This document shows positions 1-64,000 of a DNA stretch of 64,000 bases, piece by piece. The number at the start of each line of letters is the position of its first letter. The stretch's first letter is position 1. The notes below the pieces were generated by a model that saw only the letters and a program-made list of their open reading frames with translations, was not told the DNA's origin and ran no database searches. A program made the translations under genes and the position numbers. The DNA comes from Lamellibrachia columna (taxonomy: Eukaryota; Annelida; Polychaeta; Sabellida; Siboglinidae), in assembly GCA_963662155.1 (NCBI GenBank), contig OY759263.1:26052548-26116547 (forward strand), read 5' to 3'.

Positions 1-167
1 TGTTTTTCAGAATAATCATTAAAAACTCTTTTTGATACCATCCCCTAATCTGCTCCGTTGCACCCCATTGACTGGCATGGCTTTTCCGCCTCCCTCACAT
101 CCCTCCGTGCACCCTTCCCTGTTTTATTGTTCCTTCCTTGTCCCCGCCTTCCCCTTTTGCCCCCTAG

Positions 168-239
168 ACATGGACAGTTTACAGACAACAAGCAGTTTTG
201 TTCCCTCCATGTGAAGTTGACTCCGTCCAGCACCGTGAG
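168..239 (+). CDS. possible upstream CLASP exon (72 nt)
   Basis: A long pyrimidine tract ends in CCCCCTAG at 167 and a GAG|GTATTT donor lies at 239/240. The 72-nt segment between them is open in two frames. Read in phase 0 it would join the alternative start of the next exon at 2051. It shows no residue similarity to CLASP that I recognise, so it may be an optional exon of the Ser-rich linker or a chance splice-site pair. Confidence 0.2.
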
Positions 240-422
240 GTATTTCGTTTCCGACCAAGTCGTTTCATCATGTCGTGTGACCAGGCTCATTTCAGTGGCG
301 GCCACAGTAAATACATGCAAGGGAAATGGTTGCTATTGGCAACAATACAGAATGTTCAGTGTTGTTATGCTGAAATGTGTTCAAAAGCAATAATGGGTTA
401 ACATTACAGGTGCAAAATTAAT

Positions 423-1833
423 TATGGGTCATTCCGTGTCAAACCAACCAATGGTCAAAAAGTTGATGTCTCAGAATTAGCTTAGATTTGAACCATTGAT
501 TAAGTAGATACACCTGACCACTTCTGCAAAAATACTAAGGATTTGCATGCAAATTGTGTCTGTAACACCCTAGAATATGAACGGGGTAAGTGCCCAAAAA
601 CGCACCCATTATTTTTATTAACTGTTATCACGTGCTTCTAATTTGAGAAGTTTACAAGCTACATATCTGAAATTTGTTGAATATGTATACCGGGTGCTCG
701 AAAATGGAAAATTTCCAAATTGCTATCGTCTATTGTCAGAGATACTGACAATAACCCATTAGTTTTTCTAGTTGCCATACTTTCAGAATCATTCAGCCTT
801 CAACTTTAACTTTTTCTATATTTTACGAATTTCAGCACCCAAAAATGAGAATGTGGGACAAGTCCTATGACCACCATTTTTTGACTGTGCATAGCCCTTT
901 ATGAGGTAAACAATATATTAGAATTTCAGGATGGTGTTCTGTCACATTTATTTAGGAAATTTTGGCCGATTTGGGTGAAATATAGAACAAAACGCCATTG
1001 GGCAGAACAGTAACTATCAGCTGCAACATAGATTAAATGAGACAGAATACCATCCTGACATTAAATGAGACAGAATACCATCCTGACATTAAATGAGACA
1101 GAATACCATCCTGACATTAAATGAGACAGAATACCATCCTGACATTAAATGAGACAGAATACCATCCTGACATTAAATGAGACAGAATACCATCCTGACA
1201 TTAAATGAGACAGAATACCATCCTGACATTAAATGAGACAGAATACCATCCTGACATTAAATGAGACAGAATACCATCCTGACATTAAATGAGACAGAAT
1301 ACCATCCTGACATTTGTATGTGTTCTTTACCTAATAAAGGAATATGCACAGTTAAAAAATGGTGGTCCTAGGACTTGTCCTACATTCTCATTTTGGATGG
1401 TGAAATTCATAACATATAAAAAAAGTTTAAGGCTGAATTATTCTGAAAGTTTACGAACTAGAAGCCTACTGAACTAATAGGTTATTGCCGGCATCCCTGA
1501 CAATAGATGGTAGCAGTTTGAACATTGTACTGTAACACAACAATGAAGGACTTTGTCCTGTCATTCTTGAATTTTACATAGATAATTTTCAGATATGTAG
1601 CTTGTAAACTACTCAAGTTAGAAGCACAGATAACAATAGTGGGTTCATTTTGGGGTGCTTACCCCCTATTCACATTACGGGGTGTTACAAACACAATTTG
1701 CATGTAAATGCTTTGTTCTTTTGCAGAAGTACTCGGGTATAGCAACTTATTCATTGGTTAATTTAAGCAAATTCTGAAACATCAACTTTTGAAATTTCTT
1801 GAAAATTGGTTGATGTGACACAGGATGACCCAT
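423..1833. mobile_element. fold-back element 1 (long inverted repeats)
   Basis: The left arm (from ATGGGTCATTCCGTGTCA) reappears inverted at the right end (to TGACACAGGATGACCCAT). Shared internal blocks include the TGATGTCTCAGAATT, TTGCATGCAAATTGTGT and GAAGTTTACAAGCTACATA segments. The arms are about 400-500 bp each and diverged. There is no coding capacity. The centre holds a 10-copy 28-bp tandem array. A second copy lies at 39781-40678. No clear target duplication was found. Confidence 0.75.
1032..1311. repeat. 28-bp tandem repeat, 10 copies
   Basis: The unit ATTAAATGAGACAGAATACC plus ATCCTGAC is repeated ten times almost perfectly. The unit is the inverse of the CAGGATGGTGTTCTGTC stretch in the left arm of the surrounding fold-back element (near 928), so the array grew from the inner edge of one arm. 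Confidence 0.95.
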
Positions 1834-2030
1834 ATCAGTTATATGAAATTCTTTGAGAAAGCTCATTGGTCAGTATTGCAAGGCAACCGCTGATTCACTC
1901 TGGTTGGTCACATGGTGTCACATGATCAGCCACAAACGCAAATAGATGACAGCAGACAGCAGAAATCCGAGTCTGGTCGGTCTTTGCTCAGTGGCCCTCC
2001 CTGTTATCACTGTCATCACTACCCCATCAG

Positions 2031-2189
2031 GTTTTAAGAACGTTCGCCAGATGAAATCTTCACAGCAGCAGCGTCGGTCGTGCGCAGCGCGTAGCTTTGA
2101 CAATGACAACAACAGCCCATCGGATGTCAACAGCCCACGACGCAGATTTTCCTCTGACTCGGAAGCACCTGTGAAGCCACCGTCCCTAC
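2031..2189 (+). CDS. CLASP: CLASP exon: Ser/Arg-rich linker
   Basis: The acceptor CCCCATCAG precedes 2031 and the donor GTGAGT starts at 2190. The segment is rich in Ser, Arg, Asp and Asn (for example [19 protein letters not shown]) and ends in phase 1, as the next exons require. A second possible acceptor (CGCCAG|ATG, exon start 2051) would also keep the frame. This low-complexity linker is expected after TOG2 in CLASP. Confidence 0.75.
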
Positions 2190-5100
2190 GTGAGTGGTCT
2201 CAGACCTACGTCTCCAGTCCAAGTAGCGAGTAGTTGGCATGCGATGGAACCATTGTATCAATAGCAGCTGAACACACGTAAAGAACAGACAAAATGTTTC
2301 CCCCCCAAATTAGGCATTCACCCCACATAATTGTGATTGGTCACATGAAGTGATAGCTGAATTGCAAATGCTCCAAGTAATTAATTTGACACACATCGCA
2401 AATTCAAAGGGGAAAGAGCGGCTGCTGCACTACTAGGAGTTAGAGATGTATTTCAGATCGTGGAGTTAAAGATTTAAGCAGTGTACCTTCAACTTTGTAG
2501 TTTAGCATATCCACATATTTGAACTGCCCTGCAGATTCTGTTAAACCTGCGATATTTTCTTTGTAGTGTCACATAAAAGTGACGCTATTCAGCTATTGGC
2601 AGATTCAGATAAAAAGTGTGATATTCTAAATTTATCGCCACAAAATAAATGTCCTGTTTTAGTTAATGTATAAAAGTAAAAAGACGTAGTGTCGTACTTG
2701 ACCTAAGAGGGAGCCACCGTGTGTTCTTGTTGCTTGCCCAGCATCCTCGAGGGGCGAAGAAACTGAAAAGTGGCTGACTCAGAGCTGCAATGAAAACGTG
2801 TTCTCGACGGCCATGTCCGCTATGCGACATCGCTGTAAGTGCAGTAGGTCACGCGTTCAAGGTCACTGGTTTGGTTTTGCGTTTCGGTGACGTCACATTT
2901 TCGATTGTCAACTGACTGTTCACGGGGTTGACTATGTGCAGGTGTGACATGTTTTGTTGCTTCAAACCAGCCTGCCACCTCATCAATGGTTCTGTCAAAC
3001 TCAAGTCATGTCTGTGCAGGATTTAGCCAAATAAGTGTTCACGCAATGGGCACACAAATGAAGATTAAGAAGTGTTTTGTTTGGTTACACATACAGTATA
3101 TTTACAATAACGTATAAAGTCATGTTTTTTGGGCTATGCACCTAGAAGAAATAACAAAAACTAACCATGTGCAACTACAATCAAGAATATCACGCCAGTG
3201 GTTTACTTGGAAAACCTTGTTGAACACACATCTTTATGCTAGCCACTTATTGGTCACCCTGGTCAACATGTCAGCCACCAGGAAAACTGAGATTTTATCA
3301 GAATCTCCCACTCTCAGAACAAATTCTGAGAAAACCACTAGCACGATATTCTTGATTGTAGTTGCAAATGGTTAGTTTTTATTAACTCTTAGTTGTGTTG
3401 CCCCAAAACCATGATTTTCTTTTCGCTTTAAAATAAAAGTGGAACTCAGGAAGTCCTCTGGAATCCCCCAGGGGCTTATGACAAGGACCACCTAGAATAC
3501 CATAGAGTAACCTGATAGAATTCAGGTTACATTAAAGCAGAGTAGTTAATATATGTTGTGAATATATATATATATATATATATGTCTGTTGTTTGGTTGC
3601 AAATTTAAATCCACTCAAATGGAACACTTTAAAAAGTTCAGGTTGATGCAAGACGTCTAATGATAGTAATGAAGATCAGAAAGGGGTATAATTCACACTT
3701 TGAAAATAAGCTACAGAATTAATGTAATGTTATAAATACAACACATAAAAGGTGGTATAGGTAAAATCTATCACAGACATGACCTGAATGTTTACCCAGA
3801 GAAATGATGATTATATGTGGTAAAGTTTGACAGAATTATGAGACGAGGGTAGGTTTGCTTTGAAGGTTTCATTTGCTTTGTTTGATTCTCTTTATTCTTC
3901 ATCATTCATACTTGTGTTGGTTGTTGATGTAGTTATATGTATCATGTATTAGGATGTCATTGTGATTAAGTTAGCTGGAGGGACTTAAGCAGATGTTCTC
4001 AGATTTCTCAGAATGTACGTGTGAATACAGGCGCCACCTGGCAGTGATGTGGAGCAATTGACCCCCCACCTTGTCTCTACCCTGCCCCCTGTTGTATTGC
4101 TTGTCTCGCACGCTGCCTGCTTGATGCCTCTCGATGTCGTCTTTCTGTCCAAACCATCGGCCCTTTCACGACAGATGGATGTTGACTATCAGCTTGACTG
4201 TCAATTGGGGGCCACCTCACAAAACAATTACAAAAACAAAAAGGTTTTCAATCACCACACCAAAAAGGAGGTGCGTTCGTGCGTGCGTGCATGCGTGCAT
4301 ACACGCGTGTCTTTGTCCATATGGATAGAGCAGCAGAGGTTCATAGATGTGTGCGTGACTGGATATGAGTGTGAATGCATGCTTGTATGCGTGTGTGCAT
4401 GCATGCGTGCCTGTGTGTGTTCGTGCGTGTGTGTGCGTGCGTGTGTGCATACATGCACAAACCTGTATCTGATATAATTTAGTGATCCCACCCAACACAA
4501 AAACCTGTTTTGAATTGTACTGTTTTGTCTGTCCATAGTACTAGACAGTTATTAGTGTGTTGCATATACACACTCGAGAAGAGACGAGGGTAGGTTTATG
4601 CACTTGTATGTGATCAGTAATACAGAGTATTAATATATCTCTTGTTATTCTATCAGAAAATGAGAATTCGCCCACCAGATGGCAGCATTTGTCCTAATGA
4701 CGACTCATGATCGTTGTTCGTGCAACTGTTGGTTTTGCATAACATTGACAATGGCGTTGACCAGTTTTGCTTTTTGACACCAGGGCCTTTGTGCCGCAGC
4801 GCAACAGATCTGTGGGCGGGGCCGGGCTTGTCTCGCATTCCACGGCCCCATGTCACTTCTCCCCGACACTCGCGTGAGTAGGGGGCGCCATCTGGTGACA
4901 TTATGTGTCAGTGCCTACCCTGCTTGCTTTGTTGTATCATACTGCGAGTCTCGGAGACGTTATCAGGCATAGATATTTAGGGCATGCCCATCCAAGACGT
5001 AGTTTTGTCGTTGTATGGTATCCTCTTTAATATTTCTTTCTCTGATCTTTATAAAGCTGCATAGTAATAAATACTATTAATAAATATGGTATTGTGAAGT

Positions 5101-8100
5101 GCCCTTTTCTATACATAACGTTCCAATTTTGGAAGATCGCAAATTCTATTCTGCATTGGATGGCATGCTTATTTGTCACATATTCAATGCCCTTTATCGT
5201 CTACTGCTGCATATTTTATACTGCGTATAATTTCACTTTATTGTTAAGTTGCATCATATTTAATGCGACAGTTACTCTGCTCAATGACGTGTACATTTGC
5301 TTTGAAATCAATTCTAATTATACATGCATGTGTTTATTTACTTGCATGGTATAAATTATCTGTATAATTCTCTTAGTAATCATCTTGTGATTGTGATTAT
5401 GTTGTATAAGACTTGTGTCTAAAGGTACTTGCTTGTTCAACAGAATGAACGATTCTGTGCAATGTGTGCATTATTTATTGTGTCATAGTTGCCGTGTAGA
5501 AAACGCAGGTGTGTTATTGTATGTTTTAGTTAATATGTTCATACACTGACTAACAATCTCCCGCATTTAGCATGCAAGCTGTGCAATAAGTATAAACTAT
5601 AGTGTGTTTGTTGAGTTGCTGAAAGGAACAGACTGATGTGTTAAGCATTTATGGGAAAATGAAGTGGTCTGCTACAGCTCAGATCATCTATCTGACAACA
5701 ACTTTTTGTTCCTCAAATTAAGTCTAACCTGGACAGGTTATTTCTGTAGCTGCACCCAAAATCTGGAACAAACTACCCTTCATTTAAAAATTATCTGAAA
5801 CTAGAGCTGCCTTCAGGAAAAAAAACTGATGACAGATTTATTCAAAATTGCCTCTAATTCTTTGGTGGTCCATGATCATGACGCTGTGCTTAACGATGCT
5901 GGTTTGTAGCACATGCGCCTCTTGTTTTCCAGTTGCCAAGGATTTAGGCGCTATAGAAGTATATTATTACGTGTACAAGGTCACTTTTGTGTTTGTAATT
6001 TGTGTACAGTGACTGAAGTCTCTGAAGTAGGCTTTGTCATGCTCACTGTTTGTACAAGTGTTGTATGTTAGTATCTGGTTCTGCTTTTTTGTAGCATTGT
6101 ACTTTGCTGCAAAATGTCACATGTCTATGTTTTCAGCATTACTATGGTACTTATTCCTCCATATTTGTTTCTCCATAGACATTATGTTTTCAAACACATA
6201 TGCACACACATACACCAATGAATTCTTTCATTTCAGCGTATTAAAAGCTGCATGGTTTTGAGTGTCTGACATTTACCTTAGCATGACAAAATCCCTGAGT
6301 TTTTTTTTAATTCATCCTGTGCATGTATTCCTAACTTCAGCCATTGTCAGCTATACATTTTGTCATTAAAACTGCTAAATAATAGACAATAATTATTATG
6401 TGATACAACAATGAAGGCAATAACGTAACATTTGTTTTTTTTATTGATTCATAAAAAAATGTCACTGTTCACTTTAGAAATAAATGATGACATGTATTTG
6501 TATAATCATAATACCTTTTTTAACATGAATGTAAACTTTTAACATTAAGAACTGTACAGTATTATTAGTATTATTGTCAGTATCGTATAAATGTTCAGTG
6601 TGCTATATTATAATGAATGTTAACATACACATCTGTTTATGATTGATGTTAGTAACTGACTTGCCCATGGTTGGCCCTTTGTGCCAGTATATGTTCCAGG
6701 ACTAATGTGTGACATATTTTTGTTTGGTCTCCAGCGAGGCCTCAGAAAAAGATGGCCCAGAGTAAAGTTCAAAGTATATTTTCACCGGAGCGAAGTCGCT
6801 CGCGGTCAAAGATAGGAATGTCGCAGTCACAACGTAAGTGTTTTAAACTTGGATGTGTTCTTAATGCAGAATCAGTAAGTATTTGACACAGCCTCGTTAG
6901 TATCGTATGGCATACTGTGCATTTTTGGTTAAAGGAAATGTACAACCATTTTCATTGATTTTATCTAATTAAATTGCTCAATTTCTCAGAATTTGTTATC
7001 TCAAAGTACATCTAAGTTATGTTATGTTTTGTTATGTTTCATGTTTTAATCTGTTTTTGTTGTGCATTTATCATCAGAAATTTTACAGATCAATAAATTA
7101 TTTAGTGAAAAATTTTACATTTGACCTTCAAATTGCAGTAATGCAGTCTATTTGTGTCGTAAAACTAGAGCTAGGTAATTTCAGTATCACTAAAATATTA
7201 AGCGATGAAAGATCGTGATAGTAACATGTTTTGTATGGAGATAATTTTTAACCAACCGAAATGTACTAATAAATTAAGTGTCCATGAAACAGTAGTTCAA
7301 TAACTCCTGTTACGTGTGGACTCAAACTCTTCACTTACTCTATATACACAACAACCACTCGTTTGGATATTTTTCAAATATCCCTAGGCAGCTCAGATCA
7401 TCTTTTTTACAACTTGTTCCTAAAACTTAGCTTAACTTGGGCAAACGTGCTTTCTCTGTAGCGGCGCTACTCTAGGGTCTGGAATGAACCATTAGTTTGA
7501 AATCATCCGAAATTATAGCTACCTGAAATCTTTGGTGGTCCCTTTTCCTGATCTGATAATGACTTGCGTGTCCCTGTTCATGATAAAGATTCGAGTTTGT
7601 TGCGGCTCTGAGCTCGGGTTCCTGAGGATATAGACACTATAGAAGTTTATTTTTTAATAACGGTCTTCAGTGTTTTTATGCAGTCATGTTGGTGCATTGT
7701 GCTTGCAGCCAGCAGTAGGTCTGGGTCACCGTCATCTCGTCTCAGCTACCTGACCCACGTGAAGACACACACCGGCACGGTACCTGCTGGCCGGGTCAGA
7801 CGCAAGTCTGGCATCCCATGCAGTCAGGGCTCGAGTCGTGACACTAGCCCTGTACGAACTAATGGTAAGTGCCACCTAGGGACAGATACAGGCACTATCT
7901 CTAGTCGGTGATGATTGGTCTATTTAACATTACTATTAGATGTCCCAAAATTAATCATTGTTATTTGAAATTTGACCATATTCAGTAACATTATACAGTT
8001 AATTCTGCTTAATTAACAAAATCACTGATAACAAAAACTGTTTGACGTACATTCACTTCCACATGATTTTCCGGTCCAATTTTTTTCGGAAATTCACTTA

Positions 8101-11100
8101 AGTGACACTTCCTTTTATGCTTGAACTGTCTGTGAAATGGAAATGATTGGGCATCTGTATGTTAACAACTCACTTGTCTTGTTGTGGTGCCAAAAATTCC
8201 ATCTCTGACACGTGCATGTGCTGCCGGCCAGCAACTAGAAATTGAAACCCTCCAAAGTACAGTGTGGCAGTTCACAAATGTGCCCGTTTTTCTATGTTCA
8301 TAACTATTTTTTCAGGGTGCAAAAATCCTTGAAATTGAGTACCATCACAAAATAACTGGCCCTGTACTCGTCTACCGTCTGTCTGGAAATCAAATAGTTA
8401 TATGTCCCTTTTGTAGCATTCCCCACTGTTGCAATAGGATGATATGAAGTCGAACTGTATGTTTTGTTGCAGGCCGTGAAAGGCGACTAAGTGCGAGTTC
8501 AGCTGCACGGCAAGCCCCGTTATCCAGAATGATCGGACAGACAAAGGGTAAAAAACATACACTTGCTCATTAGGATATCGCTAACAAAACGGATTTGAAT
8601 TACCCATTTCGGACACAGCCAAGAAATCTGGACTTGCTTCACATTTCCACTATGTGTTTAGCCTCGATTATCCACGCCACCGTTCATTGCACACATCTTC
8701 GCCTCAATCCAAGCCGTACTTTTCATTGTGACGGAAATTATGTATGCAGCCCGATTCTGGGTGCATACATAATTAGATCAATTAGGCTCTCATCCAGCAA
8801 TTTGACTGAACCATCAAATAAGATTTAACTTTTATCAGTTTATATGATGCAATTCGAATTATACTGACACAACTGTTGCACTGAGAAGTTTAATCATGCA
8901 AAATAATTTTATAGTGTAGAATCTCAATAATGACGCCGATTGGCTGCTGGCGCTTCACGGAAATGCCTACACAAGATGGAGCAGGTAACAGTCAAACCAT
9001 GTGTGCAGTGTCAGACTCTCCTCTAGGCGAGTTCACGAAGGCGAGCAAGAGTCAGATTAGTTCTAAGAATTATTAGCAAGAATGCCTTGTTGTTGATTGT
9101 GCACTCGCTGTGTTGTGACCCTGTGCGACATCTTTGTTGTTGCCAGTTGCGATGGCACAGAGAGTGCTGACCCCTGGTGGTGACATGGAGGCTGCCGTAG
9201 CTGATGCCCTGGTAAGTCGGCGAGAGATAATGTTGTCAGTTAGTAATACTGTAGTAGCCTAACTGGCATTTGAACGATATATTTTAACATTTTATGGGTA
9301 AACAATTCACAGCCAGATATAATATAAATTTGCATCGGAATGTCATTCATGGATGATCTCAAAACATTGATGTACACCTCTACACAAACTGACTTCGTTC
9401 CTCTAACCCCCTACCTGCTACATGAAACTGACTTCGTTCCTCTAACCCTCTACCTGCTACATGAAACTGACTTCGTTCCTCTAACCCCCTACCTGCTACA
9501 TGAAACTGACTTCGTTCCTCTAATCCCCTACCTGCTACATGAAACTGAACTACTATATTCGACCTATTAAGTGTACATGCCCTAATTAGTGGACACCCCC
9601 TTTTTTAATTAGCAGGATCCATAATTATAATTTGACTAGTGTGGAACAACCAAAAGGTGTCACCATCTGGTGTTAAACAGTTGGCACCACTTCAGTTGTT
9701 CTACACTAGTCACCAAACGGCACCCCTAGTGTTAAACATTTACCTTATTGTCTACAGAAGCACAAACAAATGTATAAGAATAGATTCCTTGACATTTTTC
9801 CATGGCCCAATTTTTTTGAAGCACTACGCTTGTTAAGTTGAATACGGTATGTCAACCTGTGTGCAACTTCGTGTTCGCCAGGTGGCACTTCAGCCGCCAT
9901 AGCACAAACCTGCCTGCAAGCGCTTGAAGTCAGCACCCGCTTGAACTGTGGTTAGAAAATAAACAATGTTTTGAAACAATACATCGATGTAGGACATTAA
10001 ACGAAACAACTAATAACCCACCCCAGGAAAGTTGATCAATAATAATATAATAATAATGTTTTATTTCAAGCAAAAGCCCATGTATGTATACATACAATAC
10101 AAGTAAAATATTTAAATATACACACATGTTGAGCATTAAAAGTACATGTAGTAAGAAGAAAAAATATATACACACATGTCGTGCAGTAAAAGTACATGTA
10201 AAACAAGTTAGAATAAAAAATATATATAAATGTACAGACATCAAATATTAAAAGTATACAATTGATCAATCCAATGTTTAATCATTGGGCTTCGATAATA
10301 AATAAAAGTGAAAATAATTCACAAAAAGTAGATTACCAGACTTTTCTAACCAGCATAAAAGGCTAAATATTGACGAGTGAATGCGTTCGTTAAATTAATT
10401 TACATTTGTAGCAAGCATATAACTTGCACTACAACGGCGTGACAAGTTGTGTAAAATTCTAAATTTGTTGTTATCTGCAATAGTAATGCCTTTCAGACTC
10501 TGTTTTTTAAATTACACCAAAGACTTGAAGTATACATTGAACCACAGTATGAATTAAATGAAGTTGTTTTAATGGTTCTGCAACATAAATTAACTTTTCT
10601 GGCTAAAATATTTGCCTGCGCATAAATACTTCTTTTCTGCCTGGCAATATCATCATCATCAGTAAGGTTATTGTTTATAATATGACCAAGGTATTTATAT
10701 TTTTTAGTGTGAGATAGTGTATGGTTTGTTATCAATAACCATGCAATAAAATATGCCTCGTATGTGTAGAGAGTGTCAGCGAGACGGAGGTGTGAGAGTG
10801 CAGAGTCTGACGACGCAGGAAGTGAGACATCCAGCATCTGCTCAGAGCGGTCTTTCAGCTCATTCAGTCGAACGTCTGAGGTGGGTGTTGTACCATACCC
10901 CGCCCCTTCCTACTGTACTCTCTGTAGTGTAGATCTTCCACACAGTGTGGCGTCAACAGTGTCAAGTGGTCAACAGATATTGATACAAAATAATGTTTGT
11001 CTAAACACAAATCCTCTTACTGGATGTTATTTATTTATGGATGCCATTTTTTTGGCAGAACCGTCAACAATAAGTTTATTCTATTGTAGCCTATTGTAGC

Positions 11101-14100
11101 TGGATGTTCACCTGATGGACAGCTGTATGTAAATGAGAGAACTCTCTGGCCCTTTGTGTCCATGGTAAGCACTTTCTACGGGTGTGTGCAGGAACACCTC
11201 CGATGTAGGCAGTGGAACAACTTTCCATCTCAAGGCCGGTGTTGCAAAACACACTGAGCTGTAGGCATGGAAAGCATCGAAGCCAATAACGCTATGTTTG
11301 TTTTCAACATTGTCCTTATCTTTCTTGCATCGATCGTCTGTGTGTGTCTACAATGTAGTGTAGAACTGTGGCATGTTGATGCTCGGTCTACAGCAGTAGT
11401 TCTGTCTTGACTACTGCCGTGCCATTATTGCTCTTGTTTCATTGTTCGCATGCTTGCCAGGCGTCTGACTTTGGCGAGCGCAAACTGTCTCTGCGCATCC
11501 ACAAGGTACGGTGTGCATTGTCCATCTGGCGATCTGGCCTGTGTGTTGGTTCGTCTGTTTGGCTCGCACTGTGGTACATTTATGGCGTGAATTTTACTGT
11601 AATGAAGCATGCATGCTTGGCATGGTTGACCTCTGTGTTGGCTTTACGATATTCAACGTCTTTGAGTGAAATTGTCATGGTTTATAGGTGCTGAATGTTC
11701 ATGTTTTTGCCGTTTACTGGAAAAAAAAATGTTGTCACCTGTCTGGTTTTTTCTCTATGTCTTCCTCTCTCGTTTTTCCTTTCTCGTTTTTTCTCTGTCA
11801 CTCTTACTCGCTCTCCCACTTTCCCTCTCAACATCCATCGCTCCCCTCTTTCCATCTCTCTATCCCTTCTCTCTCAATGCTTGATTATTCATACAGGTTT
11901 CTCACACTATTGGTTTGATGTTAATTATTTGTGTTGTTGTTCTACTTGTTGTTGTTCTGCGTGTTGTTGCTCTGGGTGTTGTTGTTCCACGTGTTGTTTC
12001 TCTGCGTGTTGTTGCTCTGAGTTACCTGTTGCTTGACTCTGGTTGTTTAAATGTGATGATTTATGTGTTCCTCTGTTTGTTTTTTAATTGCTTGCCCTTT
12101 TTGGTTTGACATGTTTTTCCAATATTTGTCATCACTTAAATGTTTCGGGTCTTGCTGTACCCGCGTAGTTGTGTCTTTCCAAGCTATGAATCAACCAGTT
12201 GTTCATCCAACCCACCAGCCAGTACAATTACCACCTGGTCCCTGCGTTTTCTACCCAGTTGATGAAATTAATTACATGTTATCTGGGATTAGATATTACT
12301 GTTCCAGTGTCACCGTGACTACTGTACACACAGTGTATTGTCATTTATTGTTTACTTAAAATCCCAATGAAATTAAGTTTGTCATGCAGTGTTCTGGTGT
12401 AAGACATATTGGCTGTAATCAGCAGCTGAACCTGTTCCCTGTGTCACTACATACCTCTGATGATGTGCCATTCAACAGACTTACTATCAGTGTTATTTAA
12501 GGCAAATTGCCCATATGAAACCATGCCCTGCCCTTATGATATGTTATACATATTATATACAGATTAATAAACATTTTAAATATAGTATTATTTGCAAAAC
12601 TTATTCATAAAAATTGTTTTCAGCAGATTGGTTCGTGTAGGTTTGAGCTGGTTCTAAAAACCAGGTTTCATCCGTATCACAATGCATGCTGACCGTATGA
12701 GCTGGACCTAACAAATCACATGTAGAACGACAGTTGTTGGTGGACCTCTAGGCTGCGTGTGTGAGTTAAACAACACTGGAGTGATGGAACATGTTGAGAA
12801 TCACCTTACTCACGTATTGTGTTCTTACAGGATGTGGCAGAGATGTTAGGCAACTTGGGCAGTGCGTCTTGGGCTGACAGGAAGGAGGGGCTCAACGAGT
12901 TACAAAATTTACTACACAGTCAAAGATGTCTCAAGTGAGTCTTGACAGTTTCACCGTTAGCAAACACCTGTTTACACGAGTGAATTTGGTCCGATTTTCT
13001 GATTATGTTGTACGACGCCATATAGTACAATACAACTGGACCAGAATCACTCGTGTAAACACCTTTGCGAGACCGATTAGCAACGCTAATTTGTGGCTAT
13101 GACTGGGTCATACAATTGAACCAGTTCCAATGCTACGAAAGTCGGGTGAGATTTTTGAAGCATTAGCCAATCAGCAACTGCCGCGACCAACAGGTGTGGG
13201 ACTTGTCATGACCTTTCATCAAAGCTCAAGTGGGGATTGGTGCAAGTTAGTAGGTTGCACTCGCATTGTCTAGACACAATCAGATCAAAATCAGATACAA
13301 ATCGCTCTTGTAAATGGGCTTTAGCTAATCTGACTCGTCTTGGAAGCCAGTCAGAAAAATTGGTGTCTTGTTTAAGGGTTATGGTTGGGCAGTTTGTCAC
13401 AAATGTTGTGGATTGGGGATTAAGTCCTCCAAGTAATTTACTCCAGAATCCTATCCTAGGGCTTGTCAAATTCATTCCCTTGTGTAATAGTAAACAAGTT
13501 TGGCTTCATTGTAAGACCAATTATATTCAGAGTTTTGGGATCAGTTACATTGTAATTATAATTAAAATGCAAATTTTTTAATTGGGATTGTTGTTTTTTT
13601 AATAATTAGAATTGGTGAAAATGTAATTGTATTTTCAATTATATCATGTAACTTTTTAATGCAAACTATTCACTATATAACTAACTATAATATGTTGCAT
13701 ATATCATATCTGTTTGTCACCATGTACCATAATAAGCTGAAATTAAATAAAGCTGCTCAGATATTTTTTTTTTGCCGTTCAGTTTGTCTATGGTTGCTTT
13801 GTTCACATATTGTTATTTTGTATTGAATTGATAATTAGAATTGGTATTTTGTTATGTGATTGACCCCTAGTCTGATTGTATTTGTTTTCTTGCAGCCGCG
13901 TGGAATTAAAGAAGGTAACAGATATTTTCACGAGGATGTTTCACGATCCACATGGAAAGGTGAGTCATATTTACTTGGAGGTTAGTAGACAACTAATCCG
14001 CATGGAAAGGTATGTCATTACAAATATGGTTACTAGGAGGTTAGTAATCAAGTAATAACTAGGAGGTGGGGAAGCTAGGTTTCATCAGAAACGTTCTTTC

Positions 14101-16115
14101 AACTAGTTTGGCTTTAGTGTCGACATTTAAAGGATTAAACAACAGTAATATTTTGCAACATGAAAGTCATTAACGTTTTAAAGTCGTTATACAGATATTA
14201 AGGTATTTGAATTGTTGACAAATAAAAAGTCAAATGTATATCATTATATAAATAAGATTTTCAGTTGAAGCGTTATTTAAAAAAGTGGAATGTTCTTATT
14301 ATAAAAGCAGCAACAATTTTGTCTTGTCGCCAACCTGCATTAGTGTATCTGTCAAATCCTACAATTTTATTTTTGGAGAAAATGTTACATGCTGATGATG
14401 TCGCCCAAACCGACTGGATTCTGTCTTCACGTCCGGGGGGGGTTATTCCATCTCTGACACCAACCAGCAATAAGAAGCCGCACAAATCTCGTAGTCTGCA
14501 AGTGTCTTTCCCTGTGCGTAGACTATTTTTTCAGGGTATAAAAATCCTCAAAATCACTGGCACTTTATTCGTGTGACATGAACCCCAGAAGTAAAATGCT
14601 GATCTGTCTCCAGGTGTTCAGTCTGTTCCTCGACACACTTATTGACCTGGTGGTGACGCACCACGCCGACCTGTGCGACTGGCTACACGTCTGTCTGACA
14701 CGCCTCCTCACAAAGATGGGGGCCGACATCTTCGGCTCCGTGCACACGAAGGTGCTGCGCGCCCTCGACATTGTCCGGTAAGTGACCTTTATGGGTCAGG
14801 AGGTCATAGGTCATGAGCCAGTGTCTCTTACCCTGAAGAGTTATGTAGAATTTCCATTTATGTGTAGGGCATTTCAGGTGGGTATCCATTCTCTAAGACA
14901 TCCACGGTTAAGGGATTTTTCCCTTTTTCTGGGTTCTCTTTGATGGTCTCCATGCAGCTGTAGGGGAAGGCAGTGTTAGTTGAGCCATTTTTCATTCTTT
15001 TTGATATTTAAGGCACAATCATATTCAGGGCTGGGTCCAGTTATGTAATTGTAATTGATTACAGCAAAATGTAATTGTAATTGACTTTGGTTTTTAAATT
15101 CTGCTGTTATTGTAATTGAAATATTTTGTGTCATTGCATCAATCACATTATTGTTTTCTATAACAAACTACCAGAAAAAACTCTACAAAAATATAAATAC
15201 TCTCTCACACAAATTGAAAATGAAGATCTTAATTAAAACACCTGCAGGACCTGCTCATATAATCAAAGGAATGTTCAGATATAACAAGTGCACCAATAAA
15301 ATACCTCTGGCCTTCCTTCTAAGCAATATTTAATTGCAATCTGCCAGCAGACATTTTACACCAGGCTTCCAAAGGGTCTCCAAGTATGCCAAAAGGCACC
15401 ATCACTAGCTGTTTTCAAGGTGTACCCCAATTGGTCATTAGTCTGTCTTTTCTGTGATTCTGTAGTCTATCACAGTGTGCCTAGTGAAGGACCAGGTGGT
15501 GGCTTCTGTTGATACAGTACTTAACACTGCCCAAGTCAGTAAATAAGCTCAGTTGAGAGTGAGCTTCAACCCACAGGTTTATTATGTAAGAATACTGACT
15601 GGGCTTGAAGCCAAGAGACTCATGGTAGGCAAACTAGGGTACAACCTCAAAACTAGGGTACAACCTCAAAACACAACTGCCAAGTAAACCAATTTGGGTA
15701 TACTAGAGTAGACAGAATGGGTGTACACCAAGAGAATGGGTGTACACCAAGAGAATGGGTGTACACCATGGGGGTATAGACAAAACCCCTTGGGACGTAT
15801 TTTGATGTGAACAATGCTAATGTACTGGTATGAATTATTTGTGTTTACATTTTGTGAGTAGAATTGCTTTGAAATGGCAATAGATTGGAGAGACTCATTA
15901 GGATTTCAAATGGTTGTGGCCTTTGTTTATAGTTGTACTGTGATTAAACATGTAATTAAACATTAATTAATGTACCAAGCAAACATTACATTATATTTAT
16001 AAGGAACAATAATATTGATCTAGTAAATTGTATTTGAAATCATGAAGTCACGGTTCAACAAAATGTACAAACATCCCAAGTCCAATATATTTGTTTATCA
16101 ATTGTAGTATTCACA

Positions 16116-16183
<68 letters not shown>

Positions 16184-19100
16184 TGCACAAACACAGCAAC
16201 ATGCACTACATAATTAACAAATGGTTCTGCACACTACAAATGTCATTGAAATTGTGTAATTGTAATTGATTTGAAAATTTTAGAAGTGTAATTGTAATTG
16301 AACTAAAAAAATTAAAGTAATTGTAATTGATTTAATTTTTTTTATTTGACCCAGCCCTGATCATATTCATATGTTGTTTTTACTCATATAAACTACGAGT
16401 ATTAGTAGATCATTTTAAACCAAGATAATATATCTAGTATGCATAGATAATTATATGTAGCTGATTGAAATAGAGTTGGTAACGTGGCTCAACTTACCCC
16501 ACACCAAGTGTTAGTTGTAGTGTAGTGTAAGTTGGATAAATGCTTTATTTGTATAATTTACATAGGCCTTATACTAAAATTTAATAACTCAGCCAACACA
16601 TCTGCCAAATGCATACAACACATCTCTGACAAATCTACACGGTTAATGAATAAGTCAGCACACTTAATTAACTTAGACTTATAGGCCTTGCTCGGGAAAA
16701 TGAATTCCTTGAGGTATATTTTGGGGTAAAGTATACTCGCCTTCATTCTTTAACTGCTGCTCAACTAAACCTCCCTTGGGTGGCTCAACTAGCCCAGTTT
16801 CGACAATTAAGCTTTTTAATTAATTTCTCATTAATGCACGAGGTGGTATAAATAATATTCTTCCCTGTGTATAGTTAAACCATTTGTAACTGCCCAGAAA
16901 ATAAAGTCTGGTCACATGTGTTGATAGTTTACACACCAGCAGACATTTATCACAATCTCCCAAAAGTTTTGAAAAACAAAAAAAACATACTCTTAGCTCA
17001 CATTTTCTGACCGTTGTGACAAATGACATGTATTGTACGTCAGTCGTGTTCTAATAACATGTTCAATCACTGTTGCTACCATGCAACTGTCACTGCTGTA
17101 GTTTCCTATGAAACATGGGTGGCTCAACTAACCCAGTGGCTCAACTGGCTTGTCCACTGTGCTTGTGATTAATTATCGTACATCTTAGTTAATTGATACA
17201 TCTCTGCCACTGTTTACATGTATGACTAAGCCTGTTTCCAGAACCTGCTCTTGTATCTTGTGTTTCCATAGCATCAACATAGACATTGTTGCATACTAAA
17301 TCAAGCAGGTGTTTGAGAACTCTTGAACATAGACAGACAATTGCCATAGCCATAGGCCAGTGAGCCAATGCTAGCAAGTTCTTGTCAGAGCCAGTGAGTT
17401 CTCATATGTTTACTATATGTTGTAGAGAATACTTTCCATACGATTGGCAGTTCAACATACTCATCAAGTTCTCAGTAGACCAGACGCAATCGCCCAGCCT
17501 CAAAGTAAGTGCTGCTTGGAACATATTTAATGTGTCTGTCAAATGTATGCAGTATTTTTTAAAGGTGCAAAGTTGTATCGTTTTTATCATAAATCATGCA
17601 ATATAGTGTAAGCTATATATATTCTAACATCACGGATGTCCAAATGTGTTAAAATGAATCATATTTTTGAAAATGTACTTTGAATATATATCTGTCTAAT
17701 TTGAATATTTCAAGGCAAATTGCGGGCACAGGGAATATATTTTTACGGGTTTTACTAATATGCCGATTACATGATCCTGTGAATGCCTGATCACATGATC
17801 CTGTGAATTCCTGATCACATGATCCTGTGAACGCCTGATCACATGATTATGTGAACGCTTGATCCCAATAAACTTTGCCAACAGGTTTGGAAATTGTTGC
17901 CAGCTGTCCACGAATGTACCTTTGATATTCCCGTATGGATAATGGTCAAATTATATTAAAAAATGTTGGTTTATTAAAACACATTTGGGCGTTCAAGATG
18001 TTAGAACAGATGTAGTTTATACTGTAAGACATTGCTGTACGATAAAAATTGTCAGTCTTTGTACTAAGCCAAATATTTTTATTTGTACATTATTTTCTTG
18101 TAGAGAAATCATGTTGCTACAGGTGTTGGTTTGCAAAACAGTTATTGTAACTTTAACTTGATTTCAGTTCTCACAATAATTGTGCAGTCAATTGATAGCT
18201 TGGTAGCAGGTTTATAAAACATTGCTTTTTAGCTCTGATGTTCGGGCATTTTCCAACGGTGTAGAGTAAGGTTGTTTAGAAGAATTAATGTTCAGACTTG
18301 AGTAGTCCTGCTTAAATGGTTCTTAAATTGCCTGATAACTGTTTGGTTTTATTTTTCCCCCGCCCGTTATCAACCTCTCCCTGCTTCTCCGCGTCCCTGC
18401 TCCAGGAAAAGGTATGGTTTGTGGCTATCTGCGTGCCCCTTCTTCCCGCCCGGCCTTGCCTCTTACCTGCTACTAACAACCCACAGCTGACTATCTACCC
18501 CACGTGAATGCGTTCTACATAGCTGACTATCTACCCCATGTGAATGCATTCTAGTTCGTCATGCTCTGTAACTAATCGTAAAACTCTTGCGGCTTCATTG
18601 GTCAGATCGCGGATGTAACCATGATGTTTCTGAACTGTCATTTGATGGTGTAATTTTACATTATATGGTCAGACAGGCAGGGTTGGATTCAGTTTCAATT
18701 GTCACTTACAGTTACACAGTGTCATAAAAGTTCAATTACAATTAATTTTTTTAGTTACGCCACTTCAAAAAAATTAGTTACAATTATGTTGTTTCAAAAA
18801 TCGATTATGGTGCTTCATAAAGAATCGGTTGCAATAGTTCCTAGGTTGGGTACAACTACGTTGTTTTATAAAAGAAGATTACATGTAACATTACTGTTAA
18901 TTTTAGAAATCACATTCTTGCTGCCTGGTTTCAGTACTGTTACAGTGGTCAATTTCAAAGTTTCATAAAAATTACAGTTGTGTTAAAAAAAATTATTTTC
19001 AATTAATTACACAGCTTAATTAATTACTCTAATTGATTACACAATTACAATTGAATCCAACCCTGTAGAGGAGCTAGTTTTTACATGTCTCCACCCTGCC

Positions 19101-22100
19101 TCACGAACACCACCTAGTGGCAGTCAGAAACATCACAGTATGTAGTCTAGCCGATGGGATCTCTAGCGAAGTTGTCAGAGAATTATGGTTGGTTGTTGAG
19201 TGAAACGATCTGAAATGCGTTAACTTTTGACCGACCCCCCCTAATGTTTAATCCTGATGTTGGTATCACTCTCATTGTTAATGTTGGCGTTTAATGGATT
19301 CTGAAATATCGTATATCAAAAGTGACGGTGATGTGTGCCAAAATATAAGCCCTATTTGTGGCGTTGAAATCTTCAGGAAGATATATGTTTCTGCTTTGAA
19401 GTGATTAACGGGTGATTATATGCTTAGTGAATCTGCCAAAAAATACTGACATCTGTCATTTAACAGGATTATATTTGGTTTTGAAGGTCTATAGGTCATT
19501 CAAATTACCTTTTGTTGAAATTGTCCCAGACTTGTTATGTACTGGCAGTTAAATGCTAGACTCAATCAGAGTAGGCTCACTTTGGAAGGTAAGGGTTCAC
19601 GTCAGTCGCCAGAATGACACAGCTTCTCTAGCTTTGCTGCAGTCTAACAAATGCATTTGTGGCTAAGTCTAACACTTTACTAAAGTCGCAGTTTAGCATG
19701 TGCGCTTCTCTTCCAGCTGTTCTTATGTAAGTTACTTTGGTGAACTTCCTCACACAGATGATGTTGGACCAGTAAATTGTGAGATAGTTACACAAGAAAA
19801 TGCAGTAAATTTACCCACGCTACTCTGTCATTGTTTACCATAAGATTAACTTAGTATCATGCCGCAGTGACTGACCTAGGTGATCACAGAAGTGTGTGTT
19901 GATGTTTACCATAAGATTAACTTAGTATCATGCCGCAGTGACTGACCTAGGTGATCACAGAAGTGTGTGTTGATGTTTACCATAAGATTAACTTAGTATC
20001 ATGCCGCCATGACTGACCTAGGTGATCACAGAAGTGTGTGTTGATGTTTACCATAAGATTAACTTAGTATCATGCCGCAGTGACTGACCTAGGTGATCAC
20101 AGAAGTGTGTGTTGATGTTTTTGTTAATCTAGTTTTTTAATCATTAGTGTCCTTTGCTGTAGACGTAGCAATTTCCTTCAGGTTACTGTGTAGTCTTGTC
20201 ACCTCTCTGAATCATGCTACTTCCACTTCCTATTGGTCATCTGTGGTCAAGTGCTGTCATGTGCCCTTTGTTTTAAGTCACATACCCGATCATGTGACAT
20301 AGCATTCTCCAACATGTTCTGTGTTATAAGTGAATATCATATAATGTATATGACAGGAACATATAGATTATGCTTGTTCAGTCAATATATACTTTCATAT
20401 TGGTATGACAAGATCATAGTGGTGCAGAAAATTAACTTGGCAACAGGAACTTTGTGGGTAGTTTGTCTAAAGTCACTCCTGGGGAGCATTGTCAGGTAGT
20501 ATGAGGCTAACCTGAGTTTTGTTCAGCAAGGCACTTGTAGAATGAGCCACTTATGATCAAATTAATGTGACACTGCAGCGCTAAACATGCACTGAAAATA
20601 TTATCTTTGTTAATATCGCACATACTTATAATAGATTCGTACTCATGTCACAACGTTATTATCGTACAGTTTTGGAGTTAGGAAATGTAAGAAATTTGTG
20701 TGTGGTTCATGAAGGGTTTGTGGGTTTTATAGTGCAATATTTTTCTTAAGATCTGATAGATCGACTCATTGTGTTATTTCATGGATTTCAACATGAAAAT
20801 GTGTTAGCAGTATGTTCTCAGAATGTAATAAAAGTTGTTAGCCAGTCAGAGTAAGATTGGTTTGGTTAGTTCACTGAAGACTACATAAATCAATAGTTGC
20901 AGCATGTTTTTAGTCAAACGCTTTTTTAGCATTTATGTCTTAAAATACTTCATCCATATATCTACTGGAAAACTTCACGTCATCAAATGCAAATGACCTA
21001 GAGTTTGTTTGTTCATCATTTGAACACATGAGACCTGTTTGTCATCTGTAAATGTGAATAAGCAGAAAACATATTTTTGGTTATGCAAAAAGATCACTCC
21101 TATGTTAACTTGAGATAACTGTATTTGTTTTTGTACACATAAGAGTTAACTGCCCAGTGTATATACAGCGTGAAATCTTTAACGTCATGCATGCATCTAA
21201 TTCATTTGCTCTCATTGAGTTGTCTTATGTTTTTTCACAGTAAATTTTACCCTTTTCTTTGTAACACTTCGACGACAACTTTTAGCTGTCTTCTTCATAC
21301 TGACTACCACTAGATGGCAGCATGCTAGTCATGGTAGGAGCTACCGATTACATAGCCATAGAAGTGTATGGATGGCCCTGCTTGTGGTGACTACTGTGCT
21401 GCCATCTAGAGATAGTCAGTCTGGTGAAGATAGCTGAAAGCTGTCGAAATGATACAAAGAAAACAGGTAAAATTTACTGAAAAACGAGTAACAGATTAAT
21501 ATAAAACAGACATTAGTTTTCCTCTGTGATGCGTAGCAGCATGGGCATGAGTAGAGTGACTCTGCATGACGCGCCTGTAGTTGTATGCAAGAGGATCCTG
21601 CAGGTACTGCCCTGTATTCTAGGTGAAGGTGGCGCTACTGAACTACATCCACAGCCTCACTCTGCTCATGGAGCCGCAACACTTCGTCAACAGCAGCGAC
21701 ATGCGATTGTCCGTCTCAAGATTCATCACCTGGACGACGGAGCCGAAAAGTGCCGAAGTCAGAAAGGCGAGTGTTCTAGCGTTGTTTTTTGCTCTTCGCC
21801 TTGGCTGTCGTTAAGAGTTTATGTTAGGATATAAGCCACTTCATTTGTGTATCAGTCTGAGGTGATGCACTCCTGAACATGGTGTCATCTTGACAGAGTT
21901 GGCTTCTCCATCCTTGAACATACATCATCAATAACCTCCAGACAACACAAACTCTTGGGAGTTCTGAACATTTTTCATTTTAATTATATACACACGCAGA
22001 CAACCCTCCAATCTCTTTGTGGCAGGGCTTTGGCAATTGTTTGTCCTGTTTTAAAAAATATGTACGTAGCAACTATTCACATTTAGTGGGCAGTTGTGTC

Positions 22101-25100
22101 CCAGAATACAACTTGGTTCCTTCTACCAAATCCTTTACTCAGACTGCTTTAGGGTCTGTTCTATTAGTCTCTCAATGCCTTGCCTTTCAACAATATAAAC
22201 AGAATAGATCTGACTACCTGTAGCTAATATTTTGCCTTTCAACATTACAATCATTAATAAAAATGACATCCTATTATGAATATTTTCCTCCAAAATACAA
22301 ACATTGAAGAGAAATCATATCATAGTATGAATATTCTATCTTTAAACATTACAAAACATTGACCACGAGTGATATCCTTGTCTTTAAAGAAGCCGTTCAA
22401 CAATTTACATTGGTTAACTGACGCTCGCTAGTTGGAGGTTTTGTGTAATTAAAATGCTTTAATTCTCTCAACCGATCTTTCATCTCAAAATGCATATAAA
22501 CTAACAGTGTTTTTCTTCATGTTTTTAATCTGTATTGTGGTAGTATATATACCATCAGGAATTGCATAAAATGGGGAATCTGACAACATGGCCCAAAATT
22601 AGTCTCCCCAGTTACTCTCTGTGGGACATTGCAATGCTGAATTTATTTTATCTTGGTTGGTCAAATGTAATAGCCATACAAAACTTTTCACCATCATGAT
22701 CTTTCAACTTTGTTACACGATTTACCGATGATGATAAAAAACAAGCCAATTTTGCAACATATTAAGTTCGCTTTAAGACAATTAATGATGGATCAATAAA
22801 TCACGGATCAATAAATCATTGTACAGTCCCTTTAAACATGACCAACCAATGTTGAGCCAAGCAGACATGTGACCTTGTCATGTGACTCTGTAGGCAGCCC
22901 AGACTGTGCTGATTGGTCTCTTCAATCTCAACCCCCCGGACTTCTCGACGATGTTGGCTGCACTGCCAAAGACATTCCAGGTGCGTAAACATCGTAGGCT
23001 TTATATACAACATATCCCTTTTGTCAGTGAGATTTTGGGTTTTTACAAGTCTTAATTAAAATTAAAATGCTAAGCATAATATTATTCATTGTGTGAAAAG
23101 TTGTCTAGTGTTTGTTGATAACCTTCCTGCTGTAATTGTTCCTGAATTCCTGTTACCAAAACTGCAACGATGACATGTGATTCTTTGTTAAAAACTTTAC
23201 ACGTTATAAATAATTGTTACTCTTGTAGGCAACAGTATCATCCAAGGTTGATGAAACAGCATTCTACTGTATCTTGTAGCTTTAGTTATGACAGTTTTTC
23301 TTGGGGCAGAAGATTGATTCATTCTTACACGTATCCAGTCAGGTCCCTATTCTTGTGTTGGAGGCTACTCCAGACAATGTGGCTAGGTGGTTAGAACATC
23401 GGATTCTCAATAGAGAGAATTGTGGTTCAAATCCTCTTGCTGCCGTTTCAAAGCTTGAGCAATTTCTTTCACTCCACGGTGTCTCAGTTCACTCAGCTGT
23501 GTACCGTGAGTAGACAGTGCTGGATATGTGAACGAATTGTTTTCGTGCAGTAATTGCAGTGTGGCTGAATGCTTCCCAGAGAAGTGGAGTTGGTGTTGAA
23601 AAGAACAGGTCTGCAGTGTTGTTGTCTTGTCCACAGGAGGGCGCCACAAAGATCCTACACAACCACCTGCGCAGTTACAGCCAAGACATGTCTGAACCTC
23701 TCACGCCCCGCAATGCCATTAGTCCGCCCGCCGGCCACGCCAACCGATACCGCTCGTCTCCCGCAAGGTGGTGCTCTTGCAGCTGTATGTTACTGTGGCA
23801 ACCGTCATGAAATGTGTTATTGTATTACTTGTTGCAATGAAAGCCTCGTTGAATCTGAGCTTCTCTTAATAAGGATGTTTATATTTTAAGCATGGATATG
23901 TTCTTGTGATTCTGTTTTTAAGAAAAATGCATACTTATGATATTGATTGGACTCAACATTTCTTTAAAAACATGAGAAAACAAATTTTGTAGATCCTAAA
24001 AAGTCAGTAGTAATTTCCTTTAAAATCTTATTTTTGTAAATAAACATTCCTTTAAATTCCTTTATTTTTATAATTAAATATTCCTTTAAAATCCTTTATT
24101 TTTGTAAATAAACATACCTTTAAATTCCTTTATTTTTATAAGTAAATATTCCTTTAAAATCCTTTATTTTTTTTAAATAAACATTCCTTTAAATTCCTTT
24201 ATTTTTATAAATAAATATTCCTTTAAATTCCTTTATTTTGTAAATAAATATTTAAATATTTCTTAATATTCCTTTTAAAGGTGGTGTGATGACTGTTGTT
24301 CTGCAGGGCAATGGATGAGGTTGACACAGAGAATATGAACCCTGAAGAGATCTACAACTCCTTCAAGAAGACGTCAGCCGACATACAGAGTCTGAGCAAG
24401 CTGGGCAGTCACTTCGACGAAGTCAGGAAGGAACGGGAAAGGTATATTCCTAATGTCGGCATGACACTAAGGGGCTCTATACCTATAATTGGATGTAGTT
24501 GGGTGGGTTATATTTTATTTTATATTTTTAAAGAGAGTTTCCCGGTTGAAAGTTTGCGATAATCGGCTTTCCATTCATTGCATTGGCAATGCGTGTACAC
24601 TGCCTCAAATATTTCTAGGGGGATAGGGGATCGGTGGATGGAGTCAATCCTGTCCAAATTGTTTTTGGATTACTGGTTTTTTTTAATATTTACAAAGCTT
24701 CTTAGAAAACAGTTTTGGATTTATGTGTATAATAATTTGTTGTGTGGTTTAGTTACATGGTTTATATGTACATTTTACAGTCAACTAAGGACATCTTTGT
24801 GGGGGTAGCTGAATTTGTATGTGCTTGTATGGATAATAATATAATAAATGGAGATGAATAACTGTTTTGTGTGTACCGCTGTATTTTTCTGAACTTACTT
24901 GATTTTTGTATTTTATAATAATGATATATTTATTTTTATGTAGCACAGTTTCCTTGAAAACACAATGTGCTTTACATAAAATAAAATAATATTCATATAA
25001 ATTACATGTAAGATATATCTGCAAACCATGAACTATATTGTAATCAGCTCTGCTGTTTAACGGTTCAGATCCATCAACCACAGTTGGTCATGTTCCCATA

Positions 25101-28100
25101 GACAAAGACAAGCTGCATGATTCTGTGTTAGATAAACATTTAAATATGAAATACATAGTGATGAACAGCCATAAAGACCTCCATCTTTGGACCACATGCT
25201 GACTGTGTCATGTGACATTGCTGTGATTGCAGCACATCACAGGACAGTGGCATCCAGGACCTGCGAGGCAGCCCTGACAACATGGGCCACAAGCGACGTC
25301 TGCAGTACAACCCAAGTCACTACCAAGAGGAGGTGAGGCGCAGTTCCTCTTTGTGGCTTTAAAAATTCTCCTAATTCATTTAGCCTGTCGCGAATCAGGT
25401 TCTTTGATGTTCAGATTTATAGATGAGATGACAGTAGTGAGGCAGTTAAGCTTTACAGACACACAACAAAGTCTTAGACGTGTCATGCAATTCTCAGTCC
25501 ATCTGCTTTAGTCATCTGTGGACGATACTGTCAACAACATAGTCACTTTTGTATGTGTTACTGACTTGTTATCATCAAGATAATTTTTTTCTAAAACAAT
25601 TTAAGGGTAGGCACTACTCGAAAATGGCCACATGCCATATCTCTGTTAATACTCCATGTATCTTAACCAAATTTGGTATGCCTAATAGTCATGTGAACAG
25701 GACATAGTGTGTAAAATTTGGGTTGATTTGCATTAGGCTTTACCATGGAAACCGACATTTGAAAATTATGTGGAGAGATCATTTAAAAAAATTTATTCTG
25801 AGCCAACTTTTTTATGTAGAATCATGCAACTATTAAAATTCATCAGCTGGAATGTCCCTTTCTACAATAAGATGATTCGAGCTTGAGATATCTTACTTTT
25901 ACAATGGTTGTGAAATGTTTAATCAAAATAATTTTTTTTTTTACATTGGTCGAGTGTGGTTTTTCATTCCTACCAACCACCTGTTGTCAAATGTATTGGT
26001 AAAAACTGTGTTATTGTGTACATAACATATGTGGGAACAACTGGCAAAAATTTCAGGTGGCTAGCTTACATAGTTTTCCGTGAATAATTATTTGAAATTT
26101 CACAATTGTTGAAATAAATGATTTTGAGAAAACGGCAAAAAACGAAAGCAAACCATAAAATAATGAAATTAGAACTGGAAACCAGTAACTAAGTGTATAA
26201 AACTAAGCATAATCATTTACTAGGTTGATATAATGAACAAAAACAAGTAATGTAACAGGTACAACACATTTTATTGTTCACAACTACCAGGCACCAGGGT
26301 CGTACAGCTGACCCTCCTCCTCTGCCTGTTTCTCTTGGGCCTGTAGTTTCAGCAGAGTCTTTCTTTTTCGGCTAGATCTAGTCTCAGCTTTGAGGGCAGT
26401 GTCTGCCTTGCGTAGGCGAGCGAGGTCCTGTCTCACTGTCAGCTGGGACAACTGTGCACTCCCTGATGCCTGTGGAGCGACAGCCTCAGTTGCACTGACC
26501 AACATTTCTGAACCTTTATTGAATTGTACCACGCCCATAGCCACAGCAATTTCAACCGTTTTTCTTGAACTGAATACAGCTTTTCGAGCCCTCCTCCACA
26601 CCACCGCATGGAGGGACTCGTTTGCATTGGAGGTGCCGAGGGACATGCATCTTTGTATCAGTTGAGGACTTGCCAGCCTGTCAAATAGTGGCAACAGGGA
26701 TTCCGCTGCATCCCTAGGGAGAGGAGTGTCGTGCTTCTTCTGCTTCCTCTTCTCCTCTGGTTCAATCCCCTCAGCTATAGCTTGTTTGAAGAAACACCAT
26801 TCGATGCTACAACGGTTATGGTGAGGGTCATCGCTGGTTGACACACTATGAAAAAAGATCGCCCAGATCGCTTGTATGGTCGCATCAACATTGGGCGCAT
26901 GCGTCACGATGGCATTCCTGTAATACTGTACCCAAGCTTTCATTCTGGTAACAGTCAGTTTTCCTTTCCCACTCAAACTGGTTTTTGGCTTTGCACCGCA
27001 TGTGCCTTTCCCCTTCGTACCGCGGGTGTCTTTCCCCTTCGTTGATGTCTCTTTCACAATCTTCTCCAGGCCTTTATACATCCGTTTTCCCATGTGATTG
27101 ATGCACTCATGTTTTTCTATTGCAATGTCAGCACCATATGGCTGCAGTGAATTCAGTGCAGACATAACAGCAGCATCACCATCACCGAGTATAGATGTAT
27201 ACTGCGCATCCAACAAATTCATGGACCTAGTCCACATCACCTTGGCTGCCTCAACTTCCATCGAGCCACTGGAGCCAGTGTGGTTGATGTCGCAGTTATC
27301 TCTGTGCAGTTCCTGCCATTCCTCCCTATCATCACCACTCAGTTTGTTGCCAACAAGTTGACATTCCACACAGTACTTAGACCGCACAGCATAGTCTATC
27401 ACGAGTCCGGTCACCACCTCGATGATGAAGCCGACTCCGAAGAGAGAATGGAAGCCTCTTGTTTTCCAGGTACCGTCGTAGCTTACGGACAGCTGTATTG
27501 GTCCATCACTGGCTCCATACAAATCATGGTACACATGACGTACAGTGTCATGCGCCTCCACCAAAGCATCACATGCTGTCCCGAACAGTTTTACCTTCAG
27601 CCGATCTGAGATGGAGCTGAATGTCTTGTGGTGTATGCCGCCCTTGATGTTCATGAGGGTCGTCAACCTCATCAAGCCGGTCTGGTTGATTCCACCTTCA
27701 CGTGCAGCTAGAACTGCAAGGTGGTTGATCATGTACGGCTGGCGAGTCGGGTTGTCAGTTGTCGGTAGCTTTGGCGAAGAATGCACACTGGACAGTTCAG
27801 CGCCACACTTCTCACATTGCAACCTAAGTTGCACAGAGTAGCCTTTTGTATCTGTTGAGATGACATGCAGTGTTGCAGAGCTGCACTCTAGGCATGCTAG
27901 TGGCCTCAGAAGATCTTGCAGCTTCTCTGTGTGCACCAGGATAAAGTGGTCGTCGGTGGGTTGATGGGTTGCCAATGGAATTCTCACAGGGTCATCTGGT
28001 GGAGACAGCAATACCATCTTGCGGTGACTGGCAGATGCTGCATGCAGTGAAGCAAGGGACACAGAGGGTGCCTCTTCAACTGCAGCTGAAACAGTAAAAT

Positions 28101-31100
28101 ATGGTGTAACTACACTGCATAAGGTGTAAACACTAATGTAATGACGTCTGGATGCCAACTGAGGTTACATATAATCTACTTAGTGAAGCAATCTACTTAG
28201 TGAAGCCCTAATTAGTATGCTATTATTTGCAATGTACTCTGTCTTATTGTTATTTACTATACTTATTGTACTAAATAAACACACAACTATTACTACTGCT
28301 GTGATATACATGCATAGTAATAATACTAACAACCAGGTGCTTTGGAATTGGTGACTGGCATTGCCATTGGCGGGCAGGTACTACTCATCACTGCCTGGGC
28401 TGGTACTCTGCCCTGGCTACTTAGATACAGCCTGGTAACTGCTAGTATGTAGACGTAGGCACCAAAATAATATTTCAAATTTGAAATAAAATATCGTATC
28501 AAAGTAACAAAATACGAATGAAAACAATATAATGTGATACTAAACAAATTATTACAAATAAATAACTAGTTATTGATTGCTAAATGCAGGGTTCATCAGT
28601 TCCCGCTTACAATGTCCGTTTCCATATTATTTTTGGCAATATACAAATATTTTTTACGCTACGATTGTGCATAGTATGTTTACACACCTGTTTTCTTTGG
28701 TCTTCCGCCTCCAGATTTATTTTTCTTTCTCTTTCGGGCACCAAATCCGTGAACTGTGCTAAACTTTTTCGTATGCGACTCCATGTTGTCTTCGAATACC
28801 GGAAACGGCACTGATTGGCTGATTATGTGGTCATCACCACGCCGGCCACGCTCATTGGATTATATGTCTACGCATTATTATAATGAGCCACAGATCGCGT
28901 AACAAGTCCTTATTTGGTAGTTGGTCACACAAATTAGATTCCAGATTATTCCAGAGAGAGGCTTCTAAAATGTATGCAAAACGTCACATCCGGAAATACA
29001 CAACCATTCGGACAAGACGGCAACAAATATGGCGATTCTTTCAGTCAGCATGTGTCTGAAGTCAAACGATCTTTTTGACGAATATTGGACATTTAAAAAT
29101 GGCTGCCACGCTGGATTTATTTCTTGGAGACTAAGAGGCATGATATAAAGCATGTTATTTTAGGTATTTATGATGCAAATATTAAAAAATGCTTATGCAT
29201 AGAGCTGCATAAGATATTAATCTGCCGAAAAATCAAGAAATCACAAAACCGATATATTCATCGATTCTCGACCCGCGGCTACCGTTAAGTTTTTTTTGGG
29301 TTTCAAGTGTTGACTTATTCTAGCCACCCACACTCTATTCCTCTCTGTGCTGACATCACTTGTCTATGGGTGAATGAGAGTTGGATAGAAGAATAATGCT
29401 GCTTTATTTGTTTATTTATTTATTACTTTTACCCAGTCTCAGTTAAATTGTTAGTTTATTAAGCAATGCCTTCCTGTCTGCCTTTCTCAGGGTGTCAATG
29501 GCTATAACAAGTCTGCGATGCAAGAGGCCGTCTTTGATGTTGAGAGTGAGCTCTTCAATGAAGGTAAGAAAGTGTTGTCATCGCTGTGTCGACTGTAACA
29601 TCGTTGTAGAGTGTTCTCTTAACACTAGAGGGCACACCAGTCAGTAACACACGATGTGCATGCTTGTGTTGTGGGACTCTGGGCCTCTTCTGTTACCTGG
29701 CTTCGGTGAACAACGACAGCAACAACAACAACAACAAAGAAGTCTTCTTAACAGTCGTAGAACAATATTTTTCCTTACATCGTGAGTTTCTTTTATTGAT
29801 TCGTCGTTGATTCTTAGTGCGAATTTATCAAAATGTTTAGTCAAGTTTTCTATCAAAATGGCCATCACACAAGAAACACTTCGCTACTACAATGGATTGT
29901 TTTGTTTTATATCGGACACGTGCATGCGTGCGTGCCTCCCCGTTATTGTTAGATAACACCAAGCTTTTTTGGATCTTTCCACAGGCGTTAAATTGTAACC
30001 TTGTTATGTTAATGTGGTTAATCATGCTTTCTTTATTACAGCGTTGCAGCTCAATGGTTTATTTTTATTATTTAAGCAATATTATGTAAGTGATCTTATG
30101 CCATCTGATTCATTATTTTCAGCCAAGCCATTACAGTAGCTATTGAAGTTATGTTAGATTTAATTTTTATGTGCTTTTTATTAGCATGAAAATTATCAAA
30201 TTTTTATTTTTAAAATAAGTAAAAGTATTCAGCGTTAAGCAGTGTTTCTAGTGTGATGAGCAAATACCTTTTGTAAATGATCATGTTAAGATTTTATAAG
30301 GCTTGACATGAATGTGACGATTAGAGGGAGAGTTAGTTTTACGTAGTAATGACCACAAAGAAGCTGTTTACAAAGAAAACTTGATTTTGCACACACATCT
30401 TCGTCATCTTGCTGGGTGGGGAGAAGAATGCTGTGAAATTTAAGACATTTCTTAATCAACGACACAATCAATCAAGTTATCATAGAACATGCAACAGAAG
30501 CCTTTTCCTAAAGTCTTCCCTTCGCGTCTGGCCACTGGTTTAGCCATGTTGCTTTCCGTGTGGTCCGTCTCAATGTTGTCTTATGTTACGTGCATCGCTA
30601 CGGTGAATGATCACGTTTGATTTCTAGCCGTGTAGACGAGACGATCGGTTGTCGTCAGTGGCTTCTGTGTTTAGGTGGCTTTCAGTCTGTTCCGTTGCCA
30701 TAACCTGGTTCCCACTTTTATCTGTTGCCAGCCCCGTGGAAGATGCTTCTGGGCATGCCCAGTAAAAATGGTGAGCTAAGGGAGGTTGGCCCAGCGTGCT
30801 GCTTTGTTCTGTTTGCCTGCTAGCAAGAGTGTGTTATAGTCTTATGGTGTGTGGTCACTGCGGTCACCATAGCACTAGACGGGATGCACTGCATGCTTGA
30901 CGTGTTCACCCTTTAGGCACAATCACAAACCCTTTGTTGATGCCACAAATACTGCTTGTTGCACTTAGAAATGCCTGTCTCTCAGTACCTCTATCAGAAA
31001 AGGTAGATCTACACATAAATAGTATAATATTTGTAGAGCAAACTTAAGCGGCTTCATATAGAATATATCCCGTATTAGAAATCAGTCTTACTTAGTACAA

Positions 31101-34100
31101 GAGTTCCTTATTTTTATAAGACTTCTCCCATATGTATATATGTACATACATAGATACATACTTCTCTATTTGCAGTCCATCATAATCGCTGATGACATCG
31201 ATGACATCGACGATGCATGCCAAAAACCAATGTTGGCGATACTAATGTAAACTAACTAGTGAAATCAATTTAATTATCTCATGCATAGAAGTTTTCATGG
31301 AGCCAGCAGTCAAGATGCCAAGAAAAGGGATTATCTGTCTATAAAATACAGTTTTTTCAAAATGTTTTCAAAAGTAATTTTTTTAATAATCATCCTTAAA
31401 TACATTACAGCATTTTGGGAACACCTTCAGAGTTATCTTACTGCAGTTACAGCGACTTGGAGTTGGTATGCTAACAAAGTAATGCATGTTACTTTTAGAA
31501 ATCATCTACGATAATCCTCACGATATCATAATAGCAAGCACCATGCCAGCAAAGTTGGTGAAGAAGGCGAACACGTGCATATGTCAAATGAATACCAAAG
31601 GAACTGTTTTCCTTTCATTCCTCATTGACTGCAGTTTTTTTGCACCAAGAAAACAGACTCGTTGATTTATTGCTCAGCGTTGTAACATTTAGCAAATGAT
31701 TGCCTCAACACGTTCCGGTAATATAACATATATTGTTTATATATTGTTTCTGACCGGTTTCATACTTTTAGTGCCATCAGTTCGCAAGGTATAGTGTATT
31801 GGCAACATTCTTTTAGCAATGTTGTTATGTTGTGTGCCGCCATCTGGTGAACCAATGTTTTATGAAGTCGCTGCTACAGATGACAGCATTTTTCTATGTA
31901 TTTTTCGATTGATATATATATATATATATATACATATATATGTATATATATATATATATATACATATATATATGTATATATATCTATATATATATATATA
32001 ATTATACATGTATATATATTATTAATATTATTATTACGTTACATTTTGTGTGGTCATTGTAATTTTCCTCCCTGCACATCACAACCCTATGTTGAGCACT
32101 GTCTGTGAATCAGCACTCGTTTCTTCTCTCCTCAATCACATACACTTTGTCATAACAGGAATGATCCTCGCAACACTTTTTCTCTCATCACACATGTACA
32201 TGCAATCACGCTCACACACACATACGCACGCACGCACGCACCAGTCTTGGAAATGTTAAGTGACATCTTGAAACCCCTAGTACAACTACCACATGCCTCT
32301 GCACCTCTAGCCACTTATTGTAAGCACCCGTTGCCACTTGTTGTAAGCACCCCTTCTGCTAACACCAGCCTGAACCAGGCCACTGATGCATTGATGCAGC
32401 TGAGTTTGTAGTTGATGCAATACTAACAGAAATTACCACTTGGCAGCCATTCTTTGGATGACGGCTGACTTTAAAATTTCATTTCAGGATTGTTATATTG
32501 AACCACTAAATGAAAGCAAATATCTCATATGAGAGAGAAAAGCTTTAATACATAAGACACATTAGCAGCCGTATCAAAACATTAATGTTTGTTGCTAAGC
32601 GAAAGCAATATCATTTAACCTACCCCATATAGGAAACTTTGAATGACATTGACCTGTGGATACTCAAGGACATGTTATGGCCATCATGCATACTGTTCAA
32701 ATTCAGCCGTCAACACAAAACTGCCAGCATGTGCTCAAAGTGAGCACCCTTGTAAACTGTCGTCAGAAGATAAGCAATGTTTTGGGAAAAACAACGCTAA
32801 ATGAAACAGCTTTGTTTAGCATCAAACGCCGCTGTCTTGAGATGACCCCTTGGGTTTTATATTACATCCCTTTACCTGCAGCCATTTTATAACATTCCAA
32901 GAGCTTCCAACTGGCCACTGCCTTGAGTTCTTGTCAATATAGCCATGTCCTGTGGTGCCACCTAGTGACAACAACATGACTTGCTCGAACCTGCACAATC
33001 TGCTGATTTGTCCCCAGGGGAACACTGAATAATATTACCACTACAGGTTCGCTTCTAAAACCGTGTCATATTTCCATACAGACTAATCACCATAGTCCTT
33101 AATAACTCCTTGTATGATATATGATGGTTCGTCTGTGTCGACCTTTACAGACCAAGATCAAGCTGACCTTATTCAAGACATTCTTGCCGAACTTTCCAAT
33201 CACAACGAACGGTGAGTGGTTCTACGCACAGACACCTGGTGGTATCTTCACAGGGGTTTTTACCAGTTGTAATTGTGTCATTTGTAATTAATTACAATTA
33301 TACAGAGTAATTTAAATTGAACGATTTTAGAATGTTTCAGCGTTTAAAATCATGATACTGTGTAATCATGTTTGAACCCAACCAGACCAAAAAATATAAT
33401 GCATGAATTCTTTTAACCCCCATCTAAAAATGAGCAGTAATTATAAATGATACATGTAATCTTCTTTTTATAAAACAATGTTGTAGTCCTGAACCTATGA
33501 ACCATTGCAATTGACCCGTTATGAAACAATGTAATTGTGTTTTAAGTGTTTTAATTTAAGTCAGTAGTGTAGTTTAGCTAATTTTTATGATGCTGTAACT
33601 GTAATTTACCACTGTAATTGAAACCAGCTCTGATCTTCAATACAGACAGATTTTAGTAGTTTGTAGGTGACAACTGACTATGGTTTCTCTTGCCACTTTT
33701 CTGCTGATTTTGTACCAGACCCAGGCAAAAATAAATTAATGGTTTGTTCGATGACTTCACCAAAACTAAATAACAGATTTACTTAGATGAGGTAACATGT
33801 CACAGCGAGTACTAGGTAGGTTTGATTTACTTAGATGAAATAACATGTCACAGCGAATACTACGTAGGTTTGATTTACTTAGATGAAGTAACATGTCACA
33901 GCAAATACTAGGTAGGTTTGATTTACTTAGATGAAGTAACATGTCACAGCAAATACTAGGTAGGTTTGATTTACTTAGATGAAGTAACATCTCACAGCGA
34001 ATACTAGGTAGGTTTGATTTACTTAGATGAAGTAACATGTCACAGCAAATACTAGGTAGGTTTGATTTACTTAGATGAAGTAACATGTCACAGCGAATAC

Positions 34101-37100
34101 TAGGTAGGTTTGATTTACTTAGATGAAGTAACATGTCACAGCAAATACTAGGTAGGTTTGATTTACTTAGATGAAGTAACATGTCACAGCGAATACTAGG
34201 TAGGTTTGATTTACTTAGATGAAGTAACATGTCACAGCGAATACTATATAGGTTTGATTTACTTAGATGAAATAACATGTCACAGCGAATACTAGTTAGG
34301 TTTGATTTACTTAGATGAAGTAACATGTCACAGCAAGTACTAGGTAGGTTTGATTTACTTAGATGAAGTAACATGTCACAGCGAGTACTAGGTAGGTTTG
34401 ATTTACTTAGATGAAGTAACATGTCACAGCAAATACTAGGTAGGTTTGATTTACTTAGATGAAATAACATGTCACAGCGAGTACTAGGTAGGTTTGATTT
34501 ACTTAGATGAAGTAACATGTCACAGCGAGTACTAGGTAGGTTTGATTTACTTAGATGAAGTAACATGTCACAGCGAGTACTAGGTAGGTTTGATTTACTT
34601 AGATGAAGTAACATGTCACAGCAAATACTAGGTAGGTTTGATTTACTTAGATGAAGTAACATGTCACAGCGAGTACTAGGTAGGTTTGATTTACTTAGAT
34701 GAAGTAACATGTCACAGCAAATACTAGGTAGGTTTGATTTACTTAGATGAAGTAACATGTCACAGCGAGTACTAGGTAGGTTTGATTTACTTAGATGAAG
34801 TAACATGTCACAGCGAATACTAGGTAGGTTTGATTTTTCACGAAATGAGTCTGAAGTGAGACGAACAAGGAGGCAGAAGCACCTTTAAATAAATAAATAA
34901 AAATTGAAATGATCTTGATGATTCGGCTGCTGTCGTAGACATGAGGAACGCATCCAGGCAATGCAGCAGCTCATGAAGATGACCCGGGACAACTGTGCTG
35001 CCATATGGGATGACCACTTCAAGACGATCCTACTGCTACTGCTGGAGACACTCGGCGACAACGACGTACGTGTCTGTTTCACTGCTGTCAGGTGACAGTT
35101 CATGCTGGTGGATTGATGCTGTCCAAGTGCATTGTGTTTTAAATGAGCAATCATTCTCGTTCCTATCATTCACACTACACAATCATCCGTTGAGCAATTT
35201 CTCGCTCATGCTAACTGCCAGAATCACTTGTCCCCAACTGGAGTTGTATGTAGCTTTCTCTTGTGGCTAAATATACACAAAGCACTGTCCCACACCAAAC
35301 AATCGCCCTAGGAGAAACACCCAACAGAGCCATGACCTCACCTACGACATTCCATCTCATCAGACATCCTGCAGACAGAAGACTTTCTGTCCCAGAACCA
35401 TACCAGAGTGAAACAGTCTTCGTCAAGAATTTACCACAGCTCCTACCCCTGGCTCTTTTGAGACCAGGGTCTGCTATTTTCCCAACCTCTAACTTGTATT
35501 AACGAAAAACAGGTACGTGAAGGCTGGAGCTGTGCCGGTCGGGGTCCTGCCCCGGGGGCTGCTGTGATAGCCGGATTGGTCTGGCCGGATACCCCAAGTA
35601 GTTAATACATTTGTGCACTTTTCCACACTCTTCCCCTGTTTAATTTATCTTTTCATTTCCTCTGCTTTGTTCTTTATAATTTTGATATGCACTGCAACCC
35701 CCGAAAAGTGTTGCAAAATCTCCAAGCTTAATGGATGGTGGCTGCCTAACATAAAGAAGAGAAGAAGAATTAGCATTGCCGCCCAATGATTTTTCTTCCG
35801 TTAACGTGTTAACTTATACATATTGTTTTTTTTTGTGGCATTGAACAACGTGCCATTTTGTTAAATGTTGTGCTCTTCTCATTTATAAATTATGATAGTG
35901 TAAATGAGGTGTTGGTGTCATCATGGCACAGGTAGATTGCTCTAAGACTTGCTGGAGCGGGCAGAATAAACGTGTATGTTGTTTCTTGAAGGGCCACACG
36001 AGGTCGCTGTCGCTGCGAGCGCTGAAGGAACTCCTCAAGTATCAGCCGTGTCGTTTCACTGACTACGCGGAGCTGACCATCATGAAGGTTCTTGACGCTC
36101 ACAAAGACCCAGTGAAAGAGGTAAGACATTGTAGTTGTAGGACATCAGGGAACAGGGCTGACAGTCAACTGACAGACACATTTCAAGTAATCTGATTGGT
36201 TGAAAATGTCGCTCTTTTTCGCAGCTGTGCCCCCCGATTGGACTTATGTTATCTCTCTGATCTTCTTGGAACCTGTACATTGCTTGAAGTCATAAATAAT
36301 ATACAATGTCACACAATTCAGATTCGTAATTAATCTAATTGTTACTGCAAATGACCGTGTTAGATCCAACAATATAATTAATCATGTTGTAAGATAATGT
36401 ATGAAATCTGTGCAAATAGTTACCAAGAAACCTGTTTTATTATGATGATGAACTCGTACGCAAAAGCTATCATCATGTTACAGCTGTCATATTAAAATGA
36501 ATTCTGTTTCACTAATTTTCTTGTAAGCATTAACGATGAAGTCATTTCACTGTGGTATATGAATACAAAACTCATAAAGCAGTTGTCGATCTCACAGAAA
36601 ACAAAATTATGATTATTTTAAGGGCAAAAACATGGTTATAATGGAACACATGTTTTATGTTGCTCACAAGAATCCTATTTTGTGACAGGTAACAAGTGCC
36701 TTTATACAACCACAGCTGGGTTCTGTTGTAATCGTGTAATTGGTAATTAATTACAAATACAGTGTAATTATAGTTTACCATTGTAATCGGACCCCACCCT
36801 GGCAGCGAGAATGCATGAATTCACCTAAAACCCTCTCTAGCATGAACAGCAATGAATCGTTGATACGTATAATCTTCCTTTTTACAACAATCTAGTTGTA
36901 CCTATGAACTATTGCAGTTGACCCTTTATGAAGCAGTGTAATTGATTTTCTTGAAGCGCCCTAATTGTTAGTTGGTTGTAATCCATCTAGGAAGTGCTGA
37001 CATTGTAATTCAGCTTTTATGATGCTGTGTAATTGTAATTTACAATTGTAATTGTGTAACTTTTACTTGTGTTTGATGTCCAATGTACCCTGTATACCCC

Positions 37101-40100
37101 CTCAGGTGACGAGGGCGGCGGAGGAATGTGCCACGACCCTCGTGAACTCTATCCCCCCGGAGCAGTGTGCCCGCATTCTCACCCCCATTATCATGACTGG
37201 AGACTTCCCGGTCACCCTGGCCGCCATCAAGATGCAGACCAAGGTAACCTAGGCTATGTATTAAGTTTATTACACCAATGTAGCATCGCTGGTGTTGTGA
37301 AATGTTTAAATTAGTGATTTCTTAAGTGGGTTTTTGTGGGGTATGTGTCAAGGGTTCGTAAACTGGGGCCATGGACCCCACATAGTTCCGGGGGTACTCA
37401 ACAAAGGTGCTAAATAAAGGTTCTGGCAGTGAATTGATTATCAATTGCCAGCCAGAAGGAGAATATTTCAGAGCAGACTTGAAGTCAGTTATACTGTAAA
37501 TTGAATTGATACACCAATTCCAATTCCGAAATTGGAAGTGGAGTTGTGTTTTTAAAAGTAATTGGAATTGGTGAAAATGTAATTGGTATTTTCAGTTACC
37601 TTTTCAGTTACGTACTGTAACTTTTTAACTGAAATTATTCGCTACAAATAAACATTGATATATAATATGTTGCATATAACATATTTGTATGCCATTATGT
37701 ACCATAATATGCAGACATTAAATAAAGCTGCTCTGTTATTTTGGCCATTGAGTATCTCTGTTTGCTCTGTTCACATACTTTTTTCAGTATAGAATTGATA
37801 TTTGGAATTGGTATTTTGGGATTGGTATTTGTGAAGTGGAATTGAAATAGACAGTATTCACAACACGTACGACACCTATCGGCTAAGAATAAAACTATGG
37901 TTGTAGGACGTGCTTGTGACGTCATTGCAATACGTTTTGTGACGTTGTTGCGATGTGATTGTGACATCACTGCAATGTCTGAAACAGATTTCGAATTGGT
38001 CATACAAATATTTTATATTTGTAATTAGAATTTCCGAAAGCAGTTGTTTTACTTAGGTAAATGAGTATGTAATCAGATTTATTATCTGCTGTCGTACAAT
38101 AGACATCAGTTGTTGGACATGAACAAACGTAGTGCTAATGCACATGTGTCGCGAATATCGTCTATTGGTATTTGTAATTGGTGTATAATTATATAATGTA
38201 ATTGACCCAAAGTCTGTTTTGTAGCACCTTAGAAAGTCAGGGAGTCCTTCATATGTGGCATGCAGCTTGTTTTCCTGGATGGCATGGTTTCATTGATGCT
38301 GATTGAGAGACACAGATATTTCATTAGTGTTTTAAACCTGCTTTCTGTCTAATAATGTCAGTGCAATTTCAGGCTAAAAACAAATGTCAAACACAAACAA
38401 AAAGTCACACATCAAAGTTATTTTTCTTTTGGTTATGATTCACAAGTAAAACATAGTCAGCAGAGTCAGTCATGAGGAACCACATTGAGGGGCATAATGT
38501 TGTGTTGATGTTGTAATAATAATATTATTCGTTGAGCATAAGGTTGTTGGGTGTTGAAGCTTCATATGCTGTCTGTGATGCTGCGTTCTAAAAGCTGCTT
38601 CACTGACATGTGAGAATAGATACCAGTGAAATAAAAAATAAATTTATAAGATTTATGTACAACGTGATGTAGAGATATACCAGTATTCCAGGCTTCTCAT
38701 TAAGTGAATGTTTGGAGCGATTTAAACGAGATTAGAGGACATGAAGAGCGACAAACTAAGATGTCATTGAACTGTGTGTGTTTTTATTTCAGGTCATAGA
38801 GGCATTGCCTGGTGACGCTGTGTCACAGATGGTTCCAGATATAGTGCCAGGACTTCTCAAGGTATGTCTATCACATATGCATGCATGCGCGCTCGCACAC
38901 TTGACCACATACAGGGATCCCTCCACCAAGGGCAACCCTGATATTAAAACTACCTCTCAAATGCGAGCATCTTTTTCTAGAGTATTGATGTTGATATTAA
39001 CCATTTTTGATGCGTCCACAAACAAGTACATTGAAAATTAAATGCACCTTATAATCCACATGCATGCCCGCATATATATATATATATATATATGTATGTA
39101 TATATATGTATATATATATATATATATATATGCAGGCGTGCATGTGGATTATAAAATATCTTGTGAAATTTCAGGAATGCCGGGGGAAGCTAATGGTAGT
39201 AATGCCACAATTGATCAATCATTGACTCATGTGTCTGCGTGTGGTTGCCAGGGTTACGACAGTGTGGAGAGCAGCGTGCGGAAAGCGAGTGTCTTCTGCC
39301 TCGTATCCCTGCATATGTCTGCCGGCGCGGACCGTCTCAAACCATACCTGATTGACCTCAACGACAGCAAGGTAAGATATGACTCGCTGGAAGGTTAAGA
39401 TAGGATCCTAAATGCGAAAGTAAGTTTCCTTGGCTACGTTTCGTTTCAGTCTCATTTTACAAAAAATCTAACATAGGTTATGATATGCTAGCTCGTTTGT
39501 ACAAATTTGTTATTTAGTTTTGACATGAGGCTATATACACTTAAGTTACCCGGTCTTATGATCAAAGTCAGTTCTTTCAATGATTTTAACAAAGGAATGC
39601 GCTCTTGTCAACTGTGCACTACAAATTTGAATATCAACGAACCATAACAGGCTAAATCAGTTGAAGAGGGAGTTTTAAATGGTTGATAATGTCAAGTTTT
39701 TAAATGTTTTCAGTAAAACCAACTACATGCAGTATATGCATCTTTCCTTATGTGCAACGGACGTGTTTGTGGTATATTTAATGGGTCAGATCAACCAATG
39801 GTCAAAGAGTTGATGTCTCAGAATCTGCTTAAATTTTAACCAATGAATAAATAGCTATACCAGAGGATCGGCATGTAACTTGTGTCTGTAAGGCCCTATG
39901 ATGTAAACAGGGAGTAAGGATTGGGATGTAACTTGTGTCTGTAAGGCCCTATGATGTAAACAGGGAGTAAGCGCCAAAAAACGTAACCCGTTTTTTTTTT
40001 TTGTGTTTTCAGGTGCTTCTAACTTAAGAAGTTTAAAAGCTACATATCTGAAATTTTCTGAATATATAGACATATTGGTGCAGATTATCTATGCACAATT

Positions 40101-40910
40101 CACGAATGATAGGGCAATGTGTATATTAGGTGCACGAGTGTGGAAAATAATTTAATTTTTTCTCAGAAGAATTTCAGCAGTCTGTATTTCGTTGTGTTAC
40201 AGTACAGTGTCCAAATTTTTTTAACTGTGCATAGTCCATTATTATATTAACATTTCAGGATGGTGTTCTGCCACTTTTATTTTGGATATTTTTGGCAAAT
40301 TTGGGAGAAAACCGCCATTGGGCTGAACAATTACTTTCAGCTGCAATATAAATTAAACGAGACAGAACACCATCCTTCATAATAAAGAACTGAATTTTGC
40401 ATAGATAAGCTGCACCAATATGTCTATATATTCAGCAAACAGATACATAGCTTGTAAACTTCTAGTTAGAAGCACTTGAAAACAGATAATTAAATGCATC
40501 GGACATGCGTTTTGGGCGCTTACCCCCTGTTTACATACACAGTTTGCAAGTAAATGCTTAGTTTTTCCAGAAGTGTCAGGTATAGTTACTTATTCATTGG
40601 TTAAAATTTAAACAAATTCTGAGACATCAACTTTTGAAATTTCCTGAAAATTGATTGATTTGACACGGAATGACCCTAATATAATTTTTTTTCAATAGTT
40701 GTGATGCACTTCTTAAATTTGCTGGATTCTCCGATCGTATTGTTTTATGTCACATTTTATTGATCGACCTCTAAACTCTGTCTGCTGCAGACTAAACTGC
40801 TGAACCTGTACATAAAGCGTGCCATGGCGTCTCGACGGGAACAGGCCGCTGACAGCAACACAGACGGAACGTCGTCGGCAATGACTTCTAGTGGGTACCA
40901 CATCGGGTAG
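2031..40910 (+). CDS. CLASP: CLASP-family microtubule plus-end protein, 3' two-thirds of gene (26 exons)
   Basis: Exons: 2031-2189, 2742-2834, 6735-6833, 7709-7864, 8473-8547, 9147-9211, 10770-10880, 11461-11505, 12831-12934, 13896-13959, 14614-14777, 17426-17504, 21623-21766, 22894-22980, 23637-23767, 24307-24441, 25233-25332, 29491-29563, 30732-30770, 33151-33211, 34939-35065, 35992-36120, 37106-37243, 38793-38861, 39252-39371, 40791-40910. All phases match and the joined frame is open for about 894 codons to a TAG. CLASPs bind microtubule plus ends through EB1 and CLIP-170 and promote rescue and cortical or kinetochore attachment. In order I see a Ser/Arg-rich linker with an SxIP-type site (SGIP), a TOG3 domain (DVAEML to KTFQ), a variable linker (DTENMN) and a C-terminal CLIP-interacting HEAT domain ending in LLNLYIKRA, all familiar from animal CLASP1/2. 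Vertebrate CLASP1 is about 1,500 aa, so TOG1 and TOG2 lie left of the window. Splice borders are GT..AG except one GC donor. CLASP1 versus CLASP2 cannot be decided; invertebrates usually have one gene. Confidence 0.93.
2742..2834 (+). CDS. CLASP: CLASP candidate cassette exon (93 nt)
   Basis: The acceptor TTGCTTGCCCAG and donor GCT|GTAAGT enclose 93 nt, open in the frame handed over by exon 2031-2189. The exon enters and leaves in phase 1, so it can be included or skipped without a frameshift. It encodes a hydrophilic 31-residue insert ([14 protein letters not shown]...). I know no counterpart in vertebrate CLASP, so it is called from splice sites and phase alone. Confidence 0.5.
3151..3384. 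repeat. inverted repeat / small fold-back MITE
   Basis: Arms 3151-3204 and 3332-3384 are inverted copies with about five mismatches; the shared core reads ACTACAATCAAGAATATC. The right arm plus following bases is also similar to 43885-43980, next to a LINE fragment, so this is a dispersed family. Confidence 0.65.
4265..4455. repeat. GTGC/GTGT compound microsatellite
   Basis: Imperfect alternating purine-pyrimidine DNA (GTGCGTGC, GTGTGTGC, ATGCATGC) in two blocks. It creates spurious Cys/Val- or His/Thr-rich reading frames on both strands. Confidence 0.85.
5690..5975 (+). mobile_element. LINE 3' fragment (CR1/L2-like)
   Basis: The decayed C-terminal region of a non-LTR ORF2 is visible in broken frames, ending in [12 protein letters not shown], and the DNA matches 7385-7660. 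The 3' end shows the GGCGCTATAGAAGT terminus seen in both copies. Confidence 0.5.
6735..6833 (+). CDS. CLASP: CLASP exon: basic Ser/Arg linker
   Basis: Flanked by TGGTCTCCAG and GTAAGT. It encodes [14 protein letters not shown], and the split codon joins to [11 protein letters not shown] in the next exon. This closely matches the SRSRTKMVSQSQPGSRSGSP stretch of vertebrate CLASP, which anchors the gene identification and the reading frame. Confidence 0.9.
7385..7660 (+). mobile_element. LINE 3' fragment, second copy
   Basis: Related to 5690-5975: both share GCTCAGATCATCT, CTTTGGTGGTCC and CACTATAGAAGT(A/T)TAT blocks in the same order. The frame is broken. It ends about 50 bp before the SxIP exon. 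Confidence 0.5.
7709..7864 (+). CDS. CLASP: CLASP exon with SxIP (EB1-binding) motif
   Basis: Acceptor GTGCTTGCAG, donor AATG|GTAAGT. It encodes [19 protein letters not shown], which corresponds to the KIPRSQGCSRE and SSRDTSP segments of vertebrate CLASP. SGIP fits the S/T-x-I-P consensus bound by EB proteins, with basic residues just upstream as in known sites. Only one such motif is visible here, whereas vertebrate CLASPs have two close together. Confidence 0.92.
8190..8365. repeat. dispersed repeat shared with 14440-14575
   Basis: Two intronic stretches share CCATCTCTGACAC and, further on, ACTATTTTTTCAGGG followed by AAAAATCCT. The family is unidentified and neither copy is coding. Confidence 0.4.
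8473..8547 (+). CDS. CLASP: CLASP exon: Ser-rich linker
   Basis: Acceptor TTTTGTTGCAG, donor AAAGG|GTAAAA, phase 1 in and phase 1 out. It encodes a short basic stretch ([19 protein letters not shown]) comparable to the SQSSRLSSSVSA region just before TOG3 in vertebrate CLASP. Confidence 0.8.
9147..9211 (+). CDS. CLASP: CLASP exon: conserved pre-TOG3 element
   Basis: Encodes [21 protein letters not shown], nearly the same as the AMRVLNTGSDVEEAVADAL stretch of vertebrate CLASP. Acceptor TTGTTGCCAG, donor GTAAGT, ending in phase 0. Confidence 0.92.
9388..9546. repeat. 39-bp tandem repeat, about 4 copies
   Basis: The unit CTGACTTCGTTCCTCTAACC and 19 further bases is repeated about four times with few changes. 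Because 39 is divisible by three it yields a repetitive open frame ([13 protein letters not shown]), which lies in an intron and is unlikely to be translated. Confidence 0.9.
10036..10765 (-). mobile_element. LINE fragment, C-terminal reverse-transcriptase ORF end and 3' tail
   Basis: The minus strand encodes [20 protein letters not shown] then an [17 protein letters not shown] stretch and, in the same degraded frame, [24 protein letters not shown] followed by this block is the post-catalytic part of CR1/Jockey-type ORF2. The 3' end is AAATAAAACATT with an ATT-rich tail at about 10036-10055. It is 5'-truncated and lies antisense to CLASP, ending just before the exon at 10770. Confidence 0.85.
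10770..10880 (+). CDS. CLASP: CLASP exon: Ser-rich, RRRCES motif
   Basis: Encodes [19 protein letters not shown] and then ICSERSFSS, matching the ARRRYES...SDASSACSERSYSS segment of vertebrate CLASP. The in-phase acceptor is TGTGTAG at 10769; the AG at 10779 would give the wrong phase. An antisense LINE fragment ends only about 5-25 bp upstream. Confidence 0.88.
11461..11505 (+). CDS. CLASP: CLASP small exon (45 nt), likely cassette
   Basis: The acceptor ATGCTTGCCAG and donor AAG|GTACGG enclose 15 codons ([15 protein letters not shown]), phase 0 on both sides. It sits just before the TOG3 domain and can be skipped without changing frame. I recall no obvious vertebrate equivalent. Confidence 0.65.
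11745..11880 (+). repeat. long polypyrimidine tract
   Basis: About 135 bases with very few purines (CTCTCTCGTTTTTCC-like) in a CLASP intron. It could be a decayed microsatellite or a binding site for a pyrimidine-tract protein. Reading frames through it are low-complexity artefacts. Confidence 0.6.
11926..12030. repeat. GTTGTTG-rich imperfect tandem repeat
   Basis: Variants of GTTGTTGTTCTGCGT repeated six or seven times with a period near 15 bases. No gene is seen from here to the exon at 12831. Confidence 0.7.
12831..12934 (+). CDS. CLASP: CLASP exon: start of TOG3
   Basis: Acceptor TGTTCTTACAG, donor GTGAGT. It encodes [20 protein letters not shown] and the following helix, the first HEAT helices of TOG3 (vertebrate DVAEVLNRCASSNWSERKEG). 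It ends in phase 2 and joins to the RVELKK exon. Confidence 0.95.
12969..13061. repeat. hairpin-forming inverted repeat
   Basis: TGTTTACACGAGTGA on the left is inverted as TCACTCGTGTAAACA on the right, with partial pairing between them. It looks like a small fold-back element just after the first TOG3 exon. Confidence 0.6.
13528..13874. mobile_element. hAT-like MITE (CAGA termini)
   Basis: Terminal inverted repeats CAGAGTTTTGGGATCAGTTACA and, at the right end, the inverse of CAGACTAGGGGTCAATCACA, are flanked by ATTATATT and ATTGTATT, a 7/8 match to an 8-bp duplication. There is no coding capacity. A longer relative lies at 37474-38216, sharing the ATATGTTGCATATA, ACCATAATA and AAATAAAGCTGCTC blocks. 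Confidence 0.7.
13896..13959 (+). CDS. CLASP: CLASP exon: TOG3
   Basis: Encodes [20 protein letters not shown] and K, matching RVELKRLCEIFTRMFADPHGK. The acceptor TTTTCTTGCAG is only 21 bp downstream of a MITE that ends at 13874, so the element forms most of the adjacent intron end. Confidence 0.95.
14440..14575. repeat. dispersed repeat shared with 8190-8365
   Basis: Second copy of the family described at 8190-8365, in the intron just before the TOG3 exon at 14614. Confidence 0.4.
14614..14777 (+). CDS. CLASP: CLASP exon: TOG3
   Basis: Encodes [20 protein letters not shown] through [12 protein letters not shown] to ALDIVR, matching the vertebrate VFSMFLETLVDF...LLKKMGADLLGSVQ segment. Acceptor CTGTCTCCAG, donor GTAAGT. 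Confidence 0.96.
15026..16359. mobile_element. hAT-type non-autonomous element, perfect 8-bp TSD
   Basis: Starts CAGGGCTGGGTC and ends GACCCAGCCCTG. The flanks are ATCATATT at 15018-15025 and ATCATATT at 16360-16367, a perfect 8-bp target duplication as hAT transposases make. The subterminal parts are full of TGTAATTGTAATTG motifs in inverted orientation. The interior carries short tandem repeats (an ACTAGGGTACAACCTCAA pair near 15640 and a GAATGGGTGTACACCAAGA triplet near 15715) and an (ACGC)n run at 16112-16182. No transposase is encoded. Confidence 0.9.
16112..16182. repeat. (ACGC)n microsatellite
   Basis: A near-perfect run of about 17 ACGC units inside the hAT-type element. Confidence 0.95.
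17426..17504 (+). CDS. CLASP: CLASP exon: TOG3
   Basis: Encodes [20 protein letters not shown] followed by QSPSLK, equivalent to ESFPNDLQFNILMRFTVDQTQTPSLK. Acceptor TATGTTGTAG, donor GTAAGT, ending in phase 0. Confidence 0.95.
17765..17862. repeat. 24-bp tandem repeat, 4 copies
   Basis: The unit GATCACATGATCCTGTGAAT plus GCCT is repeated four times with point changes. Three of the four units keep TCACATGA (the first has TTACATGA), an E-box/M-box-like octamer. Confidence 0.85.
18406..18411 (+). CDS. possible 6-nt CLASP microexon
   Basis: GAAAAG sits between a long pyrimidine tract ending CCTGCTCCAG and the donor GTATGG. Inclusion would add two residues (EK) between SLK and VKV at a phase-0 junction of TOG3. 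This is only a splice-signal argument. Confidence 0.2.
18678..19065. mobile_element. hAT-like MITE, TGTAATTG family
   Basis: Begins CAGGGTTGGATTCAG and ends GAATCCAACCCTG. The interior is AT-rich with inverted AATTACA/TGTAATT blocks and matches 33251-33632 in reverse orientation. The flanking octamers CAGACAGG and TAGAGGAG match only partly, so the insertion is old or the duplication has decayed. Confidence 0.75.
19833..20117. repeat. 71-bp tandem repeat, 4 copies
   Basis: Copies start at 19833, 19904, 19975 and 20046 (GTTTACCATAAGATTAACTT...). They are almost identical except for a CAGTGA/CCATGA difference in copy three, pointing to recent expansion. Intronic and non-coding. Confidence 0.95.
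21239..21474. mobile_element. fold-back MITE
   Basis: Left end CAGTAAATTTTACC and right end GGTAAAATTTACTG are exact inverted copies. Pairing continues for about 85 bp per arm (CTTTGTA.CACTTCGA.GACA, AGCTGTCTTC, CTAGATGGCAGCA). The loop is about 70 bp, with no coding content and no clear target duplication. Confidence 0.8.
21623..21766 (+). CDS. CLASP: CLASP exon: TOG3, ends at a GC donor
   Basis: Encodes [20 protein letters not shown] through [12 protein letters not shown], matching VKVAILKYIETL...WTTEPKSSDVRK. The protein continues with [10 protein letters not shown] at 22894, so the exon must end at AAG (21766). The following bases are GCGAGT, a GC-AG intron with an otherwise strong donor. 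Confidence 0.94.
22894..22980 (+). CDS. CLASP: CLASP exon: TOG3
   Basis: Encodes [20 protein letters not shown] then LAALPKTFQ, equivalent to AAQSVLISLFELNTPEFTML. Acceptor GACTCTGTAG, donor GTGCGT, phase 0 in and out. Confidence 0.95.
23380..23580 (+). mobile_element. tRNA-derived SINE
   Basis: A pol III A box (TGGCTAGGTGGTTAGAAC at 23380) and B box (GGTTCAAATCC at 23424) have tRNA-like spacing. The following body contains CTCAGTTCACTCAGCTGTGTACCGTGAGT-like sequence, resembling the conserved central domain of metazoan tRNA-SINEs. The 3' limit is uncertain. It lies directly upstream of a CLASP exon, in sense orientation. Confidence 0.7.
23637..23767 (+). CDS. CLASP: CLASP exon: TOG3 end and Pro/Ser linker
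   Basis: Begins [20 protein letters not shown] (vertebrate DGATKLLHNHLRNTGN) and passes into a Pro/Ser linker ([20 protein letters not shown]). Acceptor TTGTCCACAG, donor GTGGTG, a weak donor. A tRNA-derived SINE lies immediately upstream in the intron. Confidence 0.93.
24005..24275. repeat. AT-rich tandem repeat (CCTTTAAATTCCTTTATTTT)
   Basis: About nine imperfect copies of a 28-30-bp unit, partly arranged as a higher-order dimer of about 57 bp. It ends only some 30 bp before the exon at 24307. Confidence 0.85.
24307..24441 (+). CDS. CLASP: CLASP exon: linker with DTENMN motif
   Basis: Encodes [20 protein letters not shown] and then a predicted helical [10 protein letters not shown] stretch. 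The DTENMN-E-IY core is the conserved linker motif of CLASPs. Acceptor GTTCTGCAG, donor GTATAT. Confidence 0.93.
25233..25332 (+). CDS. CLASP: CLASP exon: variable linker
   Basis: Encodes [20 protein letters not shown] then [13 protein letters not shown]. The tail resembles the RDYNPYNYSD segment of vertebrate CLASP. Acceptor GTGATTGCAG, donor GTGAGG, ending in phase 0. The next intron holds the antisense Mutator-like gene. Confidence 0.88.
25333..26269 (+). other. CLASP intron left of the Mutator-like gene
   Basis: AT-rich and non-coding. A segment from about 25610 (GGGTAGGCACTACTCG...) may belong to the Mutator element's 3' flank, but no matching inverted repeat was found on the other side. 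Confidence 0.4.
26270..26275 (-). terminator. poly(A) signal of the Mutator-like gene
   Basis: AATAAA on the minus strand, 9-14 nt after the transposase stop codon. The very short implied 3' UTR is common in compact transposon genes. Confidence 0.5.
26284..28085 (-). CDS. main exon of the Mutator-like transposase
   Basis: Open for 600 codons. The acceptor TTTTACTGTTTCAG lies just before 28085, so the in-frame ATG further upstream (28158) is intronic by this reading. The exon holds all recognisable catalytic-domain motifs and the TAG stop. After the domain there is a Lys/Gly-rich insert ([19 protein letters not shown]), then a C-terminal part with [12 protein letters not shown] and [16 protein letters not shown], typical of the family. 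Confidence 0.88.
26284..28784 (-). CDS. Mutator-like (MULE-type) transposase, three exons, apparently intact
   Basis: Exons on the minus strand: 28784-28688 (ATG, basic N-terminus with [16 protein letters not shown]), 28441-28334 and 28085-26284. All junctions are phase 1, giving about 668 aa with no stop or frameshift. The long exon has a zinc-ribbon-like CLEC...CEKC pair (about residues 133-162), then [15 protein letters not shown] (D near 272), [22 protein letters not shown] (D near 370) and [21 protein letters not shown] know this motif order from the metazoan Mutator-like transposase domain, a DDE-type nuclease that excises and inserts DNA. An AATAAA signal lies at 26275-26270 on the minus strand, and two CCAAT boxes lie upstream of the ATG. 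It sits antisense inside a CLASP intron. I could not find the element's terminal inverted repeats. It could be a recent autonomous element or a domesticated gene. The first two exons and the start are inferred from splice signals. Confidence 0.8.
28785..28860 (-). promoter_or_regulatory. CCAAT boxes upstream of the Mutator-like gene
   Basis: On the minus strand two CCAAT pentamers occur upstream of the ATG at 28784, seen as ATTGG on the plus strand near 28813 and 28854. The intervening DNA is CpG-richer than its surroundings. This resembles a small proximal promoter; no TATA box is obvious. Confidence 0.35.
28861..29490 (+). other. CLASP intron right of the Mutator-like gene
   Basis: No supported gene. 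A short TTTA-rich run lies near 29400-29430. The right border of the transposon should be in this stretch but could not be assigned. Confidence 0.4.
29491..29563 (+). CDS. CLASP: CLASP exon: conserved linker
   Basis: Encodes [20 protein letters not shown] then LFNE, comparable to SPFNKSALKEAMFDDDADQF. Acceptor CTTTCTCAG, donor GTAAGA, ending in phase 1. Confidence 0.92.
30732..30770 (+). CDS. CLASP: CLASP small cassette exon (39 nt)
   Basis: The acceptor TGTTGCCAG and donor AATG|GTGAGC enclose 39 nt encoding [12 protein letters not shown]. It enters and leaves in phase 1, and the flanking exons can splice directly without it, so inclusion is probably regulated. Called from splice sites, phase and position. 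Confidence 0.6.
31908..32003. repeat. (TA)n dinucleotide repeat
   Basis: About 95 bp of TA dinucleotides with scattered C and G. Tyr/Ile-rich frames through it are artefacts. Confidence 0.95.
33151..33211 (+). CDS. CLASP: CLASP exon: start of C-terminal HEAT/CLIP-interacting domain
   Basis: Encodes [19 protein letters not shown], matching the vertebrate [23 protein letters not shown] segment. Acceptor ACCTTTACAG, donor GTGAGT. Confidence 0.95.
33251..33632. mobile_element. hAT-like MITE, TGTAATTG family
   Basis: Ends CAGGGGTTTTTACCAG and (inverse) CAGAGCTGGTTTCAATTACA are flanked by ATCTTCA at 33244-33250 and ATCTTCA at 33633-33639. The interior (ATGCATGAATTC, TACATGTAATCTTC, ATGAACCATTGCA) matches 36713-37065 directly and 18678-19065 inverted. 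Confidence 0.75.
33778..34835. repeat. 48-bp minisatellite, about 22 copies
   Basis: The unit TTTACTTAGATGAAGTAACA plus TGTCACAGCGAGTACTAGGTAGGTTTGA-like bases is repeated 22 times. Variants GCGAGTAC, GCGAATAC and GCAAATAC alternate, suggesting expansion by multi-unit steps. The length is divisible by three, so one minus-strand frame stays open for 346 codons ([10 protein letters not shown] repeats). The array is in the CLASP intron before the exon at 34939. Confidence 0.95.
34939..35065 (+). CDS. CLASP: CLASP exon: CLIP-interacting domain
   Basis: Encodes [20 protein letters not shown] then [20 protein letters not shown], equivalent to the vertebrate [20 protein letters not shown] block, one of the best-conserved parts of CLASP. 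Acceptor TGTCGTAG, donor GTACGT. A 22-copy minisatellite ends about 100 bp upstream. Confidence 0.96.
35690..35772 (+). mobile_element. possible LINE 3' terminus
   Basis: GGATGGTGGCTGCCTAACAT followed by AAAGAAGAGAAGAAGAA resembles the 3' ends of non-LTR elements with an A/G-rich tail, comparable to the one at 45370. The upstream 35270-35690 has no recognisable coding content. Confidence 0.3.
35992..36120 (+). CDS. CLASP: CLASP exon: CLIP-interacting domain
   Basis: Encodes [20 protein letters not shown] then [20 protein letters not shown], matching TIRALALKVLREILRHQPARFKNYAELTVMKTLEAHKDP. Acceptor TTTCTTGAAG, donor GTAAGA, phase 0 both sides. Confidence 0.96.
36713..37065. mobile_element. 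hAT-like MITE, TGTAATTG family (decayed copy)
   Basis: Starts CAGCTGGGTTCTGTTGTAAT and shares interior blocks in the same order with 33251-33632. The right terminus is not clear, and it ends about 40 bp before the exon at 37106. Confidence 0.6.
37106..37243 (+). CDS. CLASP: CLASP exon: CLIP-interacting domain
   Basis: Encodes [20 protein letters not shown] through [11 protein letters not shown], matching VVRSAEEAASVLATSISPEQ...[10 protein letters not shown]. Acceptor CCCCTCAG, donor GTAACC. It is GC-rich compared with its AT-rich intron surroundings. Confidence 0.96.
37474..38216. mobile_element. hAT-like MITE, related to 13528-13874
   Basis: Begins CAGACTTGAAGTCAGTTATACTG and ends AATTGACCCAAAGTCTG, with the same interior landmarks as 13528-13874. 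It is longer by an internal segment (37850-38150) containing several GTGACGT-like repeats. The flanking octamers agree only at 5 of 8 positions. Confidence 0.55.
38793..38861 (+). CDS. CLASP: CLASP exon: CLIP-interacting domain
   Basis: Encodes [20 protein letters not shown] then LLK, equivalent to VIERVSKETLNLLLPEIMPGLIQ. Acceptor TTTTTATTTCAG, donor GTATGT, phase 0. Confidence 0.94.
39049..39154. repeat. cruciform-prone (TA)n inverted repeat
   Basis: TTATAATCCACATGCATGCC and seven more bases are inverted at the right side with two mismatches, enclosing about 50 bp of TA dinucleotides. The arms sit exactly at the edges of the TA run. Intronic, 100 bp before a CLASP exon. Confidence 0.8.
39252..39371 (+). 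CDS. CLASP: CLASP exon: CLIP-interacting domain
   Basis: Encodes [20 protein letters not shown] through [12 protein letters not shown], matching GYDNSESSVRKACVFCLVAVHAVIGDELKPHLSQLTGSK. Acceptor GTGGTTGCCAG, donor GTAAGA. Confidence 0.96.
39781..40678. mobile_element. fold-back element 2, relative of 423-1833
   Basis: Left end ATGGGTCAGATCAACCAATG and right end TTGACACGGAATGACCCT are inverted copies. Both share the TTGATGTCTCAGAAT and GCTACATATCTGAAATT blocks and the CAGGATGGTGTTCTG centre with element 1. A 57-bp direct duplication (ATGTAACTTGTGTCTGTAAG...) lies in the left arm near 39870-39970. It lacks the 28-bp array of element 1. Confidence 0.75.
40791..40910 (+). CDS. CLASP: CLASP terminal coding exon
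   Basis: The acceptor TCTGCTGCAG precedes [20 protein letters not shown], which matches the [13 protein letters not shown]-terminus of vertebrate CLASP. A short Ser/Thr-rich tail leads to TAG at 40908-40910. Confidence 0.95.
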   Translation, partial: TKLLNLYIKRAMASRREQAADSNTDGTSSAMTSSGYHIG

Positions 40911-42660
40911 TGGATCACCCTAGTAAAGGGGTGGTTACTTGAACTGAAAGCAGATCGGTGCCAACAAAAGTTGAGCTTGTCTCTACAAAGCGAAACAATT
41001 TGCGAGGCTGTTGAACATGTCAATTACACATGTCTCTCATGCCCCATTTTCACTGTGTCAGTCTAGGGGTATCTTGGTCGTTTGCCCACATTTTTGTGCC
41101 AGACTACAAGGCGTGTAGCCCCCGACCATTGTTACTCCAGGGTTAAGATATTCTTGCCTAGTTTTTCTCTTACCTAACTATACATCTGCCTAATGTTATT
41201 CCTGCATAATCTTTTACCCCTTTTTAACTCTACGTGTACCTTGATTTCTCAGAATGGCGAGCTTTCAATTACATGTTCTTTGGAGGCTCTTATTCTGTAA
41301 GGAGCTGTAACAATAATTATTGTAACAGCATAGTAAGACTGCTGTAACAGGGACTGTAACATTGAGTTGGACCATGATGTGAGGATCGTCTAGAACTGTG
41401 CACTTGTATGGTAATTTTGTATGCTGGCATTTTATGTGTAAAGTGTAAAATATAAATTATCAAATGCAGAAGAGCAACAAATTATATGTAACCAGTTGAA
41501 AGTTAGCTAAGGTTGTGTTTGATGTCACGTCGTCATAATGACTACCTTGAAAGCCACATAGCAAAAGCGGGAAAGTGCTGGTGACTGCATAGTTCCATGT
41601 CACACTGTTAGATGTTAGTCATTCGGTGTGCATTTGGGTTGTGGCTAAACAGCCACAGTTTTGGTGTAGGAAGGCGAATGACAAATGTGTTGTGTCCCCG
41701 TCGGAGACTAGATATCATTGTTAGCATAAATAATGCTTTCACTGGAAAAGTAGCCAATGGTGATGATGAGAAAGTTGGTTGTTACCAGCGTTGGTTGATG
41801 TATCACATATAATGCACTCGCCATGTTGTACCCAAGTCGGTAAGTTACGCCACTGCTGCAGAGGTTACGTTCACCAAGGAAACAGATCGCCTTGGAAACA
41901 AATTTGGTTGCCAAGCGTGTATTTACAGTGCAGGTTTTGTGCACGCATGGCTATCAGTTTTGGTTGACACACAAGCCGCGAGCTTACCATGGAAGTCACT
42001 GCCACCAGTGTATCTATTTTGTTAGGTAGAAATGTACAAAAACGAAGGAATGGCTGCAACAAATGCCCGAAACGTAAAACTGTAAAGATATGTTCTTGTT
42101 GTGATTGGGGATTTCCGATCGCCAGCCGTCTCGGCAGTTCTGGCACGTAACGTGTTGTAGATGTAATGGCGCTACGACATGGAGAACTACCTGGTCGTGT
42201 AATTGTTTGTAAACTGTTGATGTTTGTTTCGTTGTCATCAGTGTTCATACTGCTGCATGGTTTCTGTGAATGTGTTCTCGTGCTTGATGACTTGTGTTGC
42301 GCACATGTTGTGAGAGACGAGCACCGTCTCTAGTTAGGCATGTCAGTGTATTGATATATTGATGGTCATCAGCTGTAGTATTATTACTACTATCGCAGTG
42401 GTGTTTGTGCTATAAGATGTCGGATAACATTTGTTTTTGTAAATCTCAAAATTCACTAACATCCGGACGGTTTTCTTATGCGAAGTTAGAATACAAAATG
42501 TGTTTACTGTGATTCTTTCTGTTGTTGTGTTGATGTGATTCCATTACGTATGCAAGGCGCATCCATTGTCTTTGCTGAAGTCATTATTATGATCGTATGC
42601 AATTTCTAATGGATCTGTAACATTTTGGCTTAATAAAAATCGTCTTAGATAAAAGCTGAT
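40911..42660 (+). other. CLASP 3' UTR
   Basis: Non-coding sequence follows the stop with no mobile element that I recognise, unlike the introns. The first clear hexamer in good context is AATAAA at 42632-42637, within CTTAATAAAAATCG, implying a UTR of about 1.7 kb. An earlier, weaker signal may be used instead. Confidence 0.5.
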
Positions 42661-42983
42661 TTGTTTTGTGTACAAACTGCTTTCATAGTTATAACTCCAG
42701 TCACTTGCTATAACAAACACTGCTGATCGTACTAGACAAGCTATTTACAACATCTGGCTAGCTAGCAATATTGTCAGCTATATAGCCAGTTGCTTCAGGG
42801 GCATCCATAAATTATGTGGGGCTTAGCATTACACATGGGTGGGTGTGTCTTGTGATCGCTAAATTATGATTAAAAACGTTTCCCCACTTATTTTCATGTA
42901 ATTTTTATAATTAATCACATACTATTACTTTACTTACTGTTTTCACCACATGCAACAAATATAAAACAGATGTGTGTTTTCAG

Positions 42984-43153
42984 GTGGGTGTCTTTCGAAA
43001 TTAATAAAAGTTGCAGAGAAATACGATCCAGAGAAACCCGAAGTGGTCACTGACCTCATAGTATTAGCTTTGGCTCTTTATCTATGTCCGAAGCCAGCAC
43101 ATCGAGGCGGCAATGAAAGTGCCAAGGCAAAAACTCGCTCGACCGTGATCTAG
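42984..43153 (+). CDS. unrecognised exon-like open segment, 56 codons to a stop
   Basis: The acceptor TGTGTTTTCAG is followed by an open phase-1 frame reading GCLSKLIKVAEKYDPEKPEV then VTDLIVLALALYLCPKPAHR and a basic tail to TAG. Composition and periodicity look like real protein: a mixed helix, then a hydrophobic LIVLALALYL helix. There is no ATG, so it would be a terminal exon or a transposon-ORF remnant. Its phase does not fit the last CLASP junction and the CLASP poly(A) signal lies upstream, so it is probably not CLASP. Family not recognised. Confidence 0.35.
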
Positions 43154-43399
43154 AGGGTTCAAAGTAGTATTCCTCTTGCTAGTGCAGACAATTCGTAATT
43201 CATGATTGTTCATCCCTGGTATATTTTAACTCTGCGAATTGCAATGATTTAATGCCACGAGTAAGAAACTCCAGAAAGCAAATTTGGATATAAATTCAGT
43301 AGTCCTCTTGAAATCATTGTCAACGTCTCTGCATTCACTTCGTGGATGATTTGATGTTTTTGTGGGGTGCTGGTACGAGTGTGCCACTGGCGCCCAGGT

Positions 43400-43910
43400 T
43401 AATCCGGCACTGTTTCTAATGTGTGTATTCCATCATAAGTCACTGTTGTAAGTCCTTGGTAATTAACGTTATTCACTACCTCTAGTTATTGGCCTCTAAA
43501 TGAATAATGGAAATTGATAGGTTTAGCATTTTTACCGTATCTAATTATCTGACATTTTCCTGGATGGAATTCCATCTGTCATTCTTGTTCCCATGCTACT
43601 AATTTGGTTAAGCCATCTTGTAAGTTGTAGTTGATTAGTGTTTTTTCTGGAGTACTTTTCTATAAATGATGGTATAATCTGCAAACAGACGTACATTTGA
43701 TGTGACATTATGAGGAAGGTCGTTTACAAGAAAGAGAATTGGGCCAATGAGTGGCACCCCTGATGTTACTAGACATGTACGAGATGACTGAGCAACTACT
43801 CTCTGTTTCTGGTATGTTAAAAAGTCTTCAATACACGTTAGTATGAAATGACCGGAACATCCCACTTTTAGAAGACATTCTGAGTAAACCACGGGCATGG
43901 TATTCTTGAT
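43400..43910 (-). mobile_element. LINE fragment: reverse-transcriptase core
   Basis: The minus strand encodes DFLTYQKQRVVAQSSRTCLV, TSGVPLIGPILFLVNDLPHN and VRLFADYTIIYRKV, then in broken frames WEQEWQMEFHPGKC-like and INFH-like sequence. These are RT motifs of a CR1/Jockey-type LINE. The catalytic box reads FADY instead of FADD and the frame is broken, so it is dead. Confidence 0.85.
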
Positions 43911-44107
43911 TTGAGCTGGTTTTTATTTCTCGTTTTAAATGCATAGCTCCCAAACCATGATTTTGTTTCGCCTTAAGATAATATTAATAAACATGAAACA
44001 CGCACACAATCAGTTGGTGACTCCGGGATGATATCTGGAAAAGGTTTTTTAAAAAACCCTCTCTGTCACCAAAAGAATTGCAAGTACTCTTGTAGGATGC
44101 AACTAGC

Positions 44108-44155
44108 TCTCGCCAACTAGCTCTTTCGCCAACTAGCTCTTTCGCCAAATTGCTC
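44108..44155. repeat. short tandem repeat (CGCCAACTAGCTCTTT)
   Basis: Three imperfect copies of about 16-17 bp. The surrounding 43990-44850 has no supported gene. Confidence 0.6.
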
Positions 44156-44859
44156 AAACGATATTACAAAACCAACTTCAATGCGGGCATTTTTTTTTGG
44201 CAAGGGCAGATTACCGGTCTCGTCGTTTCTATAATTCAACTTCGCTTCTGAAATCTCTGGTTCCCAGTCCGTTATCGCATTAAGTGAACAGCATTATTTC
44301 GAGCTCAGACTATTAGCACCATCTAGCATGGATGTGACAAAAGCATTAGACCATAGTATCAATACTGTTTTGGGGGCAATGCATTTGCGCGCCAAGTCAG
44401 TCGACATCGCTGTGTCGGAATGACGCATTTAGTGCATTTTTCTTTACAGATCTTTCTACATCTTTCGATGTTAGAAATCCTGGAAAGATCTTCGAATTGT
44501 ATAATCTATAGCATTTATGTGTACGTAAGATTTGATCGAAAATGGTCAAGCAATAGTGTTTGGGAATTGGCTGCGACAGTGGGGCGTTTTTTTTCTCTCC
44601 AATATCACTGATAACAAAACTTGAATGCAACACTCACATGTTTTCTTTGAAACATGTGAGCAATTCACGTGATGTATACGAAGCTGTTTGTAATTCGATC
44701 GCCATTTCTTCTTCGTTTCGCTTTCGTGCGTTTCCTAGATTGGCTTGAGTCGCTTAATTTTGTTTTCGTACGAAGAGTTGCCTCGTTTGGTAATGTGTTC
44801 ACTTTGGACATATTGCTAGTGCGCTGAAGTCAACACCAACCTGTTGGCGGTCGATGCTC

Positions 44860-45380
44860 GCCCATATCCCCACACCGCTTATACGCAACCTTGAGGGAAT
44901 ACAAGAAGGTCAAACACAACCAAGACCTCCAATGGAACGACCTCAACCAAGGACCACCGCGCCGACATTTCTGGACCGGAACAGTCTCCCTCCATGAAAA
45001 CAACACCAGAGAAACAGGGGTGGAGAAGAGAGTGGGATTAACATAGGCCTACATCAGAGAGACGAATCTTGTTCCGGACCCTACCACCGAACTTCCCGGC
45101 TTTTACCTTCGTCGACGCCAGACCACCATCAACCGCATCAAAACATCGTATTGACGATGAGGGTATCTGCTGTGCAAACGGCGCTTCATAGACACTGCAA
45201 GATGCGAATTCGGCCATGACCAGCAAACCGTTGACCACGTTGTTAACCACCTGCGCGTGTTCGCTTACAGCAGAGGAATCTTCGAGATCCACCCAGCTTT
45301 TCCTAAAGCAATCGAGTGGATAGACCACCTAGCAGTACAACTGTAACCGCACTGCTCCATCCATGCTAAAGAAGAAGAAT
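44860..45380 (+). mobile_element. LINE C-terminal fragment with (GAA)n tail
   Basis: The plus strand reads, across breaks, LPGFYLRRRQTTINRIKTS, CEFGHDQQTVDHVVNHLR, then AIEWIDHLAVQL. This is the CCHC/H-like C-terminal block of Jockey/I-type LINE ORF2 (C-x-H...H). The element ends in AAGAAGAAGAA at 45364-45376. Several stops break it. Confidence 0.75.
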
Positions 45381-45389
45381 AGGCTTACG

Positions 45390-45780
45390 TAGTGGGACGA
45401 CGATCCATGTTGTGATAAGTGAAGCTGATTCTGTTGATCTCGTGAAAGTGGTGGCTTCACACACAAAGTACAAAGCCATGCTCCACTTTAAAGCGACATG
45501 TGGACAACTGATTTTGGTTGTGGCTTCTTTCGGTCCACATTCATATAAGACAATCGCCCAGCTGCAGCAGGAGAGGGCCGACACGGAAGTATGGAATGCA
45601 TTCTTTGACAATGCTGTAGGACTAGCAGGAATATTTGGATTGAGGCGAGCAAGCCACTCAGTAATGGTAGACAGAGGCACCGTCTGTGAGAACGTGCCCG
45701 CTGATATAACTGACACGCCCAGCTCTGCTGTCCACGTCATCTTTGTGCTTTCAACCGGCACACCAAGACTCCACCTTTGA
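45390..45780 (+). pseudogene. hAT transposase relic (ZMYM1-like), partial
   Basis: An open frame with SVDLVKVVASHTKYKAMLHF and IAQLQQERADTEVWNAFFDN then AVGLAGIF. Its spacing resembles the region of ZMYM1-like hAT transposases that precedes the PRR-GRQ-RNN motif, which here is degraded to VDRGTVCENVPAD. Similarity is judged by eye. The minus strand is open over the same stretch and cannot be fully excluded. Confidence 0.4.
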
Positions 45781-45782
45781 AT

Positions 45783-46001
45783 ATATGGACAACACGCTGA
45801 CCACAGTTTGGTAATATGGACAACACGCTTACCACAGTTTGGTAATATGGACAACACGCTTACCACAGTTTGGTAATATGGACAACACGCTGACCACAGT
45901 TTGGTAATATGGACAACACGCTGACCACAGTTTGGTAATATGGACAACACGCTGACCACAGTTTGGTAATATGGACAACACGCTGACCACAGTTTGGTAA
46001 T
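45783..46001. repeat. 31-bp tandem repeat, 7 copies
   Basis: The unit ATATGGACAACACGCTGACC plus ACAGTTTGGTA is repeated seven times; copies differ only at CTGACC/CTTACC. It begins exactly where the hAT relic's open frame ends. Confidence 0.95.
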
Positions 46002-48844
46002 ATGCAGGCAGATGTTGTGAACTTGGGGCGTGGTAGCGAGAGGCGAGCGATTGGGTGTAGGCCCTAAATCTGGAACCCAAGACCACTGACCCACCCAGTC
46101 GTATCATTAAAAACATGTGTACAACTTGTGTATAACCTGCAGGCCCGTCCAGCACCAGACGTACGAGCAGGAAGTTGCAAATGTACGTTTTAGGCCCTAC
46201 CTGGTGCGTATGCCAAAGGAAGTAAAATGTCCCGTACAGGAGATGGAGGGATATAAACGTTTAACCTGTTGCGGACTCACAGTGCTGGTGGTCTAGAACT
46301 ATCTACTGTCTATATAAAACCCGCTACGACAAACACGCACTGCTGCGTTATAGCCCTAAAGCATAGCCACAAACACAGGCCCGTCCTCGTGGTTTTGAAA
46401 AGGGGATTCGGACGTACACAATCAGCCGAGGATTTGTGGGATGATTTCTAAAAAAATGTACAGTTGAGGCGCGGATCCAGGGGGCGTAGGAGCGCACCCC
46501 TCCCCCCGTTTTGGTTTGGGGGGAAATGTGGGCTTTACTATCATATGATAACTAACTTAGTTTAAAAGCCTAGAGCACATCATTTCCAGTTTGATTAGCC
46601 ACACCATGAATCTGGTACTATCCGAGGCATGCAAGGTCCCTGAAGTACAAAGCATGGTGTCCACCCTGCAGACCCTGGCTATATTCTTCATAATTATAAT
46701 CACCCAAGAGACAACGACGATTAGAGCAATCTAGAGAACAGATTAACACCGGATTAATACAACAGCGTGAAGGTTTGAAGGAAGTGGGTGTTGGAAAGAT
46801 GAAACTACAAGATGCGTCAGGGGCGCAGCTAGGCATAAATTCATGTGGAACCACAAATCTAGACGGGGGTCTGGCTGTTCATTTTTAAGGCAAACTCTAA
46901 TCATATGTAATCTGCTTCATTTTGAAAACAATTTTAAATGCCCCTCCGATCAAGGAGAAAACATGACCCTCCTACTCAACACCCGTCCCTGGTGGATGTG
47001 AACCTTTAATTTATCATATATGTATAACAAAGACTAGTTGTAATGTGCTAGGATGTTGCCGTGCATTAAGGTCGTTTACACGTTTCAGTGACCCTTTTAC
47101 TATGTAACAGCACAATTAATTATACAATTATACAATTAACTGTATGTGTACTACAATATCATTCAAAATCATTGGTAAACTTGTAGTGCGATGACCATAT
47201 GTACTAAGAATGAATCCTGATATTTATATTAAAAGACAAACGCAAACCTTTTGCAATAATGAGATCCACTTAATCGTAAGCCAAGAAGACACATGCAGGC
47301 AAAAATAATGCTTCGGTAATAAGGATTTACGAGTATATTATATCTACAGAAAGGTTTAAGTAACTATCGTCTTCTTCATTTGAGCCGAATGTTAACGACT
47401 GCCACTCGTACATGTTACTGTTATTACATTAATTGGATTATACATACTTATACATCTTATACACAGTGTGCATAACAATGTAGGTGTTTACAACTTCAGA
47501 TATTAAGCTTTTCATTTTTAGTTACCAAAGGGCACTCTTTCCCCGGATTCTTACATAACAATCAATTGTGAATATAATATAAATTATTGAATGGAGTATG
47601 AAATAGTGAATTGCCATACACAGACTATGTAATGGGACTTCTACTTGACTGAATGATACACACACGTACGCACTCACGCACGCCCGCATGAACATCCAGA
47701 TTACAATGTATCGTGCAATATTTATTAACTGCTGAAATAGAACTGTGCCATAAAAATTGTAATAAGATTTAACAAAATTGTCACCCAAGACAAAACACCC
47801 AGAGGGCAAGTGGACAAGGAAGCCATTGGCTTATCGAGAGTCCAACAATGTTCCATCCATGTGTAACCCGCCCTTAAGAGACATTTGTTAATTTAGATTG
47901 ACGCTGCTAGAATCTGCAGTACTGGTTATAAACCAGTGCGTCAGTGAAATAAAGCGTTCACACATCGTGGTTAAATAAATGTTGTTCTTTCAGTCATTGT
48001 CAGCACACAACTCGCTGGCTGAGCCATCAGTACGAACCGCCCGAACATTGTTACAGTTGAATGCACGTGGGCGATAACAAATCCTGAATTTCAGTATAAC
48101 TTCTACTTGGCACAACCCCGTATACTATATAGTAGACATGTTTCAAGTTTCATTCACGAAGCATAAAAAGTGGCTGCGTGAGATGGTATTATGTGCATAT
48201 ACCAACAAAGGTTTTAGATGGTTTAGTTATTTTTTTCCACACCTCGTTAATTTCGTCTTCTTAACTCCTGATTTGGACAGTGTGTGTGTGCTGGTGGACT
48301 TCCAACCATCTACTGTCGATGGTATATCCATATGTGTGCTAGATTTCGTAAAACGACTCTGTAATAACTAGCCCCTGTATACAACTAGCCCGCTCCCCCA
48401 TACAGACTGTAGTCCATGCAGCATCCACGTCTAACTCGACCTCAGTCCTGCCAGACACGCAACCTCTGGGCTGAGTAGTTGACGGAGGAGGCGATCTGCC
48501 GGACTGTGTCCATCGTATTTCTAACTAGTGGCTTTTTGCTGACATGCGCAATAATCAAGTTAACGTGGTGTCCGTTGCAGTGAGCGTAGATGACACCCGG
48601 GAAGGCTCTATCAGCTGTCTGGTTCGTGTTTTAATATTTGTTTGCCATGTTGATGTGGAAGCATGTGCGTACGTGCATACGGCTACCTACGCGCCTGTAC
48701 GTGTAACGACACACCACACGGGAGGAATTTCGTGAAATGTATGAAGTCATCCTTGATTTCCTGACTGCAGTTTCGAGAGCAACAAATGGAGTTTAAAAAC
48801 AATGACTGATTTGGCCTATTCCTTAGGCCTTTGGCCTACTCTGC

Positions 48845-50251
48845 GCGATCTCAAGCTTTGCATTGATCGCTGCTTGTTTGATGACAAACTAGGCCTCTGT
48901 AGGCTGCTCCAGGCTTCTATGCAGGATGTTCTTCGGGCCTAAGAAGAAGTCACCCTGGTAAAGGACATCTTCATCGACAGCAGACAAAATGCAGATGCGG
49001 AGTACAGTGAGATCTAGAAGATGACGGAAGAGATGACTGAAGAGATGGCCAACACTGTTGGGAAAGTGATCTGAGTCCCAAGGCGCAGTGGGAGGGCAGA
49101 CCATGAGAAACAACGTGGAGGCAGACAATGACAAACAACGTGGAGGCAGACCATGAGAAACAACGTGGAGGCATACAGTGAGAAACAACGTGGATGCAGA
49201 CCATGAAAAACAACGTGGAGGCAGACCATGAGAAACAACGTGGAGGCAGACCATGAGAAACAACGTGGAGGCAGACCATGAGAAACAACGTGGAGGCAGA
49301 CCATGAGAAACAACGTGGATGCAGACCATGAGAAACAACGTGGATGCATACAATGAGAAACAACATGGATGCAGACCATGAAAAACAACGTGGAGGCAGA
49401 CCATGAGAAACAACGTGGAGGCAGACCATGAGAAACAACGTGGAGGCAGACCATGAGAAACAACGTGGAGGCAGACCATGAGAAACAACGTGGATGCAGA
49501 CCATGAGAAACAACGTGGAGGCAGACCATGAGAAACAACGTGGAGGCAGACCATGAGAAACAACGTGGAGGCAGACCATGACAAACAACGTGGAGGCAGA
49601 CCATGAGAAACAACGAGGAGGCAGACCATGACAAACAACGTGGAGGCAGACCATGATCAACAACGTGGAGGCAGACCATGAGAAACAACGTGGAGGCAGT
49701 CACCCCAGAAAATATTGGCGACGCTTAGTATTCCCAGCATTTATAGACTACCTTCTCCAAGAATTGGACACGAGATTCATTGTGATCACAGGGAAAGCTG
49801 TGCTCGGTCTGAAGCGCCTATCCAGTAACGTGGGCGAACTGACAGGTGCTAACATAAATGACCTACAAGAATAATGTTGCCATGACTTGCCATCCCTAAC
49901 GTTCTTTCAAGATGAAGTCACACTGTAGTAGAAGAAATGGGATTCGTCAGAAGAAACAAAGCCCTGTAATCTAGAGTAAACAAGCAATGCACATCCAGTT
50001 CCATGTTCCCATATTTTTTCCGTATTTTTCACTTGCTGGTGCTAATATCGGTCACAAGTGCTGGAGTGGAGCGTGCTAACTCTGCACTCAAACTGACGAA
50101 AACCGTAACACGGAGCACCGCGCACCAGGATCGCCTCAATGCGTTGATGCTGCATCACGTTGATGCTGCATCATGTACACAAGGACATCAAACTCGACAT
50201 CCAAGCAATTGTTTACAAGTACAAATTAAAGCATCCAAGAAGGAAGCTTGA
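48845..50251 (+). pseudogene. hAT transposase pseudogene (ZMYM1-like), split by a minisatellite
   Basis: The first part reads DDKLGLCRLLQASMQDVLRA, stop, VTLVKDIFIDSRQNADAEYS, stop, MTEEMTEEMANTVGKVI, stop, VPRRSGR. The array at 49095-49699 follows. After it come YWRRLVFPAFIDYLLQELDT and, later, SAGVERANSALKLTKTVTRS plus DRLNALMLHH, the hAT C-terminal dimerisation block. The order matches ZMYM1-like hAT transposases. Stops, frame changes and the array make it non-functional. Confidence 0.75.
49095..49699. repeat. 25-bp minisatellite, about 24 copies, inside the hAT pseudogene
   Basis: The unit GGCAGACCATGAGAAACAAC plus GTGGA is repeated about 24 times with AGG/ATG and GAGAAA/GACAAA/GAAAAA variants. 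Since 25 is not divisible by three, each copy shifts frame. All three minus-strand frames stay open for more than 225 codons (HVVSHGLPPRCFSWSASTLF-like), which is an artefact of the repeat. Confidence 0.97.
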
Positions 50252-50979
50252 ACTGCTACCGAATGGTCCACACTAACCACACATGCATAACCTACGTACA
50301 ATACACTATACATTAAACCTTTCAGCGCGTTCTTTAATTAATATGATGATAACATTTTCCAATTATATACAGTGGTTCACAAGTCATCCACCTGAGCATA
50401 CTTGCACCACGTAATGACTTGGAAAACGTCATATCAAGAATAGTAAATACATTCCCCGGACCCCTTTGCATGGGTGGCTGCCTCCCCCCCCCCACCCGTA
50501 CGTTGGTCAAATCCGAGATCCGCCCCTGCAGTTAAAAGAAATTATCTCAAAAAGGGGGTTCGTTCGAACGTGCACGACAGTCATAGACCTACTTCCTGCA
50601 TGCTGCCCGTAAAACTGGCTCGCCAAGTAAAATCTGTCTTCGACAACTGTTTGTCACATATTTAACCTCTCCGTAATTTTAGCGTGCCCCTTCATTATAT
50701 TACGAATGTTGAACCGAAATATTCCAATGCCGTGTAATTGAAAATAACGCCACAAATATGACGTTTTGCAAAAGGTTCGCCGCCACGATGGACGAAGCCG
50801 AAGGGTATTACTTTCGTTCCCTCAAAAATATGGACCTGACAGCTCTTAGTCGGATCCAACATTCCCAAATCGAAGCATATGCAATTTGTCGTGTCCGTCA
50901 TATGACGCAGCACGTCCATACGCGTCCGTAATACACTGCTGCAATTCACGCACTCTCTCAAGCAGCGGTCAGTATTACA

Positions 50980-51396
50980 CGGCTATAAATATGCTTTTAT
51001 CGTTAACATTGCGCATTCTACGGCCAACACTATGTAATGGCGATTATTGGTCAGCCATCTAGGCCACTGCCGAGTTACGTCAAGCGCAAGGGGTAGCAGG
51101 TTGCTACGAAAGAAATCCCAGTCCGCGGTTACCAGGAGACCGTTTCGTTTAAAACGTCAGTGGTGTTGTTTATTCACCAGGAACAACTTATGTTAGTTAG
51201 ACTGCAATGGACGAGTTTCCGTTCGGGTTTTAGGGAGGCTTTTGTCTGACCTTAGCAGGCTGTCATCTCCTATTACGCCGAATGGAATCGCCCAGTTGCG
51301 TAGCTCACGCGCTGATCGCGGCCTGCTTAGCTGCGACAGACGCGAGTGACCAACGGTGAGACATAACATTACGTCGGCGTAATTCGTCCGTCCGCG
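50980..51396 (+). promoter_or_regulatory. CpG-richer putative promoter of the second gene
   Basis: CpG dinucleotides are frequent here (CCGCGG, ACGTCGGCGT, GATCGCGGCC) compared with the AT-rich surroundings, and the stretch leads directly into a well-placed ATG at 51397. There is no convincing TATA box. Inferred from composition and position only. Confidence 0.4.
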
Positions 51397-51499
51397 ATGG
51401 CTGAGGGCACGTATTTTGACCCATACGTGGCTATGGATGCCACTGGGGGCATGATACCCCCGATCAACGGCTACCGAACGCAGGCCATGGAGCACTACG
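51397..51499 (+). CDS. first coding exon of an unrecognised gene
   Basis: ATG in the context CCGCGATGGC begins MAEGTYFDPYVAMDATGGMI, then PPINGYRTQAMEHY (34 codons plus one base), ending at the donor TACG|GTATGT. The composition is protein-like, with Tyr, Pro, Gly and Met as in disordered N-termini of nuclear or RNA-binding factors, but I do not recognise the family. Downstream candidate exons at 58815 and 63985 are in compatible phase. Confidence 0.5.
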
Positions 51500-51699
51500 G
51501 TATGTTTTTCGTTGGAAAACCGTTCGTTTGAGCCGCAGCCGTCTGCCTAGCCGGCCGAGTATTCGCTCTCTTCCTATTACGTAATCGGTCGTAATGGGGG
51601 CGACATGTCGACTAACGATTGTCAAGTGCATAACGCTTTGTTTTACCCTGCGTAGTACCCCTTATATAATTCAACCTAACCCCGTCTGTCACCTCAGAT

Positions 51700-51915
51700 A
51701 AACCATGGTCGGTGGCCTGCAGTTGTCCTGGAAACAGGGTCCAGACGAGGGTTGTGTTTTGGGTGTTTTTCTCGCCGGTTTCCCCCCAGAATACCAATAG
51801 GCAATACGCAAGACTGCCCGGGCGTGACAACCAAGCTAGTAGTTTGGGCATGCCAGCAATGGCGGGCGAATCAGACAACAGTTTCGTGTTCTGTGGTGGG
51901 GTGTTCCTTGCTAAG
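51700..51915. repeat. dispersed repeat shared with 53005-53200
   Basis: Both copies contain GCAGTTGTCCT, GGTCCAG.CG, TTTCTCC/TTTCCCC, AGAATACCAAT, GACAACCAAG and CAGCAATGGC in order. It resembles the 3' untranslated part of a LINE (the pyrimidine-rich 'fraction line' region) but is not coding. Confidence 0.55.
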
Positions 51916-52099
51916 GTGTCACCTACGTTAAACACAACTATTCATAAGAAACTACGTCTGCAAAAAGCATTTACACACGGTCGGTTGTCCGTCATACGTT
52001 GCAATTTGATGGATAGTAGCATAGCACGTCATGAACGTTGTAATTTTTAATACAATGACAGTGATGTCATTTGATGTAGTTTAACATTATATTGAAGTA

Positions 52100-55000
52100 T
52101 TACATGCTAATTAAACTACCTTATTGTTATCAATAATTGACCTTCGAAGTGAGCCAGTTGCATTGGATTATAAACATTATGATAGGCAATCATAGTATGC
52201 ATGATACAGCTTGCATGAGCACTAATCATGAACTGCTAATTAATAATAGTAACAATGCATGCACATTTATAATTGTAATGTTCTGAGATATGGTAGTTGA
52301 ATCTCGACTGTAAGTGAATCAAACCTGAACATTGTTTTATTTCAGTGTGATGTTTTCAATGCTTTTTGTTGGTCATCTTAATTTGAACACCATTCATTAA
52401 TGAATTGACGTCTCCATGCCAGTTCTGTTTAGATACCAAATACGGATTCATTATTGGGGCTAATAATTATTATTGTAAAAGAATTGAAAAATGCCTTTCG
52501 GTGGTTTGTAAATTTTTTCTTCACCAAGAAGATGGAATTGTTTAAAAACAGTTAATATATTACTTGCCAAATAAATTGACTTTTTTTAAATGGTATGAAA
52601 CACTTGACAGGATGCAAATACTAACTGGTCAATAGACCTCCTAAAGTTCAAAGAAAACAATCATGTCCATATCAAGCAAATCATTGTGATTTACTGTTTG
52701 TAATCCTTAGTTTCAGAGAACATCATGCAACAGTCATGCAATGTTTGACACAAATTATAATTCTACAAAATACACAGCAACTCCAATATCCTTAATAAAT
52801 TATTGACTTACGTTTATGAAAAGGAAAACAACCTATATAATTGTTTTGGGTTATCTGTCATTAAAGCAGTATAAGTTGTCAGCATAATTATTAATAACAT
52901 GTACGTATTAAATTATTCATTGCTTTCCATTTTAATATATTGATCATGGTGCTGGTGCGCAGTAGTTTGTGTCAGGATCACCAGGGGACAAATTCTAATC
53001 AATACTGGTCTTTGGCATGCAGTTGTCCTAGACCGCGGGGTCCAGGCACGTTGTATTTTTGAAGAAAAAAATTTCACTGGATTTCTCCCCACCCCTGTAG
53101 AATACCAATGCACAACACATGACAACCAAGTTTATGGTGTGGGCAAGTCAGCAATGGCAGCAGGACTAGGCAACGGTTTCGAGTTGCTGGCCTCACATTT
53201 GTAAAAAATTTATGGCAAGGCCAGTTGGCGTATGTTCGTATGTTTTTTGGAGCACCAAGGACAGTAAGCAGGGAACTGAGGCCAATGGAAAGTGTCATAT
53301 CACAATAACTGTACTTTAAATGATTGTTGTTGTAAACATAAATAACTATTAAGAAAAAGCGTGCCTGAGTGTCTGAGTTGCTGGCTGTCTGTCAATGACG
53401 TTGCTGTCTGGCCATGTACTATTGTTTAGTTCCCGAGGCATGGTGGCCTGTTGCCAGGGCATTGCAGCAAATTTGAGGCCTGGTATTCTGTATGTTTTTA
53501 CACATTTATCACTAAGGTATCTGCTGCGTCAAACGTCTATAAGAAGCTGCCTACAAAGACACATGTCTGCATAAACTGCTAATGTCTAATCTACACAGCT
53601 TGCCATCTGCACAAAAGTTTGTTGGCATTTTCACTAGGTTCTTGAAGTAAAGTTGTTGTTTTGTACATTAACGACATGGTCAACGTGTCCTCAGCTGCCG
53701 ACGACAAAGCAGGGAACCGACGTGTTTGCAGCTTCCTAAACGATAACACCGGCAGTGCTGCAGCAACTCAGACAAGGTTGAACTATCAGCTTGGTTGAAT
53801 CCTGTTATCCAATTACGTTTAAACATCGCCCGTTTATGTTTTCGAATCGAATGTGTTGTTTTGGTGAAAAAATTTAAATAATGCGAACCGTAACTACTGC
53901 CAGTTACCACCAGTTCATGTGTTATGGGATTGAAATCACTTGCCGGCAACTTCCAAGTGCTCATTTGTATACAGACACCTATGAATGTCAACATCCAAAT
54001 GCTTTTGACTATTCATTTGCACAGGTCTGGCGAATGCTATGTCCACCAGCCGAGAGTCTAATAAGGAACCCTCGGTGGCCTTCATAAAAGTTTTAATTTT
54101 CACTCTCTAAAGGAGTGGCAGAACCAAAGCGCCATCTCCCCAACCAAACCCTAGCACAGCAGATGGTGTTAACGAGACATTGTCAGGGTGCAAACCACAA
54201 ACTTTTGGTGTGAGATTCTTTAAGAAGAGAGTTTTTGAAAGAGTTTGTAGTAATACAGTGTTTTTGTTGTAGTAAAACATTATAATATATTTTTTTAATG
54301 CTTTAATTTTCTAGTGGACCACCAGACATGGGTGCTTTGGTAGTCCTATGGCATTTTTGTTAGATTCTGGACTACGGCCACCGAAATACCGCTAATTAAT
54401 TTCGAACATTGGTCAATGAATAGTGATTGAGATTTTGACATTTGAAGTTTCCCATGGACAACTAGCCTGATATTGCTTCTAGTGACTAAATTACCGTACT
54501 CCGTTCCGGGTGCTTTATTCTATAAAATTGCTTTTATCAATTCTTGTAAGGTTTGCTTCATTTACCATACATCATGTAGCATTTGGTCGGGGGGGTCACT
54601 GTGCAGTATTTCTGTGGCTAGTAGTACTACCGCTACTATGCTAGTGTATTTCGGGTGTATTGTTTGTAAATTTATCATGTTACCAGTATTTGGATTTGAT
54701 AGAAAAGTGATCTTTTATTGGATTTATAAAGGATATTGCAAAAATTCATGAAGTGTCTAAATTAGTAGTATAGTTACACGATGATTATTAGCTATCAGGT
54801 ACAGATCAACAAGTTTCAGATTTTTCATTTGGATTTATTGATTTAGGCAACTTGTCTTATGGAAGCACATATAAAATTTCAGCTTGTCCTACTGATGAAC
54901 AGTTGTGTTTATCGCTTGTCAGCAGCATTGAATGATCCTACATTTAGAGCTATAGTTTTAAGTACTGTAGTGAAGGAGCTTAAGATAACCAGGTAGTGGT

Positions 55001-55620
55001 AATTGTTAAAATGCAAGTGTCTGCCATTTATCTATCCTGAGTTCCTCTGAATGGCGACCTTCAGATCTTCACGGATTGACTCAGCTACAAAACCCTTAAA
55101 TTATTCTGATCTTAAAATAACAGGTCCTGCTCACTCTGAGATGGTGAAGAAGATTACTTTAAATACATTATCTTACACCACTCTTGATCAAGTTAGATGA
55201 AAGCCAGTCTGGACAGTGAAGTGACCAGTCATCTATGGGGTGAAAACACTGATTACCCCCCTAGCCACTGTGCTCCACGTCATGCATATGGATGACCTGC
55301 CACTGTCCCTAAAAAGGTGAACCTGCCCCCAGCACTTGTGGGGTGTGGGTAATTACACAGATGCTAAAATGGATATTGTGTGAAACTGATTGTGTCATGG
55401 GCTGTCATTATCACAGGAATAGTAATTAGTTCAATGGACCATTTTTGGTGTGCCTTTGTACATGCACTCGTGTGCACACTCACGTGCGTGCACACACGCA
55501 CACACACACCCGCACCTTTCCAAGTTGATGAAGTAAAACCAAATATATACCATTTAAAGTGTAAAATATGCATTGTTTATTGATATGTGATGTAGTATAA
55601 TTCATTAATGTATTTTATTC
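52100..55620 (+). other. intron-like sequence, no gene seen
   Basis: Except for the dispersed repeat and a CA/CG microsatellite at 55445-55515, I see no supported feature. Short open frames here have no protein-like character. Confidence 0.5.
53005..53200. repeat. dispersed repeat shared with 51700-51915
   Basis: Second, more decayed copy of the family described at 51700-51915, in the same orientation. Confidence 0.55.
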
Positions 55621-55639
55621 ATAGATTAATATTAACTAA

Positions 55640-57940
55640 GGTTCCGTAAAGTTCCTCTGAATCTAAATTATAACATAATGCTTGAAGAAATTATGTGCGC
55701 AAAAAATAAGTACATGCCAATTAGAATAATGAAATTTAATAAATGCCAACATAAAAATTCAACATGGATCACTCAAGGTCTGCTAAAATCTATTAGATAT
55801 CGAGACACACTTTATAAACAATTAAAAATGTCTGACCCTAGTTTACCTGATTATGGGACCACAAACACTAACTTCAAAAATGTACAACTCCATATTAAAA
55901 AGAAATATTCATGCAGCTAAACAAAAATATTTTGAACAAATTCAATAACTATTTTACAAACATAGGTCAAACTATTGCAGAAAGCATTCAATATAAAGGA
56001 AACAAGAACTATGAGTACTACTTAAATATACAAGTTAAATCTGTTCTCAAATTATAGGCCTATTTCTCTCCTTCCAACTATTTCTAAAGTTTTAGAGAAA
56101 ATCATCCACAATCAGTTATCTGCTTCTTTTATTGATTCTAAGTAGTATGGATTTAGACCTAATCATTCAACCGAATATGCATCACTCAAACTAGTAGATA
56201 GAGTCTTTACTCAAATGGATAGAAATTACTTACCAATTAGTATTTTTCTTGACCTTTCTAAGGCATTTGACCATTCAGTATTACTAAATAAATTAAGATA
56301 CTATGGCTTAGATGGCAAAACTCTTCTTTTATTTAAAAGCTATTTAAACAACCATAAACAAAGCACTGAATATCACTAAATAAAAGTAAATCTAAATATA
56401 TGACCTTTCAAATGCCAAACAAAACTACACAGACTTTATTTCTCAAAATAAATAATATAGATATTGAGAAAGTGGAAAAATTTAATTTTATTACAAATAT
56501 AGACATCAAAATCTACTTGTCTACTTATTAACTGATTAGACCCCACAACGGCCGCGGCCGGCCGCTCTGTGCAGTCCTGGAACGGCCACCGCCGGCCGCA
56601 TACAGGACCCCCTATTAAAAAAAATCCTGACGAATAACTACTGAACTAAACGCTACCAAATTTTGCCACACCCTAGCGGATACATTTTGCAACAACAACA
56701 GCTCGTTACGTGCATGTGTTGCCCTTTCGGAAATCTCGATTTTCATCAGTTTTTTTCACGCTATCGAAAATTTTTATTTGTATATTTGTCATGATAAAAT
56801 ATGGTGTAACCTGAAAAATAACCGTCAGAATTTGATAATGTTTTCAGTGGTGCAAAGCTAACACATATAGCTACATTTTCTTCGCTGAGTTGCATAGGGT
56901 TATAGCATGGGATCATTGTCAAATGTCAGTCGCAACTTTCAATGTTTTAACAAATGTACTATTTTGTCTTTGCAAATTGTTATCAAATGTCAACATTTTA
57001 TTAATATATCCTATTTCTATGTATACATGCATGTGGAGAAATTACTACTCTTCAAAATAAACACAACTTGTAATTGTCAATATTGAATAGTTTTTTCTAC
57101 AGATTTTTGAACACAAGTAAGTAAAATCGCTCACAATTTGCCAGAAATCCTGGGAACGTGGTGGCATGTCCAATCCTGGGGCCTAATGGGTTAAACTGGT
57201 AAATAACCGCAAATACCTGTATTCACAACTATAATACTCGGAGAACAACTGAACTACGTACTTACAGAACTAAACATGAATTTGCCAAAAAAATTCTTAA
57301 ATACAACTTGCCACATGTTATAAACAATATCCCTGATTTAGTTATAGACAAGATAGTGACTCATAGTTTGAAAGGTTTTTCAAGTTATGCCAAAAATTAC
57401 ATGGTACAAAAATATAACGATACATGCACTATTCTAAATTGCTATATATGCCAACTAAATTAAATAAATTATGAATGAGTGTACCACAATTCATGCAAAT
57501 ACAATTAAACTTTTCATTTTGTATACTTGCACACATGCTTACAAGCGTACTGGCGAAAACAACACATAACACACCAGTACAACACATCATCACACACTTA
57601 AATTGATTATACGTAAAACACAGACAAAAAAACATACTTTCTACTTTTTAAATGTAGAAATATATGTATAGGGAATATATGTTTATTTGTTATTTTTAGT
57701 TTGGGTGGCTCCTACGATAGCGACCAGTGTTGGTCTTAGTAGGAGTCTCCCGTCCCACAGCTAATATCTTTTTCTTTTTTTGGTTGTATAATGTATTACT
57801 TTGGTTGATGATTTATTAGTTGTTATTATATATTGTACAGTTCTATATGTGTATGTATCATGTATCTATATCATATTGCCACTCCATGTAATTTATCTAT
57901 GTTTTTCTGATGTTGGGACAAATAAAATTTATCCTTATCC
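55640..57940 (+). mobile_element. decayed LINE (CR1/Jockey type) with a nested MITE
   Basis: In order on the plus strand, across stops: CQHKNSTWITQGLLKSIRYR, then NYRPISLLPTISKVLEKIIH, YGFRPNHSTEYASLKLVDRV, SIFLDLSKAFDHSVLLNKLR, YYGLDGKTLLLFKSYLNNH, and beyond the insertion TYRTKHEFAKKILKYNL. The 3' end near 57920 is GGGACAAATAAAATTTATCC. These are the endonuclease-RT linker, RT motifs and C-terminus. Large internal deletion, stops and the insertion at 56532 make it dead. Confidence 0.85.
56532..57190. mobile_element. TTAA-flanked MITE (piggyBac-like) nested in the LINE
   Basis: TTAA at 56528-56531 and 57191-57194 flanks inverted ends CTGATTAGACCCCACA and, read inversely at the right, CCCATTAGGCCCCAGG. 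The left part is unusually GC-rich (CGGCCGCGGCCGGCCGC) against an AT-rich interior. There is no transposase. LINE coding resumes on both sides. Confidence 0.65.
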
Positions 57941-58814
57941 TCTGAAATGAGTAATGTCAAAATGTGTACTGAATCAGTGTGCTTTTTTAACCCAAAATAC
58001 GTTGCTTGCGTTGAACACATGAAACATGCCCATAAAACTCAAGGATGGTATATTAGCAAAGTATGTACGCATGCACACACGCACGCACGCACAGGGAAGG
58101 ATGTGACTAACATGATTGAAAAGGCTCTTTCTCAATGACACTTTTTGCTCGTTTTGTTTCAGAATTATTTTGCGAGAAACTGAACCGATCGAGTGGCCGC
58201 TATGATAGGCTAGCTCAGATATGCAAATTTGTGATTTAGTTTTTAAGTTATTTTTGACCTGATGCGATCATAATTCGGCAAAAAATATAAAAGTTATCCA
58301 GCTCTGATTTTGTTATGCCTCAGGTTAATCACAATTTCCAATGTCACCCGATCTAACAATCAAAGTCATTTCTTCTGATGATTTTTTTCATAAATACACA
58401 CTCTTATTAAACCGACTCACTGCAAATTATAGTAATCAACTAATTGTGTGGCTCTCGTGATATATAGCAACCCCCCCTCCCCAACGTATAGTTTCTACCC
58501 TTACCGACACTCTTTGGCAGACAAAACCACCCTAAGAAACAACAGTCTTCCCAATTACCAAGTTCAAGCAGTTGTTTGTAGTTTTCACCACCAAAAATTC
58601 AGGTTGGTACCTTTTAAAATAGTTTCCCTGGTATCAGCAGTTTTTCACAAGAATGTATCTGGTATAAATGCTAATAAAGGAATAACCATTTATTACATAA
58701 ATGTGGATGTAACTATTATATTATGTGCCAATCTACATGTCACAAACCATTATTGCTTTGATAAAACAAACATAGTATGACAGTTCAGTTATTTTTTAAA
58801 TGTGCATCCTGCAG

Positions 58815-58894
58815 TTGGATTGCCCAAGAGAAGATGAGCTGTTGTCTGCAGGGGGCACTGGTCCCAGGGGTAACTACAAAGTCCCCTGCACCCT
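58815..58894 (+). CDS. possible second exon of the unrecognised gene
   Basis: The acceptor ATCCTGCAG and donor CCCT|GTGAGT enclose LDCPREDELLSAGGTGPRGN then YKVPCTL. Using the inner acceptor TCTGCAG (exon start 58852) the phase fits the exon at 51499 directly, giving GGTGPRGNYKVPCTL. The phase also fits a possible exon beginning at 63985. Family not recognised. Confidence 0.4.
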
Positions 58895-60180
58895 GTGAGT
58901 ACTGACCAGCCTCTCTCAGCTTGACCTGTGGCCAAAGCCTTCTGTGATGGTCATTGTCCACTGATGGGAGTTACCCTCAGATGGGGTAGGTTATGTAACA
59001 GAGAGTGGCTGGACTGGTCACCTGTAATCACATCAGTGGCTTGACCCCAGGCTTGACCAGTGTCACTATAGGGCCAGCTGTTGGGGGTATCAGAGAAGGG
59101 GTGTTTAGAAAAGCCTTCAACTTTTGCACAAGTTTTCTCAAGAGCTTGAGTAGCAAGTACAGTCAAAAGTTACCTTTTTTAATTTACAATTTTAGTGAAA
59201 TCTTTGTGGTGCTCACGTAATAAATTTTTCACTATGGATGAAATTATCTAGTGAGGTAAATTGTCACGTCTTCATCAGCTTGAACCAAGAAGAAATTGGC
59301 TAGTTTTATAATGAAATCAAAAATGTTATCCTGTGCAAAACACTCTGGTATTATGGCCTGGTGATGTGAAGAAGATATTTCACATAGAAAACCTGCTGCA
59401 TGTGAGAATGCTAGGTTTTTAAATAACTTTCCTCTTACCAGTTGAATAATATCAATTATGGTCACTATTTAGGCATACTATGTATTGATAACTTATTCTA
59501 GTGACCCACCGTCAGTTTCTCTCTGTATTGACCCTGTCTGTAATGAATACATTATTGTAATTCCAATATTAACATATTACTGTGATGTGCTTCTTCATTT
59601 TCTGTGTCTTCAGAATCTCCACGTTTAAATTCATTTTTTATTTTTACCCACACAGTGGCCTTGAATCAGCTGTGGATGGCAAAACAGGCTCATCCGCTGG
59701 TAGTGGACTTGACTAATATGGGCCGGTTTGATGAAATTTTATTCTCGTTTTAGTCAAATTGACACAAAGAATATGTTGTTCTGCTTACAAGTCATTACTA
59801 GCCACTGTCAAGTCACGGTGATGTCACAGATATGTTGCCTTCCTTGCCAGAGGCTAATCCTCGCGAACTGGTCTCTAATTTGAAGAAGAAAGTTAAGCTT
59901 TCATAAGATCTAGGATGACTTTGATGCTGGCAGGAGATAGGAGCAACCAGCGCTTAAAAGCATGTACTGATTAAACCTACATGTAGTAATTGCAGGTTTA
60001 GAGATAACTCTCCCTCCGTAGTTTGATTTTTCGCTTTTCTCGTTTGACCTATCTAGAGTCCACTACAACCTGCTAGCTCATTTATACAAATGTATTATTA
60101 GGAAATGTAGAATCCTACGAAATAGTTGTATAAAATATAGCAACAACATGTGATGTTGTGGAAACAAATATGCCTACTTC

Positions 60181-60236
60181 ATACATACATACATACATAC
60201 ATACATACATACATACATACATACATACATACATAC
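60181..60236. repeat. (ATAC)n microsatellite
   Basis: About 14 perfect tetranucleotide units. Confidence 0.97.
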
Positions 60237-62043
60237 AGCAAATCCACGATATCTCTGTTTATCGCTTGATTGACCCATACAGTGTGTAGTGATCAGCAAA
60301 AGTTAAATAAACTTATATTGTCTGATCATTGGTGTTACCCTAAAGTCGGCTTCCTCCTAAGTTCATTCCAACTTTATATTCTTTAGTTGTTAGTTTTCTA
60401 GCTGGGCACTACTGAGTTGTCCATGCAGGCCCCAGCATGAGCTGACCACCTCAACTTGACCATTTCACTTCCACATGGCATTTGGGGTGGCTGCACTATA
60501 ATTACCCCACCCATAATCAACCCAATGGGAGAGCCCAGTGATCGTTTTGTCACTTGCTAATTAATTTGATTAATTGACTGCACTGATTGAGTGTTTCAGT
60601 AAGCGGGATCCTCCCACTGTTCTCCTCTTCCCATTCCTTTCCCATTCAGTTGTCTCTTCCCAACCCACCATTGTCATCGTGGTGGGGGAAGGGGCGTGCT
60701 GTATTCACTGCAGTATTTACCCTTACTGCCACCCCAAAGTCCATTAACCGGGTTCTTGCTCACTTGTGGCTAGCCACTTTCACGTTTCCCAGCATTCTTA
60801 TATTAAAACAAATTCCTAGGGTTTCGTAATAATTATGGAGGTTTGGAGATATACGATTCATCACGCCACAATTATTTGTGAGTTGGTCGTTAAGCAGAAC
60901 CCACTTTTTTTAAATGACTGCAAGAAGATCGTGGCTGGAACTTACCGGGTAAAAATCTGTTTCATTCATTGATATTTTGACTGTGGACCTTTCACTAGTA
61001 GGTAAAAAGTTGATAAAAAAACATTTAGCTTCTTGGGTCTTAAGCCCAGATTTACAGAGTAATCAAAATGCTAGCTTGGTAAATGACAGTCAACAGATAC
61101 AGGGCTGTAGTCCTTGTCTGGTTTATTATGTGTCAGATGTGTTCTAACCTAGAAAAGGAAAGAACTCATACCACTGCAGTAACTGGGGTAGCTGAGATAG
61201 TTTCTCAGATGTATGTCCTGAGGTATTGAATAAAAGTAGATTTACCTATATACATGTATGCATACTAGAAATAGTACATTACATTTATTGTGCAATTGCC
61301 TGAGAAACACAGATGTGACATTTTGAAGTCAGACCTTTTACAATCATTGTAGTTCAGATTGTAAGTTTGGAACAAATCTGCTGTCCGTTGACTAACTGTT
61401 CTGGCGCCAACTTGGTACTTTTGACAACTGAATGTCAGCTCGGATGTCGCTGTCCAGTCTGGTGGGTGATTAAACAGAGGCGGCAATGCGGTCATTGTCC
61501 ATTGAAGGTCACCGGACCGTGGTGATGTCCAGAGTCATAGTGGACACTCGGGACAAAGCACCCGAATGCCCCATGTCGATTTAGCCCGTGGGTCATCTCG
61601 CTTAGCGGAAAATTGCCAGCGTTTGTGTCACCCCGGCTGAATTGTTCTGGGGCTTCTGCACACAAAGGCGTAATGCGATGCAATGTAAAATAATGGACAT
61701 GGTCGGAAACTGACCACTCTGTATCCATTGTCTGCACTTTTGAATATGAGTTTAACTCGTGGGAAAATGCCCCTCTTTTGTACGTTGGGGTGTGTATTGT
61801 ACGTTGGGGTGTGTATTGTTTGTGGTCACATTACAAAATGGGGCAGGTTGATAATGTTTTGTTAATGTTAATGTATTTCAGTTGACTTGTGTTGTGAATG
61901 TTCTCCCGTTTGGGTAATTTATTTCTTGATCATATAGTAAAGTTGTAAATTAGTTTCCTGAATAGGGATGCTATTATTTTCAATGTAAAGTTATATTCTG
62001 TCGTGTGATCAGTCATTGGTGTGTTTTTGTATGCACATGGTTC

Positions 62044-62290
62044 AGGGGTGGGTTCAATTGTAATTAATTACACACAATTATAGTGTAATTGTTATTTTGT
62101 GTAACGCCAATTGTACTTGAGTTTTTATGACTCTGTGTAATTGTAATTGACCATTAAAATTCACCATGTTAATTCACCACTGTAATCAAACCCAACCCAG
62201 CAGCAAAAATGCAGGAATAACTAATTGAATTTTTTTGGAAATTTTTTAACTGAGTATTTGTGTAATTGACAATTGTAATTGAATATGTGC
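62044..62290. mobile_element. hAT-like MITE, TGTAATTG family (partial)
   Basis: Starts CAGGGGTGGGTTCAATTGTA and contains the inverted AATTACAC/GTGTAATT blocks of the family at 18678, 33251 and 36713. An internal inverted end (CAAACCCAACCC) lies near 62190. The right end is unclear. Confidence 0.6.
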
Positions 62291-62357
62291 ATGCACGCGT
62301 GCGCGCGTGTGTGTGTGCACATGTGTGTGGGACATGCATGTATGAGGGTATGTATGC

Positions 62358-63881
62358 CAGACTTGCCAAGTTCTGAAGGCCCAAAAGGGGTAGATTAGCA
62401 CATACAACAAAAATTCGGGGTTGCGTCGTCGACTGGCAGCCAAACTCGAGACACAGCACAACAAACACACTATTAACCACAATGGTTAAATACATTATTT
62501 TAATACACACAAGAAATGGTAATTATATACAATTTAAATAAGGTACATATAGGTACATACATAACATAATTATACAACAGGCTAAAATGCAGGTAAAAAA
62601 TACTGAGCATAATGAAAGGTGCATAAAAATTAAGGTAATGGATAAAAACATAGCAGTGAAATAGCAGTGAAAATAGCTAGATGCTCCACTTTTCAATTAC
62701 ATAAACATACACAGCTTATACTTCTAATACACAAGAAATGACAATTATATACAATATAAATAATTAATAATATTAAAAAAAATTATAAATCATGTAAAAA
62801 ATACTAAGAATGATGCAAGTTCCATAAAAATTTAGGTAATGGACAAAACACAGCAATGAAAATACTGAAATGTTCAAATGATAAAAATATATAAAAATTA
62901 TACAACAATAATTACAGACTAGACATGCAGCAATGTAAAAACAAGCACAAATCAGCATGAAACATCATGTTCATAAAAAAGCACTTAATAAAGTACAGAT
63001 TACAGAATAATACTGTTAAATAAGGCAATACTGATTAATAAAATAAAAATACCATGCCAGAAATATTCAAAGCTAGACACAATAATATATTGATAAATAT
63101 AAATGTTAAAAACTGCCTGGAATGTGCAAATGACATAAATATACATACAACATATAGATACAACAAAATGCTCTAAATAAAATTCACACTCGCTCCTGTG
63201 CCGAGCTAGAGCACAAGTCGTATGACGTGCACGCGACACGCGCCAGCCGCACTCACAGGGAGCGAACTCGGTACAGATAGTGTCCTCGTTCAACTTGCAT
63301 TTCAGCAGTGCTGATAGAGTCGAATTCCCCAACTGCGAACGCTGCTCGGTGAAGATCTTCACCATGCTGAAGGTCCTCTCTGGAGTAGCGTACGAGTTGG
63401 GGACTGTCAGCAGCGCCTTCGCCAGCGCACCGAGATGAGCAAACATCAAACACACAGCTGCCCGATCTTCGTCCACTGCTCATCCGTGGATGATGCGGCG
63501 GGCAGCTCGTCGTCGGGCATCAGCTGGAAGTGTGTTCATTCCTCCAAAAAACAGGTCCCAGAAACTAACGATCAATGATTAAAAACCATAGCTAGAAATA
63601 ACTCAAGCAAAAGAAACATTTGAACTGTTCTGGCGGTACTCTCTATAATTGTATGGCATAGATCACGAGGGCACATAGCTGCGATATCATTGGTCGTCAG
63701 AATCGAGGCCGATATTCAGATTCAAACAGGATCTTCCAGAAAGTCGAGATTTTTCGCTCACCAGTGCCGATTTTACCGATAAAATGGAAAACAAATGTTC
63801 CCCAAAATCGCAAAAACCGGTAGAAATGTTCTACTGACCGGTAGAAGAGGTGAAAAATCACCGGTAGACTTGGCATGTCTG
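62358..63881 (-). mobile_element. hAT element with perfect 8-bp target duplication
   Basis: Ends CAGACTTGCCAAGT and (inverse) CAGACATGCCAAGTCTACCGG are flanked by ATGTATGC at 62350-62357 and ATGTATGC at 63882-63889. At 1.5 kb it is too short for a full transposase. It keeps only the C-terminal dimerisation part on the minus strand (63180-63540), so it is an internally deleted derivative. The exact duplication suggests a recent insertion. Confidence 0.9.
63180..63540 (-). pseudogene. hAT transposase C-terminal dimerisation fragment
   Basis: The minus strand reads MFAHLGALAKALLTVPNSYA then TPERTFSMVKIFTEQRSQLG and LSALLKCKLNEDTICTEFAP, the hAT C-terminal block with the P-S-x-x-x-E-R-x-F-S core. 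Just upstream the reading continues in another frame (DDELPAASSTDEQWTKIGQ), indicating a frameshift. The Cys/His-rich tail (CECGWRVSRARHTTCALARH) is unusual. Not a complete gene. Confidence 0.8.
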
Positions 63882-63984
63882 ATGTATGCATATGTATGTG
63901 TGTATACAAATACATACGCACACACACGCCTGTCACTTGGAACCTGATACTTTTCCATGAGCCTGTGCCTGATCCTTGTTTTAG

Positions 63985-64000
63985 ATCCGTCTATGAAGTC
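63985..64000 (+). CDS. possible exon start cut by the window edge
   Basis: GATCCTTGTTTTAG is followed by 16 bases that read SVYEV in the phase left by the donor at 58894. It is too short for more than a suggestion. Confidence 0.25.

What the first reader, a model, noticed from the sequence alone, without database searches (positions are those of the whole stretch)
26284..28784. Intact-looking, spliced Mutator-like transposase nested antisense in a CLASP intron
Nearly every other transposon gene in the window is dead, but this one is open for about 668 codons. All three exons agree in phase, there are CCAAT boxes upstream, and an AATAAA sits just after the stop. Either the element arrived recently and may be active, or the protein has been co-opted. 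The convergent arrangement with CLASP could give antisense regulation.
Basis: partly seen in the sequence, partly recalled or inferred. Interest (0 to 1): 0.75.

Follow-up and report, generated by a model that had tools for sequence, protein, structure and literature searches.

The report
Young Kolobok-type transposon in CLASP intron
A complete cut-and-paste "jumping gene" of the Kolobok kind, with ten near-identical full-length sisters elsewhere in the same animal genome, landed recently and backwards inside an intron of the gene CLASP; it looks intact because it is young, not because the host has adopted it.

Summary
A long transposase ORF does lie antisense in a CLASP intron, but it is not Mutator (MuDR). 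It is a complete 3,680-bp element (25605-29284) with short imperfect inverted ends and a TTAA duplication, as in Kolobok; Pfam merely names the domain "Mutator" (PF20700). Ends predicted from the window were borne out by the genome: 11 full-length copies (this one included), at most 0.63% apart, 8 of 11 with TTAA on both sides. Six of 11 have an open transposase; five are broken. Changes among copies, 21 nonsynonymous to 7 synonymous, fit no selection, so co-option is not supported and recent mobility is. D, D, E, CxxH and two zinc-finger motifs are intact. Antisense regulation of CLASP is untested. One oddity: the right end starts CG, not the usual RR, in 10 of 10 complete right ends. A new family of a known superfamily.

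The parts
25605..29284 (-). complete Kolobok-type DNA transposon, 3,680 bp (strand given is that of its transposase)
   Evidence: 11 genomic copies including this one, 10 matching 1-3680 and one 1-3677, at 99-100%; ends seen
25601..25604 (.). TTAA target-site duplication, left
29285..29288 (.). TTAA target-site duplication, right
25605..25625 (+). left terminal inverted repeat (starts GG)
   Evidence: 14 of 21 matches to the right end; 25 of 2000 shuffles reach 14; border confirmed by copies
29264..29284 (-). right terminal inverted repeat (starts CG, reading inward)
28688..28784 (-). transposase exon 1 (ATG, 97 bases, basic N-terminus, phase-1 GT donor)
   Evidence: peptide found in 11 of 15 distinct diverged places (E 9e-10 to 4e-4), with G|GT in the 11 printed
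28086..28687 (-). intron in the preferred two-exon model (602 bases)
   Evidence: exon 1 + exon 3 in frame; acceptor ctgtttcag|CTG shared with the diverged relative L047
   Evidence: no credible match in 19 loci (15 distinct places, not all of which cover this stretch); best E 0.20; donor GTTGTT; 6-base length variation among copies, itself in frame
26284..28085 (-). transposase exon 3 with the DDE domain and stop
27475..27477 (-). first catalytic D (SYDGTW; residue 203 of the 599-aa exon-3 frame)
   Evidence: nearly invariant; codon; in strand 196-208 of the model
27181..27183 (-). second catalytic D (GDGD; residue 301)
   Evidence: invariant column in the alignment of 23 sequences; codon
27094..27105 (-). 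CxxH motif (C327-H330)
26617..26619 (-). catalytic E (NANESLH; residue 489)
   Evidence: invariant column; helix 488-498 of the model; codon
27292..27372 (-). CCHC zinc-finger motif after the first D (C238, C241, H260, C264)
26794..26820 (-). zinc-finger motif between CxxH and E (H422, C425, C430)
26270..26275 (-). AATAAA, 8 bases after the stop
   Evidence: 0.05 expected in 40 bases
28814..28858 (-). two CCAAT boxes (starting at 28858 and 28818), promoter candidates
25233..25332 (+). CLASP exon before the intron
29491..29564 (+). CLASP exon after the intron

Best explanation
A young, autonomous-looking cut-and-paste DNA transposon of the Kolobok kind inserted into a TTAA in a CLASP intron, antisense to CLASP. 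Its two-exon gene would be transcribed from a promoter inside the right end and make a 632-aa DDE transposase (RNase H-type fold; D, D, E and CxxH intact; two zinc-finger motifs; basic N-terminus) that binds the two short inverted ends, cuts the element out and pastes it into another TTAA, duplicating those four bases. Shown: ends, duplications, copies, frame, conserved residues, recurrence of exon 1 and its donor, insertion in CLASP. Inferred: transcription, splicing, catalysis, present activity. CLASP is probably little affected because its exons and splice sites are untouched.
Confidence: 0.92

Rival explanations
1. A Mutator-like (MULE/MuDR) element in the Repbase sense, with 8-10 bp target-site duplications.
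For: Pfam names the domain Mutator-like transposase; the CxxH motif is shared by the MuDR, hAT, P and Kolobok superfamilies and bacterial IS256 (passages). The 8-bp candidate in the window is reached by only 19 of 300 shuffles.
Against: TTAA duplications at 8 of 11 copies and at 9 of 10 left and 10 of 10 right ends read in relatives; the 11 copies run out to the TTAA borders (10 fully, one to 3 bases short), beyond the 8-bp candidate's borders.
Confidence: 0.04
2. A host-adopted (domesticated) transposase gene kept by selection at this site.
For: Long open frame, intact motifs, promoter- and polyA-like signals. Kolobok domestication is reported for Xenopus (PMC6004289, passages).
Against: Ten more full-length copies, ends and duplication intact here; the window copy differs from L034 by 3 of 3664 bases; no sign of constraint after insertion.
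Confidence: 0.03
3. The insertion regulates CLASP through antisense transcripts or cryptic splicing.
For: It is antisense inside a CLASP intron and carries its own gene signals.
Against: None directly; antisense nesting is what about half of random intronic insertions would give (general expectation), and the insertion is too young to show constraint (inference).
Confidence: 0.1

Closest known systems
Kolobok superfamily, lineages with both zinc fingers (KolobokE, KolobokD, KolobokP, Kolobok5; PMC9587614, parts 1-3 of 6 of the text and passages)
   Same: TTAA duplications, short imperfect inverted repeats, DDE with CxxH, a zinc-finger motif between CxxH and E and a CCHC motif after the first D.
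   Different: No long terminal direct repeats as in KolobokP; no second ORF of 130 aa or more in the element except one opposite the transposase frame, so no accessory nuclease or helicase seen; right end CG rather than RR. Lineage not tested by a tree.
Kolobok of Xenopus / T2-MITE (PMC6004289, passages)
   Same: TTAA duplication, RR start at the left end, several full-length copies.
   Different: The ten full-length Xenopus elements tabled are 6.8-13.9 kb with AG ends; many Xenopus transposases are described there as domesticated, this one does not look so.
MuDR / MULE
   Same: DDE transposase with CxxH; Pfam uses the name Mutator for PF20700.
   Different: 4-bp TTAA duplication, not 8-10 bp; short ends. 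MuDR's own features are recalled.
piggyBac (recalled, except that PMC9587614 says it also makes TTAA duplications)
   Same: TTAA duplication.
   Different: Different transposase; no piggyBac domain among the Pfam matches.

Membership tests
Kolobok superfamily | TTAA 4-bp target-site duplication | tested here: met
   8 of 11 copies TTAA/TTAA, one TTTA/TTTA, one TTAA/TCAA, one damaged; relatives 9 of 10 left and 10 of 10 right ends read
Kolobok superfamily | left terminus starts RR | tested here: met
   GG in 11 of 11 copies
Kolobok superfamily | right terminus starts RR (YY-3') | tested here: not met
   CG in 10 of 10 complete right ends; one base departs. The right ends read in 10 relatives all start GG, so I read it as a change within this family, treat the terminal pair as usual rather than defining, and file the superfamily on the other features; a reader who holds it defining should say 'Kolobok-like'
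[quoted passage not shown]
   D203, D301, CxxH 327-330, E489
Kolobok superfamily | zinc finger between C/DxxH and E | tested here: met
   H422, C425, C430 in invariant columns of the 23-sequence alignment
Kolobok superfamily | sequence homology to named Repbase Kolobok transposases | not tested
   none was available to the tools; a search of the paper library for PF20700 found no paper
KolobokP | long terminal direct repeats (about 450 or 660 bp) | tested here: not met
   no direct repeat of that kind in the element
KolobokE / KolobokD / KolobokH / Kolobok0 | accessory nuclease, helicase or KolX | tested here: inconclusive
   no further ORF of 130 aa or more except one opposite the transposase frame; the transposase ORF has no other Pfam domain over its cut-off. 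Shorter ORFs were not scanned and a spliced accessory gene was not sought
MuDR / MULE | 8-10 bp target-site duplication | tested here: not met
domesticated transposase | single copy, ends lost, purifying selection | tested here: not met
   11 full copies, ends kept, 21 N: 7 S

The most novel reading that the evidence does not exclude
This Kolobok family is moving today in this species: its open-frame copies make working transposase, and it transposes with a right end that breaks the RR/YY terminal rule, which would make it a native active TTAA-specific transposon unrelated to piggyBac.
Probability: 0.45. Interest if true: 0.5.

Novelty: new member of a known kind. Interest (0 to 1): 0.27.

Why it matters
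It replaces a tempting 'co-opted, CLASP-regulating gene' story with a simpler one, and shows that Pfam's label 'Mutator' (PF20700) can cover TTAA-targeting Kolobok-type elements. A family with 11 near-identical full-length copies and six open frames is a fair candidate for a naturally active Kolobok, and a good place to ask whether the terminal RR rule is really required.

Tried and rejected
MuDR-style 8-10 bp duplications: 19, 121 and 117 of 300 shuffles equal or beat the best 8-, 9- and 10-bp candidates. The TIR alone is weak: 14 of 21 matches, reached by 25 of 2000 shuffles; a stricter rule chosen after seeing the result gave 3 of 3000. Without the TTAA condition other pairs scored as high or higher (16 of 22 with 2- and 3-base duplications, one of these being the same ends shifted outward; 14 of 22 with another 4-base word and with 5-base words). 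The case rests on the genomic copies.

KolobokP architecture: no long direct repeats. The window holds no second copy of the element, and no second end next to TTAA.

Exon 2: tested by tblastn in the 19 loci L042-L060, which are 15 distinct places and do not all cover the stretch; best E 0.20, in places that do not correspond. Exon 1 was not found in 4 of the 15 (L043, L045, L046 and the element of L048; the 100% hit in L048 is the neighbouring copy L041). A protein-database search for the N-terminus found only the sister copy P0001, which begins inside exon 3, so it says nothing about exon 1 or 2.

NCBIfam: no match. Sequence search of the PDB with the profile: two hits, E 0.13 and 0.33, not credible. 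Viral contigs and genome contigs: no relatives. The sigma-70 promoter scan is a bacterial model and was ignored.

Structure: Foldseek ranked nothing at or below E 0.001; the second aligner's list is a re-ranking of Foldseek's own candidates. Pfam scans of CLASP-region ORFs gave no CLASP domain, only sub-threshold unrelated names for 21623-21811 and 34922-35092; the PDB matches carry the CLASP call.

Not done: counts of ends-only derivatives in the genome (searches did not complete); a tree with Repbase families; species identification.

Full report
What is there. The minus strand at 26284-28164 holds a stop-to-stop frame of 626 codons that matches Pfam PF20700, named 'Mutator-like transposase', at E 3.3e-52. 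It lies between plus-strand CLASP exons: 21623-21811 and 34922-35092 match CLIP-associating protein 2 chains at E 2.2e-15 and 2.5e-12, and the exons on either side of the intron 25333-29490 have proper borders and join in frame.

Ends of the element. Looking in the intron for pairs of TTAA with inverted ends, 48 pairs were possible; the best was TTAA 25601-25604 with TTAA 29285-29288, whose inner ends agree at 14 of 22 bases, against 10 for the next. Without the TTAA condition some pairs with 2- to 5-base duplications scored as high or higher. Over 21 bases the score 14 is reached in 25 of 2000 shuffles, so on its own this was suggestive only. It defines an element of 25605-29284, 3,680 bp.

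Genome copies. The window's assembly (880 Mb, 30 contigs) gave 114 PF20700 matches over the cut-off (114 of 1698 first-look candidates were scored, so this is a lower bound). A DNA search with the predicted element returned 11 copies, the window's included, of which 10 match 1-3680 and one 1-3677, at 99-100% identity; a twelfth place matches the first 718 bases (40 of 76 first-look candidates scored). The borders predicted from the window are thus the borders of the family. TTAA flanks both sides in 8 of 11 copies; one has TTTA on both sides, one TTAA and TCAA, one has lost its last three bases and the right TTAA.

Gene model. Relatives decide: of 15 distinct places (19 loci) the exon 1 peptide is found in 11 (E 9e-10 to 4e-4; the 100% hit in L048 is the copy L041 and is not counted), and the 11 printed all show G|GT after it. 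The exon 3 acceptor 'ctgtttcag|CTG' is shared with L047. Exon 2 has no credible match in the 19 loci (best E 0.20; not every locus covers that stretch), has a poor donor, and is six bases longer in L031-L033 than in the other eight copies (six bases keep the frame, so this point is weak). I prefer the two-exon model. Two CCAAT boxes lie within 80 bases of the ATG and AATAAA eight bases after the stop.

Age and constraint. Copies differ pairwise by 0.08-0.63% (mean 0.44%); the window copy is 3 substitutions from L034. Six of 11 copies are open throughout and five are broken by a stop or frameshift, one of them (L040) in exon 1 only. In exon 3 there are 21 nonsynonymous (two of them stops) and 7 synonymous changes, broken copies included and length changes left out; 71% nonsynonymous is expected without selection, p = 0.84. 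With 28 changes this cannot exclude weak constraint. Between families, dN is 0.25 (L047) to 0.38 (L056, L059, L060), with dS too large to compute, so selection acts on the transposase over the family's life, as for transposons that must move to persist (inference). The window copy is intact because it is young. The closest database protein, P0001, differs from the window's at 7 of 592 residues but is identical to the translation of copy L036 except for its first residue, where a GTG was read as a start; so the '99% relative' is another copy of this family, not independent evidence of conservation.

Verdict. An ordinary but clean case: a recently inserted, autonomous-looking member of a young Kolobok-type family. 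Any effect on CLASP is untested.

Noticed in passing
L042/L051/L053 (G000:C11:8568382-8570933): Chimeric relative: its first 744 bases are 97.7% identical to the window's element, the rest 69-72%, with two internal stretches missing and TTAA at both ends. Looks like recombination between Kolobok families.
   Followed up: partly
G000:C9:15570350-15579803: Three PF20700 matches with the same score spaced exactly 4,187 bases apart, the last in a 2,332-aa open frame: a tandem array.
   Followed up: no
G000:C2:26236004-26624511 and C2:36335530-36642295: Local clusters of PF20700 matches with similar scores and open frames of 471-763 aa; could be tandem arrays or adopted genes.
   Followed up: no
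L039: One family copy is flanked by TTTA on both sides instead of TTAA, so the target may not be strictly TTAA.
   Followed up: no
   Followed up: no
33776-34836 and 49095-49699: Long minisatellites: 48-base unit x 22 and 25-base unit x 24; long reading frames overlap them.
   Followed up: no
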